Below are positions 1-64,000 of a DNA stretch of 64,000 nucleotides, piece by piece. The position numbers and the translations under genes were made by a program. Source of the DNA: Desulfosporosinus sp. (GTDB lineage: Bacteria > Bacillota > Desulfitobacteriia > Desulfitobacteriales > Desulfitobacteriaceae). The notes beneath the pieces are model-generated. The model was not told the DNA's origin, ran no database searches, and worked only from the letters and a program-made list of their open reading frames with translations. Each line of letters starts with the position of its first letter. Within the stretch, counting starts at the first letter, position 1. The stretch covers positions 1-64,000 of the forward strand of contig JAIMKP010000007.1 in NCBI GenBank assembly GCA_020692355.1. The letters are read 5' to 3'.

Positions 1-35
1 GAGGTTTCTATATAGGTCGCAAGTGTCAAAGACCC

Positions 36-111
36 GGGGGAGTCTACCCCCACCGAAGCAAAGTACGAGGTACCACTCCCACTTGTAGAAGTGGGAGTCT
101 CACGATTGGAT
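36..111 (+). repeat. Hairpin repeat copy 1 (left part lost)
   Basis: This is the right-hand part of a repeat seen again at 982-1097, 24874-25003, 27546-27613 and 57076-57327. It carries the end of the central G/C hairpin (loop AGTCT) and the right hairpin CTCCCACTT-gtag-AAGTGGGAG, and ends in TTGGAT. The left hairpin and the left arm of the central stem are replaced by unrelated sequence, so this copy is truncated or recombined. The architecture resembles non-autonomous IS200/IS605-type elements; that assignment is inference. Confidence 0.7.
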
Positions 112-209
112 GAATGATGAAGAAAAGTAGAGAAAAACTGACTTTGACTCAATTATCCGAAGGCAATCAAGGCTCGGCCCAGAAGATTGACCCATTTGTA
201 TTTTTTTTG

Positions 210-237
210 TTGACAACCGAGAAGTTTATGCTACAAT
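210..237 (+). promoter_or_regulatory. Sigma-A-type promoter of speD
   Basis: TTGACA at 210-215 and TACAAT at 232-237 are separated by 16 bases, about 90 bases before the speD start. Both hexamers are close to consensus. Confidence 0.7.
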
Positions 238-328
238 TTATCTCGATGGGAATTTGGGTCACCGGACAAGCACTGTCCGGCTCGGATTCCTTCATATTTT
301 GCCGAGAAAAGGGGGCAACGATGATAAG

Positions 329-706
329 ATGAGCAATTCTTTGGGACGTCATGTGTTGGCTGAAATCTATGGATGTAGTTTCGACATTCTTAATGATCGG
401 GAGAAAGTTGAAACGATCATGGTCAACGCAGCCTTGGAAGCAGGAGCAGAGGTACGTGAGGTTGTATTCCACAAGTTTAGCCCTCAGGGCGTGAGCGGAG
501 TCGTGGTGATTTCTGAATCCCATCTTGCGATTCACACCTGGCCTGAACTGGGATATGCAGCCGTTGACGTCTTCACGTGTGGGGATCGCGTCAATCCCTG
601 GGATGCCTGTAATTATGTCACAGAGCAATTTAAAGCCGGTCATATGACTGCAACGGAAATGAAACGAGGCATCGTAGCAGATCCGAACGAAGCGGTAAAT
701 CTTTAG
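329..706 (+). CDS. speD: S-adenosylmethionine decarboxylase proenzyme (SpeD/SpeH)
   Basis: Pyruvoyl-dependent enzyme that decarboxylates S-adenosylmethionine to supply aminopropyl groups for spermidine synthesis in the cytosol. The 125-residue product has the length of the short bacterial class. The self-cleavage site SESH lies at residues 62-65, so Ser64 would become the pyruvoyl group; His69 in the HTWPE motif and Cys84 in FTCGD fit the processing and catalytic residues of the family. The ATG at 329 is chosen because homology starts there ([10 protein letters not shown]); the reading frame extends upstream but those 25 residues look unrelated. The gene stands alone, with its own promoter and a strong terminator. 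No speE is adjacent. Confidence 0.95.
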
Positions 707-749
707 GAGGGATATTTATTTTATTCCGCACTAAGATGACGGTAGCCTG

Positions 750-796
750 ATAGGCCTTGCGAACAGATAAAGTTGGCAAGGCCTATTTATTTTGTT
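750..796 (+). terminator. Rho-independent terminator after speD
   Basis: An 11-bp perfect stem ATAGGCCTTGC/GCAAGGCCTAT with a 15-base loop is followed by a T-rich tract. Confidence 0.85.
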
Positions 797-840
797 TGAG
801 CTGCAGAGGAAATCCCCTGTATTCGGCGAAATAATAAACG

Positions 841-906
841 GGAGTCAGGAGACAGGAGTCAGGAGACAGGAGTCAGAGGAAGCAAAAGAACCGTCCCCGT
901 GCTCCT
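841..906 (+). repeat. GGAGTCAGGAGACA tandem array with GAACCGTCCCC core
   Basis: Short tandem units (GGAGTCA and GGAGACA alternating) are followed by AAGAACCGTCCCCGTG. The inverted form of this core, GGGGACGGTTCT, recurs at 21671-21683 and 22727-22739 beside similar heptamer arrays. These are dispersed intergenic repeats of a REP-like kind; no transposase is nearby. Confidence 0.7.
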
Positions 907-981
907 GCCCAGAATAAAGAATTGCCTGAGTGCGATTGCGATAAAGATTCTGAATACCTGAATAGCAACATAAAAAGGAGA

Positions 982-1097
982 GTGAACTCGTTCAACTAAA
1001 GTTGAACATCGAGACTTCGGTGGGGGAGTCTACCCCCACCGAAGCAAAGTACGAGGTACCACTCCCACTTGTAGAAGTGGGAGTCTCACGATTGGAT
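982..1097 (+). repeat. Hairpin repeat copy 2 (complete, 116 bp)
   Basis: Runs from GTGAACTCG to TTGGAT with three hairpins: left GTTCAAC-taaa-GTTGAAC, centre CTTCGGTGGGGG/CCCCCACCGAAG with loop AGTCTA, right ACTCCCACTT-gtag-AAGTGGGAGT. The left stem differs from copies 3 and 5 (GTTCAGC/GCTGAAC) by a compensating G-C to A-T pair, which argues that the folded form is maintained. It sits just before the hdrC ribosome-binding site. Confidence 0.8.
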
Positions 1098-1127
1098 TAA
1101 CTAGAGGGAGAGGGGAGGGGCTTACCT

Positions 1128-1622
1128 ATGGAAGTGGCTAGTTGTGGTCAGTGTGGGAAATGCTCGGCAAGCTGTCCTGTGAGTTTTGCCATGGACATAT
1201 TGCCTCATCAGATCGTACATTTGCTTCAACTCGAAGCGCAACAAGCCGTGGTGACGAGTGAATCGCTTTGGCTATGTATTCAGTGCGGCAGTTGTAGCAG
1301 TACCTGCCCCCACGGAATTGACTTGGCTGGAATGATTCAGGAGCTACGCACCGTGGCGCAATACCGACCAGAAGTCAAGGCGGGGGATCAGATTCGCTTT
1401 CATCAGTCCTTCCTGCGCTCCATCGAGCACAATGGCAGGGTTTATGATACAGCTCTTTTGGTCAGGACTCTACGTGCCCAGGGCAAAAAGAACTGGAAGC
1501 TGGTCTGGCCAGCCTTTGCGCGGGGAAAGATTAGGATTTGGCCTTCACGCGCGGAGAGCCGTCTAGAGATCAAGGGCTACTTCAAAAGGGCTTGGCTAAA
1601 GTTGGGGGGTAAACATGCCTAA
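1128..1622 (+). CDS. hdrC: HdrC-like 4Fe-4S electron-transfer protein
   Basis: Ferredoxin-type subunit related to heterodisulfide reductase subunit C. Two CxxCxxCxxxCP motifs (Cys6, 9, 12, 16 and Cys50, 53, 56, 60) should bind two [4Fe-4S] clusters; the remaining 100 residues are basic and have no recognised motif. The ATG at 1128 follows a GGGAGGGG ribosome-binding site. It overlaps hdrB by 8 bases, so the two are co-translated. No hdrA flavoprotein is present, so the electron donor and acceptor are unknown; in organisms without methanogenesis such pairs pass electrons to other flavin or thiol/disulfide partners. Homology to HdrC is clear; the physiological role is not. Confidence 0.8.
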   Translation: MEVASCGQCGKCSASCPVSFAMDILPHQIVHLLQLEAQQAVVTSESLWLCIQCGSCSSTCPHGIDLAGMIQELRTVAQYRPEVKAGDQIRFHQSFLRSIEHNGRVYDTALLVRTLRAQGKKNWKLVWPAFARGKIRIWPSRAESRLEIKGYFKRAWLKLGGKHA

Positions 1623-2487
1623 AATCGCTTATTATCCAGGGTGCTCCCTGCATTCAACAGCGGGCGAGTACAATCAATCTCTCCTTTTGGTCTTGGAGCG
1701 GCTTGGGATTGGCTATGAAGAGGTTCCGGATTGGAATTGCTGTGGGGCCGATTCAGCCGGGACTGTAGATTCCCAACTGGCTGTCACTCTGGCTGTACGT
1801 AATCTTGTCCAAGCAAAACGTGTGTCTGATATCGTATTGGCTCCCTGTGTACACTGCTATGAACGCCTCACAAAAGGCAAAGAGCAGATTGAGAATAATC
1901 CTCACATGCGGCAAAATGTGGCCGCCGAGATGGGGCAGGAACTAGAAGAACTGCCCAGTGTGGAGCACGCTTTAGAGTTATTGACTACACCGGATGTTCT
2001 GGATAAAATCCAGCATTATGCCAAAAAGAGCCTTAGCGGACTCAAGGTCGCCTCCTATTATGGCTGTCTGTTTGCTAAAACCCCAAAGCCGTTTCATTTT
2101 GATGAGCCTGATAACCCGGAAACCCTTGATCGTTTGATTCAAACCTTAGGCGGAGAGGCTTTGTCTTGGCCCTATAAGACCGAATGCTGCGGTGGGAACC
2201 TTTCCTTGACTCGTGCGGATGTGGCTGAGAAACGGGTGGGCCGTATTGTAAGCGTTGCCCTGGAGTGGGAAGCGGATTGCCTGGTTGTTGCCTGCCCCCT
2301 CTGTCATGCCAATTTGGATCTGCGGCAAATGCAGCTTTGGGACAAAAAAACTGAAAACCGTATTCCCATATTTTATTTTAGTCAGCTGATCGGCCTTGCC
2401 CTCGGATTTGATCCGGAAATCCTGGGCTTAAGGAAACACTTTGTCTCGCCAGGGAGTGCCTTAGCGATTGCAGGTATCCACTTTTAA
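1615..2487 (+). CDS. hdrB: HdrB-like CCG-domain protein
   Basis: Subunit related to heterodisulfide reductase HdrB, which in methanogens carries the catalytic noncubane iron-sulfur clusters. Two cysteine-rich CCG repeats are visible: YYPGCS near residue 7, NCCGA at 41-45 and APCVHC around residue 81 in the first; YYGC, ECCGGN and ACPLCH in the second. The 290-residue length is usual. It overlaps hdrC and is closed by its own terminator, so hdrC-hdrB form a two-gene unit upstream of the menaquinone genes. It could act in a thiol/disulfide or quinone-linked electron pathway; that is inference. Confidence 0.8.
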   Translation: MPKIAYYPGCSLHSTAGEYNQSLLLVLERLGIGYEEVPDWNCCGADSAGTVDSQLAVTLAVRNLVQAKRVSDIVLAPCVHCYERLTKGKEQIENNPHMRQNVAAEMGQELEELPSVEHALELLTTPDVLDKIQHYAKKSLSGLKVASYYGCLFAKTPKPFHFDEPDNPETLDRLIQTLGGEALSWPYKTECCGGNLSLTRADVAEKRVGRIVSVALEWEADCLVVACPLCHANLDLRQMQLWDKKTENRIPIFYFSQLIGLALGFDPEILGLRKHFVSPGSALAIAGIHF

Positions 2488-2502
2488 ACGAAAACAATCT
2501 TA

Positions 2503-2536
2503 AGCCGAGACCTCAGCATGGCCTCGGCTTTCGTTT
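2503..2536 (+). terminator. Terminator after hdrB
   Basis: Stem AGCCGAG/CTCGGCT followed by TTCGTTTT. Confidence 0.7.
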
Positions 2537-2658
2537 TGAGGAAAAGCATTCTTTATTTTTTGGGTTTGCGGGAATACTGATCCTATCTTAGTGCAGGAAT
2601 TTACATACTAAGCTCGAATATAGAATAGGTTAGTCTTCAGAAAACAAGGAGCGATCAT

Positions 2659-3402
2659 ATGGTTTCGCAGGTCTTAAGTTTTGATGAGGAATTAAATGAG
2701 GTAAGAACTTATTTGCAGGCTGAAATTCGGTTCAAAGCTGGCTCTTTTGATGAACTCATCCACTATTACCCCGACAGTTTAGATAAAAATGCCTGTCCGG
2801 CCATTGTCCTAGCGGTAGGCCGAGCTTGTGGTGTTCATGGCAAACCGATGATCCGTTTAGCCTCTATCATTCAATACATTTTTATGGCGGATCAGATCCA
2901 TCGCTTGATGGCGGATGATCTAGACTTGGCTGAAGATAAGCGGCAGTTTCCTGTGCTGGTTGGGGATTTCCTTTACGGGAAGTTCTTCCTGGGACTTTGC
3001 CGCGAACACATCCTAGGTTTCTTACGGCCTCTGGCAGAAGTTATCGCCACGATGAGCCAAGGGGGGATATCCCGCTGGTTGGCTCAGGGTCGGGAAATCG
3101 GACGGGAGGAGTGGATACGGATCCTGGAACAGGAACGGGCAGCGCTAACGGGTTTGGCAGCCCGCCTTAGTGCTGAACTGGCTGGGGCGGCTCAGCATAT
3201 TCAAGATGTGGCCGAGAAACTGGGTTGGGAACTCGGATTGGCCTGGGCTGCTTGTGGTCAAGGTCTGGAAAGACCTATGGTTGAAGCGTATTTGGCTAAG
3301 GCAAGACATATGGCGCAGGAATTCCCGCAGCTGCTCGAAGTTAGCCCCTTGTTAGAGTTGATTGATTATATGTCAGCAGAACTTTGCCCTAAAGAACCGT
3401 AA
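2659..3402 (+). CDS. HepS-like component I of heptaprenyl diphosphate synthase
   Basis: A 247-residue helical protein with the layout of HepS, the non-catalytic partner of long-chain prenyl diphosphate synthases in Bacillus-type bacteria. The clearest signature is KRQFPVLVGDFLYGK (about residues 93-107), equivalent to the RQLxVLxGDxxx segment of HepS. It lacks the paired DDxxD motifs of an active polyprenyl synthase; a single DDLD occurs nearby. The ATG at 2659 follows AAGGAG. It is first in a run ending with the catalytic prenyl synthase at 7726, so the two probably form the heterodimer making the menaquinone side chain. A degenerate prenyl synthase paralogue is the alternative reading. Confidence 0.6.
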   Translation: MVSQVLSFDEELNEVRTYLQAEIRFKAGSFDELIHYYPDSLDKNACPAIVLAVGRACGVHGKPMIRLASIIQYIFMADQIHRLMADDLDLAEDKRQFPVLVGDFLYGKFFLGLCREHILGFLRPLAEVIATMSQGGISRWLAQGREIGREEWIRILEQERAALTGLAARLSAELAGAAQHIQDVAEKLGWELGLAWAACGQGLERPMVEAYLAKARHMAQEFPQLLEVSPLLELIDYMSAELCPKEP

Positions 3403-3423
3403 GCGAAGCATGAGGAGTATGAC

Positions 3424-4278
3424 ATGCAGAAGTTTAAAATTTTTCTGGAAATGATTAAATTTGAACACACGGTTTTTGCACTTCCATTTGCCTATTTGGG
3501 TGCTTTTTTAGCCTCGCGGGGTCTTCCCAGCGCCTCCAAGCTTCTTTGGATTACCCTGGCTATGGTGGGGGCACGGACAGCGGCCATGTCGCTAAACCGT
3601 TTGCTTGATCGCCATATTGATGCGCGCAACCCTCGGACGGCTGTACGGGCATTGCCTTCTGGCCTGCTGGGAGTTGGAGAAGTGTACATTTACGTTGTCC
3701 TTTCGTTCTTGTTGCTCGGATATTCTGCTTATCAGCTCAATCTGCTTGCTTTAAAGCTGATGCCGATCGCTGTGTTTTTTCTGGTGTTTTATTCCTATAC
3801 GAAACGGTTTACCTGGGCCTGCCATTTTGTTTTAGGTGTTGCCTTGGGATTAGCACCGATCGGGGCTTGGATTGGCATCACTGGGCATTGGGCGCTTCCC
3901 CCAGTGCTCTTGGGGCTGGGGATTGTCGCTTGGGTTGCAGGATTTGACATCGTTTATGCCTGTCAGGATGTGGAATTTGATCGCCAAGAAGGGCTACACT
4001 CGATACCGGCCCGCTTCGGAATGCAGAGGGGGCTGGAAATATCCGGCTTGTTGCACATCGTTGCCCCTCTTCTGTTCATTGCAGTTGGCTTGCTCTTACA
4101 GCTCCACGTTTTGTATTATGCCGGAGTGGGGATTGCGATTTTACTCCTTTTCCGTCAGCACCGCTTAGTTTCAGCGGCTGACCTTACCAAGGTGGGGATC
4201 GCGTTTTTTAACCTGAATGGGTATTTAAGCGTTTTAATGTTTGTATTTTCCGTCTTGGATTTATCGGTTTTCGGCTAG
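3424..4278 (+). CDS. mqnP: UbiA-family prenyltransferase (MqnP-type)
   Basis: Integral membrane prenyltransferase that attaches the isoprenoid chain to the aromatic precursor of menaquinone. The two aspartate-rich motifs of UbiA enzymes are present: NRLLDRHIDARNPRT near residue 58 and DIVYACQDVEFDRQEG near residue 175. Many hydrophobic segments fit the usual eight or nine membrane helices, and 284 residues is typical. It sits 38 bases before mqnE, so the substrate is most likely the 1,4-dihydroxy-6-naphthoate of the futalosine route. The ATG at 3424 follows GAGGAG. Confidence 0.85.
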   Translation: MQKFKIFLEMIKFEHTVFALPFAYLGAFLASRGLPSASKLLWITLAMVGARTAAMSLNRLLDRHIDARNPRTAVRALPSGLLGVGEVYIYVVLSFLLLGYSAYQLNLLALKLMPIAVFFLVFYSYTKRFTWACHFVLGVALGLAPIGAWIGITGHWALPPVLLGLGIVAWVAGFDIVYACQDVEFDRQEGLHSIPARFGMQRGLEISGLLHIVAPLLFIAVGLLLQLHVLYYAGVGIAILLLFRQHRLVSAADLTKVGIAFFNLNGYLSVLMFVFSVLDLSVFG

Positions 4279-4315
4279 ACAGTGTATTCAACTTTAAGGA
4301 TAAGGAAGTGCAGGT

Positions 4316-5422
4316 ATGCGCTCGCTTTTTAGGCACAGTGAACTTTATGATCTAATCGAGAAAGTTGAAGCAGGGGAGCGATTAGCTTTTGCTGATGGGG
4401 TAAGGCTGATGGAGAGCCGGGATATTCTCGCTCTCGGTTATATGGCCAATCAGATCCGGGAGCAGAAAAACGGAGATAAAGTGTTTTTTATTGTCAATCG
4501 CCATATCAATCATACCAATGTCTGTGTCAATCTTTGCAAGTTTTGCGCCTATGGGGTGAAGAAGGACGACCCTGGCGCGTTTACATTGGCCCTCTCAGAC
4601 ATCGAAAAAGCGGCTCAGGAAGCGGCCCTTGACGGAGCCGCAGAGGTTCACATTGTCGGCGGGCTCAATCCGGATTTGCCATTTGAATATTACCTGGACA
4701 TGTTGAGGCGGGTGAAAGCCATTCATCCTAAGGCTTGTGTACAGGCCTTTACCGCTGTGGAAATCGATTATTTCAGCCAGATCACCGGAAAATCGATTCG
4801 GGATGTGCTGCTACAGTTGATGCAAGCGGGGTTGGATGCTTTGCCTGGAGGGGGGGCTGAGGTTTTCTCCCCCCGGGTACGCGAAAAGATATGCGAGAAG
4901 AAGATTTCTGGAGAACGCTGGTTGGCGATTCAGGAAACCGCTCATGCTTTAGGGATGCGGACCAATGCGACGATGCTTTACGCCCATATTGAAACCATGC
5001 AAGAACGGATCGATCATCTCCTGAAACTTCGAGATTTACAGGATCGCACAGGGGGCTTCTTGACCTTCATTCCGCTCCCGTTTTATCCCAAGCATACGGC
5101 TTTGGAAGGGGATATGGGGGTTGGGAGTACTACCGGGTTTGAGGATTTAAAAATGCTCGCGGTCTCCAGAATCATGCTTGATAATTTCGACCACATCAAG
5201 GCGTTTTGGATGATGCTGGGCCCGAAACTGGCACAAGTATCCTTGAATTTCGGTGTGGATGACTTGGATGGAACCGTGGTTCAAGAACGGATTATTCATG
5301 CTGCGGGCGCGGATACGGAGCAGAGGATGACAAAGCGGGCGCTGATTAACCTCATCGAAAAAGCAGGCCGAATTGCAGTAGAGCGGGATACCCTCTATCA
5401 TGTACGCAGAACTTATAAATAA
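4316..5422 (+). CDS. mqnE: Aminofutalosine synthase MqnE (radical SAM)
   Basis: Radical SAM enzyme of the futalosine route; it joins the MqnA product to the adenosyl radical to give aminodeoxyfutalosine. The CxxxCxxC cluster motif is Cys70, Cys74 and Cys77 in TNVCVNLCKFCAY, preceded by the NRHINHTN segment shared by MqnE and MqnC. At 368 residues it has the usual length. It is followed by its paralogue mqnC after 12 bases. Assignment between MqnE and MqnC rests on the FCAYGVKK segment, the gene order and overall resemblance; the pair together is certain. The genes for MqnA, MqnB and MqnD are not in the window. Confidence 0.9.
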   Translation: MRSLFRHSELYDLIEKVEAGERLAFADGVRLMESRDILALGYMANQIREQKNGDKVFFIVNRHINHTNVCVNLCKFCAYGVKKDDPGAFTLALSDIEKAAQEAALDGAAEVHIVGGLNPDLPFEYYLDMLRRVKAIHPKACVQAFTAVEIDYFSQITGKSIRDVLLQLMQAGLDALPGGGAEVFSPRVREKICEKKISGERWLAIQETAHALGMRTNATMLYAHIETMQERIDHLLKLRDLQDRTGGFLTFIPLPFYPKHTALEGDMGVGSTTGFEDLKMLAVSRIMLDNFDHIKAFWMMLGPKLAQVSLNFGVDDLDGTVVQERIIHAAGADTEQRMTKRALINLIEKAGRIAVERDTLYHVRRTYK

Positions 5423-5434
5423 GGGGGTTAAGCA

Positions 5435-6505
5435 ATGCAGGCCAAAACGATGGAGATTTTAGAAAAACGATTGCACGGCGAGCGCCTGTCGCTTGAGGAA
5501 GGGACTATGCTTCTGACGCACGCGGATTTCTTAGCCCTTGGCCAGGCAGCGGATCGCATTAGGAAACACATGCGCCCGCAAAAAGCCGTTACCTTTGTTA
5601 TTGACCGGAATATTAACTATACGAATGTCTGCACCTGCCAGTGCAAGTTTTGTGCATTTTATCGGGAAGAAAATCACCCGGAAGCTTATGTTTTGTCAGA
5701 AGCGGATTTACATGCTAAAATTGAAGAGACGATCAAGTTAGGGGGAACCCAACTTCTAATCCAAGGGGGGTTACATCCCGAACTTACGTTAACCTACTTT
5801 GAGAAGATGCTGCGCGGGATTAAGAACAAGTATGCGATCCACATTCATTCCTTTAGTCCACCGGAAATTTGGGATCTTGCCCATAAGTCAGGCCTCAGCG
5901 TGGAAACCGTGATCCGCCGCTTGCAGGCAGCAGGGCTGGATTCGATCCCAGGCGGGGGTGCGGAAATTCTGGATGACCGGGTGCGACAGCGGATTAGCCC
6001 TCATAAAATTGGCTGGAAGCAATGGATGGAGGTTATGACCACCGCTCACCGAATCGGCTTGAGAACGACCGCAACCATGATGTTCGGGCATATTGAAACC
6101 CTCGAAGAACGCGTCTTACACATGGTGCGGGTGCGTGACGCTCAAGATGAAACCGGAGGTTTTACGGCCTTTATCCCTTGGAGTTTTGCCCCGAAACACA
6201 CGGAATTAGGGGGAGAGGGAGCGTCTGGGGTGGACTATCTCCGGACTTTAGCCGTGGCCCGCTTGATGCTGGATAATGTCCCCAACATTCAGGCATCATG
6301 GGTGACACAGGGGGCCAAAATGGCTCAAGTGGCCTTGCGTTTCGGGGCCAACGATTTCGGCTCCACCATGTTGGAGGAGAATGTGGTCAGAGCAGCTGGA
6401 GTCCAAACACGGGTTCCACTTCCAGAGATATTACATTGTATTCAAGATGCCGGCTATGAGGCCGTACAGCGAAATACTTTCTACGAATGGTTGCATGTTT
6501 ATTAG
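5435..6505 (+). CDS. mqnC: Dehypoxanthine futalosine cyclase MqnC (radical SAM)
   Basis: Radical SAM enzyme that cyclises dehypoxanthine futalosine to cyclic dehypoxanthine futalosine. The CxxxCxxC motif is Cys66, Cys70 and Cys73 in TNVCTCQCKFCAF, followed by the YREENHPEAY segment typical of MqnC and by GGTQLLIQGG. Length 356 residues is usual. The ribosome-binding site AAGGGGG precedes the ATG at 5435. It is clearly a tandem paralogue of mqnE. The tatC start lies 15 bases downstream, placing quinone and Tat genes in one transcription unit. Confidence 0.92.
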   Translation: MQAKTMEILEKRLHGERLSLEEGTMLLTHADFLALGQAADRIRKHMRPQKAVTFVIDRNINYTNVCTCQCKFCAFYREENHPEAYVLSEADLHAKIEETIKLGGTQLLIQGGLHPELTLTYFEKMLRGIKNKYAIHIHSFSPPEIWDLAHKSGLSVETVIRRLQAAGLDSIPGGGAEILDDRVRQRISPHKIGWKQWMEVMTTAHRIGLRTTATMMFGHIETLEERVLHMVRVRDAQDETGGFTAFIPWSFAPKHTELGGEGASGVDYLRTLAVARLMLDNVPNIQASWVTQGAKMAQVALRFGANDFGSTMLEENVVRAAGVQTRVPLPEILHCIQDAGYEAVQRNTFYEWLHVY

Positions 6506-6520
6506 GAAGGGAGTGGGCGG

Positions 6521-7273
6521 ATGCGTCGAAGACCTCGCGGTGATGTAAATTTGCCGCTCTTGGATCACATCAAAGTGTTGCGCAAGGTCTTAATCATCTC
6601 TGCTTATGCGGTTGCTCTTGGAACCATCGTTGGCTGGTTTCTCAGTGACTTGGGGTTTGCTTTTCTAGCTCGGCCTGTCGTTCAGCTTGATAAGATCTCC
6701 TTTATCACGACGACGCCGATGGAACCCGTGCTCGTCAAAGTCAAAGTTGCCCTCGTCATTGGTATCGTCTTCGCACTGCCGATTCTTATGTGGCAAATTT
6801 GGGGATTTGTTCTGCCTGCCCTCAAGCAAAACGAGCGCAAGGTTCTCTATCTTGTTGTCCCCAGTTCCATCTTGCTGTTCATTGGGGGAGCAGCCTTCTG
6901 TTTCTTCTTTGTGCTCCCCGTTGGGATAAAATTTCTTCTATTGGCGGGCAGCGGAGGGGTTGCTTCCACGCCCTTTGTGACGAAAACATCGTATTTGAGC
7001 TTTATACTGACCTTCCTACTGACCTTTGGGCTTGTGTTTCAGCTCCCCATTGTCCTGCTCATTCTTGTACGCATCGGCCTGGTTTCGCCTAAGACCCTAG
7101 CAAAAAAGCGCCGTTGGGCCTTGTTTATTATCATCATATTGGCGGCTGTTTTGGCTCCCACACCGGACTTGTTCACTCAAGCCCTCATGGCTGGTCCCAT
7201 GTATATGCTTTATGAGATCAGTATCTGGCTGGGATATTTAGCCGTGCGGAAGAAGAAGGAAACTGCGGCCTAA
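6521..7273 (+). CDS. tatC: Sec-independent translocase subunit TatC
   Basis: Membrane receptor of the twin-arginine translocase, which exports folded cofactor-bearing proteins. The N-terminal LPLLDHIKVLRK segment replaces the family LxELRxRL motif, and six hydrophobic segments follow, with a conserved region FALPILMWQIWGFVLPAL in the second and APTPDLFTQ in the last loop. Length 250 residues is standard. It sits 15 bases after mqnC and is followed by tatA. Its likely substrates in this window include the Rieske protein, which has a twin-arginine signal. Confidence 0.92.
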   Translation: MRRRPRGDVNLPLLDHIKVLRKVLIISAYAVALGTIVGWFLSDLGFAFLARPVVQLDKISFITTTPMEPVLVKVKVALVIGIVFALPILMWQIWGFVLPALKQNERKVLYLVVPSSILLFIGGAAFCFFFVLPVGIKFLLLAGSGGVASTPFVTKTSYLSFILTFLLTFGLVFQLPIVLLILVRIGLVSPKTLAKKRRWALFIIIILAAVLAPTPDLFTQALMAGPMYMLYEISIWLGYLAVRKKKETAA

Positions 7274-7289
7274 GAACGGGGGGAACGTG

Positions 7290-7718
7290 ATGAATTTCAG
7301 CGAAATTGTGCTTCTGATGGCCATCGCCTTAATCCTTTTCGGTCCTGAAGATTTACCGGATATCGCTCGGGCAGTTGGCAAAATCGTCTATGAAATTCGT
7401 AAAGCGACGAGCGAATTGACGGATGGGTTTAAAGATATTGTGGACAGCCCGATGGATACCCTAAATAAGGCCTTCGAAGAAACGACACAGCGGACTGCGG
7501 TAGAGAAGGCGGATGCCCCCGATCGTGAGCAGCACGACCTTATCACGTATGACGGCAAGCCAGCGACCGAAGTCAGTAGCCCGGCTGCGGCAGAGAATGC
7601 AGAGCATGTGGCTCAAGAAGACAGCCAAACTGAGGATCTATCGGGGAGAGAGGATGATCCGTTGGCTGAACTGCCTCCGGGCATGGTAACTTACGAAGAA
7701 AAGGGTGCGAGCAGGTGA
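7290..7718 (+). CDS. tatA: TatA/TatB-family translocase subunit
   Basis: Single-pass Tat component: an N-terminal membrane helix (about residues 3-18), the FGPEDLPDIAR hinge, an amphipathic helix and a long acidic, low-complexity tail to residue 142. The canonical FGP is kept but the usual KLP is EDLP. The longer tail than a standard TatA makes it TatB-like in length; Firmicutes generally use a single TatA/B type. ATG at 7290 is preferred over GTG at 7287 because of spacing from GGGGGGA. It overlaps the longest possible frame of the following prenyl synthase. Confidence 0.85.
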   Translation: MNFSEIVLLMAIALILFGPEDLPDIARAVGKIVYEIRKATSELTDGFKDIVDSPMDTLNKAFEETTQRTAVEKADAPDREQHDLITYDGKPATEVSSPAAAENAEHVAQEDSQTEDLSGREDDPLAELPPGMVTYEEKGASR

Positions 7719-7725
7719 GCCGGTT

Positions 7726-8694
7726 TTGAAAAAACTTTGGTTATTCAATCAGATCAATTCAGATTTGCAGCGGGTTGAGGAGGAGCTGAGACGCTTTGTC
7801 AGTACGGATTACCCTATACTGAATGAATCGTCCGTTCATCTCCTGGCTGCAGGTGGCAAGCGGTTGCGCCCTGCCTTCACCTTATTGGCCGGCAAATTTT
7901 ATGATTACTCTCTAGAGAAGTTGCTCCCGATTGCCATGGCTTTGGAACTTATTCATATGGCCACGCTGGTGCATGATGATGTGGTGGATGCGTCCATGAC
8001 CCGGCGGGGCCGCGAGACGGTCAAAGCGAAGTGGGGCAATATCGTCTCTGTACAAACCGGAGATTATCTTTTGGCGAAGTCCTTAGTCCTGATTTCCCGG
8101 ATCGACCATCCGGTGATTGCTCGGATCCTCGCCGAGGTGAGTATCGAGATGTGCCAAGGGGAAATCCAGCAAATTAAATCTTCATTCGACATTAAGCAGA
8201 ATATGAAGCAATACTATTATCGGATCAAACGGAAAACAGCACTCCTTATTTCTGCCAGCTGCAAACTGGGAGGCTTGGCGAGTGGGGCGTCTGCACGCCA
8301 GGCATGGGCCTTAGGGGCTTATGGGCATGCCTTAGGGATGGCATTTCAAATCGTGGATGATGTCCTCGATATCACAGCCAAGCAGAGTGAGTTGGGGAAA
8401 CCGATAGGCGGTGACATCCAACAAGGGATTATGACTTTACCGGTGATTCTCGCCCTGGAAAAATCTACGCACAAAGAAAAGTTGCGGGATTTATTGAGCG
8501 AGCGGGACAAGGACCAAGCTGAAGTCCAAGAGGTAGTGGCGTTAATCAAAGCCTCGGGTGCGATTGAAGCATCCATGCGTTGGGTAGAGTTATATATTCG
8601 CAAGGCGAAGAAACACCTTCTGGAGTTGCCTGACGTGGCGACTCGCAAAGCACTCGAAGAATTGGCTGATTTTATCGGAGTACGCAAATTTTAA
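7726..8694 (+). CDS. Polyprenyl (heptaprenyl) diphosphate synthase, catalytic component
   Basis: Trans-prenyl chain-elongation enzyme supplying the menaquinone side chain. The first aspartate-rich motif is LVHDDVVD (about residue 82), the second is QIVDDVLD (about residue 210); GGKRLRP and GDYLLAK are also present. The start is taken as TTG at 7726, which follows GCAGGTGA at good spacing and begins at the family's N-terminus; GTG at 7705, inside tatA, is the alternative. It closes the operon before a terminator. With the HepS-like protein at 2659 it probably forms a two-component HepS/HepT enzyme. Confidence 0.88.
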   Translation: MKKLWLFNQINSDLQRVEEELRRFVSTDYPILNESSVHLLAAGGKRLRPAFTLLAGKFYDYSLEKLLPIAMALELIHMATLVHDDVVDASMTRRGRETVKAKWGNIVSVQTGDYLLAKSLVLISRIDHPVIARILAEVSIEMCQGEIQQIKSSFDIKQNMKQYYYRIKRKTALLISASCKLGGLASGASARQAWALGAYGHALGMAFQIVDDVLDITAKQSELGKPIGGDIQQGIMTLPVILALEKSTHKEKLRDLLSERDKDQAEVQEVVALIKASGAIEASMRWVELYIRKAKKHLLELPDVATRKALEELADFIGVRKF

Positions 8695-8705
8695 AGGGAT
8701 AGAGA

Positions 8706-8742
8706 AAAACCTCACTCCCCTCTGGGTGTGAGGTTTATTTGG
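8706..8742 (+). terminator. Terminator of the menaquinone/Tat operon
   Basis: Stem AACCTCAC/GTGAGGTT followed by TATTT. Confidence 0.75.
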
Positions 8743-8866
8743 ATAAAGGCTAAGGGCTTTCGAAATTTGAGTTATGTGAGATGGAAAGGAAGAGGATTTC
8801 GCTTGCTTGATGGCGTATATCTTGCATGATACTAGCTGACTTTGGGGGGGGATTCCTATTTTTGAT

Positions 8867-10261
8867 ATGAATGCTTTATATTTAGTTTATGGGCTGGGTT
8901 TCTTTACCATGGGAGTAGCGATCATCGTTCAGATCATGCAACCAAGCCAGTTGAGTTTTGCCAAGACACTGTGGCTATTGGCTTTTTTTGGCATTTTACA
9001 TGGAGCTTCTGAATGGGGCTATATTTTTGTACCTTTGCAAGCTGCGGGGCATGAGGAATACCTTGTCAATTTATCGGTTATTCATTTAACCCTTACGGCC
9101 AGTTCTTTTGCCTTTCTCTTAGCTTTTGGCTTAAGACAGTATACAAACAATGTGCAACTATACGTAGGAGTGCCGCTTGGAATCTTATTGGTTTGGTTTA
9201 CCTATTTTATTTATTTTTTTTTAACAAAGCCGCTCGCTGTTTGGTATGTTGACAGTGAAATTTGGGAGCGTTATCTTTTAGGTTTCCCCGGAGCCTTAAT
9301 TTCCGGCCTGGGAATTTGGCGCAGACAGGTTGAAGTTGCTAATTGGGGAGAGAAAATATACCGCAACTTCAGGGATGCCGGGATAGTCATGCTCATATAT
9401 AGTGCAGTTTCAGGTTTAATTGTACCTCGGGAAGATTTTTTTCCTAGCAATATCTTGAACTATCAAACTTTTTTAATGGTGTTTCATATCCCTGCCCAAA
9501 TTGTACGAGCACTCTTGAGTTTGGTGTTAAGCTGGTTTGTTGTCAGAATTCTTGTGATTTTCCGCATGGAATATGCCCATAATATCGAGAAAATTGAGGC
9601 GTTACAATTGGTTTTCAGCGAACGGAAGCGGATTGCCAATGATATTCATGACGGTGCGATTCAGGCAATTTATGGTTCGGGAATGCTTCTGGAACGGGCA
9701 GTCGAATTAATAAATAAAAAGCCGTTGCGGAGCAAAGAGCTGATTGAAAAAGTAAATGTCCAGCTAAATGAAACTATTGCTTCTTTACGTCGTTATATTC
9801 ATGGCTTAGAAACAGAAAATTTTGGCCAGGAAGAATTTAAAGAAAAGTTAATCGAAATTCTTGAGTATTTTCGTGAAGCCTGTCCACAGGTTAGCATCAC
9901 ATACCAGATAGAAATCCCGGTCTGGTTTGCCTTATTACCGGGAGGTCAAGAGCATAGCTTGTTCATTGTGCAGGAAGCGATAGCTAATGCCACCCGTCAC
10001 GCCGATTGTGCGCACATTGAGGTCGAAGCTTTGGGAGATAACACGCAATTCAATCTGCTGATTAAGGATAACGGTATAGGGAATATGGCCATAAAAGCAG
10101 ATGATAATTTTCAGGAAATAAATTTAACCGGGCACGGGATCCGGAGTATGCAATATCGTGCACAACAGTTGTCGGCAAGTTTTCAGATTGAGGGTACGGC
10201 CAAAGGGACGTGCGTCAAGCTACATTTGGATAGGGTGGTGGAACTTTGTGAGCAAGTATAA
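8867..10261 (+). CDS. Membrane sensor histidine kinase (HisKA_3/NarL-type partner)
   Basis: Two-component sensor. Residues 1 to about 235 form seven or so membrane helices with no obvious extracellular domain, like kinases that sense membrane or redox state. The dimerisation and phosphoacceptor segment is ERKRIANDIHDGAIQAIY (His near residue 257), HisKA_3 class. The ATPase domain has an N-box (QEAIANATRHA), a D-box (IKDNGIG) and a G-box (GHGIRSM). The product ends at 10261 and overlaps the response regulator start by 14 bases. The start has only a distant G-rich ribosome-binding site. It precedes cytochrome genes, so control of respiratory genes is a reasonable guess. Confidence 0.88.
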   Translation: MNALYLVYGLGFFTMGVAIIVQIMQPSQLSFAKTLWLLAFFGILHGASEWGYIFVPLQAAGHEEYLVNLSVIHLTLTASSFAFLLAFGLRQYTNNVQLYVGVPLGILLVWFTYFIYFFLTKPLAVWYVDSEIWERYLLGFPGALISGLGIWRRQVEVANWGEKIYRNFRDAGIVMLIYSAVSGLIVPREDFFPSNILNYQTFLMVFHIPAQIVRALLSLVLSWFVVRILVIFRMEYAHNIEKIEALQLVFSERKRIANDIHDGAIQAIYGSGMLLERAVELINKKPLRSKELIEKVNVQLNETIASLRRYIHGLETENFGQEEFKEKLIEILEYFREACPQVSITYQIEIPVWFALLPGGQEHSLFIVQEAIANATRHADCAHIEVEALGDNTQFNLLIKDNGIGNMAIKADDNFQEINLTGHGIRSMQYRAQQLSASFQIEGTAKGTCVKLHLDRVVELCEQV

Positions 10262-10892
10262 AGTAATGATTGTTGATGACCATGATGTTGTGCGAATGGG
10301 CTTAAGAGTCTTATTAGAGGATTCAGAGTATGAGGTGATTCATGAAGCTAGCGGGGTGACTGAGGCTTTGCGTTTAGTCAGGCAGAGGGTACCGGATATT
10401 GTTTTGCTGGATGTGCGCTTGGCTGATGGAACCGGCATCGAGGTCTGCCGGCTGATCAAACAAGAGTATCCTGAAGTGCGAATTCTCATGCTAACATCCT
10501 ATGAAGATGAACAGGCTGTGATCGAGGCAATCGAGGCTGGTGCTTCCGGTTATCTGCTTAAACAAATCAGCCGGGAAGGGTTAAGGGAAGCAGTCGGAAA
10601 AGTGCTGCACGGTGAAGCTTTGTTGGATCCGGCTCTGGCATTGAATGTCCTGAGCCGGGTGCGTAAGCTCTCACACAGTATGCTTCAGGAAGAGATCTTA
10701 ACCAAGAAGGAGAAGGAGGTCTTGCTTAAAGTTGCTGAAGGTAAAAGTAACCGGGAAATTGCCCAGGAACTCTATTTGAGTGAACACACGGTTCGTAATC
10801 ATGTCAGCAGTATCTTGCATAAGCTTAATCTCACCAGCCGGGTTCAATTAGCCAATTATGTCCATGAAAAACATTTAAGTTCTTGGGTTTAA
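10248..10892 (+). CDS. NarL/LuxR-family response regulator
   Basis: Receiver domain (residues 1-120) with the acidic pair in MIVDDHD, phosphoacceptor Asp in VLLDVRLADG and the conserved Lys in YLLKQ; then a LuxR-type helix-turn-helix (LTKKEKEVLLKVAEGKSN, SEHTVRNHVSSIL). GTG at 10248 is the start: it overlaps the kinase gene, is preceded by GGGTGG and begins exactly at the receiver homology. A strong terminator follows. Targets cannot be read from the sequence. Confidence 0.92.
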   Translation: MSKYKVMIVDDHDVVRMGLRVLLEDSEYEVIHEASGVTEALRLVRQRVPDIVLLDVRLADGTGIEVCRLIKQEYPEVRILMLTSYEDEQAVIEAIEAGASGYLLKQISREGLREAVGKVLHGEALLDPALALNVLSRVRKLSHSMLQEEILTKKEKEVLLKVAEGKSNREIAQELYLSEHTVRNHVSSILHKLNLTSRVQLANYVHEKHLSSWV

Positions 10893-10926
10893 GACGATCA
10901 GGACAAATTATCCCTGACATATGTAC

Positions 10927-10960
10927 TAAAAAAACAGGATGTATACGTCCTGTTTTTTTG
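10927..10960 (+). terminator. Terminator after the two-component genes
   Basis: AAAAACAGGA/TCCTGTTTTTTT hairpin with a T run; also usable on the opposite strand. Confidence 0.85.
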
Positions 10961-11076
10961 CACATATTATGTGAGAATAAGTTAGGGTAGTTCGGATAAA
11001 AAGATGGGAAAGGGGGATTTATTCTTAGTTATTCGGACTGGCGTAAAACTTTAATTTGGTTAGGGAGGTAAATGGA

Positions 11077-11625
11077 TTGAAAAAGATTAACAAACTCGCA
11101 ATGCTCGTCGTTCTTGGCGCGCTGACCTTAACGGGTTGCGCTGCGCAATCCGCTCCGGCTCCAGCACCGACACCGGCTCCGGCTCCGGCTGCCACAGCCA
11201 ATACTGCTGACCTACAAAAACAAATTGATGAGATTAAAGGCACAATCCCTAAATTTGCTGTGCCGATGCGGGAAGTCGGAGACCGTTTCGAAAACATACA
11301 GGCGGCCGCTAAAGGTGGTAACTGGGGTTTAGCCGCTTATATGTCCAGTTACATGAATAAAGCGATGGCTCCTGCCAAAGTGACAAAACCCAAAGAATAT
11401 CCAATGTGGGAATCTTTTTATACAACTTCTTTCAAACCGGTAAATGACGCGATTGCGGCTAAAGATCTTGCTGCTTTCGATAAAGCTTATACTTCGGTGA
11501 TCGACAATTGTAACGGCTGCCACGCTTCTATGGGTTACAAGTTCATTAAGATTGTTAAAAAAGATGCACCCGCCAATACACACGTTGACTATACTTTAAA
11601 GTCTGAGCCGAGCGATCTCAAATAA
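11077..11625 (+). CDS. Monoheme c-type cytochrome lipoprotein
   Basis: Predicted lipoprotein of 182 residues: basic N-terminus, hydrophobic stretch, and lipobox LTGC (Cys near residue 20), then an Ala-Pro linker of AP repeats, a helical domain and a single CNGCH heme motif near residue 147. It should be anchored to the outer face of the membrane and carry electrons. TTG at 11077 is chosen because GGGAGG lies 7 bases upstream; the frame also opens further upstream. It sits between the two-component genes and the bc complex and probably exchanges electrons with the latter, which is inference. Confidence 0.82.
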   Translation: MKKINKLAMLVVLGALTLTGCAAQSAPAPAPTPAPAPAATANTADLQKQIDEIKGTIPKFAVPMREVGDRFENIQAAAKGGNWGLAAYMSSYMNKAMAPAKVTKPKEYPMWESFYTTSFKPVNDAIAAKDLAAFDKAYTSVIDNCNGCHASMGYKFIKIVKKDAPANTHVDYTLKSEPSDLK

Positions 11626-11672
11626 AGTAAACTAGCTGATTCAAAGGTTCATTCACTATCTGACATGAAAAA

Positions 11673-11716
11673 AGACTGGGTTCACCGAATTATGTGAGGT
11701 GAACCTCGTCTGTTTA
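11673..11716 (+). terminator. Terminator-like hairpin before the Rieske gene
   Basis: GGTTCACC/GGTGAACC stem extended by flanking AGAC/GTCT, followed by a short T tract. Confidence 0.65.
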
Positions 11717-11777
11717 ATTAGAGAATGCAAAGACAGACATTTCCCAAAACATGTCCAGGAAAGGAGAAAATCAAAGA

Positions 11778-12251
11778 ATGGAAGGACCTAATCAAGAGAA
11801 AAATTCGGCTTCGATAGGTAGACGTAAATTTTTGACTTTAGGAATAGGGACGGTCGGTGCTGCTCTCGGGGCAACCTATGTGAGTCTCTTGGGCAGTTTT
11901 TTGAATCCACCGGCGGCATCAGGCGCAACGGAGCTGCAGTCCGTGGGCAATTTGGATAAGTTTCCGGTCAACACTCCGACTTTAGTAAGTTATAAAGGAT
12001 CGGGCGTCGAAGAGGGCGTTTACATCGTGAATCTGGGATCTGAAGGAGTAATCGCCCTGGATTTTCACTGCACGCATTTACAATGTGCCGTTAATTGGGT
12101 AGCAGCCAGTAAGCGATTTATCTGTCCTTGTCATGGCGGGGTTTTCGACCTGAAGGGCACCGTCCTTGCCGGGCCGCCGCCCAAATCGCTGCGTCGCCGT
12201 GTGGTCAAAATCGAGGGTACTAATGTGCTGATTGGTGGGATGCTGGTATGA
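11778..12251 (+). CDS. Rieske iron-sulfur protein of a bc-type complex
   Basis: Carries the [2Fe-2S] cluster that takes the first electron from menaquinol. An N-terminal twin-arginine signal (SIGRRKFLTLG) and one hydrophobic segment anchor it; the cluster motifs are CTHLQC and CPCHGG, giving two Cys and two His ligands and the disulfide pair. ATG at 11778 has AGGAAAGGAG upstream; ATG at 11751 is the longer option. The stop overlaps the cytochrome b start (ATGATG), indicating coupled translation. Confidence 0.92.
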   Translation: MEGPNQEKNSASIGRRKFLTLGIGTVGAALGATYVSLLGSFLNPPAASGATELQSVGNLDKFPVNTPTLVSYKGSGVEEGVYIVNLGSEGVIALDFHCTHLQCAVNWVAASKRFICPCHGGVFDLKGTVLAGPPPKSLRRRVVKIEGTNVLIGGMLV

Positions 12252-13582
12252 TGAAATGGTTGGACGAACGATTAAATATAAGCGGGCTGATGAGCTCCCT
12301 GTTTGAACATCCGGTACCCAAACGCAGCAATTTTTTAGATTACTTAGGTTTTGCCACCCTCTTTGTGTTTATCAGTCAAGCACTGACCGGAATTCTCTTG
12401 GCCACGGTTTATAAGCCGTCGGCGGCCGAAGCCTATAGCAGTATTCAAGCGCTACAAGCCTCACCGATTGGCAATTATGTCCGTTCCCTGCATTCTTGGA
12501 GTGCGGACTTCATGGTGGTCTTGGTGATCATGCACCTATTACGTGTTTTTTACGAAGGTGCGTATAAACGGCCCCGTGAATTGACTTGGATTGCCGGGGT
12601 TTTTCTACTGATCGGGACCATGGGACTGGCCTTTACGGGTTACTTGCTGCCCTGGGATCAGGAAGGATATTGGGCAACCACAGTGGGAACGGCGATGGCT
12701 GGATTTGTGCCTGGTATCGGTGATTTTCTGGTCCGCTTCTTACGGGATGGAGCTCAAGTCACTGGAGCGACTTTAACCCGGTTCTATTCAGTGCACATGT
12801 TGGTGCTCCCCGCCATCATCCTCTTGGCTTTCATGCCTCATTTTTTCTTTGTTTTACGGCAGGGCATGTCGTCAACCGATGAATTGAGTGAGGCCCACAA
12901 GCGGGGAGAAGATGTGAGTAAGAAATCCTTACCCTTCTGGCCGGACGTGGCCTTGCGCATGATTATCGTGGTTTTGATTGTCGCTGTAGGCATTTGGATC
13001 TTAGCGGGTATTTATCCTAAAGGACTTGGAGATCCGGCTGATGCTCTGAATAAGAGCCATTATATTCCAGAGCCCGCTTGGTACTTCTTCGGAGTCTATC
13101 AACTTCTCAAATACTTCCCAGGTTCCTTAGACGTCATTGCCATGGTAGGGCTCCCGGTGGTTGCTATGGTGGTACTCTTTGGGTTACCTTGGTTGGATCG
13201 CAATCCGAGCCGCAGTCCGAAAAAACGTCCGCTCGCCTTGGGTGTGGCAGCCGCTCTCGTCGTGGGCATGATATTTTTGACCTATCAAGGGATGAGTTCT
13301 GTTCCAAAACCGTTAGCGGCGACAGGCGTTGTGGCCCATCCCAGTTATAAAAAAGATATCCAACCTATATTACAAAGCAAATGCGTGCAATGTCACGCCG
13401 AGATAGCCACTTATAGTAATACGGTGGAGAAAGTGTCTCCTGGTAATCCTGGCGCCAGTACCCTGATAAAAAATATTGATGGCAGCAAGCAACCGCAAAT
13501 GCCCGTGGGGCAAGAACCGTTGAGCAAGGATCAAATTCAAACCATGACAAACTGGGTTCAGGATGGAGCGAAAAATAACTAG
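12248..13582 (+). CDS. Cytochrome b (b6 plus subunit IV fused) with C-terminal cytochrome c domain
   Basis: Menaquinol-oxidising core subunit, 444 residues. The N-terminal part has four heme b ligands: His in RSLHSW and VIMHLLR, then SVHML and MPHFF. The subunit IV part follows, with EPAWYFFG in place of the usual PEWY quinol-site motif. The C-terminal 80 residues form a monoheme cytochrome c domain with CVQCH at 379-383 and a likely Met ligand near residue 418. All three elements in one chain replace petB, petD and a separate cytochrome. It is co-translated with the Rieske gene and followed by a terminator. Confidence 0.92.
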   Translation: MMKWLDERLNISGLMSSLFEHPVPKRSNFLDYLGFATLFVFISQALTGILLATVYKPSAAEAYSSIQALQASPIGNYVRSLHSWSADFMVVLVIMHLLRVFYEGAYKRPRELTWIAGVFLLIGTMGLAFTGYLLPWDQEGYWATTVGTAMAGFVPGIGDFLVRFLRDGAQVTGATLTRFYSVHMLVLPAIILLAFMPHFFFVLRQGMSSTDELSEAHKRGEDVSKKSLPFWPDVALRMIIVVLIVAVGIWILAGIYPKGLGDPADALNKSHYIPEPAWYFFGVYQLLKYFPGSLDVIAMVGLPVVAMVVLFGLPWLDRNPSRSPKKRPLALGVAAALVVGMIFLTYQGMSSVPKPLAATGVVAHPSYKKDIQPILQSKCVQCHAEIATYSNTVEKVSPGNPGASTLIKNIDGSKQPQMPVGQEPLSKDQIQTMTNWVQDGAKNN

Positions 13583-13604
13583 TATTAGGCAAACGAGTTC
13601 ATAC

Positions 13605-13646
13605 GGCCTTGGTAATCGCAGTGAGGCTTTACCAAGGCCACTTTTG
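13605..13646 (+). terminator. Terminator after cytochrome b
   Basis: Perfect 11-bp stem GGCCTTGGTAA/TTACCAAGGCC followed by ACTTTTG. Confidence 0.8.
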
Positions 13647-13666
13647 CGTTTTAGCATGGGAAACGG

Positions 13667-13696
13667 TTGGTCACGGGAATGAATTTGTAGTAGAAT
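13667..13696 (+). promoter_or_regulatory. Possible promoter of resB
   Basis: TTGGTC and TAGAAT separated by 18 bases, just after the cytochrome b terminator and 60 bases before the resB start. Confidence 0.45.
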
Positions 13697-13755
13697 GATA
13701 AGGATAAGAATTTCTCCGTTGTGTTCTGAGTACAAAGGGAGTGGAGGTTAATCTA

Positions 13756-15015
13756 ATGCCTCATAGCGATGAAGGAATCATTGATAAACTCTGGAACCTG
13801 TTCAGTTCCATGAAGACTGGGCTGTTTTTGCTGGGGGTTATTGCCGTGAGTGCCGGTGTCGGCACCTTGATTCCCCAAGCCCATCTTTACACCAGTGTTT
13901 GGTTTGAATTCTTGCTAGGGTTACTCTGTATCAATTTGGTCGTTTGTAGTGTCCAGCGGTTTGGGGGGGTTTATCAAAAGACATTTAAGCCCAGTTTGCC
14001 CGCCAATGCGGCTGAAGTTCCGGCTAAAATTCAAGTGCAGCTTAGTGGCGAAAAACAAGGATTACAAGCAAGTATCTTAAAGGTTCTACGCCAACATGGT
14101 TATAGAATAACGCAAAACGCGGATTCCGGGGCGTGGCGGTTTCTGGCCCAAAAAAAACGGTGGGGGAACTGGGGCTCTTTCATCACGCATATCGCTTTTG
14201 TGATCCTGATTGCGGGAGCATTACTTGGATCCATTGCCGGTTTTAAGGGTTTTTTATCCGCTGGGATCGGAAGTACGGTGCCCATACAAAAGATTAATTT
14301 GACTAAAGGACAGATTAGCGAGAATTTTGCCATTAAGATTAATGCGGCTGAAGATCGAATCCTTCCCAATGGAGAACGGGATAATTGGTATACTGACCTT
14401 AGTGTCCTGGAAAATGGTCAAGAGGTGGTTCGGCGTACACTCTCAGTCAATCATCCTTTTAGCTATCACGGGGTAACCTTTTATCAGGCTCAATTTTCTC
14501 AGGGTGCGAAGTTTGACGTGGATTACAAGGGCCAACACATGCCGGCGGTCTTACAAAATAGAGGGGAAAATTACTTTCAAGCTCCGGGAACCGATCTTTA
14601 TCTCATCGTAGCGGCCATGAAGACGGATCCGCAAGATTTGATTGTCCTTTATCAAGTCTACAAGGGGAACGCCCCTGAACCGGTAAAAACGGCCCAACTC
14701 AAGATGGGAGAAACAGCCAACATCGAAAATGCCTATACCTTGAAGTTTGAGGGGCTCGTCCCGATTACCGGGTTGCAGGTAAAAAAAGACCCGGGTGTAG
14801 GGATTGTTTGGCTGGGAAGTTTTTTGCTTCTCTTGGGCTTGTTGCTATCTTTTTACTGGCGTCCACTCATGCTTACTGGAGTATGGGATGAAGAACAATC
14901 TCTAGTCGTCATCGGCGCAGCCGCCGGCAAGCGAAGTTCTAAGGCACAAGAAGACCTAAACTCCCTCAGTTTAACGATTAAAGCGGAGTACGCTTTGCCG
15001 AAAGGAGAGGAATAA
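13756..15015 (+). CDS. resB: Cytochrome c biogenesis protein ResB (CcsB)
   Basis: Membrane component of the System II cytochrome c synthase. Four membrane segments are visible: two near the N-terminus (MKTGLFLLGVIAVSAGVGTL and VWFEFLLGLLCINLVVCSV), one near residue 145 (WGSFITHIAFVILIAG), a large extracytoplasmic domain with the NHPFSYHGVTFYQAQF segment, and a last helix near residue 360. ATG at 13756 follows GGAGG; GTG at 13741 is weaker. It lies one base before ccsA. Together they attach heme to the CxxCH proteins encoded around them. Confidence 0.9.
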   Translation: MPHSDEGIIDKLWNLFSSMKTGLFLLGVIAVSAGVGTLIPQAHLYTSVWFEFLLGLLCINLVVCSVQRFGGVYQKTFKPSLPANAAEVPAKIQVQLSGEKQGLQASILKVLRQHGYRITQNADSGAWRFLAQKKRWGNWGSFITHIAFVILIAGALLGSIAGFKGFLSAGIGSTVPIQKINLTKGQISENFAIKINAAEDRILPNGERDNWYTDLSVLENGQEVVRRTLSVNHPFSYHGVTFYQAQFSQGAKFDVDYKGQHMPAVLQNRGENYFQAPGTDLYLIVAAMKTDPQDLIVLYQVYKGNAPEPVKTAQLKMGETANIENAYTLKFEGLVPITGLQVKKDPGVGIVWLGSFLLLLGLLLSFYWRPLMLTGVWDEEQSLVVIGAAAGKRSSKAQEDLNSLSLTIKAEYALPKGEE

Positions 15016-15016
15016 C

Positions 15017-15853
15017 ATGAATGAGGCGTTAAAAAATGGGGAAGTATTCAGCTTATATGGTTTGGTATTATCCTATTTTTTCAGTATGCTTGGTTATTGG
15101 GTTTGGCTGGCTTTGAAAAAGGAGTGGTTCGGACGGTTGGCGACGGTTTTGGCGATCTTGGGGTTAACGGCCAACACAGTGGCGATTATCCTCAGAACGA
15201 TTATCGCCCAAAGACCACCGCTTTCAAATGCTTATGAATTTATCCTGACCTTTTGTTGGGGGATTGTCGCAGTCTATCTCTTTACGGAATTTAAGTATAA
15301 ATTAAAGGCCTTAGGCAGTTTTGTTTTTCCAATTGTGATCCTCTTATTAGGCTTTGTCATTTTAAAAATGGGACCGCAGGATCGGGTAGCACAGGCTATT
15401 CCGCCGGCACTGAAAAGCCAGTGGCTGACAATTCATGTCCTGACGGCGATGCTGGCGTACGGTGCTTTTGCCATTTCCTTTGGTTTAGGAATCATGTACC
15501 TGCTTAAAGATCGGCCAAATAAAGGCATCATTGTTCGTTTCCCTTCAACTTTAGTTTTAGATGAAATCGCCTATAAAGTTGTGGGCTTTGCCTTTCCGAT
15601 GTTGACGCTGGTTATTCTGACGGGAGCGGTTTGGGCTAATTATGCTTGGGGTACCTATTGGTCATGGGATCCGAAGGAAACCTGGTCCTTAATTACCTGG
15701 ATTATTTACGCCGGATATTTACACGCCCGCCTGATGTATGGCTGGCAAGGGAAAAGGGCAGCTTGGTTGGCGGTATTGGGTTTTTTGGCGGTCTTGTTTA
15801 CTTTCTTTGGGGTCAATTACTTTCTGCCGGGACTTCATTCATATGCATCTTAA
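15017..15853 (+). CDS. ccsA: Cytochrome c heme lyase CcsA (ResC)
   Basis: Heme-handling partner of ResB. Several membrane helices and the tryptophan-rich WWD-type motif WGTYWSWDPKETWS (about residues 211-224) identify the family; His residues in VHVL-type positions flank it (TIHVLTAM, YLHARL). 278 residues is usual. It directly follows resB and precedes the heme genes, so heme production and attachment are encoded side by side. Its distance from hemA argues for CcsA, and not for the related HemX. Confidence 0.9.
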   Translation: MNEALKNGEVFSLYGLVLSYFFSMLGYWVWLALKKEWFGRLATVLAILGLTANTVAIILRTIIAQRPPLSNAYEFILTFCWGIVAVYLFTEFKYKLKALGSFVFPIVILLLGFVILKMGPQDRVAQAIPPALKSQWLTIHVLTAMLAYGAFAISFGLGIMYLLKDRPNKGIIVRFPSTLVLDEIAYKVVGFAFPMLTLVILTGAVWANYAWGTYWSWDPKETWSLITWIIYAGYLHARLMYGWQGKRAAWLAVLGFLAVLFTFFGVNYFLPGLHSYAS

Positions 15854-15943
15854 GCAAAAACCTGCAAAACTCGTAAAGCTTTGCAGGGAAGTCTTTACAA
15901 GAGTCGAATAGTTAAATAATATTGCATTGAAGTGAGGAAGAAT

Positions 15944-16582
15944 ATGCCACGCTACTATCCCATTTTTATCAATTTGCAGGCACAGCCGGTTGTGGTAGTT
16001 GGAGGAGGACATGTCGCTGGGCGTAAGGTTGAAACCCTTTTGGAGTACGGGGCCAGCGTGCGCATTGTTGCCCCTCAGCTTAGCCCGGAGCTGCAAGCTT
16101 TGGTCAGCGAAGGTCGTTGTCGTTGGGAAGCACGAGAATACCAGAGTGGGGATCTGGAGGATGCGGTATTGGTCTTCTCCTGTACGGAACATGAAGCTGT
16201 AAATGCCCTAGTGGCAAAAGAAGCCCGCCAGGCAGGGCGTGCGGTCAATGTGGTGGATGATCCGGAAAAATGTAGCTTTATCGTGCCAGCGATTCTGCGT
16301 CGGGGGGAACTTTCTATTGCTGTCTCTACCGGAGGTAGCAGCCCCTTGGTTGCCAAGCAGATTCGGCGAGAACTTGAAGGGATCTACGGGGAGGAGATGG
16401 CAGCATATCTGGCCTTATTAAGAGATTGGCGTCAAGAAGTCAAGATGCACTTGCCGCTTAAGGCGAGAGCGGCTTTTTGGGCCAGAGTTACCGATGGGGA
16501 AGTCAGGCAGTTGATTTTAGAAAAGCGGATGAATGAAGCGAAAGAGGTGGTTGAACAGTGTTTCCGGTCGTTGTTGGCTTAA
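15944..16582 (+). CDS. Precorrin-2 dehydrogenase (SirC/Met8/CysG N-terminal type)
   Basis: Oxidises precorrin-2 to sirohydrochlorin using NAD; some members also insert iron. The N-terminal Rossmann motif VVVVGGGHVAGRK, the VVDDPEKCSFIVPA segment and STGGSSPLVA match the family over 212 residues. ATG at 15944 follows GAGGAAG. Its 3' end overlaps hemA by 25 bases. No separate sirohydrochlorin ferrochelatase is in the window, so either this protein does both steps or a distant gene does. Its product feeds the siroheme-dependent heme route encoded downstream. Confidence 0.88.
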   Translation: MPRYYPIFINLQAQPVVVVGGGHVAGRKVETLLEYGASVRIVAPQLSPELQALVSEGRCRWEAREYQSGDLEDAVLVFSCTEHEAVNALVAKEARQAGRAVNVVDDPEKCSFIVPAILRRGELSIAVSTGGSSPLVAKQIRRELEGIYGEEMAAYLALLRDWRQEVKMHLPLKARAAFWARVTDGEVRQLILEKRMNEAKEVVEQCFRSLLA

Positions 16583-17889
16583 ACCACCGCACTGCCCCCG
16601 TAGAAGTCCGGGAAAGAATGAGTTTTCATCATAGCAAAATTCAAAGTGTACTGCAAGAACTAAGGGATTACCCGGGATTACAAGGGGTGGTAATCATGAC
16701 TACCTGTAATCGGCTTGAAGTTTATGCGGCAACGACGGATGTGGAAATCGGTCAGAAATCCATCATGGAATTCTTGTCCCGTCATGCTGAACTGGAAGAA
16801 GGACAGCTTTTGCAGTACCTCTATGTCCACACCCTCTATGATGCGGTCCGTCATCTCTTCCGCGTTGTTTCGGGTTTGGATTCGATGGTGTTGGGAGAAA
16901 CGCAAATTCTGGGCCAGGCTGCTAAGGCCTACGAACAAGCGGCGCAAGCGGGAGTGACCAATAAAGTCATGAATGTTTTCTTTCAAAATGCGTTAACTGT
17001 TGGCAAACGAGTGCGGACTGAAACCCAAATTGATCAACATCCTGTCTCCATCAGTTATACAGCGGTGGAGATGGCCAAGCAGGCCTTCGGTTCTCTCAAT
17101 GAAAAATACATCTTGGTCGTTGGCGCGGGCGAGATGAGCGCTTTGACGACCAAGCACTTAGTTGCTGCCGGGGCCTGCGGGGTGGTTGTGTCTAACCGTT
17201 CACATGTGCGCGCCTTAAAATTGGCAGCTGAGTGCGGAGGGAATGCTGTTCCGTATGAGGAGTTAGAGGGGTGTTTAGCCCTAGCGGATATTGTGATCTC
17301 GGCAACGGCTTCCGTCAACTTCATCTTGTTGCCTGATCAAATCGAGCGTGCGATGCAGGCTAGAAAAGGAAGGCCACTCCTGCTCATTGATATCGCCGTT
17401 CCTCGGGACATCCATCCTTCAGTAGGTGATATTCCGGGGATCACGTTGTATGATATTGACGATCTTCGGGGAGTCGTGGATCAGCACCAGCAGGCAAGGG
17501 AAGCAGCAGCCCACCAGGCGGAAGGGATCATTGAGGAAGAAATGTCTCAGTTTCTCAAATGGCATAATTCCTTGTTCGTGATTCCGACCATCGTGGCCCT
17601 TCAGGAGCGGGGGCAACAGATCAAGGAGGTTCAATTGGCACGGGCTTTGGAACGGCTGGGGGGGCTGACACCGAAACAGGAAAAAGTGGTCCGCTCGCTG
17701 GCTAACTCGATTGTCAATCAAATCCTCCATACTCCGATTAAGAACCTGAAGGAGTATGCTACTACCCGGCAAGGACATCTCTACACCGAAATCCTCCAGA
17801 ATCTGTTTGATATTGATGTACAGGAAGAGGTTGAACGGCCTTTACGCATACTCGCGCAACACTCGCTGGGCAAGGGGAGGCAGGAATGA
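16558..17889 (+). CDS. hemA: Glutamyl-tRNA reductase
   Basis: First committed step of the C5 tetrapyrrole route: reduces glutamyl-tRNA to glutamate-1-semialdehyde. The catalytic Cys50 is in [18 protein letters not shown] at the N-terminus, [15 protein letters not shown] and the NADPH-binding VVGAGEMS are all present. GTG at 16558 lies inside the preceding gene, so translation is probably coupled. The 443-residue length is usual. It overlaps hemC by 4 bases. Confidence 0.96.
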
Positions 17890-18797
17890 GCACCGTCACC
17901 ATCGGAACGCGGGACAGCAGTCTAGCAAAGTGGCAGGCCGAATGGGTACGTTCCCAACTGGAGAAAGCGTATCCAAGTCAGCATTTTGAGCTAATTCCAG
18001 TGAAGACAAAAGGGGATAAGATCCTTGATGTTCCTTTAGCCAAGATCGGGGATAAAGGACTGTTTACCAAAGAACTGGAACAGGCGCTTTTGGGTCGGGA
18101 TATCGATTTAGCAGTACACAGTCTGAAAGACTTGCCCACCATGCTTCCGGAAGGGTTAATGCTGGCGGCATTTTGCCAGCGGGAGGAACCCCGGGATGTG
18201 TTTTTGGGCAAAAACGGCACAAAGCTGGAGGATTTGCCGCCCGGGTCGGTCATCGGAACCAGCAGTCTTCGGCGCAAGGCTCAGCTCCAGCACATGCGCC
18301 CAGATTTAGAGTTTGCGGATCTGCGGGGCAACCTGCAAACCCGATGGCAAAAACTGCAGAGGTCAGACCTCGCCGGCATAGTTCTGGCAGCCGCTGGGGT
18401 CAAGCGCCTCGGCTGGGAAGAACGGATTACCCAGGTTATTCCCACTCAGTGGGTCCTGCCCGCTGTTGGACAAGGGTGCATCGCTGTGGAGATTGCCGAG
18501 AACCGTTCGGAGATGGCTCGGATGTTAAGCATTCTCAATGACCATGAGACAGAAAGGGCGGTGTTAGCCGAGCGCAGCTTGATGCGCCGCCTTGAAGGGG
18601 GCTGTCAGGTTCCGATAGGGGCACTGGCAGAAATACGAGAGAATAGGATCGTGTTAAAGGGTATGGTAGCCAGTTTGGATGGCAAGGCAATGCTACGTGC
18701 AGAGGCTCAGGGGTTTGACCCTGTGCAAGTGGGCTTGGAAGTAGCTGATAACCTATTGGCCCAGGGGGCGCAGGCCATCTTGCAGGCGATTCGCTGA
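17886..18797 (+). CDS. hemC: Porphobilinogen deaminase (hydroxymethylbilane synthase)
   Basis: Polymerises four porphobilinogens to hydroxymethylbilane. Signature segments are [33 protein letters not shown] and the dipyrromethane cofactor cysteine in [10 protein letters not shown]. 303 residues is standard. ATG at 17886 overlaps the hemA stop. Confidence 0.96.
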
Positions 18798-18883
18798 TGA
18801 AAGGCGTGAACTGCCGACCGCTGGATAGAGCGCTATGGGTTTAGGAGACCTTGCGTAGAAATAATGGGATGGGAGTGTGTCGA

Positions 18884-20395
18884 TTGGGCCAGGGATATGT
18901 ATATTTAGTCGGTGGCGGCCCCGGTGATCCGGGTTTGCTGACCTTAAAAGGGGCAGAGTGCATCGGGAAGGCCGATGTTTTAGTCTATGATCGATTAGTC
19001 TCCAGACGTTTACTGAGCTTAGCACGGCCAGACTGTGAACGGATCTATGTTGGCAAATCGCCGGAACGGCATACCTTCACCCAGGACGCGATTAACGAGG
19101 TTTTGGTGCAAAAGAGCCGGGAAGGGAAGATTGTCACCCGCTTAAAAGGGGGAGATCCCTTCGTTTTTGGACGCGGGGGTGAGGAAGCCGAGGCCTTGCT
19201 GGACGCAGGGATTCCCTATGAAGTGGTACCAGGGATCACTTCGGCCATCGCGGTTCCTGCCTATGCCGGCATTCCGGTAACTCACCGCGACTTAACTTCT
19301 ACGTTTACGGTTGTCACAGGGCATGAAGATCCGACGAAGAATGCCTCGGCCATTCCTTGGGAACTGTTGGCCCAAGGAAATGGAACCGTGGTATTTCTTA
19401 TGGGCATGGAAAACCTGCCTCTCATCGGGGAAAAACTGATTCAGCATGGCCGTAGGCCGGATACTCCGGCAGGAGTCATACAATGGGGAACCAGGCCAGA
19501 ACAACGGACCTTGGTATCCCAACTTGATGAAATAGCAAAACAGGCTGAGAAACAAGGTTTCTCTTCGCCATCTGTTATCATTGTGGGCGATGTCGTGTCC
19601 CTCCGGGAAAAACTACAATGGTTAGAGAAAAAGCCCCTTTTCGGCGCTCGGATCATTGTGACCCGAGCGCGGAACCAAGCGAGCACCCTCTCCAAGGCGA
19701 TCGAGGATTTAGGTGGAGAGGCGTGGGAATTCCCAGCCATTGAGCTGGCAGCTCCAACCCAGCCAGAGCATTTGGCCAAGGCGATCGCAAAAATTAAAAC
19801 CTTTGAATGGTTGGTGTTTACGAGTGTCAATGGGGTTGAAGCCTTCTTTAAAGAATTTGAGCGACAGGATAAAGACATCCGGGAATTGGCTGGAATCGAG
19901 TTGGTCGCCATCGGGCCAGTGACGCAGAGCGCCCTTCAAGAACGTGGGTTGAAGGTCGCTTTCGTTCCTCCTGAATATCGGGCCGAGGCGATCATCAGCG
20001 GTTTGGCCAGCCGGGTTTTGCGCGGGCAGAGGGTACTTTTGGCACGGGCAGAAGAGGCGCGCGACATTTTGCCGGAATCCTTGAAAGCGCTCGGAGCGGA
20101 AGTTTGGGATGTCCCGGCTTATCGAACGGTCATGGGGCAAGGCGGGGCAGAACTGCACGATTTGCTGGCGGAGAAAGCGGTTCATGCGGTCACGTTTACG
20201 AGTTCGTCTACGGTGAAAAACTTTATCAAACTGATCGGCGGGGAAATCTCGCTCTTAGAGGGAATTAAGCTCTTTTCCATCGGTCCGATCACGAGTGCCA
20301 CAGCCCGCGAACTCGGGCTGACCATTGATGGAGAAGCCCTTCATTACACCATTGAGGGGTTGATCGAATCCTTGATTGAGGGGGTTAGAGTATGA
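18884..20395 (+). CDS. cobA-hemD: Fused uroporphyrinogen-III methyltransferase and uroporphyrinogen-III synthase
   Basis: Two consecutive enzymes in one chain. The first half (to about residue 240) is an SAM-dependent methyltransferase making precorrin-2, with YLVGGGPGDPGLLTLKG, RLKGGDPFVFGRG and VVPGITSA. The second half (about 250-503) is HemD, closing hydroxymethylbilane to uroporphyrinogen III; FTSVNGVEAFF and TFTSSSTVKNF are typical. The start is uncertain: TTG at 18884 has GGGAG 8 bases upstream and begins at the family N-terminus; ATG at 18869 and TTG at 18851 are alternatives. It overlaps ahbC by 4 bases. Confidence 0.92.
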   Translation: MGQGYVYLVGGGPGDPGLLTLKGAECIGKADVLVYDRLVSRRLLSLARPDCERIYVGKSPERHTFTQDAINEVLVQKSREGKIVTRLKGGDPFVFGRGGEEAEALLDAGIPYEVVPGITSAIAVPAYAGIPVTHRDLTSTFTVVTGHEDPTKNASAIPWELLAQGNGTVVFLMGMENLPLIGEKLIQHGRRPDTPAGVIQWGTRPEQRTLVSQLDEIAKQAEKQGFSSPSVIIVGDVVSLREKLQWLEKKPLFGARIIVTRARNQASTLSKAIEDLGGEAWEFPAIELAAPTQPEHLAKAIAKIKTFEWLVFTSVNGVEAFFKEFERQDKDIRELAGIELVAIGPVTQSALQERGLKVAFVPPEYRAEAIISGLASRVLRGQRVLLARAEEARDILPESLKALGAEVWDVPAYRTVMGQGGAELHDLLAEKAVHAVTFTSSSTVKNFIKLIGGEISLLEGIKLFSIGPITSATARELGLTIDGEALHYTIEGLIESLIEGVRV

Positions 20396-21567
20396 TCAGC
20401 GTCACAAAGCTTCTATATAACACAGAGTACTTTGGGGATTCCCTCCGCTACAGCCAGCAGTCGAGAGGAGCCTTACATGGAACCACTACGGGTTCTGGAC
20501 CTGTGGTCGTCTGGAATTCTACCCGCACCTGCAACCTGAAGTGTGCCCACTGTTACATGGATTCGGATGCCCGCAAGTATGAGGGAGAGCTGACGACCAA
20601 GGAAGCCAAAGAATTTATTGATGATTTGGCAGCTTTTCGAGTGCCCGTACTCCTCTTCTCCGGCGGGGAACCCCTGATTCGCCCGGATTTCTTCGAACTT
20701 GCGGAATATGCCATCAGCAAAGGCATCCGAACCACGCTTTCTACCAATGGAACTCTCATTACAGCGGACGTGGCCCGGCGCTTAAAAGGGATCGGGGTCG
20801 GGTATGTGGGGATTTCGCTGGACGGGCTACGGGATGTCAATGACAAGTTCCGTGGCAAAGAGGGTGCTTTTACCGCTGCTATGCAGGGGATTCAAAACTG
20901 TGTGGCGGTTGGACAGCGTGTCGGGCTGCGCTTTACAATCAACCGTCACAATTATGAGGAAATGGACAAGATTTTTGATTTTATCGAGGCTGAAAAAATT
21001 GATCGCGTCTGTTTCTACCATTTGGTCTATTCAGGCCGCGGGAACAAGATGATTCAGGATGATTTAAGCCCTGAAGAATCAAGGAATGCGATGGAGATCA
21101 TTGTTCGCCGGACGGAAGATTATGAGGCACGGGGGTTAAAAAAGGAAATCCTGACCGTGGATAACCATTGCGATGGGGTCTACTTGTACGTTCGTGCTTT
21201 GAATCAAGACGTAGGACAGGCTGAACGCATCAAAAATCTTATTTCCCTCAACGGTGGAAATCGTTCGGGTATGGCTTTTGCTGAGGTTGATCCCTACGGA
21301 AATGTCCATCCGGATCAATTTACTCAGCACGTTACTTTTGGCAATGTACGCGAACGGCCCTTTGGGGAGATTTGGACGGACACAAGCCAACCTATTCTGG
21401 CGGGCCTAAAGAACCGCAAGCCTCTCTTAAAGGGACGCTGTTCGGTCTGTAAGTTTTTGGACATTTGTAATGGCAACTTCCGCACCCGGGCAGAGGCGGT
21501 GACCGGGGATTTTTGGGAGTCGGATCCGGCCTGTTATTTAACGGACGAAGAGATCGGGCTGACGTAA
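20392..21567 (+). CDS. ahbC: Radical SAM protein AhbC/NirJ1 (didecarboxysiroheme deacetylase)
   Basis: Radical SAM enzyme of the siroheme-dependent heme route, expected to remove two acetate side chains from 12,18-didecarboxysiroheme to give iron-coproporphyrin. The SAM cluster is Cys47, Cys51, Cys54 (CNLKCAHC); FSGGEPL follows. The C-terminal region has CSVCKFLDIC and a later Cys for an auxiliary cluster. At 391 residues with an N-terminal extension it matches the longer NirJ1/AhbC type and not the shorter AhbD. The ATG overlaps cobA-hemD. Position in the cluster, without nitrite reductase genes, supports heme b over heme d1. Confidence 0.85.
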   Translation: MISVTKLLYNTEYFGDSLRYSQQSRGALHGTTTGSGPVVVWNSTRTCNLKCAHCYMDSDARKYEGELTTKEAKEFIDDLAAFRVPVLLFSGGEPLIRPDFFELAEYAISKGIRTTLSTNGTLITADVARRLKGIGVGYVGISLDGLRDVNDKFRGKEGAFTAAMQGIQNCVAVGQRVGLRFTINRHNYEEMDKIFDFIEAEKIDRVCFYHLVYSGRGNKMIQDDLSPEESRNAMEIIVRRTEDYEARGLKKEILTVDNHCDGVYLYVRALNQDVGQAERIKNLISLNGGNRSGMAFAEVDPYGNVHPDQFTQHVTFGNVRERPFGEIWTDTSQPILAGLKNRKPLLKGRCSVCKFLDICNGNFRTRAEAVTGDFWESDPACYLTDEEIGLT

Positions 21568-21571
21568 CGGC

Positions 21572-21690
<119 letters not shown>

Positions 21691-21720
21691 GCGCAAACAA
21701 AGCATGAGGGAGTGGGAAAG

Positions 21721-22689
21721 ATGAACTTAACAAGACGCCCCCGCCGCTTGAGAGCGAGCGAAGCCATCCGTCGGATGGTGCGTGAAAACCGGATTCAAGT
21801 TGATGATTTAATCTATCCCATGTTTGTAATGCCGGGTAAAAACCAAAAAGTTGAAGTGCCTTCTATGCCTGGTGTTTTCCAGTACTCGTTGGATGAATTT
21901 GTCGCGGACTTGAAGGAAGTCGTCGCTTTGGGTATCCCCGCGATTCTTCTTTTCGGTTTGCCTGAGAGCAAAGATTCGCAAGGGAGCGGGGCTTATCATG
22001 AACACGGAATCATCCAGGAAGCTGTGCGTCTGGCTAAAAAATCCTACCCTGATCTCTATGTGATTACTGATGTCTGTCTCTGCGAATACACGGATCACGG
22101 CCATTGCGGGATCGTCCAAGATGGTTTGATTCTCAATGACCCAACCTTAGATCTCCTCTCCCGCACGGCGGTTTCGCATGCTTTGGCCGGAGCGGATATG
22201 GTTGCTCCGTCTGACATGATGGACGGTCGGGTCGCTGCTATTCGGGCGGCATTGGATCAAGCAGGTTTTGAACACATCCCGATCATGGCCTATTCCGCGA
22301 AGTTTGCCTCTGGATTTTATGGACCTTTTCGGGATGCGGCCGGATCCACGCCCCAGTTTGGGGATCGGCGCACCTATCAGATGGATCCGCCGAATGGCAA
22401 TGAAGCCATGTTAGAGACAGCCTTGGACATGGAGGAAGGGGCTGACCTGGTCATTGTGAAACCTGCTCTCTCCTATGGGGATATTATTTATCGTACGAAG
22501 GAACGCTTTGGGGTTCCGGTGGCTGCCTATAATGTGAGCGGGGAGTATGCGATGGTTAAAGCCGCTGCTCTTCAGGGGTGGATTGATGAACAACGAGTGG
22601 TCATGGAGGCCCTGGTGGGGATGAAGCGTGCGGGAGCCGATCTTATCATCACCTATCATGCGCTCGATGTCGCGCGCTGGCTGAAATAG
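21721..22689 (+). CDS. hemB: Delta-aminolevulinic acid dehydratase (porphobilinogen synthase)
   Basis: Condenses two aminolevulinates to porphobilinogen. The active-site lysines are in [16 protein letters not shown] and [10 protein letters not shown]. The [14 protein letters not shown] segment has the cysteines of the zinc-binding type. 322 residues is usual. ATG at 21721 has AGGGAG 9 bases upstream; GTG at 21712 is the longer option. Repeats separate it from ahbC and ahbD. Confidence 0.95.
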
Positions 22690-22806
22690 AAGCCAGAAGT
22701 CAGAAGTCAGAAGTCACGTGAGACATCGGGGACGGTTCTTAGTGTCTGGAGTGTCTGTGCTTGGTGTCTGTGGGAGGTCGAATCAGAAGTCAGAGGTCAG
22801 AGGGAG
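22690..22806 (+). repeat. AGAAGTC heptamer array plus GGGGACGGTTCT core
   Basis: Three or four CAGAAGT units, then GTGAGACATCGGGGACGGTTCT followed by AGTGTC, several GTGTCTG units and further CAGAAGT/CAGAGGT units. Same layout as 21574-21690, again in a gap of the heme cluster. It ends at the ahbD ribosome-binding site. Confidence 0.7.
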
Positions 22807-22815
22807 GACGAAGTA

Positions 22816-23811
22816 ATGATCGTTTCTTGGAATACAACCAATGCCTGCAACATGTACTGTGACCATTGTTACCGCGATGCGGGCTGCAAGGCCGAAGAAG
22901 AATTAAATACTGCACAAGCAAAGGATCTCCTCGAAGGGATCGCGCGGGCAGGGTTTAAAATCATGATTTTCAGCGGGGGAGAGCCTCTGCTGCGACCGGA
23001 TATCATCGAGTTGGTTGCCTACGCTAAATCGTTGGGACTGCGTCCGGTGTTTGGCACCAATGGCACCCTCTTGACGCTGGAACTAGCCCAAAAATTGAAA
23101 GATGCCGGGGCCATGGGTATGGGGATTTCACTGGATTCGTTGGATCAGCAAAAACACGATACCTTTCGTCATTACCCTGGAGCCTGGGAAGAAGCGGTGC
23201 GAGGGATGCGTAACTGCCGCGAGGTTGGGCTTCCTTTCCAAATTCACACGACCGTCATGGATTGGAATGCCCACGAAATCGAAGCCATTACTGATTTTGC
23301 GGTGGCTGAAGGGGCAGTAGCCCACCATTTCTTCTTCCTCGTCCCGACTGGACGGGCTGTAAGTATCGAAGAAGAATCCTTGCGGGCTGAGGCCTATGAA
23401 GAGGTCTTGACCCGAATCATGAAAAAGCAGCAGACAGTGGATATTGAGTTGAAGCCAACCTGTGCTCCGCAGTTTATGCGCATCGCCAAACAGATGGGGA
23501 TGGATGTCCGTTTTGGCCGGGGTTGCTTGGCAGGTATCCATTATTGTATTATCGGACCGAAAGGGATTGTTCAGCCCTGCGCCTACCTCAACATCCCCCT
23601 AGGGGATGTTCGTATTACCCCCTTTGACGAGATTTGGCGAGATCATGAGGTGTTTCAAACCCTGCGCACCTTGGAGTACACGGGAGGATGCGGTAGCTGT
23701 GAGTTCAAGCGAATTTGTGGGGGCTGCCGGGCGCGGGCGGCCTATTACCATGAAGGGGACTACATGGCGGAAGAACCATGGTGCTTGTATCACGGTCGCA
23801 AGGGGGTCTAG
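22816..23811 (+). CDS. ahbD: Radical SAM protein AhbD/NirJ2 (heme synthase of the siroheme route)
   Basis: Expected last step of the pathway: oxidative decarboxylation of the two propionates of iron-coproporphyrin III to the vinyl groups of heme b. The SAM cluster is Cys11, Cys15, Cys18 (CNMYCDHC), with IFSGGEPLLRP after it. A C-terminal cysteine-rich segment (CGSCEFKRICGGC, then EEPWC) fits an auxiliary cluster. It is 331 residues, shorter at the N-terminus than ahbC, as NirJ2 proteins are. ATG at 22816 follows GGGAGG. It ends one base before the fused ahbA-ahbB gene. Confidence 0.85.
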   Translation: MIVSWNTTNACNMYCDHCYRDAGCKAEEELNTAQAKDLLEGIARAGFKIMIFSGGEPLLRPDIIELVAYAKSLGLRPVFGTNGTLLTLELAQKLKDAGAMGMGISLDSLDQQKHDTFRHYPGAWEEAVRGMRNCREVGLPFQIHTTVMDWNAHEIEAITDFAVAEGAVAHHFFFLVPTGRAVSIEEESLRAEAYEEVLTRIMKKQQTVDIELKPTCAPQFMRIAKQMGMDVRFGRGCLAGIHYCIIGPKGIVQPCAYLNIPLGDVRITPFDEIWRDHEVFQTLRTLEYTGGCGSCEFKRICGGCRARAAYYHEGDYMAEEPWCLYHGRKGV

Positions 23812-23812
23812 T

Positions 23813-24877
23813 ATGGACAAGATTGAACGCAAGCTTTTAAACCTTATCCAGGGCACATTCCCGATTCATCCTGAGCCCTATCGGATCTTGGGCGAGTCCA
23901 TAGGGGTAAGCGAAGAAGAAGTCTTGGCTAAAGTTCAGCATCTCTATGATCTGGGGGTCATCCGCCGTCTGGGTGGAGTTTTTGATTCCCGGCGTTTAGG
24001 TTATTTTTCCACACTTTGTACAGCGAAAGTACCAGAGGACAAGGTTTCTTTAGTTGCAGGGCTTCTTGCCAAGATTCCAGGGGTAACCCATAACTATGTG
24101 CGCAATCATGCCTATAATATATGGTTTACGCTGATCGCTATATCACGGGAGCAGGCCGAAAACACCCTGAAAGGTATCCGGGAGGCAGCAGGAATCGAAG
24201 TGTTCAGCCTACCTGCGACCAAAGTCTTTAAGATTCGTGTGGATTTCGATATGAGTCAGGAGAAATGGCTGGAAAAAGAAACAGAAGAGGATATCGAAGG
24301 GGATATCGAAGAGGACATCGAAGAGGATGTGGAGATTGAAGAGAAGGTGCAGGCAGGGAGCTTTGGTGTCAATCCCCAGCTCGGTAAAACGCCCGAACGA
24401 GGATGGCAGGATGAAGATCGGCCCCTGATCCGGGTTTTGCAGAAGGATCTGCCTCATGAACGGGCTCCGTTTGCAGCCTTAGCCCGCCAGATCGATTGGT
24501 CGGAAGAGAAGGTTATCAAGCGCACAGAGGCCTTGGTCAGGAGTGCTGTTATCCGTCGCTTTGGAGCAGTGCTCCGGCACCAAAAAGCCGGGTTTGTCGC
24601 TAACGCAATGGGAGTTTGGCAAGTTGAAGAGGCAAAAGTCCTGAAGGTAGGGGAGAAGATGGCCTCTTTCCGCGAAGTAAGTCACTGCTATCAAAGGCCG
24701 ACTCTTTCGGATTGGCCGTATAACCTCTTTACGATGATTCATGGACATACTCCAGAGAATTGTCAGACGATCATGGAGAAGATTGCAGGTGAGACGGGTG
24801 TGACCCGGTATGCTATGTTATTTAGCCAGGCAGAACTCAAGAAGAGCAGCATGGAGTATTTTGCGGAAGAGGAGTGA
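23813..24877 (+). CDS. Fused siroheme decarboxylase AhbA-AhbB
   Basis: Siroheme decarboxylase removes two acetate carboxyls from siroheme to give 12,18-didecarboxysiroheme; it is normally two Lrp/AsnC-like subunits. Here both are in one 354-residue chain: residues 1-145 (helix-turn-helix with VIRRLGGVFDSRRLGY) and about 200-354 (VIRRFGAVLRHQKAGF), each with a VxxRFG-type segment. They are joined by an acidic linker encoded by four 12-base repeats (24287-24334; EDIE/GDIE units). ATG at 23813 follows AAGGGGG. The stop TGA lies in the first bases of the adjoining hairpin repeat. Confidence 0.85.
   Translation: MDKIERKLLNLIQGTFPIHPEPYRILGESIGVSEEEVLAKVQHLYDLGVIRRLGGVFDSRRLGYFSTLCTAKVPEDKVSLVAGLLAKIPGVTHNYVRNHAYNIWFTLIAISREQAENTLKGIREAAGIEVFSLPATKVFKIRVDFDMSQEKWLEKETEEDIEGDIEEDIEEDVEIEEKVQAGSFGVNPQLGKTPERGWQDEDRPLIRVLQKDLPHERAPFAALARQIDWSEEKVIKRTEALVRSAVIRRFGAVLRHQKAGFVANAMGVWQVEEAKVLKVGEKMASFREVSHCYQRPTLSDWPYNLFTMIHGHTPENCQTIMEKIAGETGVTRYAMLFSQAELKKSSMEYFAEEE
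24287..24334 (+). repeat. 12-base coding repeat in the AhbA-AhbB linker
   Basis: Four in-frame copies of a GAGGATATCGAA-type unit encode alternating acidic tetrapeptides and form the linker between the two domains. The tract can vary in copy number without frameshift. Confidence 0.75.
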
Positions 24878-25003
24878 ACTCGTTCAGTGAACTCGTTCAG
24901 CTCAAGCTGAACATCGAGACTTCGGTGGGGGAGTCTACCCCCACCGAAGCAGAGTACGGGGGACCCACTCCCACTTGTAGAAGTGGGAGTCTTGCGGTTG
25001 GAT
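24874..25003 (+). repeat. Hairpin repeat copy 3, overlapping a stop codon
   Basis: GTGAACTCGTTCA is present twice in tandem, then the left hairpin GTTCAGC-tcaa-GCTGAAC, the central CTTCGGTGGGGG/CCCCCACCGAAG hairpin and the right ACTCCCACTT-gtag-AAGTGGGAGT hairpin, ending TTGGAT. The TGA inside GTGAAC is the stop codon of the ahbA-ahbB gene. Confidence 0.8.
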
Positions 25004-25082
25004 AAATATGGAAGTCCCTAAAAAGGTTTGGAATAGAACGTCAGAGTATTGATAAGACTTTACGGAAAGGCGGGCTAAGGCG

Positions 25083-26366
25083 ATGTATGAAACCAAGAGC
25101 AAAGCGGCCTTTGAAAGAGCGAAACGGGTGATCCCCGGCGGGGTGAATTCCCCGGTACGCGCCTTTCGTTCAGTCGGTCGTGATCCCGTATTTATCGAGC
25201 GGGCATCCGGAGCGCATATGTGGGATATTGATGGTAATGAATATATTGATTATGTAGGTTCCTGGGGTCCGTTGATCCTTGGTCATGCCCATCCGGAAGT
25301 GATAGCGGCGATTGGGAAAGCGGCTGAACGCGGCACGAGTTATGGTGCGCCCACGGAATTGGAGACAGAACTGGCGGAGGTTGTCCTGAAAGCGTTTCCG
25401 TCGATGCAAATGGTGCGCATGGTGAATTCCGGAACAGAGGCCACCATGAGTGCGCTGCGGCTGGCAAGAGGGGTGACGGGGCGCTCTAAGATCGTAAAGT
25501 TTGAAGGGTGTTACCACGGGCATGCCGATCAGCTCCTGATTAAGGCTGGGAGTGGGGCCTTGACGCTGGGGGTGCCGACATCGCCGGGAGTGCCGGCAGC
25601 GATTGCGGCCACAACCCTCTCCGCCTCTTACAACGACTTGAATGGTCTAAGAGATATCTTTGAGCTTTATGGTGAAGATATCGCAGCGGTTATTTTGGAG
25701 CCGGTGGCTGGAAATATGGGGGTTGTTCTACCCGAACCTGGCTTTCTGGAAGGACTCAGGGCGATAACGAGGGAATACGGTGCTCTGCTCATTTTTGATG
25801 AGGTTATGACGGGTTTCCGGGTGAGTTATGGGGGTGCCCAAGCCTATTATGGAATTGATCCCGATTTGACGTGCCTCGGAAAAATCATCGGTGGTGGGCT
25901 GCCGGTGGGTGCCTATGGAGGAAAACGCAGGTTTATGGAACACATTGCTCCGAGCGGGCCCGTGTACCAGGCAGGCACCTTGTCGGGAAACCCCTTGGCC
26001 ATGACGGCAGGACTCACTACCCTACGCAGCCTGCAGAAGCCGGGAGTGTATGAGGAACTCACGGCTAAAACCCAGCACTTGGCACAAGGACTGGAAGGCC
26101 TGGCAAAGGAAGCGGGGCTTCCTGTCTGGGTTAATACGGCCGGAGCCATGTTTTCAGTTTTCTTTACTGAAACACATGTGAAGGATTATGTCAGCGCCTG
26201 CACTTCTGATGTGGAGCGTTTTGCCTCCTATTTCCGAGGGATGTTGGAACGCGGGGTATATCTGGCTCCCAGTCAGTATGAAGCGGTCTTCCTGTCGACA
26301 GCCCATACCCGGGAGGATATCGACAAGACACTGGAGAAGGCGCGTCAGGTTCTGAAAAGCTTATAA
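25083..26366 (+). CDS. hemL: Glutamate-1-semialdehyde 2,1-aminomutase
   Basis: PLP enzyme converting glutamate-1-semialdehyde to 5-aminolevulinate, the partner of Hem[12 protein letters not shown] at the N-terminus, [26 protein letters not shown] and the PLP-lysine segment [14 protein letters not shown] are diagnostic. 427 residues. ATG at 25083 follows GGCGGGCTAAGGCG. It ends the heme cluster; a small diheme gene follows after 10 bases. Confidence 0.95.
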
Positions 26367-26376
26367 TCGGGGGGGG

Positions 26377-26670
26377 ATGAAGATGGAGAAAAAGCGGATC
26401 CTGCGCAGCTTGATTACACTAGGCCTTTTAGTCGCTTTGGGAATCGTCCTAGTTGTGTCAGGAAATTATGATGCGGCTAATCCCCATGCGTCTGTGTCCC
26501 GTGAGCGCTGGCTGAATGGGCCGGAGGGCCATGGCTATGCTGTGTTGAATAATCAGCAGCCACAGAAACAATGCCTGCCCTGTCATGAGAAAAAAGGTTT
26601 GGGTGGGAAATCCTATTGCCTCGACTGTCATGTAAAGTCTGGGGTTAAGGCAGAGATTCCTAATCTCTAG
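26377..26670 (+). CDS. Small membrane-anchored diheme c-type cytochrome
   Basis: 97 residues: one N-terminal membrane anchor (about residues 10-28) and an extracytoplasmic domain with two CxxCH motifs, CLPCH and CLDCH, near the C-terminus. I do not recognise a named family. ATG at 26383 has better spacing to the G-run and is an equally good start. It is 10 bases after hemL and probably co-transcribed. It could be an electron carrier or a heme-delivery chaperone; neither is shown. Confidence 0.75.
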   Translation: MKMEKKRILRSLITLGLLVALGIVLVVSGNYDAANPHASVSRERWLNGPEGHGYAVLNNQQPQKQCLPCHEKKGLGGKSYCLDCHVKSGVKAEIPNL

Positions 26671-26764
26671 AAGCGCTCCACATGTTCAAAATAATGGATG
26701 GAAAGCACCAGAGCCCTCTTTACGGAATAAACTGGAAATAGATCCAGAGTAAGGAGGGAACAGG

Positions 26765-27538
26765 GTGGATGCAGAGGAACGCTTTCATTATCTTGAACGT
26801 CTAGAGAAATTGCGGGATTCAAAGGTTTTAGTCTATTTTTCTTATCGGCCTTTGGATGATAGTATTCTCGTACCCCTTTACAAACAGCTGCGTGAGATCG
26901 GGCGGACAAAGAAGATTGATCTCATTCTTCATAGTTATGGCGGGGCTGTGGATACTCCGATCAAGGTTGTGATGCTGATTCGGGAATTCTGTGATGAATT
27001 TGCGGTCATCGTGCCCCTTGTAGCCAAGTCGGCGGCTTCCATGTTGGTTTTGGGAGCAGACGAAGTGGTCATGGGCCCGGTATCTGAACTCGGGCCGATA
27101 GACGCTCTCGTGAAGCATCCTGAATATAAGGATCTGTGGGTACCTGTTCAGGCTATGGAACATTGTTTGGACTATTTGCAGCGTTCAATCTTGGAAAGTC
27201 CTAATCCTGAAGTCGCCATATCGATCCTCACTCCTGTGTTGAACAAGTTAGATCCGTGGCTGATCGGAGATTATGAAAAGGCCTTAAAGGCTTCCCGCCA
27301 ATATGCTGAAGCCTTACTCTCCCGCTATATGCTGCATGACACCCCGGAACGGGTGCCATTAGTGACGAAAGCATTGACCGAAGGATACTTTTCTCATGGC
27401 TACCCTATCGGGCGCCAAGAAGCGAAACAACTTGGCCTAAAAGTCTTGGAAGCAGATGGGGAATTGTGGGATGTTATCTGGGAACTTTATTTAGGCTACG
27501 AGGAGTTATTTAGGGCAGCAGAAAGTCCAGAAGATTGA
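26765..27538 (+). CDS. ClpP-fold serine protease-like protein (SDH_sah family)
   Basis: 257 residues resembling the serine dehydrogenase proteinase/SppA-like group with a ClpP/crotonase fold. HSYGGAVDT (about residue 56) forms the oxyanion-loop region and VAKSAASMLVLGAD (about residue 86) holds the candidate nucleophile Ser92, placed as in ClpP AASM. No signal peptide is seen, so it is cytosolic or membrane-associated. GTG at 26765 follows AAGGAGGG. Substrate unknown. Confidence 0.7.
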   Translation: MDAEERFHYLERLEKLRDSKVLVYFSYRPLDDSILVPLYKQLREIGRTKKIDLILHSYGGAVDTPIKVVMLIREFCDEFAVIVPLVAKSAASMLVLGADEVVMGPVSELGPIDALVKHPEYKDLWVPVQAMEHCLDYLQRSILESPNPEVAISILTPVLNKLDPWLIGDYEKALKASRQYAEALLSRYMLHDTPERVPLVTKALTEGYFSHGYPIGRQEAKQLGLKVLEADGELWDVIWELYLGYEELFRAAESPED

Positions 27539-27545
27539 CTTTGAT

Positions 27546-27613
27546 ATGAACTCGTTCAATTAAAGTACGAGGTCCCACTTCCACTTGTAGAAGTGGGAGT
27601 CTCACGATTGGAT
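27546..27613 (+). repeat. Hairpin repeat copy 4 (internally deleted, 68 bp)
   Basis: Begins TGAACTCGTTCAATTAAAG, then jumps directly to AGTACGAGG and the right hairpin, ending TTGGAT. The right arm of the left hairpin and the whole central hairpin are missing. Confidence 0.75.
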
Positions 27614-27682
27614 GAAAAGCATCATGTGCCACACATTTATGTAAAGTATCACGTTTCCACCTCTGGACGCAAGTTTTGGCTA

Positions 27683-27712
27683 TTGGCAGGCTCCGTGTTT
27701 TTATGATATAGT
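27683..27712 (+). promoter_or_regulatory. Possible promoter of the second tatA
   Basis: TTGGCA and TATAGT separated by 18 bases, 20 bases upstream of the tatA start. Confidence 0.35.
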
Positions 27713-27731
27713 GATGTCATGGAGGTGTACG

Positions 27732-27932
27732 ATGATGTTAATAACATTTGGCTTTGTAACTCCGATGACCATGGTTATTGTATTGGTTATTGCCTTGGTT
27801 ATTTTTGGACCCGGAAAACTTCCTGAACTCGGAAAGGCGCTTGGCAAAGGAATCAACGAGTTTAAATCGGCAACGAATGGGGAAGAGAAGAAAGAAGAAG
27901 TTAAGGAAGTTAAAGAGTCGACGAAGGAGTAA
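27732..27932 (+). CDS. tatA: TatA-type translocase subunit (second copy)
   Basis: 66-residue TatA: one membrane helix, the exact FGPGKLPELGKALGKG hinge and amphipathic helix, and a short charged tail (EEKKEEVKEVKE). It is closer to canonical TatA than the longer copy at 7290. ATG at 27732 has GGAGGT at good spacing; the frame opens at GTG 27711. It is a single-gene unit ended by a strong terminator. Confidence 0.9.
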   Translation: MMLITFGFVTPMTMVIVLVIALVIFGPGKLPELGKALGKGINEFKSATNGEEKKEEVKEVKESTKE

Positions 27933-27964
27933 AGGTGCTTTGCTGTCTTGAAAATTTACTTTTC

Positions 27965-28007
27965 GATATACTAAAAGAGCCTGGATAGTAGGCTCTTTTA
28001 GTATATC
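27965..28007 (+). terminator. Terminator after the second tatA
   Basis: Perfect stem TATACTAAAAGAGCC/GGCTCTTTTAGTATA with a 9-base loop. The U-tract is inside the stem; it can work on both strands. Confidence 0.75.
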
Positions 28008-28075
28008 CGGCTGGAATGCATGGTGGACCGCGATGGTGTATATCAACAAATATTCATGGGAGGTGGAGGTTTTTT

Positions 28076-28300
28076 ATGCGCGTGACGATCAAGCTTTTTG
28101 CAACTTTGCGGGAAGGACGATTTAAAGTGGAAAACTGGGAATTGCCTGCTCGGGCTTCAGTAAAACATGTGTTTGAACGCCTGGGTATAAAACAGGAAGA
28201 AATAGCGATCATTTTAGTCAATGGACGGGATACCCAGGTTGAATATGAGCTTCAGGAGGGAGATGCCATTTCCTTATTTCCCCCAGTGGGTGGAGGTTGA
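28076..28300 (+). CDS. MoaD/ThiS-family sulfur carrier protein
   Basis: 74-residue ubiquitin-like protein ending in FPPVGGG, the diglycine tail that becomes adenylated and thiocarboxylated. ATG at 28076 is preceded by GGGAGGTGGAGG. The adjoining adenylyltransferase and two moeA genes indicate molybdopterin (molybdenum or tungsten cofactor) synthesis and not thiamine. Immediately downstream is a duplicated fragment of such a C-terminus. Confidence 0.82.
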   Translation: MRVTIKLFATLREGRFKVENWELPARASVKHVFERLGIKQEEIAIILVNGRDTQVEYELQEGDAISLFPPVGGG

Positions 28301-28400
28301 TTTTTTCACTTTTAAGTCAAGATGCAGGATTTTTGCAGATGGGCAAGTGTTGGGGGCTGGGGATATTGTGACCCTGTTCCCGCCGCTGGGTGGAGGGTGA
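28290..28400 (+). pseudogene. Remnant of a second MoaD-like C-terminus
   Basis: A 36-codon frame running from a GTG in the end of the preceding gene to TGA at 28398. Its last 14 residues, AGDIVTLFPPLGGG, mirror the tail of the intact carrier (EGDAISLFPPVGGG), with the diglycine end intact, while the N-terminal half of the fold is absent. It stops one base before the moeB-like ATG. Whether it is a dead duplicate or a translated tail peptide is unknown. Confidence 0.6.
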
Positions 28401-28401
28401 T

Positions 28402-29103
28402 ATGGAAACAGATTTAAGGCGTTATCAACGGAATCAACGCTCGATTTCCTTTGAGGATCAGGAAAAACTGTTCCGCTCTACCGCAGCTGTGATCGGTTGT
28501 GGTGGGCTGGGGGGATACATCGCAGAGGAATTGGCCCGCCTGGGTGTCGGTCGGCTGATCCTGTTTGATGGGGATCGCCTGGAGGTGACGAACCTTAACC
28601 GTCAAATCCTGGCGACGGAGGCCACCCTCGGGCAATGGAAGGTTGAAGCGGCTCGGAAACGGCTGCAGGCTGTCAATTCCAGTATCCAAGTCGAATGTAT
28701 TCGTGACTGGTTTCAAGAGGACTCAGCTGACCCCCATCTTCAAGGGGCGAACATCGTGTTTGACGCCCTGGATTCGATTCCGGCGCGCTTGGCACTGGAA
28801 CGTACAAGCCACCATTTGGGGATTCCCATGGTTTTCGCGAGTATTGCGGGCTGGTTTGGCCTCCTCGGGGTTAGCCTGCCAGGCGACTTCAGTGTCAAGA
28901 AACTCTTTGGCAGGCAGGCGCAGGAAATGCGAGGGGTGGAAGCCAGTTGGGGGAATCCTGCCTTTACCCCTGCAGCTGTCGCCAGCATGGCGGTGGCTGA
29001 AGGGGTTAAAGTCCTAACTGGGCGGGAGATTTCCCTGCACCGTTCCTGGCTGCATGTGGATTTGCTCGCCATGGAGTTTGAACGGTTTGAGATTTTGGAC
29101 TGA
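28402..29103 (+). CDS. HesA/MoeB/ThiF-family adenylyltransferase
   Basis: E1-like enzyme that adenylates the C-terminal glycine of a sulfur carrier. The nucleotide-binding GCGGLGGYIAEELARLG, the Arg-finger region TNLNRQIL and DALDSIPARLAL are present. 233 residues, with no CxxC zinc pairs and no rhodanese domain, so it is a short form. ATG at 28402 follows GGTGGAGGG. With the carrier upstream it forms a MoaD-MoeB-like pair. Confidence 0.82.
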   Translation: METDLRRYQRNQRSISFEDQEKLFRSTAAVIGCGGLGGYIAEELARLGVGRLILFDGDRLEVTNLNRQILATEATLGQWKVEAARKRLQAVNSSIQVECIRDWFQEDSADPHLQGANIVFDALDSIPARLALERTSHHLGIPMVFASIAGWFGLLGVSLPGDFSVKKLFGRQAQEMRGVEASWGNPAFTPAAVASMAVAEGVKVLTGREISLHRSWLHVDLLAMEFERFEILD

Positions 29104-29126
29104 GAACAATAAGGGAGGAATAAGCG

Positions 29127-29417
29127 TTGAGCTACAAAGCAGTGATGATGTCTGGGCGCGATAATGTCGCCACGGCATTGGAAGAGATTCCGGCGGGCGG
29201 CACAGTTTCCGTGCGCAAGGGAGAAGAACAACAGGGCGTCGAGATCAAGGAGCATATCCCGTTTGGGCACAAATTTGCCATGGAGCCTATTGTTGCCGGA
29301 ACCAAGGTGATAAAGTACGGACAGGTAATCGGGGCAGCCTCGCAGGATATTGAGCCCGGACGGCATGTCCATACGCATAATGTCGAGAGCTTACGCGGCA
29401 GGGGGGATAAACAATGA
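29127..29417 (+). CDS. UxaA-family hydro-lyase, small (SAF-domain) subunit
   Basis: 96-residue protein equivalent to the N-terminal SAF domain of altronate/galactarate dehydratases (EEIPAGGTVSV, IPFGHKFAM, HVHTHNV). TTG at 29127 follows GGGAGG and begins at the family start. It overlaps the large subunit by 4 bases. Split two-gene forms include altronate dehydratase and sulfolactate sulfo-lyase (SuyA); the substrate cannot be decided from sequence here. Confidence 0.8.
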   Translation: MSYKAVMMSGRDNVATALEEIPAGGTVSVRKGEEQQGVEIKEHIPFGHKFAMEPIVAGTKVIKYGQVIGAASQDIEPGRHVHTHNVESLRGRGDKQ

Positions 29418-30574
29418 AGCTGATGGGATACAAGCGGGCCAATGGAACCGTGGGCGTTCGTAACCACGTCTTGATTTTATCCACGATCGTCTGTGCCAAT
29501 CATGTGGCCGCCGGAATCGAAAAGCAAGTTCCGGGAAGTGTCAGTGTGACCCACCAACATGGCTGTGCCCATGTGGGCGCGGATTATGAGCAGGTCTTGC
29601 GCACGCTCGTCGGATTTGCCGCCCATCCCAACGTTTACGGTACCGTGGTGGTCGGGTTGGGTTGTGAGGAAGTGGAAGCTGAAAAAGTCGCTGAGGCAGC
29701 GCGGAAGGCTGGACAACAAAATGTAGCCGTTATCATCATTCAAAAGGAAGGCGGTACGTTAAAGGCTATCGCTAAGGGTGCCGGTTATGCACGGGAATTC
29801 ATGAGCCAAGCGAGCCAAGTCGCTCGCGAAGAAATCCAGATTGAAGATATTATTCTCGCTACAGAATGCGGCGGTTCAGATGCGTGCTCAGGGCTCTCGG
29901 CTAATCCGTCGCTCGGGTATTGCAGTGACAAGATGGTGGAACTGGGGGGCACTGCGATTCTTGCGGAAACCACCGAACTCTTCGGGGCGGAACATTTACT
30001 CGCCGACCGGGCAGCCGATGAAACTGTACGTAAACGAGTTTATGAAGTGATCAACCGGATGGAGAAAAAAATTCTTGATATGGGTGTGGATCTCCGAGGT
30101 GCGCAGCCGTCCCCGGGTAACATGGAGGGCGGTATTACCACAATCGAAGAGAAGTCCCTCGGTTGCGTGTATAAAGGCGGAGAGAGCACACTCCAGGAAG
30201 TTATTGACTATGCCTACAAGCCGACGAAAAAGGGTTTGGTCTGGATGGATACCCCTGGCCAAGATATTGAGCAATTAGTCGGGATGGTGGCTGGTGGAGC
30301 CCAAGTTGTCATCTTTACGACGGGCCGCGGCACGCCGACAGGTTCACCGATTGCTCCAGTGATCAAGGTGGCAACCAATACCTACACCTATGAAAACATG
30401 ATCGATAACATGGATGTCAACGCCGGGACCATTGTGACCGGGGATGAAACGATTGCAGAGGTTGGTGAACGTTTATTCACGGAAATGGTTGAAGTCATGA
30501 ATGGTAAGCTGACCAAAGCCGAAATCCTCGGACACCATGAATTCGGAATCAACCGGATTGGGCCGACCGTTTAA
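29414..30574 (+). CDS. UxaA-family hydro-lyase, large subunit
   Basis: 386-residue catalytic subunit of the split UxaA/GarD family. RANGTVGVRNHVLILSTIVCAN at the N-terminus, QHGCAHVG, GLGCEEVE, ECGGSDACSGLSANP and FTTGRGTPTGSP carry the conserved cysteines and histidine expected for metal binding. ATG at 29414 overlaps the small subunit. The reaction is removal of water (or sulfite in SuyB-type enzymes) from a hydroxy acid. No sugar-acid or sulfonate genes are adjacent, so the substrate is open. Confidence 0.82.
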   Translation: MKLMGYKRANGTVGVRNHVLILSTIVCANHVAAGIEKQVPGSVSVTHQHGCAHVGADYEQVLRTLVGFAAHPNVYGTVVVGLGCEEVEAEKVAEAARKAGQQNVAVIIIQKEGGTLKAIAKGAGYAREFMSQASQVAREEIQIEDIILATECGGSDACSGLSANPSLGYCSDKMVELGGTAILAETTELFGAEHLLADRAADETVRKRVYEVINRMEKKILDMGVDLRGAQPSPGNMEGGITTIEEKSLGCVYKGGESTLQEVIDYAYKPTKKGLVWMDTPGQDIEQLVGMVAGGAQVVIFTTGRGTPTGSPIAPVIKVATNTYTYENMIDNMDVNAGTIVTGDETIAEVGERLFTEMVEVMNGKLTKAEILGHHEFGINRIGPTV

Positions 30575-30719
30575 GGACCTTTGGCCGATCCATACTCCTG
30601 GATCCAGTTTCTGCGGGCGATGAATGCATTCAAGGCGGCGATGGAAGTGAAGACTTGTTATGGCTCGTTTAGATTGCTAAAATAAAGGGTACGATGGCTA
30701 ATGAAGAGGGTGAGTGTAC

Positions 30720-31973
30720 ATGGGGCGGGGCAATGAACTATTTGCTGTTGTGACCTTGAATGAGGCGTCAGGGATGCTGAGACAACATGTCAAGTCTTTT
30801 TACGAACGACAGGAGACAATTCCTTTGGCTAAGGCTTGGGGGAGGATGGTCGCGGTCGATATTCCTGCGTCGAGCCCTCTTCCTCATTTTCGCAAGTCGA
30901 CGGTGGATGGTTTAGCGGTGCGGGCAGCCGATACGTTCGGCGGCAGCGAAAGCATGCCGGCCTTGGTTCAGGTGCAAGGCGAGATCTGCATGGGTCGCGC
31001 TCCGGAACGCCGATTGGCCGCAGGTGAAGGGATGCTGATCCCGACGGGGGGAATGCTGCCGGAGGGAGCCGATGCGGTTGTTATGGTTGAGCACCTCGAA
31101 GATTTTGGGGACGGGCTTTATGGTGCAGGTCGGCCTGTTGCTCCTGGGGAGAATGTGATCGATGTCGGCGAGGATTTAGGAGAAGGAGAAGTTATCCTTT
31201 CTCGCTACACCATCATCCGGGCGCAGGAGATGGGGTTGCTGGCAACCCAGGGATTGTTGAATGTCCCGGTTTTGCCGCGCTGGCGGGTTGGAATTCTCTC
31301 GACCGGAGATGAGATCGTTTCTCCGGATGTGGTGCCGGCGCCCGCCCAGTCGCGGGATATCAATGGGTATACCTTGTTAGGGCAAGCCTTGGCCAGTGGT
31401 TGTGATGCCCGTTATTATGGGATCGCCAAAGATGAAGCAGGAGAACTGAAGGAGCGCTTGCTCAACATGCTCGCTGAAAATGACCTCGTGCTTTTATCAG
31501 GCGGAAGTTCGGTGGGGGTGCGCGACTTGACGGCCCAGATGATCGATGAGCTGGGAAAACCGGGGCTATTGTTTCACGGTTTGGCTTTGCGGCCAGGAAA
31601 GCCCACGATCGGCGGGGTCGTGGATGGCAACTTGGTGATTGGGCTGCCAGGTCATCCGGCTTCAGCCATGATCGTCTTTGATACCCTCGTGCGCCCTTTG
31701 TTGGATGGCTCCCTTTTACGAACGCAGGTGCTGCCGCAACCGGAGGGCCGCTTGACCCAAAATGTTTATTCTGGGACTGGACGGGAGGAATTCGTCCGAG
31801 TTAGACTGGAGCGCGGAGCCGACGGTTGGCTTGTAGAACCGATTCGGGGAAAATCGGGTCTGATCCGCACCATGGTGTTGGCGGACGGCCTTGTACATGT
31901 TCCCTTGGATGTAGAAGGGCTGCACGCCGGACAGAATGTTTCTGTTCGCCTTCTGAGACGGGATGAGGGATAG
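30720..31973 (+). CDS. moeA: Molybdopterin molybdenumtransferase MoeA
   Basis: Inserts molybdate (or tungstate) into adenylated molybdopterin. Family segments: FRKSTVDGLAVRA, GAVV-type PEGADAVVMVEH, VGILSTGDE, SGGSSVGVRDL and GLPGHPASAM. ATG at 30720 has GAGGGTGA at good spacing; GTG at 30714 is less likely. 417 residues. It is followed by a second, fused moeA homologue. Confidence 0.92.
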   Translation: MGRGNELFAVVTLNEASGMLRQHVKSFYERQETIPLAKAWGRMVAVDIPASSPLPHFRKSTVDGLAVRAADTFGGSESMPALVQVQGEICMGRAPERRLAAGEGMLIPTGGMLPEGADAVVMVEHLEDFGDGLYGAGRPVAPGENVIDVGEDLGEGEVILSRYTIIRAQEMGLLATQGLLNVPVLPRWRVGILSTGDEIVSPDVVPAPAQSRDINGYTLLGQALASGCDARYYGIAKDEAGELKERLLNMLAENDLVLLSGGSSVGVRDLTAQMIDELGKPGLLFHGLALRPGKPTIGGVVDGNLVIGLPGHPASAMIVFDTLVRPLLDGSLLRTQVLPQPEGRLTQNVYSGTGREEFVRVRLERGADGWLVEPIRGKSGLIRTMVLADGLVHVPLDVEGLHAGQNVSVRLLRRDEG

Positions 31974-32018
31974 GTGGAAAAAACGGCCATGTTGCTAGGC
32001 TGTGTGCAGGAGGATAAA

Positions 32019-33935
32019 ATGGAGCAGGGAATTTATCTGAAAAACCAGGCTTGGGAAGCGGCCTTAACCTTGATGATGCAGGAACTGGGTGCAAGCTGCA
32101 AGCCGACCAATGAAAGGATCGGGGTGCCCCAGGCCCTGGGGCGCATTACTGGGGAAACGGTGCATGCCCGGAGAAGTTCACCCCATTATCCGGCTTCGGC
32201 CATGGACGGGTATGCGGTGCGGGCGCGGGAGACCTTTGGCTTGAGCGAAAGGGAGCCGCGCTGGTTTCAGTTGGATACAGAGGCGATCACGGTAGATACG
32301 GGCGATCCGATGCCAGAGGGGATGGATGCGGTCGTCATGTTGGAAGAAGTGCTCGCTAAAGAAGATGGCAAAATCCTCTTGCAGGAGGCGGTCGTCCCTT
32401 GGAGCAATGTCCGCCCTGTTGGGGAAGATATTGTAGAAGGGGAGATCCTACTGCCCGTGAATCACCGCCTACGGCCACAAGACCTCGGTGCGCTCTTGGC
32501 AGCAGGGGTTCAGGAAGTGGCCGTGCGCCGCAAACCGAGGATAGGGATCCTGCCGACAGGGGATGAGATTCGTGCTCCCGGGCAAGACCTGGGCGTGGGG
32601 GAGATTGTAGATAGCAATTCGACTATGCTCGCAGCCCTGGTTGAGGAGTGGGGAGGAAAGGCCACGATTTGGCCAGTGGTTCCGGATCAGGTCGAGCATT
32701 TAGAGCAGGCAGTGTTAGAGATGGTGGCGAGTCAGGACGTTTTGCTCATCATTGCAGGATCGTCACAGGGAAGGGATGACTATACTTCACGGCTTATCGA
32801 GAAATTCGGCCGCATCTTTGCGCATGGCATTGCTATCAAGCCAGGTAAACCCGCCATGCTCGGCGAAATCAAAGGAAAACCTGTTATCGGGATTCCCGGT
32901 TATCCGGTCTCGGCTTATTTAACGGCCCGCCTGTTCCTGGAAGTCTGGGTTAAGCACTTCCAAACGCTCCCGTCCGGCTCCATTCCAGTGCTTGAAGCCG
33001 TGCTCAATAAAAAGGTATTTTCCAGTTTGGGCAGTGAAGAATTCATTCGCGTCAAGGTGGGTCAAGTCGGGAAGCGCTGGGTCGCCGCCCCGATCAGCCG
33101 GGGGGCAGGGGTGACCATGAGTTTGGTGCGAGCGGATGGAATCCTGCGGGTTCCGCGCCTGCAAGAGGGGTATCATGAGGGAGATTCGGTGCAGATTGAA
33201 CTTTTGCGTCCCGTTGAGGAACTGGAGGAAACGCTGGTATGTATTGGCTCACACGATTTGACGCTGGATTTACTGACGAGCCATTTGAAAGCTGCGGGAC
33301 ACATTGGTGCAGTGGCTTCGGCCCATGTGGGTAGTCTGGGGGGAATTATGGCCCTGCGCAAACAGGAGGCCCATTTCGCCGGGGTGCACCTTCTTGATCC
33401 TGAAACCGGAAGATATAATGAGTCTTACCTCAAGCGTTTCCTCCCCGGCCGAGAGGTGGTTCTTATGAACCTCGTTTATCGGACCCAAGGACTGCTCGTG
33501 CCGAAGGGAAACCCGCTCGGATTGCAAGGGCTAAAGGATCTCGCCCATGGCCGTATACGCTTTGTCAATCGCCAGGGAGGTTCAGGGACACGAGTGCTTT
33601 TGGATTACCTTCTCCAGCAGGAAGGGATCGACAAAGGGCAAATCCTCGGCTATGACCGGGAGGAGTTTACCCATCTCGGAGTAGCCGTAGCCGTGGCTTC
33701 CGGCAGTGCGGATACAGGGCTCGGGATCCAGAGTGCAGCCATCTCTTTAGGACTCGACTTTATCCCGATTGGGGAAGAACGCTATGACTTGGCGATCCCT
33801 AAGGAGCATCTGGAGGATCACCGCCTGCAGACGTTGCTCGACGTGATCAAGAGCCCTGCATTTCTCAGGGATGTTGAGGCTTTGGGCGGATATGATACCC
33901 GGGATACAGGAAAAGTCATGAACGCTGCAATCTGA
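32019..33935 (+). CDS. MoeA-like protein with C-terminal periplasmic-binding-like domain
   Basis: 638 residues. The first 400 are MoeA-like (YPASAMDGYAVRA, PEGMDAVVMLEE, IGILPTGDE, AGSSQGRDDYTS, GIPGYPVSAYL). Residues from about 420 to the end form a PBP-like/LysR-substrate-type domain (VNRQGGSGTRVLLDYLL, GLGIQSAA) as in fused molybdate-handling proteins. It may sense or deliver a ligand during metal insertion. ATG at 32019 directly follows CAGGAGGA; GTG at 31974 is the longer frame. The two MoeA types may specialise in Mo and W; inference. Confidence 0.88.
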   Translation: MEQGIYLKNQAWEAALTLMMQELGASCKPTNERIGVPQALGRITGETVHARRSSPHYPASAMDGYAVRARETFGLSEREPRWFQLDTEAITVDTGDPMPEGMDAVVMLEEVLAKEDGKILLQEAVVPWSNVRPVGEDIVEGEILLPVNHRLRPQDLGALLAAGVQEVAVRRKPRIGILPTGDEIRAPGQDLGVGEIVDSNSTMLAALVEEWGGKATIWPVVPDQVEHLEQAVLEMVASQDVLLIIAGSSQGRDDYTSRLIEKFGRIFAHGIAIKPGKPAMLGEIKGKPVIGIPGYPVSAYLTARLFLEVWVKHFQTLPSGSIPVLEAVLNKKVFSSLGSEEFIRVKVGQVGKRWVAAPISRGAGVTMSLVRADGILRVPRLQEGYHEGDSVQIELLRPVEELEETLVCIGSHDLTLDLLTSHLKAAGHIGAVASAHVGSLGGIMALRKQEAHFAGVHLLDPETGRYNESYLKRFLPGREVVLMNLVYRTQGLLVPKGNPLGLQGLKDLAHGRIRFVNRQGGSGTRVLLDYLLQQEGIDKGQILGYDREEFTHLGVAVAVASGSADTGLGIQSAAISLGLDFIPIGEERYDLAIPKEHLEDHRLQTLLDVIKSPAFLRDVEALGGYDTRDTGKVMNAAI

Positions 33936-34003
33936 TAGAGGAGAAAGGTCGAAGCGCGGAAACGCAGGCAAAAAAGCGTTCAACCGAGCACGGTTACAAC
34001 AAA

Positions 34004-34036
34004 GACGGGGTTAGACGTTTTGTCTGACCCCGTTTA
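34004..34036. terminator. Terminator between the Mo-cofactor and spore-coat genes
   Basis: ACGGGGTTAGAC/GTCTGACCCCGT stem with loop GTTTT, then TTTAG. It lies between convergent genes and may act on both strands. Confidence 0.8.
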
Positions 34037-34124
34037 GCATTCGCTATTGGCAACCCGGCATCATGGGTTATTATGTTATGCTGCTCTGATAGGCCACTCT
34101 GAAGCGATTCTGTTTCGGCTGGCC

Positions 34125-34394
34125 TTAAAGCTGTAACTGATTGTACTTGTTCTTCAAATCCTGAACATCTTTATCCGCTGCATCAAGAGGGGCGTACCAA
34201 CCCTTTTGGTTCATGATATTGTAAAGGTTTTCATGAATCATATGTTCCTCGTTAAGGATGTTTTTTAGATTCTGCCTTAAGTTGGCACAGGTCGTTTCGG
34301 TGACGAAGGAATTATAGGCTTGGGTGGTATGCTTTTCAAAGGTCAGGAGGTCTGTCAGGACTTCCTGCTCAGTGAGATTTTGCTGTGGATTCAT
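34125..34394 (-). CDS. CotF-like spore coat protein
   Basis: 89-residue helical ferritin-like protein of the spore coat F group (LTEQEVLTDLLTFEKHTTQAYN, EEHMIHENLYNIMNQKGWY). Family members are spore or sporulation associated, indicating an endospore former. It follows a related small gene by 15 bases on the same strand. Confidence 0.8.
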   Translation of the reverse strand: MNPQQNLTEQEVLTDLLTFEKHTTQAYNSFVTETTCANLRQNLKNILNEEHMIHENLYNIMNQKGWYAPLDAADKDVQDLKNKYNQLQL

Positions 34395-34409
34395 GCGTAT
34401 TCATCCTTT

Positions 34410-34613
34410 CTACTGATGAGAGTTTAAGTAATTGAGCAGGGTATCATAGTGTTTCCGGTGTTGATCAGACATTGAGAACAGCTGGGAACGAATCGCTGGA
34501 TCTGTGACCGCTTGAGCCGCATGGGAATACTTGTGCACCAACAAGGCTTCCTGACCCAGTTGATCACTCAAAATAGCCAAGTTTTTCGTGGTGAGCTGTG
34601 GGGCATTAGGCAT
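34410..34613 (-). CDS. Small helical CotF-related protein
   Basis: 67 residues, two predicted helices with LGQEALLVHKYSHAAQAV and DQHRKHYDTLLNYL, resembling half of a CotF/ferritin-like bundle. ATG at 34613 follows GAGGAGGATGATAAC. Probably co-transcribed with the CotF-like gene and co-expressed in sporulation; inference. Confidence 0.7.
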   Translation of the reverse strand: MPNAPQLTTKNLAILSDQLGQEALLVHKYSHAAQAVTDPAIRSQLFSMSDQHRKHYDTLLNYLNSHQ

Positions 34614-34729
34614 GTTATCATCCTCCTCAAAGTTAGGAATACCATACTAGAATGTGCGAGGTTCAGAAAATTATACGAAGGGAATTATGTTTCAGGTTTA
34701 AATTCTCTTAGCGGGTCTGAGAAAGAGAA

Positions 34730-34758
34730 ACCCTCTGGCATATCGTATACCAGGGGGT
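34730..34758 (+). promoter_or_regulatory. Hairpin overlapping a ribosome-binding site
   Basis: ACCCTCTGGCATA/TATACCAGGGGGT forms a nearly complete 13-bp stem around TCG. The right arm contains the G-run that serves as ribosome-binding site of the next gene. Confidence 0.5.
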
Positions 34759-34765
34759 GTTTAAG

Positions 34766-34987
34766 GTGGCTCAGTCAAAATGTGCGACCTGTGGCAGTGG
34801 ACGGTTTGAAGCAGTCCATGCCCAGAACTTGGAGGGCACGAAGCGTGCCATCATTTTCATCCAATGTGCTGAATGCGGGGCCGTAATCGGAGCGTTGGAT
34901 CTTGTCAATGTGGGGATTCAGGTCAACCAGGTAAAAGAAGATTGGCTGAGATTGATTGAACGGCTGAGAACCCAATTCAGATCCTAA
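34766..34987 (+). CDS. Small zinc-ribbon protein, function unknown
   Basis: 73 residues with two CxxC pairs, KCATCG near the N-terminus and QCAECG about 30 residues later, forming a zinc ribbon. GTG at 34766 has GGGGGT 9 bases upstream; GTG at 34757 is the longer frame. No specific family recognised. Confidence 0.65.
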   Translation: MAQSKCATCGSGRFEAVHAQNLEGTKRAIIFIQCAECGAVIGALDLVNVGIQVNQVKEDWLRLIERLRTQFRS

Positions 34988-35009
34988 GGTTTTAAAGGTA
35001 GGCAGCGTC

Positions 35010-35300
35010 TTAATAGTTGGGGTTTGTCCAAAATCGGACAAAACGAATCAAGTTCTCCCCTTCAGAAGTCAAAGTTTTCCCCCGCCCATGACAGAGTTTA
35101 CAGAGAAAGAACATCGGTTCAGCGGGTTTCTCGGGAAGCATTTTTTCGGCGATCGTCAGTTGCTCTTCCGTATTGAGTGAACGAAACCAGTCTTTTAGAT
35201 TGTCATGTTGTTTCCAGAAATGCGCCCACTTGGGATTCTCTATCCGTCCGTGCCCATGACAACTAGGGCATTGCTGTTCTAGAGATTGAAAGTCGATCAT
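35010..35300 (-). CDS. Hypothetical protein with two DnaJ-type zinc motifs
   Basis: 96 residues with CPSCHGHG near the N-terminus and CKLCHGRG near residue 70, the CxxCxGxG form of DnaJ zinc centres, separated by a helical charged region. ATG at 35300 is chosen because GGGGGGC is 5 bases upstream; the frame continues 40 codons further. Function unknown; it may bind zinc or partner proteins. Confidence 0.65.
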   Translation of the reverse strand: MIDFQSLEQQCPSCHGHGRIENPKWAHFWKQHDNLKDWFRSLNTEEQLTIAEKMLPEKPAEPMFFLCKLCHGRGKTLTSEGENLIRFVRFWTNPNY

Positions 35301-35483
35301 GGTCTGCCCCCCATAGTTTTGATAGATCCTATTGAGGGGAATTTGGAAAAATTCTAGGACTTTCGGGCAGATTTTTTTTAGCATATCAGAAAGTATAAGT
35401 TTGTGGGTGCATAAGGGCAACTAGGCGGCCGCCTTCGCTAAGGCTTGGCGCCAGCCAAGTTTTCTTCATGGAAATAGGTCGAC

Positions 35484-36242
35484 TTAAATTGGCTCCTGTA
35501 GTAAATCACGAACAACTTCCCCGGCAAGAAGAAGCCCAACAACCGGCGGAACAAAGGAAATACTGCCGGGAATTTGGTGTTTAATGGCACAATGGGCATC
35601 ACCACTTGGGCAGATACAGTTGTTCCGACAGTCAGCCTCAGTAGGCAAGGGGGCACGAGGCAGGTCGGGTGTATAAACCACTTTAATTCCTTTGGTGATT
35701 CCTTCTTTGCGCAAAAGTTTACGCATGGCTCTCGCGAGGGGATCTCCCGATGTTTTAGAGATGTCAGTAATCTTGAAATTTGCAGCGGTTATACGATTTC
35801 CTGCACCCATACTTGAAATGAGTGGGATCCCCCTTTTTAAGCATTCTTTAGCTAAGCTCACTTTGCTGGAAACTGTATCAATGGCATCGACAATATAATC
35901 GATTCTACGTCCGAGAAGACGGTCAGCCCCTTCCTGTGCATAGAATTCTTTCAGAGCTTCAACTTCTGCATCAGGGTTAATTTCCTTAAGGCGCTTTTTC
36001 ATGACATCGACTTTTGCTTGGCCAATGGTTGAATGTAAGGCGTGCAATTGACGATTGATGTTGGTTAGACAGATGTCGTCGTAATCGACTAATATTAGAT
36101 GTCCTACCCCCGCACGTGCGAATGCTTCCACGGTATAAGAACCTACCCCGCCAACGCCAAAGACCATGACGGTACTATTCTTGAGCTTTTCTAAACCTTC
36201 TTTTCCAATGAGAATTTCTGTTCTGGAAAATTTATGCTGCAT
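35484..36242 (-). CDS. tcdA: tRNA threonylcarbamoyladenosine dehydratase TcdA
   Basis: E1-like enzyme that cyclises t6A37 of tRNAs to ct6A using ATP. FGVGGVGSYTVEAFARAG, TNINRQLHAL, DAIDTVSSK and the late DCRNNCICPSGDAHC cysteine cluster (zinc or redox) fit the family at 252 residues. ATG at 36242 follows AGGAGG. Confidence 0.88.
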   Translation of the reverse strand: MQHKFSRTEILIGKEGLEKLKNSTVMVFGVGGVGSYTVEAFARAGVGHLILVDYDDICLTNINRQLHALHSTIGQAKVDVMKKRLKEINPDAEVEALKEFYAQEGADRLLGRRIDYIVDAIDTVSSKVSLAKECLKRGIPLISSMGAGNRITAANFKITDISKTSGDPLARAMRKLLRKEGITKGIKVVYTPDLPRAPLPTEADCRNNCICPSGDAHCAIKHQIPGSISFVPPVVGLLLAGEVVRDLLQEPI

Positions 36243-36299
36243 GAATCCTCCTATTGGTTTTGCTCTTCTATATTGTATCAAAGTTCAAAGATCCTCGTC

Positions 36300-36660
36300 A
36301 ATTAAGCCATAACAATAATGCCAATGCCCTATTTGGCGGTGGTAACAAAGAGTTTTCAAAATTAGTTGCCCAGGGAGAGGCTGCAACTTGGCATCACCGT
36401 ACCGATGAGTATGGAAGAGGTTGTTCTCGGCGGACAAGCATCGGACATCTCCTTGGAACAATCGAGAGTTCTGGAAAAATTAAGGTTCCAAAAGAGCTCA
36501 AAGAAGCAGCGATTCTTATTGATTACGCTGTAACAACTCGCTACCCAGGAGATTGGGAACCAGTGGGTGAAGCTGATTCAAGCAAGCAGTAGCCCTTGAC
36601 CAGGAAGTTTTCCAGTGGGTGTCATCGCTTACTGACAAGGACAGAGAACAGGGAAAGTAA
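36300..36660 (+). pseudogene. Frameshifted remnant of a HEPN-domain protein
   Basis: The frame reading SIGHLLGTIES, VPKELKEAAILIDYAV, TTRYPGDWEPVGEAD matches the C-terminal half of HEPN domains, then stops at TAG 36590-36592. Restoring one base near 36577 continues as FKQAVALDQEVFQWVSSL to TAA at 36658, which completes the usual HEPN end. No start codon or N-terminal half is present. HEPN proteins often pair with a nucleotidyltransferase; none is adjacent. Confidence 0.65.
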
Positions 36661-36814
36661 TTTTTAGCCTACAAAAAGGGGAGGTGATTATTCGCGCGAT
36701 AAATGGATGAGGCCGAGGTACACATTGAGAGTAGTTTGGTTTCTCAGTATCGTGGTCAGGATAAACAAATAAGGCATTGAAACCGCACCGGACTCTTTCG
36801 AAAAAAATCTTCTA

Positions 36815-36843
36815 TTGACAAGCTCATAGGTCTTAAATATAAT
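36815..36843 (+). promoter_or_regulatory. Consensus promoter of tRNA-Leu
   Basis: TTGACA at 36815-36820, 17-base spacer, TATAAT at 36838-36843; the tRNA starts 12 bases later. Confidence 0.9.
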
Positions 36844-36855
36844 AAACTATGTCAC

Positions 36856-36942
36856 GCGGTCGTGGCGGAACTGGCAGACGCGCTAGATTCAGGTTCTAGT
36901 GCTCGCAAGGGCATGGAGGTTCAAGTCCTCTCGACCGCACCA
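36856..36942 (+). tRNA. tRNA-Leu (anticodon CAG), CCA encoded
   Basis: The acceptor stem GCGGTCG/CGACCGC, D-loop GGCAGAC, anticodon arm CTAGA-TTCAGGT-TCTAG with anticodon CAG, long variable arm and TTCAAGTCC T-loop give a complete class II tRNA of 87 bases including ACCA. Confidence 0.95.
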
Positions 36943-36953
36943 CTTTAGTGTTT

Positions 36954-36991
36954 GAAGGCATTTTGGGTTAACCAGAGTGCCTTTTTTGTTT
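36954..36991 (+). terminator. Terminator of tRNA-Leu
   Basis: AAGGCATTTTGG/CCAGAGTGCCTT stem with G-U pairs, loop GTTAA, then TTTTG. Confidence 0.8.
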
Positions 36992-37013
36992 GCTTTCAAA
37001 GGCTTTTCATCAT

Positions 37014-38198
37014 CTAAGAAATGGAATCGATAGCTCTTTTCATGTTAGTTAAGGCCTTTACCAATACAGATCTTGGACAGGCAATATTGAGTCGTTCAAA
37101 ACCAGAACCTTCGGGACCAAAAAGATACCCTTCATCCAAGAATATCCTGCCTTTTTCCTTCATAAGCCTTTCAAGCTCATGATCATTGAGTTTTAGGGAT
37201 CGACAATCTAACCAAAGCAAATAGGTGCCTTCCGTTTCGACAACCTTGATTTGTGGAAGATTTTCCGCCATAAAACTCTGCACGAGATTCTTATTTTCTT
37301 CTAAATGGCCTAAAAGCTCATTCAACCAAGCTTCACCTTCCCGATAAGCTGCTTCACAGGCAACATATGCGAAGTGATTGAGGGAGGAAAAGCCCACATT
37401 CTGCGAGGCTATGTCAAATTGTGCTTTCAGTTTAGGGTTTGGGATTATAATATTTGAACACTGAAGGCCGGCCAGGTTAAATGTTTTGGATGGAGCCGTT
37501 AAAGTCATACTGTTGTCTTGAAATTCAGGCGACAAGGATGCAAAAACTGTGTGCTGATGAGGCTTGTAAACAAAATCCGCATGGATTTCATCCGAGATGA
37601 CCAGGACTCTGTGCTCAAGGCATAATTCCCCCAGCCTCAGGAGTTCCTCTTCAGTCCAAACTCTGCTGATCGGATTATGCGGACTGCAGAGAATAAGCAC
37701 CCTGACCCGTGGATCCTGTAGCTTTGTTTCCAGGTCGTCAAAGTCCATAGTATAGCGGCCATCTTCATAAAGGAGATTGTTATGGACGATTTGGCAACCA
37801 TTCTGAATGACAGCCCTCCCAAAGGGGTAATAGACAGGTGACTGGATGATGACCTTGTCTCCGGAATGGGTAAAAGCCCGTATCGCTGAAAAGAGGGCGG
37901 GCACAACCCCTGCAGAAGGAGAGATCCACTCCTTTTTAATGTTCCAGTGATGTCGCCGCTGCATCCACCCGATAACCGCTGCAAAATAACTGTCTGTTGG
38001 CCCAGTGTAACCGTACACCGCTAAATCGGCCTTTTTCTTTATGGCCCCAGTAATTTCGGGAGCGACCTTAAATTCCATGTCAGCTACTGACAAGGCGAGG
38101 ATATCGTCACTTCCGGGTCCCAGTTCTTTCTCAATAGCATCCCATTTTACTGAGCCCATGTTCTTTCTGTTGATAACCGTGTCAAAATCATATTTCAT
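37014..38198 (-). CDS. patB: PatB/MalY-type PLP C-S lyase or aminotransferase
   Basis: Fold-type I PLP enzyme of the cystathionine beta-lyase PatB group, splitting cysteine-type C-S bonds. FDTVINRKNMGSVKWD at the N-terminus, PVYYPFG, CSPHNPISRVW, SDEIHADFVY and the PLP-lysine segment TAPSKTFNLAGLQ are diagnostic. 394 residues. ATG at 38198 follows GGAGGT. Confidence 0.88.
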   Translation of the reverse strand: MKYDFDTVINRKNMGSVKWDAIEKELGPGSDDILALSVADMEFKVAPEITGAIKKKADLAVYGYTGPTDSYFAAVIGWMQRRHHWNIKKEWISPSAGVVPALFSAIRAFTHSGDKVIIQSPVYYPFGRAVIQNGCQIVHNNLLYEDGRYTMDFDDLETKLQDPRVRVLILCSPHNPISRVWTEEELLRLGELCLEHRVLVISDEIHADFVYKPHQHTVFASLSPEFQDNSMTLTAPSKTFNLAGLQCSNIIIPNPKLKAQFDIASQNVGFSSLNHFAYVACEAAYREGEAWLNELLGHLEENKNLVQSFMAENLPQIKVVETEGTYLLWLDCRSLKLNDHELERLMKEKGRIFLDEGYLFGPEGSGFERLNIACPRSVLVKALTNMKRAIDSIS

Positions 38199-38403
38199 AG
38201 CGACCTCCAATTCGTAGTATGGCGGTGGTACAGAAAGGGGAGTCCTTGTTCTTCGTAAGATTATAGCACGCCTTGAAAGATAGCAAAAGCCTTGAAAGTT
38301 TAGAACGCCGTTAGCCGGAAAATATAGAAACCTGGATGAATTTGATTTATAATAAGAAAATTAGCGTTAGTGATTGTCTACACTAGAAAGAGGGAAAAGG
38401 TGG

Positions 38404-39300
38404 ATGAAGAGGGGATCCTTAGAGTTGTTGTTATGGGGGGTCGTGGTGTTCTGGGGTGCCAATTATACCGTGGGAAAATGGGGGATGCTGGGTTTTTCCC
38501 CCTTAAATTTTACTCTGATTCGGTTTGTTGGGGCGGTTCCAGTTCTTATTTTGATGCTCTATATTCTCGAAAGGGATCTTAAAATTAAAATTTGGGATTT
38601 GCCGCAGATGGCCTTGATCGGGCTCATTGGGACGACCGTGTATCAAACGGTTTTCATGGCGGCCGTTAAATACGCGAGCGCGACGAATGCATCCTTGCTG
38701 TTAGCCGCTTCGCCCGTGTTTACAGCACTCTTTGCCTGGGGCTTTAAGCAGGAGACTTTAAGTGTACGCGGGCGCTGGGGGAGCCTTTTGGCTCTCGTCG
38801 GGGTAACGATGGTGCTCATGTTTGGTCGCAATGAGCTGGCGTTGGGTTCTGAGGCCTGGCTCGGGAATGCTTATGGCCTTTTAGCCTCGGTTTTATGGGG
38901 TTTGTATCCTGTCTCTGCGCACAAAATCCTGAAAAAATATTCTGCACTCAAAACGGTAACCTTCTCCGCCTTTTTTGGCATGCTGTTTCTTCTCGTGGCT
39001 GGAAGCCCTGGCTTAGTCAGGATGTCCTGGCAGGGAGTTCCCTGGCTGTCCTGGGCCTCTCTTTTCTATGCCATTGGGCCGGTTACCGCTTTCGGGCTTG
39101 TGGCTTGGTACTATAGCATCAGTAAAGTAGGCGCGAACCGGGTTATGGTCTACATGTACGTCATTCCGGTAGCGGCGATTGTTACCGCAGCCCTAGTCTT
39201 GGGAGAACGGATTCATATGATGCAGATTCTCGGTGCAGGCGTGATTTTTACGGGGATTCATATTATTAAGAGTGGCAAAGGAGAGCAGGGGGCAGCCTAA
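38404..39300 (+). CDS. EamA/DMT-family transporter
   Basis: Ten-helix drug/metabolite transporter family permease of 298 residues with two EamA repeats; WGANYTVGKWG and the AAVKYASATNASLL segment are typical. ATG at 38404 follows AAAAGGTGG. It could export amino acids or other small metabolites; the substrate is unknown. A bidirectional terminator separates it from the convergent kamA-like gene. Confidence 0.85.
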   Translation: MKRGSLELLLWGVVVFWGANYTVGKWGMLGFSPLNFTLIRFVGAVPVLILMLYILERDLKIKIWDLPQMALIGLIGTTVYQTVFMAAVKYASATNASLLLAASPVFTALFAWGFKQETLSVRGRWGSLLALVGVTMVLMFGRNELALGSEAWLGNAYGLLASVLWGLYPVSAHKILKKYSALKTVTFSAFFGMLFLLVAGSPGLVRMSWQGVPWLSWASLFYAIGPVTAFGLVAWYYSISKVGANRVMVYMYVIPVAAIVTAALVLGERIHMMQILGAGVIFTGIHIIKSGKGEQGAA

Positions 39301-39330
39301 GAGCCACGTGCTGTTTCCTGACTTGAGAAT

Positions 39331-39376
39331 AAGGAGGTTCTGAGAACGCATCGGTTCTTAGAACCTCCTTGTTTTT
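39331..39376. terminator. Bidirectional terminator, EamA/kamA
   Basis: Long stem AAGGAGGTTCTGAGAAC/GTTCTTAGAACCTCCTT with loop GCATCG and GTTTTT after it. Confidence 0.85.
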
Positions 39377-39405
39377 GGGCTTAATAAGTTTACTTAGATC
39401 TGTCC

Positions 39406-40650
39406 TTATTCCGCTTTGCGATGGCGGCGATCCAGATTGGCTGGTTCGAGGACGAGTTTTTTGTGGTTTAACAGGTTCAGGACTCCTACAGAAGCATCAT
39501 TCGTGTGGCAATACTCGCAGGTGCATTTTTCTTGGAGGTAATTTGGCTCATCATAAACCGTGATCACGCCCTCATAATTACGGAGAACTACCTTGTTCGC
39601 ACCCATCGAAATCAGGTATTGGGGACTGACGGGGATTTTCCCGCCGCCGCCGGGAGCGTCGATGACATAAGTGGGAACCGCATAGCCGCTCGTGTGACCG
39701 CGCAAGCTTTCAATGATCTCGATGCCTTTGGCGATCGAGGTTCGGAAATGCTCGATGCCGATGGATAGATCACACTGATAGAGGTAATAGGGGCGAACTC
39801 GGTTCTTCACCAACTTCTGAACTAAGTTTTTCATGATGTTGGGGCAGTCATTCACTCCCCTGAGAAGAACGGACTGGTTTCCCAGCGGGATGCCGGCATT
39901 GGCCAGTTTAGTGAGGGCCTGGGTGGCCTCAGGGGTCAGTTCTTTAGGGTGATTAAAATGCGTATTTAGCCAGAGAGGGTGGTATTTGCTCAATACGTTC
40001 ACGAGGTTTTCGGTAATGCGCATGGGGAGCACAACCGGAACTCGGGTGCCGATCCGGATGATTTCCACATGCGGGATGGCTCGGAGGTTGGAGAGGATAA
40101 ACTCCAAGCGGTCATCAGAGAGAGTCAGAGGATCACCACCGGAGATGAGCACATCCCGAATTTGGGGTGTCGAACGGATATATTCCAAAGCTTTTTTAAA
40201 CTGTTCAAGGGGAAGTGCTTGATCCGTTTGCCCGGCTAAACGACGGCGCGTGCAGTGACGGCAATAGGTTGAGCATTGATCGGTGACCAAGAGGAGAACC
40301 CGGTCAGGGTAGCGGTGGGTGAGTCCGGCCACCGGTGAATCCGTATCTTCGTGGAGGGGATCCCGCAAATCGAATTCCCCGACATGGAGTTCATGGGCGC
40401 TGGGGACTGCTTGTTTGCGGATCGAGCAATGAGGATCATCGGGATCAATTAATGAGGCATAATAGGGTGTGATGGCCATGCGCAGGGTTTCCAGGCAGTG
40501 GCCGATGCCCGAGCTTTCGTCTTCTGTTAAAGGGATGACCTTGCTTAAACCTTCGACGGTGGTGATCCGATGGGATATTTGCCAGTGCCAGTCGTTCCAT
40601 AATTCATCGGGGACATCGGCCCAGAGAGGTATGTTGCTACGGGAATACAT
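39406..40650 (-). CDS. kamA: KamA-family lysine 2,3-aminomutase-like radical SAM protein
   Basis: PLP- and SAM-dependent aminomutase family that moves an alpha-amino group to the beta position. CxxxCxxC is CSTYCRHC (about residues 130-137), followed by RRRLAG; ISGGDPLTL, HFNHPKE, and the PLP-binding-type segment YVIDAPGGGGKIP follow. 414 residues, near the usual size. A C-terminal CTCEYC pair is also present. A sigma-54 promoter lies directly upstream and an activator gene beyond it. Substrate could be lysine, glutamate or another amino acid; only the family is certain. Confidence 0.85.
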   Translation of the reverse strand: MYSRSNIPLWADVPDELWNDWHWQISHRITTVEGLSKVIPLTEDESSGIGHCLETLRMAITPYYASLIDPDDPHCSIRKQAVPSAHELHVGEFDLRDPLHEDTDSPVAGLTHRYPDRVLLLVTDQCSTYCRHCTRRRLAGQTDQALPLEQFKKALEYIRSTPQIRDVLISGGDPLTLSDDRLEFILSNLRAIPHVEIIRIGTRVPVVLPMRITENLVNVLSKYHPLWLNTHFNHPKELTPEATQALTKLANAGIPLGNQSVLLRGVNDCPNIMKNLVQKLVKNRVRPYYLYQCDLSIGIEHFRTSIAKGIEIIESLRGHTSGYAVPTYVIDAPGGGGKIPVSPQYLISMGANKVVLRNYEGVITVYDEPNYLQEKCTCEYCHTNDASVGVLNLLNHKKLVLEPANLDRRHRKAE

Positions 40651-40689
40651 TGTGATTCCTCCTCATTCATGGTGTCATTCTCTCAGTAT

Positions 40690-40706
40690 TGCAAAGGTTA
40701 TGCCAA
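40690..40706 (-). promoter_or_regulatory. Sigma-54 (-24/-12) promoter of the kamA-like gene
   Basis: On the minus strand TTGGCATAACCTTTGCA matches the TGGCAC-N5-TTGCA consensus with the invariant GG and GC 12 bases apart, about 40 bases before the start codon. Confidence 0.85.
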
Positions 40707-40840
40707 GAGGAGTGGAAGAGGGAAAGGTTGATGGATTGTGCCATAAAGCGTTGAATTTAAGTCAAAGTCGTTGGGAAATCGGTATTTCCACTGAGGAGAT
40801 TTGGGGGTTTGTGCAGAAAAGCGGCTTTTAAAAAAGAGAA

Positions 40841-40903
40841 CCTGCTGAATTTTGGGCAGAATTAAGCCCGAATTTCGGCAGGCGGCTGCTGAAAATTCGG
40901 GCC
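40841..40903. promoter_or_regulatory. Triple 17-bp motif, probable upstream activator site
   Basis: CTGCYGAAWWTTYGGGC-type motif occurs at 40842-40857, inverted at 40866-40882, and again direct at 40886-40902. Each copy is itself an imperfect dyad. They lie 135-210 bases upstream of the sigma-54 promoter, the normal position for enhancer binding by a sigma-54 activator. Confidence 0.7.
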
Positions 40904-40988
40904 AAAGGCAGGAACAGGGAGTAGATGGCTTGACTTCATCATAGAGACATCAAACTTACGTCATGTGGAAAGAGGTTGAAGGTTCCTT

Positions 40989-41054
40989 GGCTGAGGCTGA
41001 GGTAGAGGTAGAGGCTGAGGCTGAGGTAGTGGTAGTGGTAGTGGTAGTGGTAGT
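40989..41054. repeat. Eleven-unit hexanucleotide tract
   Basis: Order of units: GGCTGA x2, GGTAGA x2, GGCTGA x2, GGTAGT x5. It lies between the activator gene's stop and the enhancer motifs. No coding role is evident. Confidence 0.85.
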
Positions 41055-41111
41055 GGACGCGGTGCACAAGGTCTTGGTCTGGGTCTAGGGGAGAGCCGGT
41101 TTATCCGTTGC

Positions 41112-42515
41112 TTAGCGCTCGATACGAAGGGTTTGTAGCTTGTATTGCAGGGTTTGCCTGGGCAAACCGAGGATTTTCGCGGTTTTCGAAATGTTCCAAT
41201 CTGTCTTGTCCAAGGCTGAGCGGATTAAGGTTTGTTCGACTTTGGCCAGGGCTTCCTGCAAGGGAAGGTCTTCCACGGCCTTGATTTCCAGAGGGTGATC
41301 GTGCACGATTTTCTGCAGTAAATGCGGGGGGAGATGGGCGACTTCAATGTTCCCGGTTTCCGCTAAGTTCATGGCTCCTTCCAGGGTGCAACGCAGTTCC
41401 CGGATATTTCCGGGCCAAGGGTAGCGGAGGAATACTTCATACACATCGGAGGCAATGCCGGAAATCTGGCATTGGAGTTTGGCGTTAAGATCCTTGAGCA
41501 GATAATCGACGAGAAGCGGAAGGTCTTCCCGACGATCACGCAGGGGCGGCAGGGAGAGGCTAATGACATTTAAACGGTAATAGAGGTCAGGGCGGAAGCG
41601 GTTTTCCTCAATAGCGAGGAGGGGGTCGATGTTACTTGAGGCAATAATGCGGACATTGACTTCGCGGATTTGGCTTTCCCCTAAGCGGCGCAGGGTTCCT
41701 TCTTGGATAAAACGTAGAAGCTTGGCTTGAAGTTCGATATCGAGGCAGGTGATCTCATCGAGAAAAAGGGTTCCGCCGTCGGCTAGTTCAACCAGGCCGG
41801 GGCGGTTCTCCGCCCCGGTAAAGCTCCCTTTGGAGGTGCCAAAGAGAATACTTTCCATGAGGGTCGCGGGGAGGGCGGCACAGTTCTGGCTGATAAAAGG
41901 CCCGTTGCGCCGGGGACTGAAGTTGTGGATGGCTTGCACCAAGAGTTCTTTCCCGGTTCCGGTTTCTCCGTAGACGAGAATCGGAGAATTGGTACGTGCG
42001 GCTTTGCGTGCCCGCTGCAGGACATCCTGGAGCAGCGGGTGTTCGCCGCAAATCTGGTCAAAGGTATAAACCGCTTGCTCAGCCAAGGAATGTCTATTTT
42101 TATGCTTTAGATCGGCACGTAACCCCACTACTTTTTCTGCCAGTTCTTTGACTTGAGTCAAGTTTTGCGAAATGTCCATGGCTGCCACGACATGTCCTTT
42201 GACCTGGATCGGAATTGTCGTCGTTAAAAGATAGACAGGCACCCCGTAAAGGTTTTTGATTTCTTGTTCCCTGTACATGATGGGTTTACCTGTGCGCAAG
42301 ACCTGGAGGATGGTGCTCGTTTGTTCCGTCAGGGAAGGGAACATTTCGAGGATGTGTTTACCTAAAGCGGTCTCTTGCTTGATACCGTCGATGAGAGCGG
42401 CGGATTTATTGTAAAATCGGGTCATGCCCTTCTTATCCGCGATATGAATGCCTTCTGAGACATTCTCTAAAAGGGCTGAAAACCCTGCGGGCCAAAAGTC
42501 TGGATCAATCAACAT
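41112..42515 (-). CDS. PAS-type sigma-54-dependent transcriptional activator
   Basis: 467 residues: an N-terminal PAS domain (about 10-130), an AAA+ domain with Walker A GETGTGKE, the sigma-54 contact loop GSFTGA (usual GAFTGA with Ser for Ala), Walker B GGTLFLDE, and a C-terminal Fis-type helix-turn-helix (WNISKTAKILGLPRQTLQYKL). It resembles RocR-type regulators of amino acid catabolism. It is encoded just upstream of the kamA-like gene on the same strand and is its likely activator, sensing a small ligand through PAS. Confidence 0.9.
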   Translation of the reverse strand: MLIDPDFWPAGFSALLENVSEGIHIADKKGMTRFYNKSAALIDGIKQETALGKHILEMFPSLTEQTSTILQVLRTGKPIMYREQEIKNLYGVPVYLLTTTIPIQVKGHVVAAMDISQNLTQVKELAEKVVGLRADLKHKNRHSLAEQAVYTFDQICGEHPLLQDVLQRARKAARTNSPILVYGETGTGKELLVQAIHNFSPRRNGPFISQNCAALPATLMESILFGTSKGSFTGAENRPGLVELADGGTLFLDEITCLDIELQAKLLRFIQEGTLRRLGESQIREVNVRIIASSNIDPLLAIEENRFRPDLYYRLNVISLSLPPLRDRREDLPLLVDYLLKDLNAKLQCQISGIASDVYEVFLRYPWPGNIRELRCTLEGAMNLAETGNIEVAHLPPHLLQKIVHDHPLEIKAVEDLPLQEALAKVEQTLIRSALDKTDWNISKTAKILGLPRQTLQYKLQTLRIER

Positions 42516-42584
42516 AATGCCTCCTTCATCCTTTAATCATTAATTCGGAAAAGTAGGGAAAATTCCTGCTGGCAGGCCTGTAGT

Positions 42585-42614
42585 TTGAGTGACCGCTTTC
42601 ATCTATGCTACAAT
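42585..42614 (+). promoter_or_regulatory. Possible promoter of ubiX
   Basis: TTGAGT, 18-base spacer, TACAAT, with the start codon 37 bases downstream. Confidence 0.5.
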
Positions 42615-42650
42615 GAATCCTAAGAATAACAAGGGAGAGTTTCAAAAACA

Positions 42651-43226
42651 ATGGCAAAACATATTATTGTAGGTATGACTGGAGCGAGTGGGGCAATCTA
42701 TGGGTACACGCTGATCACGGCTTTGCTCAGCATGGGATTTGAGGTAGACGGAATTGTGACCCAGGCTGGTGAAAAAGTGCTCGCCTATGAAGGGGAAGAG
42801 TTTCTGCCGGAAGGTGGCCTCACTGCGCTAGGGTCAGAGTTTCGCCTACATGCTGTCGATGATCTTTTTTCTCCATTGGCAAGCGGTTCCTATCCGGTCG
42901 CCGGGATGGCTGTGATCCCATGCTCCATGAATACGTTGGGACTCTTAGCCAATGGAGTAGGAGACAGCCTCTTGGCTCGGGCTGCCCAAGTAACCTTAAA
43001 GGAACGCCGCCCACTCATTGTCGTACCGCGGGAAATGCCGTATGGTATTATCCAACTGGAAAACATGCTGCGCTTAGCACGCGCAGGTGCGGTGATTTTG
43101 CCGGCTTCACCAGGGTTTTATCATCATCCGGAAAGCATTCATGATCTCGTCAACCACGTTGTCGGGAGGGTATTGGATCAGTTTGGCATTGAGCATCAGC
43201 TTTATCCGCGGTGGCAGGGCGTCTAG
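42651..43226 (+). CDS. ubiX: UbiX-family flavin prenyltransferase
   Basis: Makes prenylated FMN for UbiD-type decarboxylases. GMTGASGAIYGYTL at the N-terminus, PCSMNTLGLLANGVGDSL and the VPREMPYGIIQLENMLRL segment are diagnostic. 191 residues. Given the futalosine genes in the same window, it may serve the UbiD-like decarboxylation step of menaquinone synthesis (MqnM role). No ubiD is adjacent. Confidence 0.9.
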   Translation: MAKHIIVGMTGASGAIYGYTLITALLSMGFEVDGIVTQAGEKVLAYEGEEFLPEGGLTALGSEFRLHAVDDLFSPLASGSYPVAGMAVIPCSMNTLGLLANGVGDSLLARAAQVTLKERRPLIVVPREMPYGIIQLENMLRLARAGAVILPASPGFYHHPESIHDLVNHVVGRVLDQFGIEHQLYPRWQGV

Positions 43227-43402
43227 TCCGAATTTCCCAGTGCAATCTTGGTAAAGTCATGAATGTGAATAGGACTAAAGGGAAAATTCGTCTTCGGCTG
43301 GATTACGGAGAAGGTTTTCCCGAGTTTTATGACGAAAAATAACAAGAAACTTATAGAAACTTGTAGCACAATTTGCAAAACAATGTCATAAGGAGCAGTA
43401 AT

Positions 43403-44470
43403 ATGCGTTTAGTCAGCACCCGGTATGTTAAAGAGGGCGCTTTTTTAGCTCGGCCTGTAATTAATGCTGCAGGACAAATCCTACTTCAGGCCGACATCAT
43501 GTTGACCTCCGCTTATATTGAACGTCTGCAGAGGCTTGGTTTTGATGTTGTTTTTATCAAAGATGACCGGCTCGATGATATTGAAGTTCACATCGCCTTG
43601 AGTGCCCAAACGCGTGAAGTGGCTTATAGAACTGTAAATTCCCTCATGTCTCAAATCGAATCTGGAAATACCAAGGAACTCGAGCTGGAATTTGTGCGCC
43701 TTACCATTCAAGAGATGATTAATGATTTGCTTTACAGTCATGACATTATTACGAACCTCTCCGAAATCCAGGGTTTTGATGACTATACCTTTCATCATTC
43801 AGTGAACACCACGGTTCTTGGCTTGATTTTAGGGATCGCCTCGGGCTATTCAGAACCAAAGCTTTTGGAACTAGGTATGGGCATCCTGATGCACGATGTA
43901 GGTAAAACAAAAGTTCCTGCGCAAATTCTCAATAAGCCAACACCTCTGACACCCGAAGAATTTGAGGAGATCAAAAAGCATACTCTCTACGGTTTTGATA
44001 TTTTGAGACAAAATCGTGATTTAAGCCTGGCAGCTGCCCATGTGGCCTTGCAGCATCAGGAAAAATGGGATGGTACCGGATATCCGCGTGGGCTCAAAGG
44101 CTCGCAAATCCACGAATATGGGCGTGTAGCCGCAGTCGCGGATGTTTATGAAGCCCTGACCAGTAAACGGATTTATCGTCCAGCGCTGCAGCCGTATCAA
44201 GCCTATGAATACATTATAGCCAATTCGGGAACGCATTTTGAGCCGCGAATGCTGAGCATTTTTGCCAAACATGTTGCTGTTTATTCGAACGGCTGTGGGG
44301 TGCGTCTCAGTAATGGACAGCGGGGAAATGTGATCAAGCAAAATAAATCGTTCCCTACGCGGCCATATGTCCGGATATTCTATCAGGGTGAAGAAGCTCT
44401 GAGGATGCCGATCGAATACAACTTAGCCGAACATCCCGCCCTCTTCATCGTAGAGGTTGACAACCGGTGA
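43403..44470 (+). CDS. HD-GYP domain protein (probable c-di-GMP phosphodiesterase)
   Basis: 355 residues; N-terminal DUF3391-like region and a full HD-GYP domain: HHSVNTTVL, GILMHDVGKTKVP (HD), KHTLYGFDIL, LQHQEKWDGTGYP (GYP). These are the metal ligands and signature of enzymes that hydrolyse cyclic di-GMP. ATG at 43403 follows AAGGAG. A GGDEF protein is encoded 14 kb downstream. Confidence 0.88.
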   Translation: MRLVSTRYVKEGAFLARPVINAAGQILLQADIMLTSAYIERLQRLGFDVVFIKDDRLDDIEVHIALSAQTREVAYRTVNSLMSQIESGNTKELELEFVRLTIQEMINDLLYSHDIITNLSEIQGFDDYTFHHSVNTTVLGLILGIASGYSEPKLLELGMGILMHDVGKTKVPAQILNKPTPLTPEEFEEIKKHTLYGFDILRQNRDLSLAAAHVALQHQEKWDGTGYPRGLKGSQIHEYGRVAAVADVYEALTSKRIYRPALQPYQAYEYIIANSGTHFEPRMLSIFAKHVAVYSNGCGVRLSNGQRGNVIKQNKSFPTRPYVRIFYQGEEALRMPIEYNLAEHPALFIVEVDNR

Positions 44471-44502
44471 ATTTAATAGTACATATTCCATTGCGAAATT
44501 AG

Positions 44503-44541
44503 AAAAGACTTCGCGCCACGAGGGTGGTGCGGAGTCTTTAG
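44503..44541. terminator. Terminator between convergent HD-GYP and YyaL genes
   Basis: AAAGACTTCGCGCCAC/GTGCGGAGTCTTT-type stem with a central G-rich loop; A-rich and T-rich flanks allow use on both strands. Confidence 0.65.
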
Positions 44542-44551
44542 TTGTTTACTG

Positions 44552-46639
44552 TTACAATAACTGAGCCAAATCTTCCGGGTTTGACATGGGGGCCTGACAG
44601 GCGAGCCCTTGGCAGAGATAAGCCATGGTCTGATTAGGATCTACCGGATAATCTTCCACCCAGGGAGTGATACGGGAGACCGTGCCCTCCTGATAGAGAA
44701 TCGTGGCAAAGGGATGAAACCCGAAGAAATAAGCCTTGCGCATTTCGCTGAGACGGGGAGAATCTAAGGGACCGGCTAGCACCAGTTCTTGGGAGGGGCT
44801 GGTGGCAAATTGCAAGGCTTGTAGGAAAGCCGTGTATCCGGAAGGATACTCTGAAAGGGTACTGCGAAATGCCTGAATCTGCTTGCTGGCCTTGTCTTCC
44901 CAACGTCCATCAGCCGTGATCCGGGCTAGGCGCAAAAGGTTTAGGGCGGAAACCGAGTTACCCGAGGGCAGTGCTCCATCGTATACTTCTTTAGGCCGCA
45001 TGAGGAGGGATTCCGCATCCTTTCCGGTTAAGAAATATCCGCCATCCGGATCCGTGAAAAGCTCGTCTTGGTCTTCCTGAAGATCGATGGCAAGACTGAG
45101 GAGATGGGGTTGGCCAGATGCAGCATAAAGTTCGAGAACACTCCCAATAAGGTAGGCATAGTCGCCAAGATAACCTAAATAAGCGATCTCCCCGTCTCTA
45201 TAGCGTGCGAAAAGCCTCCCATCCTCGCGGCGCAGGTGGGTGAGGATAAACTTAAGTGCCTTTTCCGCACGGCCTAAATAGTCACCACCCAAAACTTGTG
45301 CACCTTTGGCCAGAGCAGCGATCATGAGCGCATTCCAGGATGTCAGGATTTTGTCATCCTTATGGGGATGGATTCGTTGTTCCCTGTTAGCAAACAGGGC
45401 TTGGCGGGACGTTTCCAAGCGTTCCTTGAGAGTCGTAAGCGAGAGATGGCTGGTTTGGGCCAGTTTATTAAGATCAGACTTCAACCGATTTGGAATGCTT
45501 TTGCCTTCAAAATTCCCTGAGGTGGTGATATCAAAGGCTTGGCAAAACAGGACGCTCTCTTCCCCCAATGCCCTTTCCACTTCCTCAGGGGACCAAAGGT
45601 AGAACTTTCCCTCAACCCCTTCGGAATCGGCATCTTCGGCTGAGTAAAAAGCGCCTTCCGGAGATGTCATATCCCTTAAGACATAGTAGAAAATCTCCTT
45701 GGCTTGTTGGGCATCTTCTTCCCGCCGGGAAAACTGGTAGCTTTCCAAATAGGCGATGGCGAGCAAGGCATTGTCGTAGAGCATCTTCTCAAAGTGAGGA
45801 ACGAGCCACTCCCGATCCGTGCTGTAGCGACAAAAGCCGAAGCCAATGTGATCCTTAATTCCGCCCTGGCCCATGCTGTCCAGGGTCTTTTGGGCCATCG
45901 CACGGGCTTGGCTCTCTGGATGCTGCAAGCTGTAGCGCAAGAGGAAGCTAAGGGTATGCGGGCTCGGGAACTTGGGGGCACGACCGAACCCTCCATAGCG
46001 TGGGTCGAAGGCTGATTTGAGAGCCTGGTAGGCCTCGTGAATTAAATCCTCTTGCCAGTGGGGCAATTCTTCCTGGCTTAATAATGTTGGGCTCGAAGCA
46101 GGAAGTTTTCGGGCTTTCACCGCAGCCAAGATTTCACGCGCAGATTCCCGCAAGTCGTCCTCTTTGTTTTGCCACAGCGTTCCGACTTGTTCTAGGAGTT
46201 CCATCAAGCCAGGCCGGCCATAACGCTGGTTCTTCGGAAAGTAAGTCCCTGCGAAAAATGGTTCTTTTTCAGGAGTCATGAGAAGGGTCAAAGGCCACCC
46301 CCCGGAACCAGTTAACGCTTGGCAGAATTCCATGTATAGATGATCCACATCAGGCCGCTCTTCCCGGTCAACCTTGATAGAAATGAAATAGCGATTGAGA
46401 AGTGCGGCAACTTCTTGATCCTCGAAAGATTCTTTTTCCATAACGTGACACCAATGGCAAGTGCTATAACCTATACTGAGAAATATCGGTTTATTTTCCT
46501 GTAATGCTTGCGTAAACGTTGCGTCCGTCCAAGGATACCAGTCTACGAGGTTGAAGGCATGCTGAAGGAGATAAGGGCTCTTTTCATTGATTAGCCGGTT
46601 GGGTTTCCTTTTCTGTTGCTCCATGTTCTGTTCCTCCAT
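44552..46639 (-). CDS. YyaL/DUF255 thioredoxin-domain protein
   Basis: 695 residues: an N-terminal thioredoxin-like domain with [14 protein letters not shown] (Cys-x-x-Cys form CHWC) followed by an (alpha/alpha)6-barrel as in N-acylglucosamine 2-epimerase folds ([33 protein letters not shown]). Biochemical role is not established. Two starts, 46639 and 46624, each have the same GGAGGAACAGAACATG context because of a tandem duplication. Confidence 0.88.
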
Positions 46640-46651
46640 GTTCTGTTCCTC
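46622..46651. repeat. 15-bp tandem duplication of an RBS-start unit
   Basis: On the minus strand GGAGGAACAGAACAT occurs twice in a row, so the YyaL gene has two ribosome-binding sites and two in-frame ATGs 15 bases apart. Confidence 0.75.
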
Positions 46652-47063
46652 CGTTATTATTTGATCTTAGTATTCACGATTCAGATCGGAGAATACGAAC
46701 GTGAACATATAGTAGGAAAACTTCTCTTGATCCCCAATCCTAGGATGGACAAACTGCAAGTGACCGCTCAGGATGCGATCATGCTCGGTGATGAAATTGG
46801 AATCTCCTGACCAACGAGATTTTGCGTAAAAGTTGGAACAAAAAACTGTAGTATAACTGAATAGTATATTGTGAGTTCAACCCTGTCCTGTTATACTCTA
46901 GCTACAGGCCGAGGGAATTTGGAAATTCCGCTTAGGCAAACCACAGGTTGCTAGGGAGAGGGGAGAAGGCGTTTTAGAAAAGAGAAGTGTTAAAGATGGA
47001 AGGTAGAAGTTGTAGGACGTGTCATGGGAGAACGGAAACACAGTGAAGAATGGAGGAACGGTA
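46652..47063. other. Intergenic region before livJ
   Basis: About 410 bases between divergent genes. A short + strand frame ending at 46810 (KLLLIPNPRMDKLQVTAQDA) may be a gene remnant. The segment 46880-46990 has A/T-rich promoter-like sequence and several short inverted repeats, such as GGAATTTGGAAATTCC, but no riboswitch class that I recognise. Confidence 0.4.
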
Positions 47064-48296
47064 GTGAAAAAGTTAGGCCTTGCGGGGTTGCTGATCGCAT
47101 CCCTCGCGCTCAGCGGATGTGGTAGTACAGGTGCTGGTGCAGGTACAGGGACAACGACGAACAAAGAACAGAAAACTGTCAAAGTGGGTATTATTGACAC
47201 CTATACCGGGGGAGCAGCCACCTATGCCAAAGATGCATTGGATGGGTTTAAGCTAGCTGCCACCGAAACGGCTGAAAAAGGCGGCCCCAAGATTGAGTTT
47301 GTCACCCGGGATGATGAGTTTAAAGTCGACAAGGCCACGAACTGGGCCAAAGAACTGGTCATGCGGGAGCGGGTTGATATTTTAGCCGGGACGATCAATA
47401 GTGCCGGTTCTTTGGCAGTTTCTCAATATGCGAAGGAAAACAAGATCCCTTTTATTGTTTGGGGAGGAATGAGTGATAAGATCACCGGGGCCGCTGGGCA
47501 TCGTTATGTTTTCAGCACCTTGCCCAACACGGCGGTTATTGGCAAAGCTGGAGCGGTACAGATGTCGAAACTCCCCTATAAGAAGTATTGGCTGGCGGGC
47601 AGTGACTACGAGTACGGGCATTCTGTGGTGAACAACTTCTGGGCCAACCTGGAGAAAATGGCACCGGGTGTGAGCAAAGCCGGAGAATCTTGGTGGCGGG
47701 TCGGCGAGACTGATTTCACCCCTTACATTAATAAGATTCGCAGTACCAAGCCGGATGCCTTGGTCGTGGGGACAGGTGGAGGCGACATGGTGGCCTTTAT
47801 GAAAGCTATTACTACTACAGGATTAGCTAAGGATATCCCGGTGTGGGTGCATACCGCCACCGATTTAAGTACGCTGGCTCCTTTAGGCAACGAGGCCCCG
47901 GAAGGGGTTATGGGAACCAATCCTTATTTTGCCTACTATCCAGATACTCCTGAAAACAAGGCGTTTGTGGACGCTTTCAAAAAGGCTTATAACCGTGAAC
48001 CAGCTGCTTTTGCCATCTATGGCTACATGAGCGGTAAATTTCTCGCTCAAGCAATCCAGAAAGCGGGTAGCATGGATAAGGAAAAAATCGTCGATGCCCT
48101 GGAAGGGTTGAGCATTGATACACCAGTTGGCAAAGCCACCTTGCGCAAGGAAGACCATCAGGTCATGCTGCCGATGTTCTACGGAACCACCGCTAAGGTG
48201 GGAGGCAAAATGATGGCTAAGGATATTGTCACCTTGCCTGCTGAGCAGATTATACCATCAGCGGCAGAGGTCTTGAAGTCCCGAGAGAAAAAATAG
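47064..48296 (+). CDS. livJ: Branched-chain-amino-acid-type ABC substrate-binding lipoprotein
   Basis: Type I periplasmic binding protein, 410 residues, with lipobox ALSGC near residue 20, a Gly/Thr linker and the KVGIIDTYTGG first strand of the family; GTINSAGSLAV and the AIYGYMSGKFLAQAI helix follow. GTG at 47064 has GGAGG 8 bases upstream. It heads a complete livJHMGF set. The family also binds amides, urea and aromatic acids, so the ligand is open. Confidence 0.88.
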   Translation: MKKLGLAGLLIASLALSGCGSTGAGAGTGTTTNKEQKTVKVGIIDTYTGGAATYAKDALDGFKLAATETAEKGGPKIEFVTRDDEFKVDKATNWAKELVMRERVDILAGTINSAGSLAVSQYAKENKIPFIVWGGMSDKITGAAGHRYVFSTLPNTAVIGKAGAVQMSKLPYKKYWLAGSDYEYGHSVVNNFWANLEKMAPGVSKAGESWWRVGETDFTPYINKIRSTKPDALVVGTGGGDMVAFMKAITTTGLAKDIPVWVHTATDLSTLAPLGNEAPEGVMGTNPYFAYYPDTPENKAFVDAFKKAYNREPAAFAIYGYMSGKFLAQAIQKAGSMDKEKIVDALEGLSIDTPVGKATLRKEDHQVMLPMFYGTTAKVGGKMMAKDIVTLPAEQIIPSAAEVLKSREKK

Positions 48297-48309
48297 GGGA
48301 GAAAAGGCC

Positions 48310-49188
48310 ATGGACTTTGCAACATTTGCCAGCCAGTTTCTGATCGGGTTAAGCCGAGGGATGATCTTCTTTATTGTCTCGGCTGGCTTGACCTTGGTTT
48401 TCGGAGTCTTACGGGTTTCCAATTTCGCGCATGGCTCCCTTTACATGTTAGGAGCTTTCCTCGCCTATACGGCTATTCTTTGGTTAGGACAGGGAGAAGC
48501 TGGGTTTTGGCTGGCGCTCCTGATTGCTCCGCTTGCTGTAGCAGTCATTGCCCTAGTCATCGAACGGGGACTGCTCCGCTTTATTTACAAACGAGAGCAC
48601 CTCATGCAGATGCTGTTAACCTATTCTCTGGTGCTGATTTTTGGGGATTTGGTGAAAATGGTTTGGGGATCGGATTACAAATCCCTTCCTGTTCCCCAAG
48701 CCCTTACCGGTTCCTTTCATTTTCTAGAGGCCAATCTCCCCGTATATAATGCATTTTTGTTGCTTATCGGGCCGCTGGTCGCCCTCGGACTTTGGTTCTT
48801 CCTCTTTAGGACGCATTTGGGTAAGCTTTGCCGGGCGACGGCAGCGGATCGGGAAATGGTGGATGTACTCGGCCAGAATAGTACCTGGATCTTCGCGCTG
48901 GTGTTTGCTTTGGGGGGCTGGCTGGCTGGTTTAGGGGGTGCCTTGATTGCCCCGACGGTAAATATTGCCATGGGAATGGATGCGAACATCATCATTTATG
49001 CCTTTTTGATCGTGGTTGTCGGAGGGCTTGGGAATGTTTGGGGTGCCCTCATCAGCTCTTTGATCATGGGGGTTGGGGAATCTTTAGGGGTACTTTTTAT
49101 CCCGGATTTTGCGATTATCCTACCCTATCTTATTGCAGGTGTATTGTTGATTATCCGGCCGTCCGGTCTCTTGCGATCGGCATGGTAA
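48310..49188 (+). CDS. livH: ABC permease LivH
   Basis: 292-residue membrane permease of the branched-chain amino acid type, with GLTLVFGVLRVSNFAHGSLYMLGAF at the N-terminus (split across the second helix) and the EAA-like RATAADREMVDVLGQN loop that contacts the ATPase. Located 13 bases after livJ. Confidence 0.9.
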   Translation: MDFATFASQFLIGLSRGMIFFIVSAGLTLVFGVLRVSNFAHGSLYMLGAFLAYTAILWLGQGEAGFWLALLIAPLAVAVIALVIERGLLRFIYKREHLMQMLLTYSLVLIFGDLVKMVWGSDYKSLPVPQALTGSFHFLEANLPVYNAFLLLIGPLVALGLWFFLFRTHLGKLCRATAADREMVDVLGQNSTWIFALVFALGGWLAGLGGALIAPTVNIAMGMDANIIIYAFLIVVVGGLGNVWGALISSLIMGVGESLGVLFIPDFAIILPYLIAGVLLIIRPSGLLRSAW

Positions 49189-49200
49189 GGAGGTGGGAGG

Positions 49201-50184
49201 ATGTCTTGTAGTTATTCGACAGTTCGAGCGGAGAAGCGCGTGCAGAAGAGGAGCCTTGTCCTCCGTCTGGCTCTGATAGGGTTGGTTTTATTTTTTTTGA
49301 TTCTGCCTTCTTTCTTATCGCCCTATGCGCTGTATCTCATGGCGACGATCTTTACGACCGCGCTGTTGGCTACGAGTCTTAACTTGGTTTTAGGTTATGG
49401 GGGTCTGATGCATCTGCATCATGCCGTATTTTACGGGGTTGGAGCCTATGCAGTGGCGATTTTAATGACCAAGACCGCCCTGCCCTTTTGGGCGGCAGCC
49501 ATCATTGCGCCCTTTGCTGCGGCGCTGGTGGCCCTGTTGATTGGTTGGTTTTCCGTACGGCTGCGAGGACTCTATTTTGGCATGCTGACCTTGGCGCTGG
49601 GACAGCTGGTGTGGGCCATTGTCTATCGCTGGAATGCCTTGACAGGCGGGGATGACGGGATCCATGCTATCCCGGTGCCAGAAGTTTTGACTTCCCTGAA
49701 TGCGTCTTATTACCTAACCTTGATCGTCTTGGTGCTCTCTCTTTTGGTCTTATTTGCCATCGTGAAATCCCCGTTTGGGTTAATTTTGACAGCTGCCCGG
49801 GATAACATCCCACGGACGGGCAGTATCGGCGTCAACGTCAAGCGACATCAATTGGCCGCGTTTGTCATCGCTGGGTTCTTCGCCGGGATCGCCGGAGTTT
49901 TGTTTATTGTAATTGACCGCTCCGTTGCTCCCTCGCTTCTTTATTGGAACAAGTCTGCTGAAGTGCTGATCATGTGTTTAATGGGCGGGATGGGTACGTT
50001 CTTAGGCCCAAGCCTTGGTGCAGCCCTGCTTGTTCTTCTGTCGATGGTCGTTGGGGTCTATACCGAATACTGGCTTTTAGTCCTCGGCCTGATCCTGCTC
50101 GTGCTGGTTCTCTTCCTGCCCCAGGGTATCCTGGGTTTTGTGTCCGGCAAACTGAAATCTGCCAGCCGGAAAGAGGTGGATTGA
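49201..50184 (+). CDS. livM: ABC permease LivM
   Basis: 327-residue second permease of the same transporter. SLNLVLGYGGLMHLHHAVFYG and the LTAARDNIPRTGSIGVNV coupling loop identify LivM. ATG at 49201 follows AAGGAGGTGGGAGG. Confidence 0.9.
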   Translation: MSCSYSTVRAEKRVQKRSLVLRLALIGLVLFFLILPSFLSPYALYLMATIFTTALLATSLNLVLGYGGLMHLHHAVFYGVGAYAVAILMTKTALPFWAAAIIAPFAAALVALLIGWFSVRLRGLYFGMLTLALGQLVWAIVYRWNALTGGDDGIHAIPVPEVLTSLNASYYLTLIVLVLSLLVLFAIVKSPFGLILTAARDNIPRTGSIGVNVKRHQLAAFVIAGFFAGIAGVLFIVIDRSVAPSLLYWNKSAEVLIMCLMGGMGTFLGPSLGAALLVLLSMVVGVYTEYWLLVLGLILLVLVLFLPQGILGFVSGKLKSASRKEVD

Positions 50185-50185
50185 G

Positions 50186-50923
50186 ATGTTGCGTGTTGAC
50201 AAAGTCCGTAAGGCTTTTCAGGGGTTCCAAGCGGTCGCGGACGCGAATCTTACGGTTCCTTCCGGAATGGTGACAGCAGTGATCGGACCTAATGGGGCCG
50301 GGAAGTCCACTTTGTTCAATTTGATCACGGGGCATCTGCAGTCTGATTCCGGGCAGATCCTGTTCCAGGAGGAGAATATTGCCGGACTTCCCCCGCATGC
50401 GATAACCCGCAAGGGGATCGGTCGCTCGTTTCAGCTCATCAACATCTTCCAGCGGTTAACGGTGTTTGAAAATATCAAGGCAGCGCTGATCGCGCGTGAA
50501 GGAAAAACCATGAATTTCTTTCTTCCCGCACGCCGGTTGTTCAATGATGAGGTGTGGGATATTCTAGGGGAATTCGGGCTTGCTGATTTCGCAGAGAGAA
50601 GCGCAAGCCTCATGTCATACGGGGATCAGAAAGTTTTGGAAATCGCCATTGCGCTGGCGACTAAGCCTAAGCTTCTCCTTTTAGATGAACCCACGGCGGG
50701 TATGTCTCCAGAGGAAACTCGGAAAATTGTTCAGTTAATTAAAAGGCTTTCATGTGACCAGGGATTGACGATCTTGCTCACTGAGCATGACATGGAGCTT
50801 GTGTTCGATGTCGCTCAACGGATCATGGTTCTGCACCAAGGCCGGACGATTGCCGAAGGGTTGCCGGAGGATGTCCGTCGCGATGCCGGAGTTCGAAGCG
50901 CTTACTTGGGTGAGGCGATCTAA
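50186..50923 (+). CDS. livG: ABC ATPase LivG
   Basis: 245-residue ATP-binding subunit: Walker A GPNGAGKST, the LMSYGDQKVLEIAIAL signature (SYGDQ, common in LivG), Walker B LLLLDEP and the switch His in TEHDM. It starts one base after livM ends. Confidence 0.92.
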   Translation: MLRVDKVRKAFQGFQAVADANLTVPSGMVTAVIGPNGAGKSTLFNLITGHLQSDSGQILFQEENIAGLPPHAITRKGIGRSFQLINIFQRLTVFENIKAALIAREGKTMNFFLPARRLFNDEVWDILGEFGLADFAERSASLMSYGDQKVLEIAIALATKPKLLLLDEPTAGMSPEETRKIVQLIKRLSCDQGLTILLTEHDMELVFDVAQRIMVLHQGRTIAEGLPEDVRRDAGVRSAYLGEAI

Positions 50924-50964
50924 GGTTTTCAGGTTGCCATGAAAGGGATGTGGGGGACAGAAGG

Positions 50965-51660
50965 ATGTTGGATGTTCAGAACATACATACTTATTATGGC
51001 TTAAGTCATGTGTTGTTTGGAGTTTCTCTTGTAGTAAAAGAAGGGGAAGCAGTGGCTCTTTTGGGTCGGAACGGGGTGGGGAAAACCACGACACTGACAA
51101 GTATCATCGGCCTAACTCCCCCGCGCCAAGGGCATATCCTCTTTCGCCGGCAGAGCCTCAACAAGGTGCCTACGCGGCGTATGGTTGATTTGGGGATTTG
51201 CTTTGTTCCTGACAGCCGCCGGATTTTCCCGGATTTGACCGTGCGGGAGAATCTGGAGGTGGCTCAAGGGGCACGGTCGAAAGGGGAGTGGACGCTCAAG
51301 CGAGTGTATGCGTGGTTTCCTGTCCTCGAAAAATATGCCAAACGGCGCGGTGGGAACCTAAGCGGCGGGGAACAGCAGATGCTGGCGATTGGCAGGGCTT
51401 TGTTGGGAAACCCGAAATTATTGATTTTGGATGAGCCGACAGAAGGCTTGGCACCCTTGGTGGTCAAGGAACTGGAGGATCAGATCTTTAAACTGAAGCG
51501 AGAGGGAATGTCCATCCTGCTGGCAGAACAAAACTTGAAATCGGCTTTAAAAATTGCTGACCGTTGTTATATCTTAGAAAAGGGCCAGGTACGCTATGAA
51601 GGTCCAGCCGCTAATCTCCAGGAAAACGACGACATTCGGGCCAAATACCTTCTAGTCTAA
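50965..51660 (+). CDS. livF: ABC ATPase LivF
   Basis: 231-residue second ATPase: Walker A GRNGVGKTT, LSGGEQQMLAIGRAL signature, Walker B LLILDEP, AEQNL switch. ATG at 50965 has GGGGGACAGAAGG before it; the frame opens at GTG 50950. Completes the transporter. Confidence 0.92.
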   Translation: MLDVQNIHTYYGLSHVLFGVSLVVKEGEAVALLGRNGVGKTTTLTSIIGLTPPRQGHILFRRQSLNKVPTRRMVDLGICFVPDSRRIFPDLTVRENLEVAQGARSKGEWTLKRVYAWFPVLEKYAKRRGGNLSGGEQQMLAIGRALLGNPKLLILDEPTEGLAPLVVKELEDQIFKLKREGMSILLAEQNLKSALKIADRCYILEKGQVRYEGPAANLQENDDIRAKYLLV

Positions 51661-51769
51661 GTTTGCTCATCCCGGGCACTGACAACCGTTCGTGGACAGG
51701 CATGGTCGAATCCGTTATGATCAGAGCGGAGATGCCATGCTTGTATGTTTGAAAAGGGGGAACTTGACG

Positions 51770-52504
51770 ATGCAAGGTAAAGTCGCTTTGATTACAGGCG
51801 GAGGAACAGGGATCGGTCGGGCTGTCGCGCTCCGTTTAGCGCAGGAAGGAGCGTATATCGCCATTAATTATTCCCGTTCCGAACAAGAGGCCTTGACAGT
51901 CCAAAGCGAAGTTGAAGCCTTGGGCTGCAAGGCCAAGGCTTTTCGGGCGGATGTCGCTGATGATGCGGCGGTGCGCCCCATGATCGCGGCGGTGATTCAG
52001 GAGTTTGGACATCTCGATATCCTCGTGAACAATGCGGGGATGACGCATTTTGTGGAGCACGCTGATTTAGACGGGCTAAGAGACGAATACTGGGATGATA
52101 TGATTAACGTTAATGTCAAAGGCTTATTTCACTGCTGCAGGGCAGCTGCTCCAGAACTCAAAAAGCAGCGGGGATGCATCGTGAACATTACCTCCATCGC
52201 TGGGATTACGGGGTTGGGAAGTTCAATTGCCTATGCGGCTTCGAAGGCTGCCGCGATCAGCGTCACGAAGTCTTTGGCCAGGGTTTTGGCCCCAGAGGTA
52301 CGGGTAAATGCGGTGGCTCCTGGAATTGTGCAAACGCGCTGGGTCGCCGGACAGGACGAGCATATCAAGCGTCTGGCGGAGGGCACGCCGTTGGGCGGTG
52401 TGGCCGCTCCGGATGATGTGGCTGAAGTGGTGTTTTCCCTGATCGCCAATGCCCGTTTCGTAACCGGGCAAAATATCGTCGTCGACGGGGGGATGTTTAT
52501 TTAG
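51770..52504 (+). CDS. Short-chain dehydrogenase/reductase (FabG-like)
   Basis: NAD(P)-dependent oxidoreductase, 244 residues: cofactor motif TGGGTGIG, NNAG, catalytic Ser in NITSIAG and the YAASK tyrosine-lysine pair, GQNIVVDGG end. ATG at 51770 follows AAAAGGGGGA. It lies 110 bases after livF and may act on the imported compound; substrate unknown. Its stop overlaps the end of the convergent GDT1-like gene by 8 bases, without a terminator between them. Confidence 0.88.
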   Translation: MQGKVALITGGGTGIGRAVALRLAQEGAYIAINYSRSEQEALTVQSEVEALGCKAKAFRADVADDAAVRPMIAAVIQEFGHLDILVNNAGMTHFVEHADLDGLRDEYWDDMINVNVKGLFHCCRAAAPELKKQRGCIVNITSIAGITGLGSSIAYAASKAAAISVTKSLARVLAPEVRVNAVAPGIVQTRWVAGQDEHIKRLAEGTPLGGVAAPDDVAEVVFSLIANARFVTGQNIVVDGGMFI

Positions 52505-53063
52505 CGGACAAAGCGGAATAGAGGCCAACCAGCCCGAAACCGATAAAGATTAGGGCCGAGATCCACTTGACCAGCCGCTCTGGAATGCGCTTGCCGGCAA
52601 TGACCCCAACGTAAATCCCAAGGGCATCAGCTATGAGCATCCCGGTGGTTGTTCCCATGAGGGTGGCTAAGGGGTTTTCGTAACGGGCGGCTAAGGCTAC
52701 CGTGGCCAGTTGGGTTTTGTCTCCCATTTCAGCGAAAAAGAAAGCGATCGCCACGGTGATGACCGGGCTGATGACAAGCTTTCTTTTTTCTTCTCCCTCC
52801 AGGGTATCTCCGCGTATCGTCCAGAGCCCAAAAAAAATAAAGGATATTGCGGCAATAAGTTTTATGAGGCCGAAGTTGAGGGATGTGCCGAGAAAGGTTC
52901 CTAAAGCCACGGCCAGCGCGTGGTTTAGGATGGTCGCCCAGAGCACGCCCCAGAGTACGGAGCGCGCTGGGAAGCGAGTGGCCATCGCCATGGCCAGGAG
53001 CTGAGTCTTATCCCCCATTTCAGCGAGTACAACCATGATCATAGCACCCAGAAAAACACTCAT
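52497..53063 (-). CDS. TMEM165/GDT1-family Mn2+ exporter
   Basis: 188-residue membrane protein with two copies of the family signature EMGDKTQ (about residues 15 and 112) in a two-fold repeat of three helices each. Bacterial members export manganese. A yybP-ykoY-type riboswitch lies in its leader, which supports that role. ATG at 53063 follows AAAGGAG. Confidence 0.9.
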   Translation of the reverse strand: MSVFLGAMIMVVLAEMGDKTQLLAMAMATRFPARSVLWGVLWATILNHALAVALGTFLGTSLNFGLIKLIAAISFIFFGLWTIRGDTLEGEEKRKLVISPVITVAIAFFFAEMGDKTQLATVALAARYENPLATLMGTTTGMLIADALGIYVGVIAGKRIPERLVKWISALIFIGFGLVGLYSALSAK

Positions 53064-53147
53064 TAAGATACTCCTTTGTTTCAGTTTTTGTTAGTTTTCC
53101 CAATCTCCGTAGAATCCAGAACCTGAAAATCCACAGAAAGGTTCTAT

Positions 53148-53199
53148 AATTAAAATAGAGACCTTTAACAAAAGCCTAAAGGCTCTCGTTAAAGGTCTC
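53148..53199 (-). terminator. Riboswitch expression-platform terminator (GDT1 leader)
   Basis: GAGACCTTTAAC/GTTAAAGGTCTC is a perfect 12-bp stem followed by TATTTTAATT on the minus strand. Its left arm is the 3' strand of the aptamer, so the two folds compete. Confidence 0.8.
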
Positions 53200-53305
53200 G
53201 CTCATTGGCTTAAGCCAACGGTGAAGCCAGGATTAAATCCAGCATTAAATCCAGCATGTTGACTTCACCTCCATCTCGTTCGATGGAGCTACTCCCCTTC
53301 AGTGC
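53160..53305 (-). ncRNA. yybP-ykoY manganese riboswitch (GDT1 leader)
   Basis: Minus strand: GAAGGGGAGTAGC at 53300-53288, GTCAACATGCTGG at 53259-53247 and GAGACCTTT near 53199, in the order and form of the yybP-ykoY class, which senses Mn2+. It precedes a Mn exporter, the classic target. By family precedent Mn binding favours read-through. Confidence 0.88.
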
Positions 53306-53330
53306 CAGTTTACTGGGAAACTAGTTCGGT

Positions 53331-53336
53331 TGTCAA
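53331..53336 (-). promoter_or_regulatory. -35 element before the GDT1 riboswitch
   Basis: A perfect TTGACA on the minus strand; the matching -10 (near GTAAAC) is weak, so the promoter is only probable. Confidence 0.45.
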
Positions 53337-53384
53337 GCACGCAGGCTAATACAGGTTACGTTTTCCTGGGGCGGTTGGTGAGTT

Positions 53385-53732
53385 TCATTTGTCGCCTTCC
53401 TCGGGGACGATACAGATAAAGCGGAACTCCTCTTCCCCCCGGTTTAAGAATTGATGGATTGCATCACCTGGCACATAAGCAAAGGATCCCGCTTGGAGCA
53501 GGTGATCCACTCCATCCAAGTGGAGCGTTCCCTGTCCGCTGACGATATAGTTGATATGGGGCCAGGGATGGCTGTGCCGAGGGGAATACCCTCCTTCCCC
53601 AAGTTCAAACAAGCGCATCACCCAGCCGTCCCAGCCGTCTTGGGATGAGATCAGAACCTTCTTGAGGACATTCTTCATGAGATCATTGTCAATTCGTGTG
53701 CCGAGTGTTTCCTTAACGTGGCCGACAGGCAT
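53385..53732 (-). CDS. Small cupin-domain protein
   Basis: 115-residue single cupin: RHSHPWPHINYIVSG and PGDAIHQFLN carry the metal-binding His/Glu-type residues of the two cupin motifs. ATG at 53732 lies 8 bases after AAGGAGG; an ATG two codons earlier is too close. Metal-dependent small-molecule binding or catalysis is likely; function unknown. It lies between two Mn-type riboswitches. Confidence 0.8.
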   Translation of the reverse strand: MPVGHVKETLGTRIDNDLMKNVLKKVLISSQDGWDGWVMRLFELGEGGYSPRHSHPWPHINYIVSGQGTLHLDGVDHLLQAGSFAYVPGDAIHQFLNRGEEEFRFICIVPEEGDK

Positions 53733-53838
53733 GATCATTCCTCCTTTTTTGTTCACCACTAGATTGTGAGTAGTTTACGTATCTCGACCCCCTTGTCCGT
53801 ATTATAAGAGATTTTTGTTTACTTGACGACTATCCCCC

Positions 53839-53866
53839 TTGACAATTTTTTAGAATTTGATATGAT
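53839..53866 (+). promoter_or_regulatory. Promoter of the pspA leader
   Basis: TTGACA at 53839-53844 and TATGAT at 53861-53866 with a 16-base spacer, about 30 bases before the riboswitch. Confidence 0.75.
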
Positions 53867-53889
53867 AATGCCTGTAACAAGTGAATGTC

Positions 53890-54016
53890 TAAGCTCCGTG
53901 TTAAGGGGAGTAGCGAACGGCAGAAATGTCGTGGATAGCGTCGACATACGGCTTTGGACGAAGAAGCCCGGCCTATCCCCAGATGATGGTTGCAAGACCT
54001 TACCCAAAGGGTGAGG
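53890..54016 (+). ncRNA. yybP-ykoY manganese riboswitch (pspA leader)
   Basis: TTAAGGGGAGTAGCG at 53901, GTCGACATACGGC at 53940 and GCAAGACCTTACC at 53992 are the conserved segments of the yybP-ykoY class; TAAGG pairs with CCTTA to close the aptamer. The next + strand genes are pspA and a Tim44-like gene, not an exporter. Confidence 0.85.
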
Positions 54017-54025
54017 TCTTTTTGC
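53994..54025 (+). terminator. Riboswitch terminator before pspA
   Basis: AAGACCTTACCC/GGGTGAGGTCTT with loop AAA, then TTTG. The left arm is the aptamer 3' strand. Confidence 0.85.
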
Positions 54026-54041
54026 GTACAATGAACGCAAC

Positions 54042-54169
54042 AGACATCATCATTTGGGGGTGAGCGAGGGCAGGAACTTAATTAGGGTTGAAAGGAGGCT
54101 ATGCCGGAAGACTCGGTCACCTAAGCCGGGGACGAAAACTTTAGCCTAGATGAAACAAAAGGGATGTCT
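54042..54169 (+). ncRNA. Unidentified structured leader segment before pspA
   Basis: AGACATC at 54042-54048 can pair with GATGTCT at 54163-54169, enclosing about 115 G/A-rich bases with further short pairings. I cannot assign it to a known class. It contains AAAGGAGG followed by a seven-codon frame (MPEDSVT) with very short spacing. Confidence 0.35.
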
Positions 54170-54241
54170 TCAACGTATTACAAAAAGAGAAGTCATCTGC
54201 GGAAAACGAAAGGAATCGGAAAACGAAAGGGGAAATTTAAA

Positions 54242-54913
54242 ATGGGTTTATTCACGAAAGTAAAGGATTTACTGCAAGCGAATATCATGGATTTGGTAAA
54301 TAAGGCTGAGGATCCGGAGAAGATGCTGACCCTGTATGTGGAGCGGGCGACGGAAGAGGTGCGCAACTTCCAGATCCAAGTCAATCGTGCGGTTGCGGAC
54401 AAGATCCAATTGGAAGAGCGAATTAAGGAGCAGGAAAAAGAAATCGGACAGCGGACGGAACAGGCAACATTGGCGGTTCAGCAAAACCGGGATGATTTAG
54501 CACGTACGGCGCTGACCCTCAAAAAGCAAGCTGAACAGAGTTTGGCAGATTTTCAAGCACAACTGGCCGATCAGACTCAGGCCGTTGCGGATCTCCAGGA
54601 AAACCTGAGAATACTCACGGAAAAACTGGAGAAAGCCAAGATGGAGCGCAACAACCTGGTGATGCGTCAGCGCCGGGCCCAGACTATGAAAAAGGCTAAT
54701 GAAGCCGTTTCCGGGCTCTCGGCGCGGGATCCACTGGCTGACATTGATCGTATGAAAGATAGAGTGGATCGCATGGAAGCCGAAGCCAAGGCTTCGCGTA
54801 CACTCATCACGACTAATTCCATTGACGATCAGTTTGCGGAATTGGAGAAGAGTCGAGCAAACTCCGAAATTGACGATGAACTGGCCAAACTGAAGGAGAG
54901 TCTGCGCTCATAG
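54242..54913 (+). CDS. pspA: PspA/IM30-family membrane-stress protein
   Basis: 223-residue, almost wholly helical coiled-coil protein (GLFTKVKDLLQANIMDLVNKAEDP start is diagnostic) that coats and stabilises the inner face of the membrane. ATG at 54242 follows AAAGGGGA. It is preceded by an Mn-type riboswitch and followed after 57 bases by a membrane Tim44-like gene. Confidence 0.92.
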   Translation: MGLFTKVKDLLQANIMDLVNKAEDPEKMLTLYVERATEEVRNFQIQVNRAVADKIQLEERIKEQEKEIGQRTEQATLAVQQNRDDLARTALTLKKQAEQSLADFQAQLADQTQAVADLQENLRILTEKLEKAKMERNNLVMRQRRAQTMKKANEAVSGLSARDPLADIDRMKDRVDRMEAEAKASRTLITTNSIDDQFAELEKSRANSEIDDELAKLKESLRS

Positions 54914-54970
54914 TTCAAGAGAAAGCGTGGGACACTAAAGGCAGACTTGAAAAGAGATAAAGGTGATGTC

Positions 54971-55933
54971 ATGAGGATGTGGAAGAAAAGAGCGTTTTTG
55001 GCTGCAACAACCCTCATGCTCCTCGCGGGCCAGGCTTCTCTGGCCCTCGCCCGTGGGGGTGGAGGCAAAGGGGGAAGCCTAGGTGGCAGCTCGGGTAGGA
55101 GTTTTAGCGGCGGTTTCTCAGGCGGCGGCCTGTCGGGCGGCTATTCCTCCGGAGGATTTGGCGGGTTTAGTTTCTTTCCCTTCTTTTTCTGGGGCGGACC
55201 GTCTTCTGGAAGTGGAGGAGCTTTTGGCGGGTTTTTTAGCCTAATTATCCTTCTCTTACTGCTCTATTTCGGTTATAAACTGCTGAAGGGATTTAGGGGC
55301 AGGCGGGATTTCAGAGGAAATCGTCCCTATGGTGCTCCTGGTCCACGTCCGCTACCACGTGAGGATTTTGATTCAGGCCCCGTTGATCTCAATGGGCGGC
55401 CGATCACGAATCACGAGGAACTGCACCGCTTTGCCAAGGCCATCGCGTTTACCCGGGAGAACATGAATTATTATGCCCAAACCTTTCCCCGTTGGGATCG
55501 GGACTATCTTGTTGCCAGGGTGAGGCAGGTTTTCTTTTGGCTACAAGATGCTTGGAGCCGTCAGGATATGAGTGATGGCGCTGGATATCTCGCTCCCCAC
55601 CTGATGGCAGAATATAGCCAAGATCTTAACGCCATGCGCTCCCGTGGTGAGCGGAATATGATTAAGGATCCGGTCTTGGAAAATGGGGATGTGGAGTTCA
55701 TCCACAGCCATTTGGGAGAAGATGGGCAGCATTTTATCGCGATGATTTTTGCCAGCTTGGTCGATTACACGCTCGATACTCAGGGGCGTGCAATGAGTGG
55801 AGATCAAGAAAAACGGCTCTATTTTACAGAGTTCTGGGAGTTTGTTTGGCAAGATGAGCAATGGGTGTTGTCAAAGATTCACCAAGAAGATGCCTTGGAA
55901 GTCGCCCGGTTAGCCCGAGGCGAGGATCAGTAG
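54971..55933 (+). CDS. Membrane protein with Gly/Ser-rich region and Tim44-like domain
   Basis: 320 residues: N-terminal signal or helix (about 8-28), a Gly/Ser-rich stretch (about 30-75), a second helix (about 85-108), then a Tim44-like domain (about 150-315; LHRFAKAIAFTRENMNYYAQ, FTEFWEFVWQDEQWVLSKIH). ATG at 54971 follows AAAGGTGA. Probably co-transcribed with pspA and involved in membrane integrity; inference. Confidence 0.82.
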   Translation: MRMWKKRAFLAATTLMLLAGQASLALARGGGGKGGSLGGSSGRSFSGGFSGGGLSGGYSSGGFGGFSFFPFFFWGGPSSGSGGAFGGFFSLIILLLLLYFGYKLLKGFRGRRDFRGNRPYGAPGPRPLPREDFDSGPVDLNGRPITNHEELHRFAKAIAFTRENMNYYAQTFPRWDRDYLVARVRQVFFWLQDAWSRQDMSDGAGYLAPHLMAEYSQDLNAMRSRGERNMIKDPVLENGDVEFIHSHLGEDGQHFIAMIFASLVDYTLDTQGRAMSGDQEKRLYFTEFWEFVWQDEQWVLSKIHQEDALEVARLARGEDQ

Positions 55934-55956
55934 AGGAATAGAACTTAATGGACCCT

Positions 55957-56625
55957 TTAACGGACCTGGGAATATTTTGCCTGGGTCCGTTTGCGTGAAC
56001 GTGTCTTTTGATAGTAAAGGTACGCAGGTAGTACTGCGAGTCCTGCCGATAAGGTCAACAGGAAGCGCCAAGGATGGCTGGAAATCTGCCAAACATTTTG
56101 GCCAAGGGTTGTTTCCCAGGCAATGATCGGGATCTTTCCGAGCAGGCTGGCCCAGAAAAAGGTGGCGAAACGCATGGAAGACAGGCCTGCAAGGTAGTTG
56201 ACGGCGGCCGCAGGGATGAGAGGTACGAGGCGAGCCAACAGGACTGGGATAAAGCCTTCTTGGATGGTGGTTCCCTGGGACTGAAACCAGATAGGGAGCC
56301 AAGTGCGAAAACGTTGCGGGGCCAGGTTACGGGCGAGCCAGAAGCCGAGAGAGCTTCCTAGCATGCTTCCGGACAAGGCAAAGAGGAATCCCAGCGGCCA
56401 GCCAAAAGCTAAGGCGTTGATTCCGGCAAGCAAAGGAAAAGGAATGATCGGAAAAAGCATCTGTAAGGCCAGGATGAGTAAATCGAGAACTACTCCAGCC
56501 GTGCCCCAGGTCTGAAGGAGTTCTCTGAGTCCTTCGGGCTGGGATGCCTTCGGGTAAAGCCAGAGCATCAGGACGATGCTGACGCTGAGGGTCAATAAGG
56601 AACGGATTTTGGATGTCATAGGCAT
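55957..56625 (-). CDS. TVP38/TMEM64-family membrane protein
   Basis: 222-residue DedA/SNARE-associated (VTT) superfamily protein with about six membrane helices. GSMLGSSLGFWLAR and the RLVPLIPAAAVNYLAGLSSM segment are typical. Members act in membrane lipid or small-molecule transport. ATG at 56625 follows GGGAGG. It is convergent with the Tim44-like gene. Confidence 0.88.
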   Translation of the reverse strand: MPMTSKIRSLLTLSVSIVLMLWLYPKASQPEGLRELLQTWGTAGVVLDLLILALQMLFPIIPFPLLAGINALAFGWPLGFLFALSGSMLGSSLGFWLARNLAPQRFRTWLPIWFQSQGTTIQEGFIPVLLARLVPLIPAAAVNYLAGLSSMRFATFFWASLLGKIPIIAWETTLGQNVWQISSHPWRFLLTLSAGLAVLPAYLYYQKTRSRKRTQAKYSQVR

Positions 56626-56818
56626 TGATCCTCCCGACGATTTTCTATTCGTGGTGTGGAGTCTTCCTGCTCGCTATGCAGAGTCTTCCTGCTCATAAGA
56701 ATAACAGGATGGTTTCTTCAAGAAAAGGGAGGATTTGCTGGCTGATTGTAGAATTTTTAAATAGGCGTTCCTAATTATCTATTGGGCATTGCGTCCAGGA
56801 AAAATTGAGGAGAGCGGA

Positions 56819-57065
56819 ATGAGGGTTGTTGTTGTTGGCGGCTGCCATCTCGTTGGGAAACCACATGGTGTCCAGCATGGTTTTGTATGAACCAGGGGAC
56901 TTGGCCGGAATTCTGCAGGCTCTACGCCAGTTGGAAAACACAGGGATGAGGGAGCGCCTGGGAAACAGAGGATATGCGCGGGTGCAACGGGAGTTTTCAG
57001 CAAAACGCATGGGCAAAGCTTACGAACAGGTTTATCGGGAATTGGTACGAATCATAGGTCTGTGA
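56819..57065 (+). pseudogene. Collapsed glycosyltransferase gene
   Basis: A good ribosome-binding site and ATG at 56819 begin an MRVVVVGG-type N-terminus that ends within about 25 codons. A different frame (to TGA 57065) reads LYEPGDLAGILQAL, RERLGNRGYARVQREFS, AKRMGKAYEQVYREL, the C-terminus of a GT4-type glycosyltransferase. The start and end of one gene appear joined by a large internal deletion and a frame change. Confidence 0.65.
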
Positions 57066-57075
57066 TAGAATACGA

Positions 57076-57327
57076 GTGAACTCGTTCAGCTAAAGCTGAA
57101 CATCGAGACTTCGGTGACGAAAGTGTCCAGTGGACACTTTCGCCGAAAGCGCTTAGCCTTTAACGAACGCCATCGCGCTGAAGGGTGGAGTCTACCTCCG
57201 TCGCCGCTAAGTGTTTCTATTGCGAAAGGCGGCTCGGCGATACTCTCCACTGGAGACTATCGTCACCGAAGCAGAGAACAGAATTCCCACTCCCACTTAT
57301 AGAAGTGGGAGTCTTAAACGCTTGGAT
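57076..57327 (+). repeat. Hairpin repeat copy 5 with expanded central stem (252 bp)
   Basis: Ends match the other copies: GTGAACTCG, GTTCAGC-taaa-GCTGAAC left hairpin; ACTCCCACTT-atag-AAGTGGGAGT right hairpin; TTGGAT. The centre is a 166-base inverted repeat: outer stem CTTCGGTGACGA/TCGTCACCGAAG, each arm containing its own hairpin (GAAAGTGTCCA/TGGACACTTTC on the left; GATACTCTCCA/TGGAGACTATC on the right) and the shared AGTCTACC element at the apex. Confidence 0.8.
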
Positions 57328-57480
57328 CAATCGGGAAACCTGAAATATTGATATAGGGATATGCACCTTGGATAAAAATTTACATTATGCTACAGTGCAC
57401 CCGTTTTGATGAATGCCCATTGAGAAACGAGTCTAGAAAAAGGACAAAATGGAGTTTCATGCTACAGGAAGGAATCTGCC

Positions 57481-59001
57481 ATGTCCCTCGACGATTATGC
57501 TTTAATCACACCGGAAAATATCTTGAATCTTTTGCGGGAAATGAATTTGACGAACGAGATGGAACAAGGGTTAAGGGTTCTTAGTGAAAGGAGTCTTCAT
57601 CTTTTTGACGCCTCGATGGCTGGAATCTGGCTGAAGCGTGGAGATAAATTTGAACTCTTGGCGGCCAGCGCCCAAAGTGAGGTTCAAGACATCGGCCCCA
57701 TCCAAAGCCGCTTTGCGGATGGGTTGCAAACCTATTGGGCGACAGAAGGCAAAACCAGGTGTTCCATGGAAAAAGCCGTTATTTATGAAGTTGGAATGCA
57801 AGGCAGTAACTCCACAACATGGTTGACACTGGATGATTGGATTGACTTTAATGTTCGCTCCATCTTATGTATACCGCTTTATCATTTTGGCCAGGTTTTA
57901 GGAACCTTTGCCCTTTTCAGTGCCCAGCATCAAGCCTTCGGAACCGAGATCGTCTATTGGCTGGAGCAGCTGGTTCCTCTCCTTTCCGCCTTTGTTTATG
58001 AACATCAGATGCGCTTGGCCGCCATCGAAAGGGAACAGTCCTTGACCCTTTTGCTGCGGGGAACTGAAATCTTAGTGCAGGCGGATTCCGTGGAACAGCT
58101 CCTGACCGAAGCGGGCGAGATGGCGATGGAAATTCTATATCTTGAAGCCGGTTTTTTTCTGCTGCAAACTGAGGAAACTTGGCAGATTCGGGCACCCTTT
58201 GGACGACTGCGCCAAAATGATATCGGTTGGCAAAGCTGGGTGGCAAGTCAGATGACGAAGGAAGGGCCGGAGTATGTTCCCCATGCGACGCCCACGCTGC
58301 ATATTCTCGATCTGGAGGGGATACAGGCTCCTTCCCCCTGGCCCTGGCGTCGGATTCTCATTCAGCCGATTTGGACGCATCAAGGGGTAGCTGGGGAATT
58401 ATGGCTGCTAGATTCCAAGGAGCCTTCAGAGCAGCTGCGCGAGACGCTCACGGCTTTTGTGCGCGGGTTGGGCGTAGCTTTGGAAACGATTCGTCAGCGA
58501 TATGAACTCGAACGCTTGGCGACAACGGATCGCCTGACCGGGATCCTTAATCGACAGGGGTTTGATCAACGCATCATAGAGGAAATGGCCCGTTCCTCCC
58601 GGAGGCAAACCACCTTTTTGCTCCTAATTCTCGATCTGGATCGCTTTAAGCAATTAAATGACACCCAGGGACATCCTGCCGGAGACAGGGCCCTGCGTGC
58701 CATTGCTCAGAATTTAAGGGTTGCAGTTCGGGGACAGGATATTGTCGCCCGCACTGGAGGGGATGAATTTTCGGTGATTTTAACCGAACTTACTAAAGGA
58801 AGCATCGCTGAGCGGATCATTGAACGTTTAAAAACGCATATGCATTTAGAAGAGTATGGTTTGGGGGTCAGCATCGGAGTCTCTGAATATCCGACAGAAG
58901 CAGAAGATTTCGAGGGATTATACCGCCTCGCGGATCAGCGGCTCTATCAGGGGAAGAACGAGGGTAAAGGGAAAATCATCTTCGGGTTCGATGAGTTATA
59001 A
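57481..59001 (+). CDS. GAF-domain diguanylate cyclase
   Basis: 506 residues: two GAF-like sensor regions (about 25-170 and 190-330) and a C-terminal GGDEF domain with an intact TGGDEF active site and an RGQD I-site five residues before it, so it should make cyclic di-GMP with product inhibition. ATG at 57481 follows AGGAAGGA. It is cytosolic, with no membrane segment. It could be paired functionally with the HD-GYP protein at 43403. Confidence 0.9.
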   Translation: MSLDDYALITPENILNLLREMNLTNEMEQGLRVLSERSLHLFDASMAGIWLKRGDKFELLAASAQSEVQDIGPIQSRFADGLQTYWATEGKTRCSMEKAVIYEVGMQGSNSTTWLTLDDWIDFNVRSILCIPLYHFGQVLGTFALFSAQHQAFGTEIVYWLEQLVPLLSAFVYEHQMRLAAIEREQSLTLLLRGTEILVQADSVEQLLTEAGEMAMEILYLEAGFFLLQTEETWQIRAPFGRLRQNDIGWQSWVASQMTKEGPEYVPHATPTLHILDLEGIQAPSPWPWRRILIQPIWTHQGVAGELWLLDSKEPSEQLRETLTAFVRGLGVALETIRQRYELERLATTDRLTGILNRQGFDQRIIEEMARSSRRQTTFLLLILDLDRFKQLNDTQGHPAGDRALRAIAQNLRVAVRGQDIVARTGGDEFSVILTELTKGSIAERIIERLKTHMHLEEYGLGVSIGVSEYPTEAEDFEGLYRLADQRLYQGKNEGKGKIIFGFDEL

Positions 59002-59010
59002 GTTCTTGGT

Positions 59011-59021
59011 GTGAACTCGTT
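59011..59021 (+). repeat. Left-end stub of the hairpin repeat
   Basis: GTGAACTCGTT, the first 11 bases of the repeat family, without any further match. May be chance. Confidence 0.3.
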
Positions 59022-59028
59022 TGTATCC

Positions 59029-59763
59029 TCAGGTGAGAAACGGCACGGCAGTTAACAAGGCCACCACTTCACTGAGTTCGATCAGGGCACCGTAGAGATC
59101 TCCGGTTAATCCTCCGAGTAGGTGGGCAGTCTTGTAGGAGAAGAGGAATGCGCAAGCGAGGGCCGAAACGCCTGCGGCTAGTCCTGCATAACCTGTCAGG
59201 AGATAAGCGAGGATGAATATCAATGCACCTTCGCTGGCAAACACGAGCCAGCGGGAGGATTCATGGAACCCTTTGCCGAGTCCTTCTTTGCGGGCGTACG
59301 GAAAGCTGATCACCCCAATGAGGAAGGCCCAGCGGGAGAGCATGGGCACAAGAATGAGGAGTTTCAGCCCGGACAGGCTGAGGCTCACCAACAGGGCAAA
59401 CTTGAGAATCAGCAGGGCTCCTAAGCTGATGGAGGCATGTGCGCCGACCCGGCTGTCTTTCATAATCTCCAACATGCGTTCAGGTTCGCGGGCTGATAAG
59501 AGCCCGTCCATACTATCCATAAAGCCGTCGAGGTGGATGCCGCCGGTGAGGAAGATTTCAGCGGCCAGGATGATGCCCCCGGAGACGATGGGAGGGTAGG
59601 TCAGGCGGCTGGTATAACCGATGAGCCAGAGAACGATCCCAAGCGTTAAACCCACCAGAGGATAATAATGTTGGCTGCGCTTGAATTCCGACTCACTGAC
59701 AGCTTGGGGAGCCGGGAATGGCAGGCGGGTCAGAAAAGTAAGGGCGATCAGGAAGCCACGCAT
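59029..59763 (-). CDS. cobS: Adenosylcobinamide-GDP ribazoletransferase CobS
   Basis: 244-residue membrane protein that joins adenosylcobinamide-GDP to alpha-ribazole. FLTRLPFP at the N-terminus, GGIHLDGFMDSMDGLLSA and KDSRVGAHAS are diagnostic. It is last in the riboswitch-controlled cobT-cobU-cobS operon, two bases after cobU. Confidence 0.93.
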   Translation of the reverse strand: MRGFLIALTFLTRLPFPAPQAVSESEFKRSQHYYPLVGLTLGIVLWLIGYTSRLTYPPIVSGGIILAAEIFLTGGIHLDGFMDSMDGLLSAREPERMLEIMKDSRVGAHASISLGALLILKFALLVSLSLSGLKLLILVPMLSRWAFLIGVISFPYARKEGLGKGFHESSRWLVFASEGALIFILAYLLTGYAGLAAGVSALACAFLFSYKTAHLLGGLTGDLYGALIELSEVVALLTAVPFLT

Positions 59764-59765
59764 TC

Positions 59766-60368
59766 CTAGTCCTCCCTTGTTAAGTTCCGGAGAAACGCTT
59801 CTCCGGATGTTTTGATCTCAAGGGGGTATCCTGCTACGACAAGATAGGTTTTTTCACTGGCCTGGGCCAGGATTTGATTGGCTCGGCCTGTCAGATCACG
59901 GTAGAGACGGGATAAGGGATGGTCAGGCACAATACCTTGCCCGACCTCGTTCGTGACGAGGATCACCTGGGGCTTCATGCGCACTGCAAGCTCGCCGACT
60001 GCTTGCACTTCGGTCAGAATTTTGGTCATCGCCCTTTCTTGTTCTGCGATCGTCCATGAGGCAGTAAAGCTTGATACCTCTTGCAGGAGCAAGTTGGATA
60101 GCCACAAGGTCACACAGTCCAAAAGGATGACAGACTCTTTCTCCGCATGCTCCAGGAGCACTTGCAGGATTTTGTAGGGTTCCTCAATCAAGCCCCAGTG
60201 GGCGGGTCGACTCTGACGGTGTTTTTCGACCCGTTTGGACATCTCCTCGTCCCCCACTTGCGCGGTCGCAAGATAGGTTACCGGGAGTTGCGCATGCTGT
60301 GCCAACAGTTCAGCAAAATGGCTCTTGCCGCTACGGGTTCCGCCTGTGATCAGCCTCAAACGGGACAT
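59766..60368 (-). CDS. cobU: Adenosylcobinamide kinase/guanylyltransferase CobU
   Basis: 200-residue bifunctional enzyme making adenosylcobinamide-GDP. The P-loop is GGTRSGKSHFAE; DCVTLWLSNLL and VTNEVGQGIVPDHPLSR are typical. ATG at 60368 follows AAGGTGA and begins at the homology. Confidence 0.93.
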   Translation of the reverse strand: MSRLRLITGGTRSGKSHFAELLAQHAQLPVTYLATAQVGDEEMSKRVEKHRQSRPAHWGLIEEPYKILQVLLEHAEKESVILLDCVTLWLSNLLLQEVSSFTASWTIAEQERAMTKILTEVQAVGELAVRMKPQVILVTNEVGQGIVPDHPLSRLYRDLTGRANQILAQASEKTYLVVAGYPLEIKTSGEAFLRNLTRED

Positions 60369-60372
60369 GAAT

Positions 60373-61458
60373 TCACCTTCCTTCACTGACGCCAGCATCG
60401 GCGAAGGTTGCCATTTCCTTCAGGATCCGAGTGGCCGCTTCAATGAGGTAAAAGCTTAATACCGCACCCGTGCCTTCTCCAAGACGCATGTTCAGGTTAA
60501 GCATAGGCTCAAGCCCGAGCAGGCGGAGCGCGCTGCGGTGCCCTGGCTCGACCGAACCGTGTGAGGGGATCATGTAGTGAACACTTGTGGGAGAAAGTTT
60601 TGCTGCGATAATGGCAGACGCTGTGGAAATAAAGCCGTCAATGACGACAGCCGTACGGCTAGCCGCAGCCTGGAGGATGGATCCGGCAATGGCGGCAATC
60701 TCCAGACCCCCTACTTTTGTTAAGACATCAAGGGGATCGTCGGGGTTCGGGCCATTGATCGCCAGGGCTTTTTCAATAACAGCGCGTTTATGAGCGAGCG
60801 TACGATCGTTGATTCCGGTTCCCCGACCAACCACTTCGGCGATGTCTTGGCCTGTAAATACGGCTACAATGGCCGAACTGGGGGTGGTATTGCCAATTCC
60901 CATATCTCCTGTCGCCAACACATTGATTCCACGTTCGATGGCTCCTTGGGCAACCTCCGCTCCGGTCAAAAGCGCCTGCAGGGCTTCTTTACGGGTCATG
61001 GCCGGGCCTTTGGCCATATTGGCCGTCCCGTTGCGAACCCGCTTACGCATGAGTTCTTCAGGTTCAAGAGGGAAGGCGACTCCCACATCCGTGCAGATGA
61101 CTTCAGCATCGGCTTGGCGGGAAAGCACATTGATCGCGGCACCCCCGCGCAGGAAATTATAGACCATTTGGGGAGTCACTTCTTGGGGAAAGGCGCTGAC
61201 GCCTTCTTCCATGACACCATGATCCCCGGCCATGAGCAGGACAGCTTTTCCTCGGACTTGAGGTTTAGCTGTTCCCTGAATTCCTCCCAGTTGTTTGGCG
61301 ATAACCTCCAGTTGCCCCAGACTGCCCTGGGGTTTGGTCAGCGCATCGAGCCGGATTTGTACGCGCTCCATCGCATCTTGGTCGAGCCCGTGAATGTTAG
61401 CCAGGAGCTGGGTTAAGTTTTCCTCAAGGTCTTCCAGGGTCAGTGTTTTCTCGATCAT
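60373..61458 (-). CDS. cobT: Nicotinate-nucleotide-dimethylbenzimidazole phosphoribosyltransferase CobT
   Basis: 361-residue enzyme activating the lower-ligand base of cobalamin. LTKPQGSLGQLE, MAGDHGV, FLRGGAAINVL, GDMGIGNTTPSSAI and the C-terminal LRLGEGTGA identify it. ATG at 61458 follows GAGGAGG. First gene of the operon behind a cobalamin riboswitch. Confidence 0.95.
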   Translation of the reverse strand: MIEKTLTLEDLEENLTQLLANIHGLDQDAMERVQIRLDALTKPQGSLGQLEVIAKQLGGIQGTAKPQVRGKAVLLMAGDHGVMEEGVSAFPQEVTPQMVYNFLRGGAAINVLSRQADAEVICTDVGVAFPLEPEELMRKRVRNGTANMAKGPAMTRKEALQALLTGAEVAQGAIERGINVLATGDMGIGNTTPSSAIVAVFTGQDIAEVVGRGTGINDRTLAHKRAVIEKALAINGPNPDDPLDVLTKVGGLEIAAIAGSILQAAASRTAVVIDGFISTASAIIAAKLSPTSVHYMIPSHGSVEPGHRSALRLLGLEPMLNLNMRLGEGTGAVLSFYLIEAATRILKEMATFADAGVSEGR

Positions 61459-61496
61459 TGTTGTTCCTCCTCATTACTATAGATTTGCTAGGAGAC

Positions 61497-61535
61497 CATA
61501 AAAAAAACCCGCCACAGTGTGGTCGGGGACTTTTC
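61497..61535 (-). terminator. Riboswitch-linked terminator before cobT
   Basis: Minus strand: CCCGACCACA/TGTGGCGGG stem followed by TTTTTTTAT, between the cobalamin riboswitch and cobT. Confidence 0.75.
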
Positions 61536-61577
61536 CGTCATCTCCGCTGTTTCCTCTGCCCCAGGAAGGCTTTTCAG

Positions 61578-61730
61578 GCTTTAGGCAGGTCTCCTGGCTC
61601 ACGGTTCATCACAATCTGCGCCTTCCGGGCCGTTAAGGCCAGTGGCATCTGCAGAGGCTCACCGTACACAGTGGTGGGTCCGCGCCGGCTCGCCGGCTTC
61701 CCTATTCTCCCTTGCGGGCACCTAAAGCAA
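61578..61730 (-). ncRNA. Cobalamin riboswitch
   Basis: Minus strand: AGGTGCCCGCAAGGGAGAATAGGGAA at the 5' end (first segment), GCGGACCCACCACTGTG, GCCACTGG, CCGGAAGGC and the B12-box end GAGCCAGGAGACCTGCC, all in the order of the class. It should turn off cobT-cobU-cobS when adenosylcobalamin is plentiful. Confidence 0.95.
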
Positions 61731-61758
61731 AGATTTAATTGTGCCCTTAGGATAGCAT

Positions 61759-61950
61759 AAACGGGGTTTTCTGACAAGGGGGAACTTCGCGGAGCCTCCT
61801 GGAAGCTTCCGCGAAGGGCTCGGTTTGCACCCAAAGAAGAGAATTTGAGCCAAGCACGGGCTTTAGCTAGAGATATGCTGGAACGGATCAAAGAATAAAA
61901 CAATTCAAGTGAGCGCGCCAATGGGGCACGGACGAAAATGAACTGGAAAG
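61759..61950. other. Intergenic region with a possible gene end
   Basis: A plus-strand frame at 61833-61898 reads KEENLSQARALARDMLERIK to TAA and looks like a helical protein C-terminus without a start. Just upstream, CTTCGCGGA/TCCGCGAAG is a 9-bp inverted repeat around 61787-61818. Nothing else was recognised. Confidence 0.35.
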
Positions 61951-62610
61951 TCAGTCGTTTAAGTCGGTACGCCGCCCACTGACGAGGTAAACAATTTCTT
62001 CGGCGATGTTGGTGCAATAGTCTCCCATACGCTCAAAAAAACGGGCGACAAACATCAGGTAGGTTGCTTGGGTGATCGTTTTCGGGTCTTCCATCATGAT
62101 CAGTAAGAGTTCGCGGAAGATTTGGTTGTACAGATGGTCAACTCCGTCATCCATCAAAGACATTTCGCGCGCGAGTTGATCTTCTTCCTTGACATAAGCC
62201 TCTAAGCCTTTTTTGATCATGGCCTGGACGGTTTCGCTCATGCGGGGAATGTCCACCAAAGGTTTGATTAACGGAGTATGGCCGATGCGCCGGGCTGTTT
62301 TCGCCACATCGACGGCCAAATCCCCCATGCGTTCCAAGCTGATCGAAATCTTAAACCCTGCAACAATCTTGCGCAGGTCGCGGGCAAACGGCTGCTGGGT
62401 GGCGATGAGGAACATGCACTTCCCCTCAATTTCGGCTTGCAGATCATTGACTTGACTGTCCCCGGTAATCACCGTTTGTGCTAATTCCGGATCCTGTTTT
62501 TGCAGGGAATGAACCGCGATATCGATTCGCTCATTCACGATCGTTCCCAATTCGTAAATTTTTTGTCGCAGTTCCTCAAGCGCGACGTCAAATTGTTGCC
62601 TTGTCGTCAT
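61951..62610 (-). CDS. phoU: Phosphate transport regulator PhoU
   Basis: 219-residue two-repeat helical protein that couples the Pst transporter to phosphate signalling. ERMGDLAVDVAKTARRI and ERMGDYCTNIAEEIVYLVSG are the two metal-binding repeats. ATG at 62610 follows GGGAGG, 18 bases after pstB. Confidence 0.95.
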   Translation of the reverse strand: MTTRQQFDVALEELRQKIYELGTIVNERIDIAVHSLQKQDPELAQTVITGDSQVNDLQAEIEGKCMFLIATQQPFARDLRKIVAGFKISISLERMGDLAVDVAKTARRIGHTPLIKPLVDIPRMSETVQAMIKKGLEAYVKEEDQLAREMSLMDDGVDHLYNQIFRELLLIMMEDPKTITQATYLMFVARFFERMGDYCTNIAEEIVYLVSGRRTDLND

Positions 62611-62628
62611 GATGTATTCCTCCCTAAA

Positions 62629-63384
62629 TTAACCGAAACGCCCGGAAATATAGTCTTCTGTCCGTTTATCAGCAGGCCGGGTAAATAAAACACCCGTATC
62701 GTCGACCTCGATTAGTTCCCCACTCAAAAAGAATGCCGTGTGATCCGAGACACGGGATGCTTGGTGCATATTATGTGTGACGATGGCGATCGTATACTTG
62801 TCTTTGAGCTGAATGATCAACTCTTCGATCTTCATCGTGGAGATCGGATCCAAGGCAGAAGTCGGCTCATCCATGAGGAGTACTTCTGGTTCTACTGCTA
62901 AGAGGCGGGCGATACAGAGGCGCTGCTGCTGGCCCCCGGAGAGCCCCAGGGCCGATTTGTGCAGGCGGTCTTTCACTTCATCCCAAAGTACTGCCCCCCG
63001 CAGACTCATTTCCACGATTTCGTTCAGCTTTTGTTTGCTCGATTCGCCATGAATCCGAGACCCGTAGGCCACATTTTCAAACACCGATTTCGGAAAAGGG
63101 TTAGGCCGTTGAAACACCATGCCCACCCGTTTGCGTAACTGTACCACGTCTGTTTCCGGGCTGTAGATATCTTGATCATCGATCAGAACACGCCCCAGGA
63201 TCTTGACATTCGGCAAGAGATCGTGCATCCGGTTCAGGGTGCGGAGAAAGGTTGATTTCCCACAGCCGGAAGGGCCGATAAAGGCTGTAATGCTCTTTTC
63301 CTGCATCATCAGGCTGATGTCTTTTAGGGCTTGGTTATCTCCGTAGTAAAGATCAAGATTTTTGACCATGATCTTATCTTTCAT
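62629..63384 (-). CDS. pstB: Phosphate ABC transporter ATPase PstB
   Basis: 251 residues: Walker [26 protein letters not shown] signature, Walker [21 protein letters not shown] and [11 protein letters not shown] are characteristic of PstB. ATG at 63384 follows AAGGAG; TTG at 63390 is the longer frame. Confidence 0.95.
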
Positions 63385-63410
63385 GCGCAATACTCCTTCT
63401 CTAAAATCCG

Positions 63411-64000
63411 TTAATCTTTCTTGCCAATCAGGCGATGCTGCAAATAGCGGCTGGGCAAGGCTAACAGAAGATTAAACACGAGCACCATTAAAATAAGGAG
63501 GGCGGCCGTGCCATCGGCGATCTGATCGGCATTCGTCCCCGGTAGCGGATTGGACTTCAGCGCAAACAGATGAACCGCTAAGGTTTCACCTGGGGCAGTT
63601 AGGTGCACATCGAAGAGGTAACGCGAGACATTCATGCCGGCGGTAAAAATCAAGATGGCGGTTTCCCCCAAAGCTCGACCCGCAACCAAGGTTGTGCCGG
63701 TAATCAGCCCAGGCAAAGCTGTGGGCAGCACCACTTTGCGCAGGGTTTGCCACATGGTGGCTCCTAAGGCGAGGCTGGCCTCGCGATAGCTGGACGGGAC
63801 ACCACGCAGGGATTCTTCCGTAACCCTGACCAAAATTGGCAAGTTAAGCAGGGCTAGGGTGGCTGCGCCACCGAGAATCGTAAACCCTAACCCCAAGACG
63901 TTGACGAACACGATCATGCCAAAGAGTCCGAGTACAATTGAAGGAACGGTAGCCAAACTCTCAGTGCTCAAGCGGATAATGTCCGTAAGTTTATTGTCCG
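63411..64000 (-). CDS. pstA: Phosphate ABC permease PstA (5' end outside the window)
   Basis: C-terminal 196 residues of PstA; the frame stays open through the window edge, reading [50 protein letters not shown] (the coupling loop) and [10 protein letters not shown] are typical. The upstream pstS and pstC genes lie beyond 64000. Confidence 0.93.

What the first reader, a model, noticed from the sequence alone, without database searches (positions are those of the whole stretch)
54042..54169. Possible second RNA domain in tandem with the Mn riboswitch
AGACATC (54042) pairs exactly with GATGTCT (54163), enclosing about 115 G/A-rich bases between the riboswitch terminator and pspA. It fits none of the classes I compared it with (M-box, ydaO, lysine, guanidine-I, THF, c-di-GMP). 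If conserved it would be a tandem, two-signal leader or a new aptamer. This is the window's best candidate for an undescribed regulatory RNA.
Basis: partly seen in the sequence, partly recalled or inferred. Interest (0 to 1): 0.6.

Follow-up and report, generated by a model that had tools for sequence, protein, structure and literature searches.

The report
Ribosome-docking site in pspA leader
The stretch between a manganese-switch-like RNA and the membrane-stress gene pspA does not look like a second sensor RNA; its best-supported conserved feature is an extra ribosome-binding site, in related bacteria followed by a start codon and at once a stop codon, which probably protects or tunes the pspA message.

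Summary
The 7-bp inverted repeat AGACATC/GATGTCT is exactly where reported, but one such repeat is expected by chance in a leader this size (0.73 expected, P 0.42), and the 128 nt do not fold unusually well. Of 101 genomes searched, only one sister species aligns beyond the upstream terminator. It keeps a closing stem, but in a shifted register: suggestive (P about 0.003-0.008), not covariation. No Rfam family matches. A tandem aptamer is not supported. Two other things are. (1) The upstream RNA is a diverged manganese (yybP-ykoY) riboswitch, far below Rfam's cut-off, present in 11 genomes of the order and upstream of pspA in 10. (2) The interval holds an upstream Shine-Dalgarno (GAAAGGAGG, 54090-54098; binds anti-SD better than pspA's own), followed in the window by AUG and a 7-codon ORF whose peptide is not conserved. 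In nine of 23 relatives' pspA leaders the counterpart is SD-AUG-UAA, a start codon followed directly by a stop (0.285 expected from shuffles), in three genera of two families. Best reading: a 30S/ribosome docking site like STAB-SD of Bacillus thuringiensis cry3A, blocking 5'-3' decay of the read-through pspA mRNA. Mechanism inferred; the link between the window's site and the start-stop sites is itself an inference.

The parts
53839..53866 (+). Sigma-70-type promoter of the leader (TTGACA, 16-nt spacer, TATGAT, TG before the -10)
   Evidence: 11 of 12 consensus matches; consensus match only
53898..54024 (+). Diverged manganese (yybP-ykoY-like) riboswitch plus its intrinsic terminator; P1.1 switch helix 53902-53906 with 53998-54002, whose 3' arm is also the 5' arm of the terminator
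   Evidence: Model R1 finds it at 106-123 bits in 11 genomes of the order, canonical Mn riboswitches at about 28-52 bits; pairing counts 96.7% with 8 double-changed cells, 0/500 shuffles; RF00080 core aligned at 11.4 bits
53994..54023 (+). Intrinsic terminator (AAGACCTTACCC / GGGTGAGGTCTT, then T-run)
   Evidence: sequence; consensus structure
54042..54048 (+). 5' arm of the reported closing stem (AGACATC)
   Evidence: genus-level only
54163..54169 (+). 3' arm of the reported closing stem (GATGTCT)
   Evidence: sister species pairs CAGGCC/GGCCTG in a shifted register
54050..54058 (+). 5' arm of inner 9-bp stem (TCATTTGGG)
   Evidence: kept in the sister species with one A-U to G-U change
54145..54153 (+). 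3' arm of inner 9-bp stem (CCTAGATGA)
54090..54098 (+). Upstream extended Shine-Dalgarno GAAAGGAGG (candidate STAB-SD / ribosome docking site)
   Evidence: anti-SD duplex -15.6 kcal/mol, best of the leader, against -12.0 for pspA's own SD; mean unpaired probability 0.69 against leader mean 0.48; identical in the sister species amid diverged sequence; alone P 0.075 by shuffles
54101..54124 (+). Minimal upstream ORF ATG CCG GAA GAC TCG GTC ACC TAA (MPEDSVT*), 141 nt upstream of pspA; ATG only 2 nt after GGAGG
   Evidence: counterpart of SD-AUG-UAA in relatives; peptide differs in the sister species (MTGKTRLAKPGTKTFA*)
54242..54913 (+). pspA (PspA/IM30 family), with its own SD GAAAGGGG just upstream
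   Evidence: Pfam PF04012 125.8 bits
54947..55933 (+). Tim44-like domain protein downstream of pspA (same strand); a similar Gly/Ser-rich protein follows pspA in several relatives
   Evidence: Pfam PF04280; reading frames in relatives

Best explanation
The leader of pspA has two modules. The first (53898-54024) is a diverged manganese riboswitch with a transcription terminator. The second, inside the reported stretch, is not an aptamer but a ribosome docking site: an extended Shine-Dalgarno about 150 nt upstream of pspA, usually followed by an AUG and a very early or immediate stop. Proposed mechanism: when Mn2+ lets RNA polymerase read through the terminator, the long 5' leader is cut or trimmed from its 5' end (RNase Y/RNase J1 in Firmicutes). 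The 30S subunit or initiating ribosome on the upstream SD stops the 5'-3' exonuclease, so the pspA mRNA persists, as STAB-SD does for cry3A at -129. With AUG-UAA the ribosome can start but makes no peptide, so it stays or rebinds there without translating into the leader. In the window's genus the site lies in a stem-closed region that leaves the SD open. Shown here: the SD, the start-stop conservation, the riboswitch-like RNA and its gene context. Inferred: that the window's SD is the counterpart of the start-stop sites, ribosome binding, protection from RNase J, and Mn2+ as the ligand of the first module.
For: Nine of 23 pspA leaders carry SD-AUG-stop in -220..-30, 0.285 expected from dinucleotide shuffles; three genera of two families (Paradesulfitobacterium-type g9, g20 of family f3, Desulfosporosinus-type g6); a GTG-TAA version in a third family (L100). 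Between these genera the next 50 nt are 18-40% identical, near random, while the SD region is 45-90% identical over all pairs. A model of the element scores above about 20 bits almost only at pspA leaders in 74 genomes, and the bare pattern is not enriched genome-wide over its reversed control. In the window the upstream SD is the strongest anti-SD match of the leader (-15.6 against -12.0 for pspA's own) and is more open than average. A held-out search with the element model places its best alignment in the window exactly on the SD-AUG (54082-54103), though at only 1.6 bits. Peptide not conserved between sister species while TTGAAAGGAGG is. Published precedent: STAB-SD at -129 of cry3A binds 30S and blocks RNase J1 without directing translation (PMC4113751); a strong SD without a start codon suffices to stabilise mRNA in Bacilli (PMC3997798); RNase Y turns over riboswitch leaders widely (PMC3542257).
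Against: In the window the AUG is only 2 nt from GGAGG and the ORF has 7 codons, so the start-stop form itself is absent; the window SD alone is P 0.075 against shuffles. Two relatives of genus g3 have the SD but no AUG, and two riboswitch-bearing leaders (L004, L010) have no clear counterpart. The shuffle statistics treat related leaders as independent. No RNA-seq, ribosome profiling or decay data were available.
Confidence: 0.5

Rival explanations
1. The uORF is a translational sensor: ribosomes that start (and at once stop) at the upstream site change folding or re-initiation downstream and thereby pspA translation, for instance in response to slow termination or initiation.
For: AUG and stop, not only the SD, are kept in nine leaders; a start-stop codon pair is a natural sensor of initiation/termination speed. 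Bacterial uORF sensors are known (for example the topAI uORF of E. coli, PMC12121999, seen).
Against: Peptide, length and distance to pspA (-84 to -157) vary; pspA has its own good SD; no alternative structure shared by relatives was found; some relatives keep the SD and lose the AUG.
Confidence: 0.17
2. The stretch is ordinary, weakly constrained leader sequence; stem and SD in the window are chance in a purine-rich spacer.
For: Inverted repeat expected by chance, fold z not significant; window SD alone P 0.075; no start-stop in the window's genus; region aligns only to one sister species.
Against: SD identical in the sister species inside diverged sequence; significant start-stop conservation at the same place in relatives.
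Confidence: 0.24
3. A genus-specific structured RNA closed by the reported stem, sensing a second signal.
For: The sister species also forms a 6-7-bp closing stem at the same place despite substitutions in both arms; only 6 of 2187 (energy) or 18 of 2187 (length) alternative substitutions at the same positions do so; inner 9-bp stem kept.
Against: Two sequences only, shifted register, ordinary folding energy, no Rfam match, interior diverged with indels, absent from all other genera searched. A survey of tandem riboswitches found none with the Mn2+ class (PMC9481103).
Confidence: 0.07

Closest known systems
STAB-SD of Bacillus thuringiensis cry3A
   Same: Extended Shine-Dalgarno in a long 5' leader of a Firmicute, 100-160 nt upstream of the gene (-129 in cry3A), downstream of an upstream promoter/long leader; good match to anti-SD
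   Different: Here it lies behind a riboswitch terminator, and in many relatives is coupled to AUG-UAA or a short ORF; stabilisation not shown
hbs-type protection by initiating ribosomes (B. subtilis)
   Same: Ribosome at a 5'-proximal initiation site can block RNase J1 after an endonuclease cut (PMC3997798)
   Different: In hbs the site is the gene's own start; here it is a separate upstream site without a product
Manganese riboswitch RF00080 (yybP-ykoY), for the upstream module
   Same: GGGGAGUAGC loop 1, GUCGACAUAC-type loop 3, CCGGC, GCAAGACCUU, P1.1 helix overlapping the terminator arm
   Different: 11.4 bits only in the window (gathering 45); longer GAUAG/CUAUC P3 stem; controls pspA rather than a metal exporter
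Tandem riboswitches
   Same: Second element downstream of a riboswitch in one leader
   Different: No aptamer-like conservation in the second element; Mn2+ class not reported in tandem (PMC9481103)

Membership tests
STAB-SD (5' mRNA stabiliser) | Extended SD in the leader, far from the gene's own start, strong match to anti-SD | tested here: met
   GAAAGGAGG at 54090-54098, -15.6 kcal/mol, 143 nt upstream of pspA ATG; P 0.075 alone
STAB-SD (5' mRNA stabiliser) | 30S binding and stabilisation of the downstream mRNA against RNase J1 | not testable with these tools
   needs toeprinting, 5'-end mapping and half-lives
Start-stop minimal ORF (as in pspA leaders of relatives) | SD followed at normal spacing by AUG and immediately a stop | tested here: not met
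   met in nine relatives; in the window AUG is 2 nt from GGAGG and the ORF has 7 codons; R2 scores it 1.6 bits
RF00080 manganese riboswitch (upstream element) | score above Rfam's gathering cut-off of 45 bits | tested here: not met
   11.4 bits in the window, 18.1 in L010
RF00080 manganese riboswitch (upstream element) | conserved L1 GGGGAGUAGC, L3 GUC.RCAUAC-type loop, P1.1 helix competing with a terminator | tested here: met
   alignment to RF00080 consensus; P1.1 paired in 11 of 11 sequences, one double change
RF00080 manganese riboswitch (upstream element) | Mn2+ binding | not testable with these tools
   needs in-line probing or transcription assays
Tandem riboswitch / new aptamer (finding's claim) | conservation of sequence and structure beyond close relatives | tested here: not met
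   101 genomes: only the sister species aligns past the terminator into this stretch
Tandem riboswitch / new aptamer (finding's claim) | in-register covariation in the closing stem | tested here: inconclusive
   two sequences; shifted-register stem, 6-18 of 2187 alternatives as good; RNAalifold leaves the closing stem out
Known Rfam family (any) | match above threshold or E<=5 in 53770-54260 | tested here: not met
Leader peptide uORF | conserved peptide sequence | tested here: not met
   MPEDSVT* against MTGKTRLAKPGTKTFA* in the sister species, M* in relatives

The most novel reading that the evidence does not exclude
pspA leaders of Desulfitobacteriales-type bacteria carry a conserved start-stop element (SD-AUG-UAA, an ORF with no peptide) that works as a ribosome-parking stabiliser or sensor downstream of a diverged Mn2+ riboswitch, giving a two-input leader (metal plus ribosome availability); the window has a derived form with a 7-codon ORF.
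Probability: 0.35. Interest if true: 0.62.

Novelty: new variant of a known kind. Interest (0 to 1): 0.42.

Why it matters
If the element works as proposed, it would be a natural, peptide-free AUG-stop module in bacterial mRNA leaders, showing that ribosome initiation alone can be selected for as a 5' stabiliser or sensor. It would sit behind a variant manganese riboswitch that puts the membrane-stress protein PspA under likely metal control, a link for which I found no report in the papers searched. It also corrects the more exciting but weaker idea of a tandem aptamer.

Tried and rejected
Rfam at gathering and at E<=5 for the region: nothing. The hypothesis that the upstream element is an ordinary RF00080 member: the genome's best RF00080 match is elsewhere, at 53204-53312 (-), upstream of GDT1. 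N-terminal extension of PspA from ATG 54164: rejected, frame broken and ATG absent in the sister species. A general genome-wide role of SD-AUG-UAA: not enriched over reversed-pattern control. A wider family of the 128 nt: 101 genomes, only the sister species aligns over it. A second promoter between terminator and pspA: none found. A conserved uORF peptide: none. The R1-type riboswitch outside the order: in a draw of 398 genomes of the phylum strong hits only in G000 and G007. Attempts that failed: whole genome not available as a file; primary Mn riboswitch paper not held; one malformed alignment request gave nothing of use.

Full report
Observation. They enclose 114 nt between the terminator that ends at about 54023 and the pspA start at 54242. 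In dinucleotide shuffles of the 217-nt interval a 7-bp inverted repeat with a loop of 20 or more occurs 0.73 times on average, and at least once in 42% of shuffles. The folding energy of the stretch is unremarkable (z -1.2, -1.7; -0.25 for the sister species).

What the upstream element is. Rfam reports nothing at this place at its own thresholds or at E<=5. With only 137 bases searched, RF00080 (manganese) appears at 11.4 bits, aligned correctly over loop 1 (GGGGAGUAGC) and loop 3 (GCGUCGACAUAC); a relative, L010, scores 18.1. The genome's best RF00080 match lies elsewhere, at window 53204-53312 on the minus strand, upstream of a GDT1 cation exporter. A model built from the 11 relatives (R1) finds the element at 106-123 bits in 11 genomes of the order, and canonical manganese riboswitches at about 28-52 bits. 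A draw of 398 genomes of the phylum gave strong hits only in the window's genome and one family member. In 10 of 11 cases the gene downstream is pspA. The proposed P1.1 helix is paired in all 11 sequences with one compensatory change; the whole structure is paired in 96.7% of cells, with 8 double-changed cells against 3.0 in shuffles, 0 of 500 reaching it. The 3' arm of P1.1 is part of the terminator, as in the Lactococcus lactis Mn2+ riboswitch (PMC11087558). I read it as a diverged Mn2+ riboswitch; the ligand is inferred.

Is the second stretch an RNA domain? Of 101 genomes only the sister species G001 aligns over it. The best alignment has indels inside the stretch, most differences falling in the interior and in the stem arms. 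In G001 the reported register gives 5 of 7 pairs, but a shifted register gives CAGGCC/GGCCTG with pair probability 1.0. Keeping the substituted positions and trying all alternative bases, 18 of 2187 give as long a helix and 6 of 2187 as stable a duplex. The stem had been named on the window alone, so this is a fair prediction test, and it is suggestive; but it rests on two sequences and one comparison, and RNAalifold leaves the outer stem out. There is no evidence for an aptamer.

What is conserved there. In the pspA leaders of relatives the recurring feature is a strong SD with AUG and an immediate stop: GGAGGAAGAACATGTAA, GGAGGAAAAACATGTAA, GGAGAGAGAATATGTAA and so on. Nine of 23 leaders with PspA above 70% identity have it between -220 and -30, 0.285 expected. 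The carriers lie in genera g9, g20 (another family) and g6 (tree), and one GTG-TAA form is in a third family (L100). Downstream of the element, sequences of different genera are 18-40% identical; AUGUAA identity in that table is 100% by selection and is not evidence in itself. The pattern is not enriched elsewhere in these genomes over its reversed control, and a sequence model (R2) scores above about 20 bits almost only at pspA leaders. Several Desulfosporosinus-type leaders keep the start-stop element, and some a terminator-like stem, while the aptamer is gone. Desulfosporosinus paralogues that sit behind another gene lack the element (the upstream coding sequence is visible).

The window's own version. 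GAAAGGAGG (54090-54098) is the best anti-SD match of the leader, better than pspA's own SD, and is predicted open. It is followed 2 nt later by ATG and a 7-codon ORF; the sister species has 6 nt spacing and 16 codons, with an unrelated peptide. The held-out R2 search puts its best window alignment on exactly this SD-AUG, but at 1.6 bits, so membership in the start-stop group is not established. By shuffles the SD alone is P 0.075 in the window; the ten riboswitch-bearing leaders together give P about 9e-5, ignoring relatedness.

Mechanism. The simplest account that fits an SD that is kept, a peptide that is not, and a start codon that is often followed at once by a stop or is absent, is ribosome docking. 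Precedents: STAB-SD of cry3A sits at -129, binds 30S without directing translation and blocks RNase J1 (PMC4113751); strong SDs even without start codons stabilise whole mRNAs in Bacilli (PMC3997798); RNase Y turns over many riboswitch leaders (PMC3542257). I give this 0.5. A start/stop-based translational sensor gets 0.17, plain spacer 0.24, a genus-specific structured sensor 0.07.

Novelty. What remains is a new variant of known kinds: a diverged Mn riboswitch on pspA, coupled in relatives to a peptide-less start-stop element. I found no report of either in the papers searched, which cover open-licence papers only.

Noticed in passing
window 53204-53312 (-): A manganese riboswitch (RF00080, 40.7 bits, just under Rfam's cut-off of 45) upstream of a GDT1 cation exporter gene (52497-53063, -), about 0.6 kb from the pspA-type element on the other strand.
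   Followed up: partly
L006 (G054) 1500-1626: The pspA-type diverged Mn riboswitch occurs once without pspA downstream; the next long reading frames are a short one, then a protein that by eye resembles the YbjQ family (not tested).
   Followed up: no
L054, L052, L077 upstream of pspA: Desulfosporosinus-type leaders keep a terminator-like stem (ATGACCTTACTCGAGAGGGGTAAGGTTATT) where the riboswitch aptamer seems lost; L054 still scores 20.9 bits to the model.
   Followed up: partly
L146-L149 (four Desulfosporosinus-type genomes): AAGGAGGGGAATGTAATTG: a conserved SD-AUG-UAA directly before what looks like the TTG start of ribosomal protein L17 (MAYRKLGKNTGHRGAML); another possible start-stop site.
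   Followed up: partly
L089, L090, L091, L093, L101, just after the start-stop element: A further stretch AAGATTGCAAACGATCGCAAAA.GGATAAACTAAG is well conserved among these pspA leaders; function unknown.
   Followed up: no
window 61567-61740 (-): Cobalamin riboswitch, 100.5 bits.
   Followed up: no
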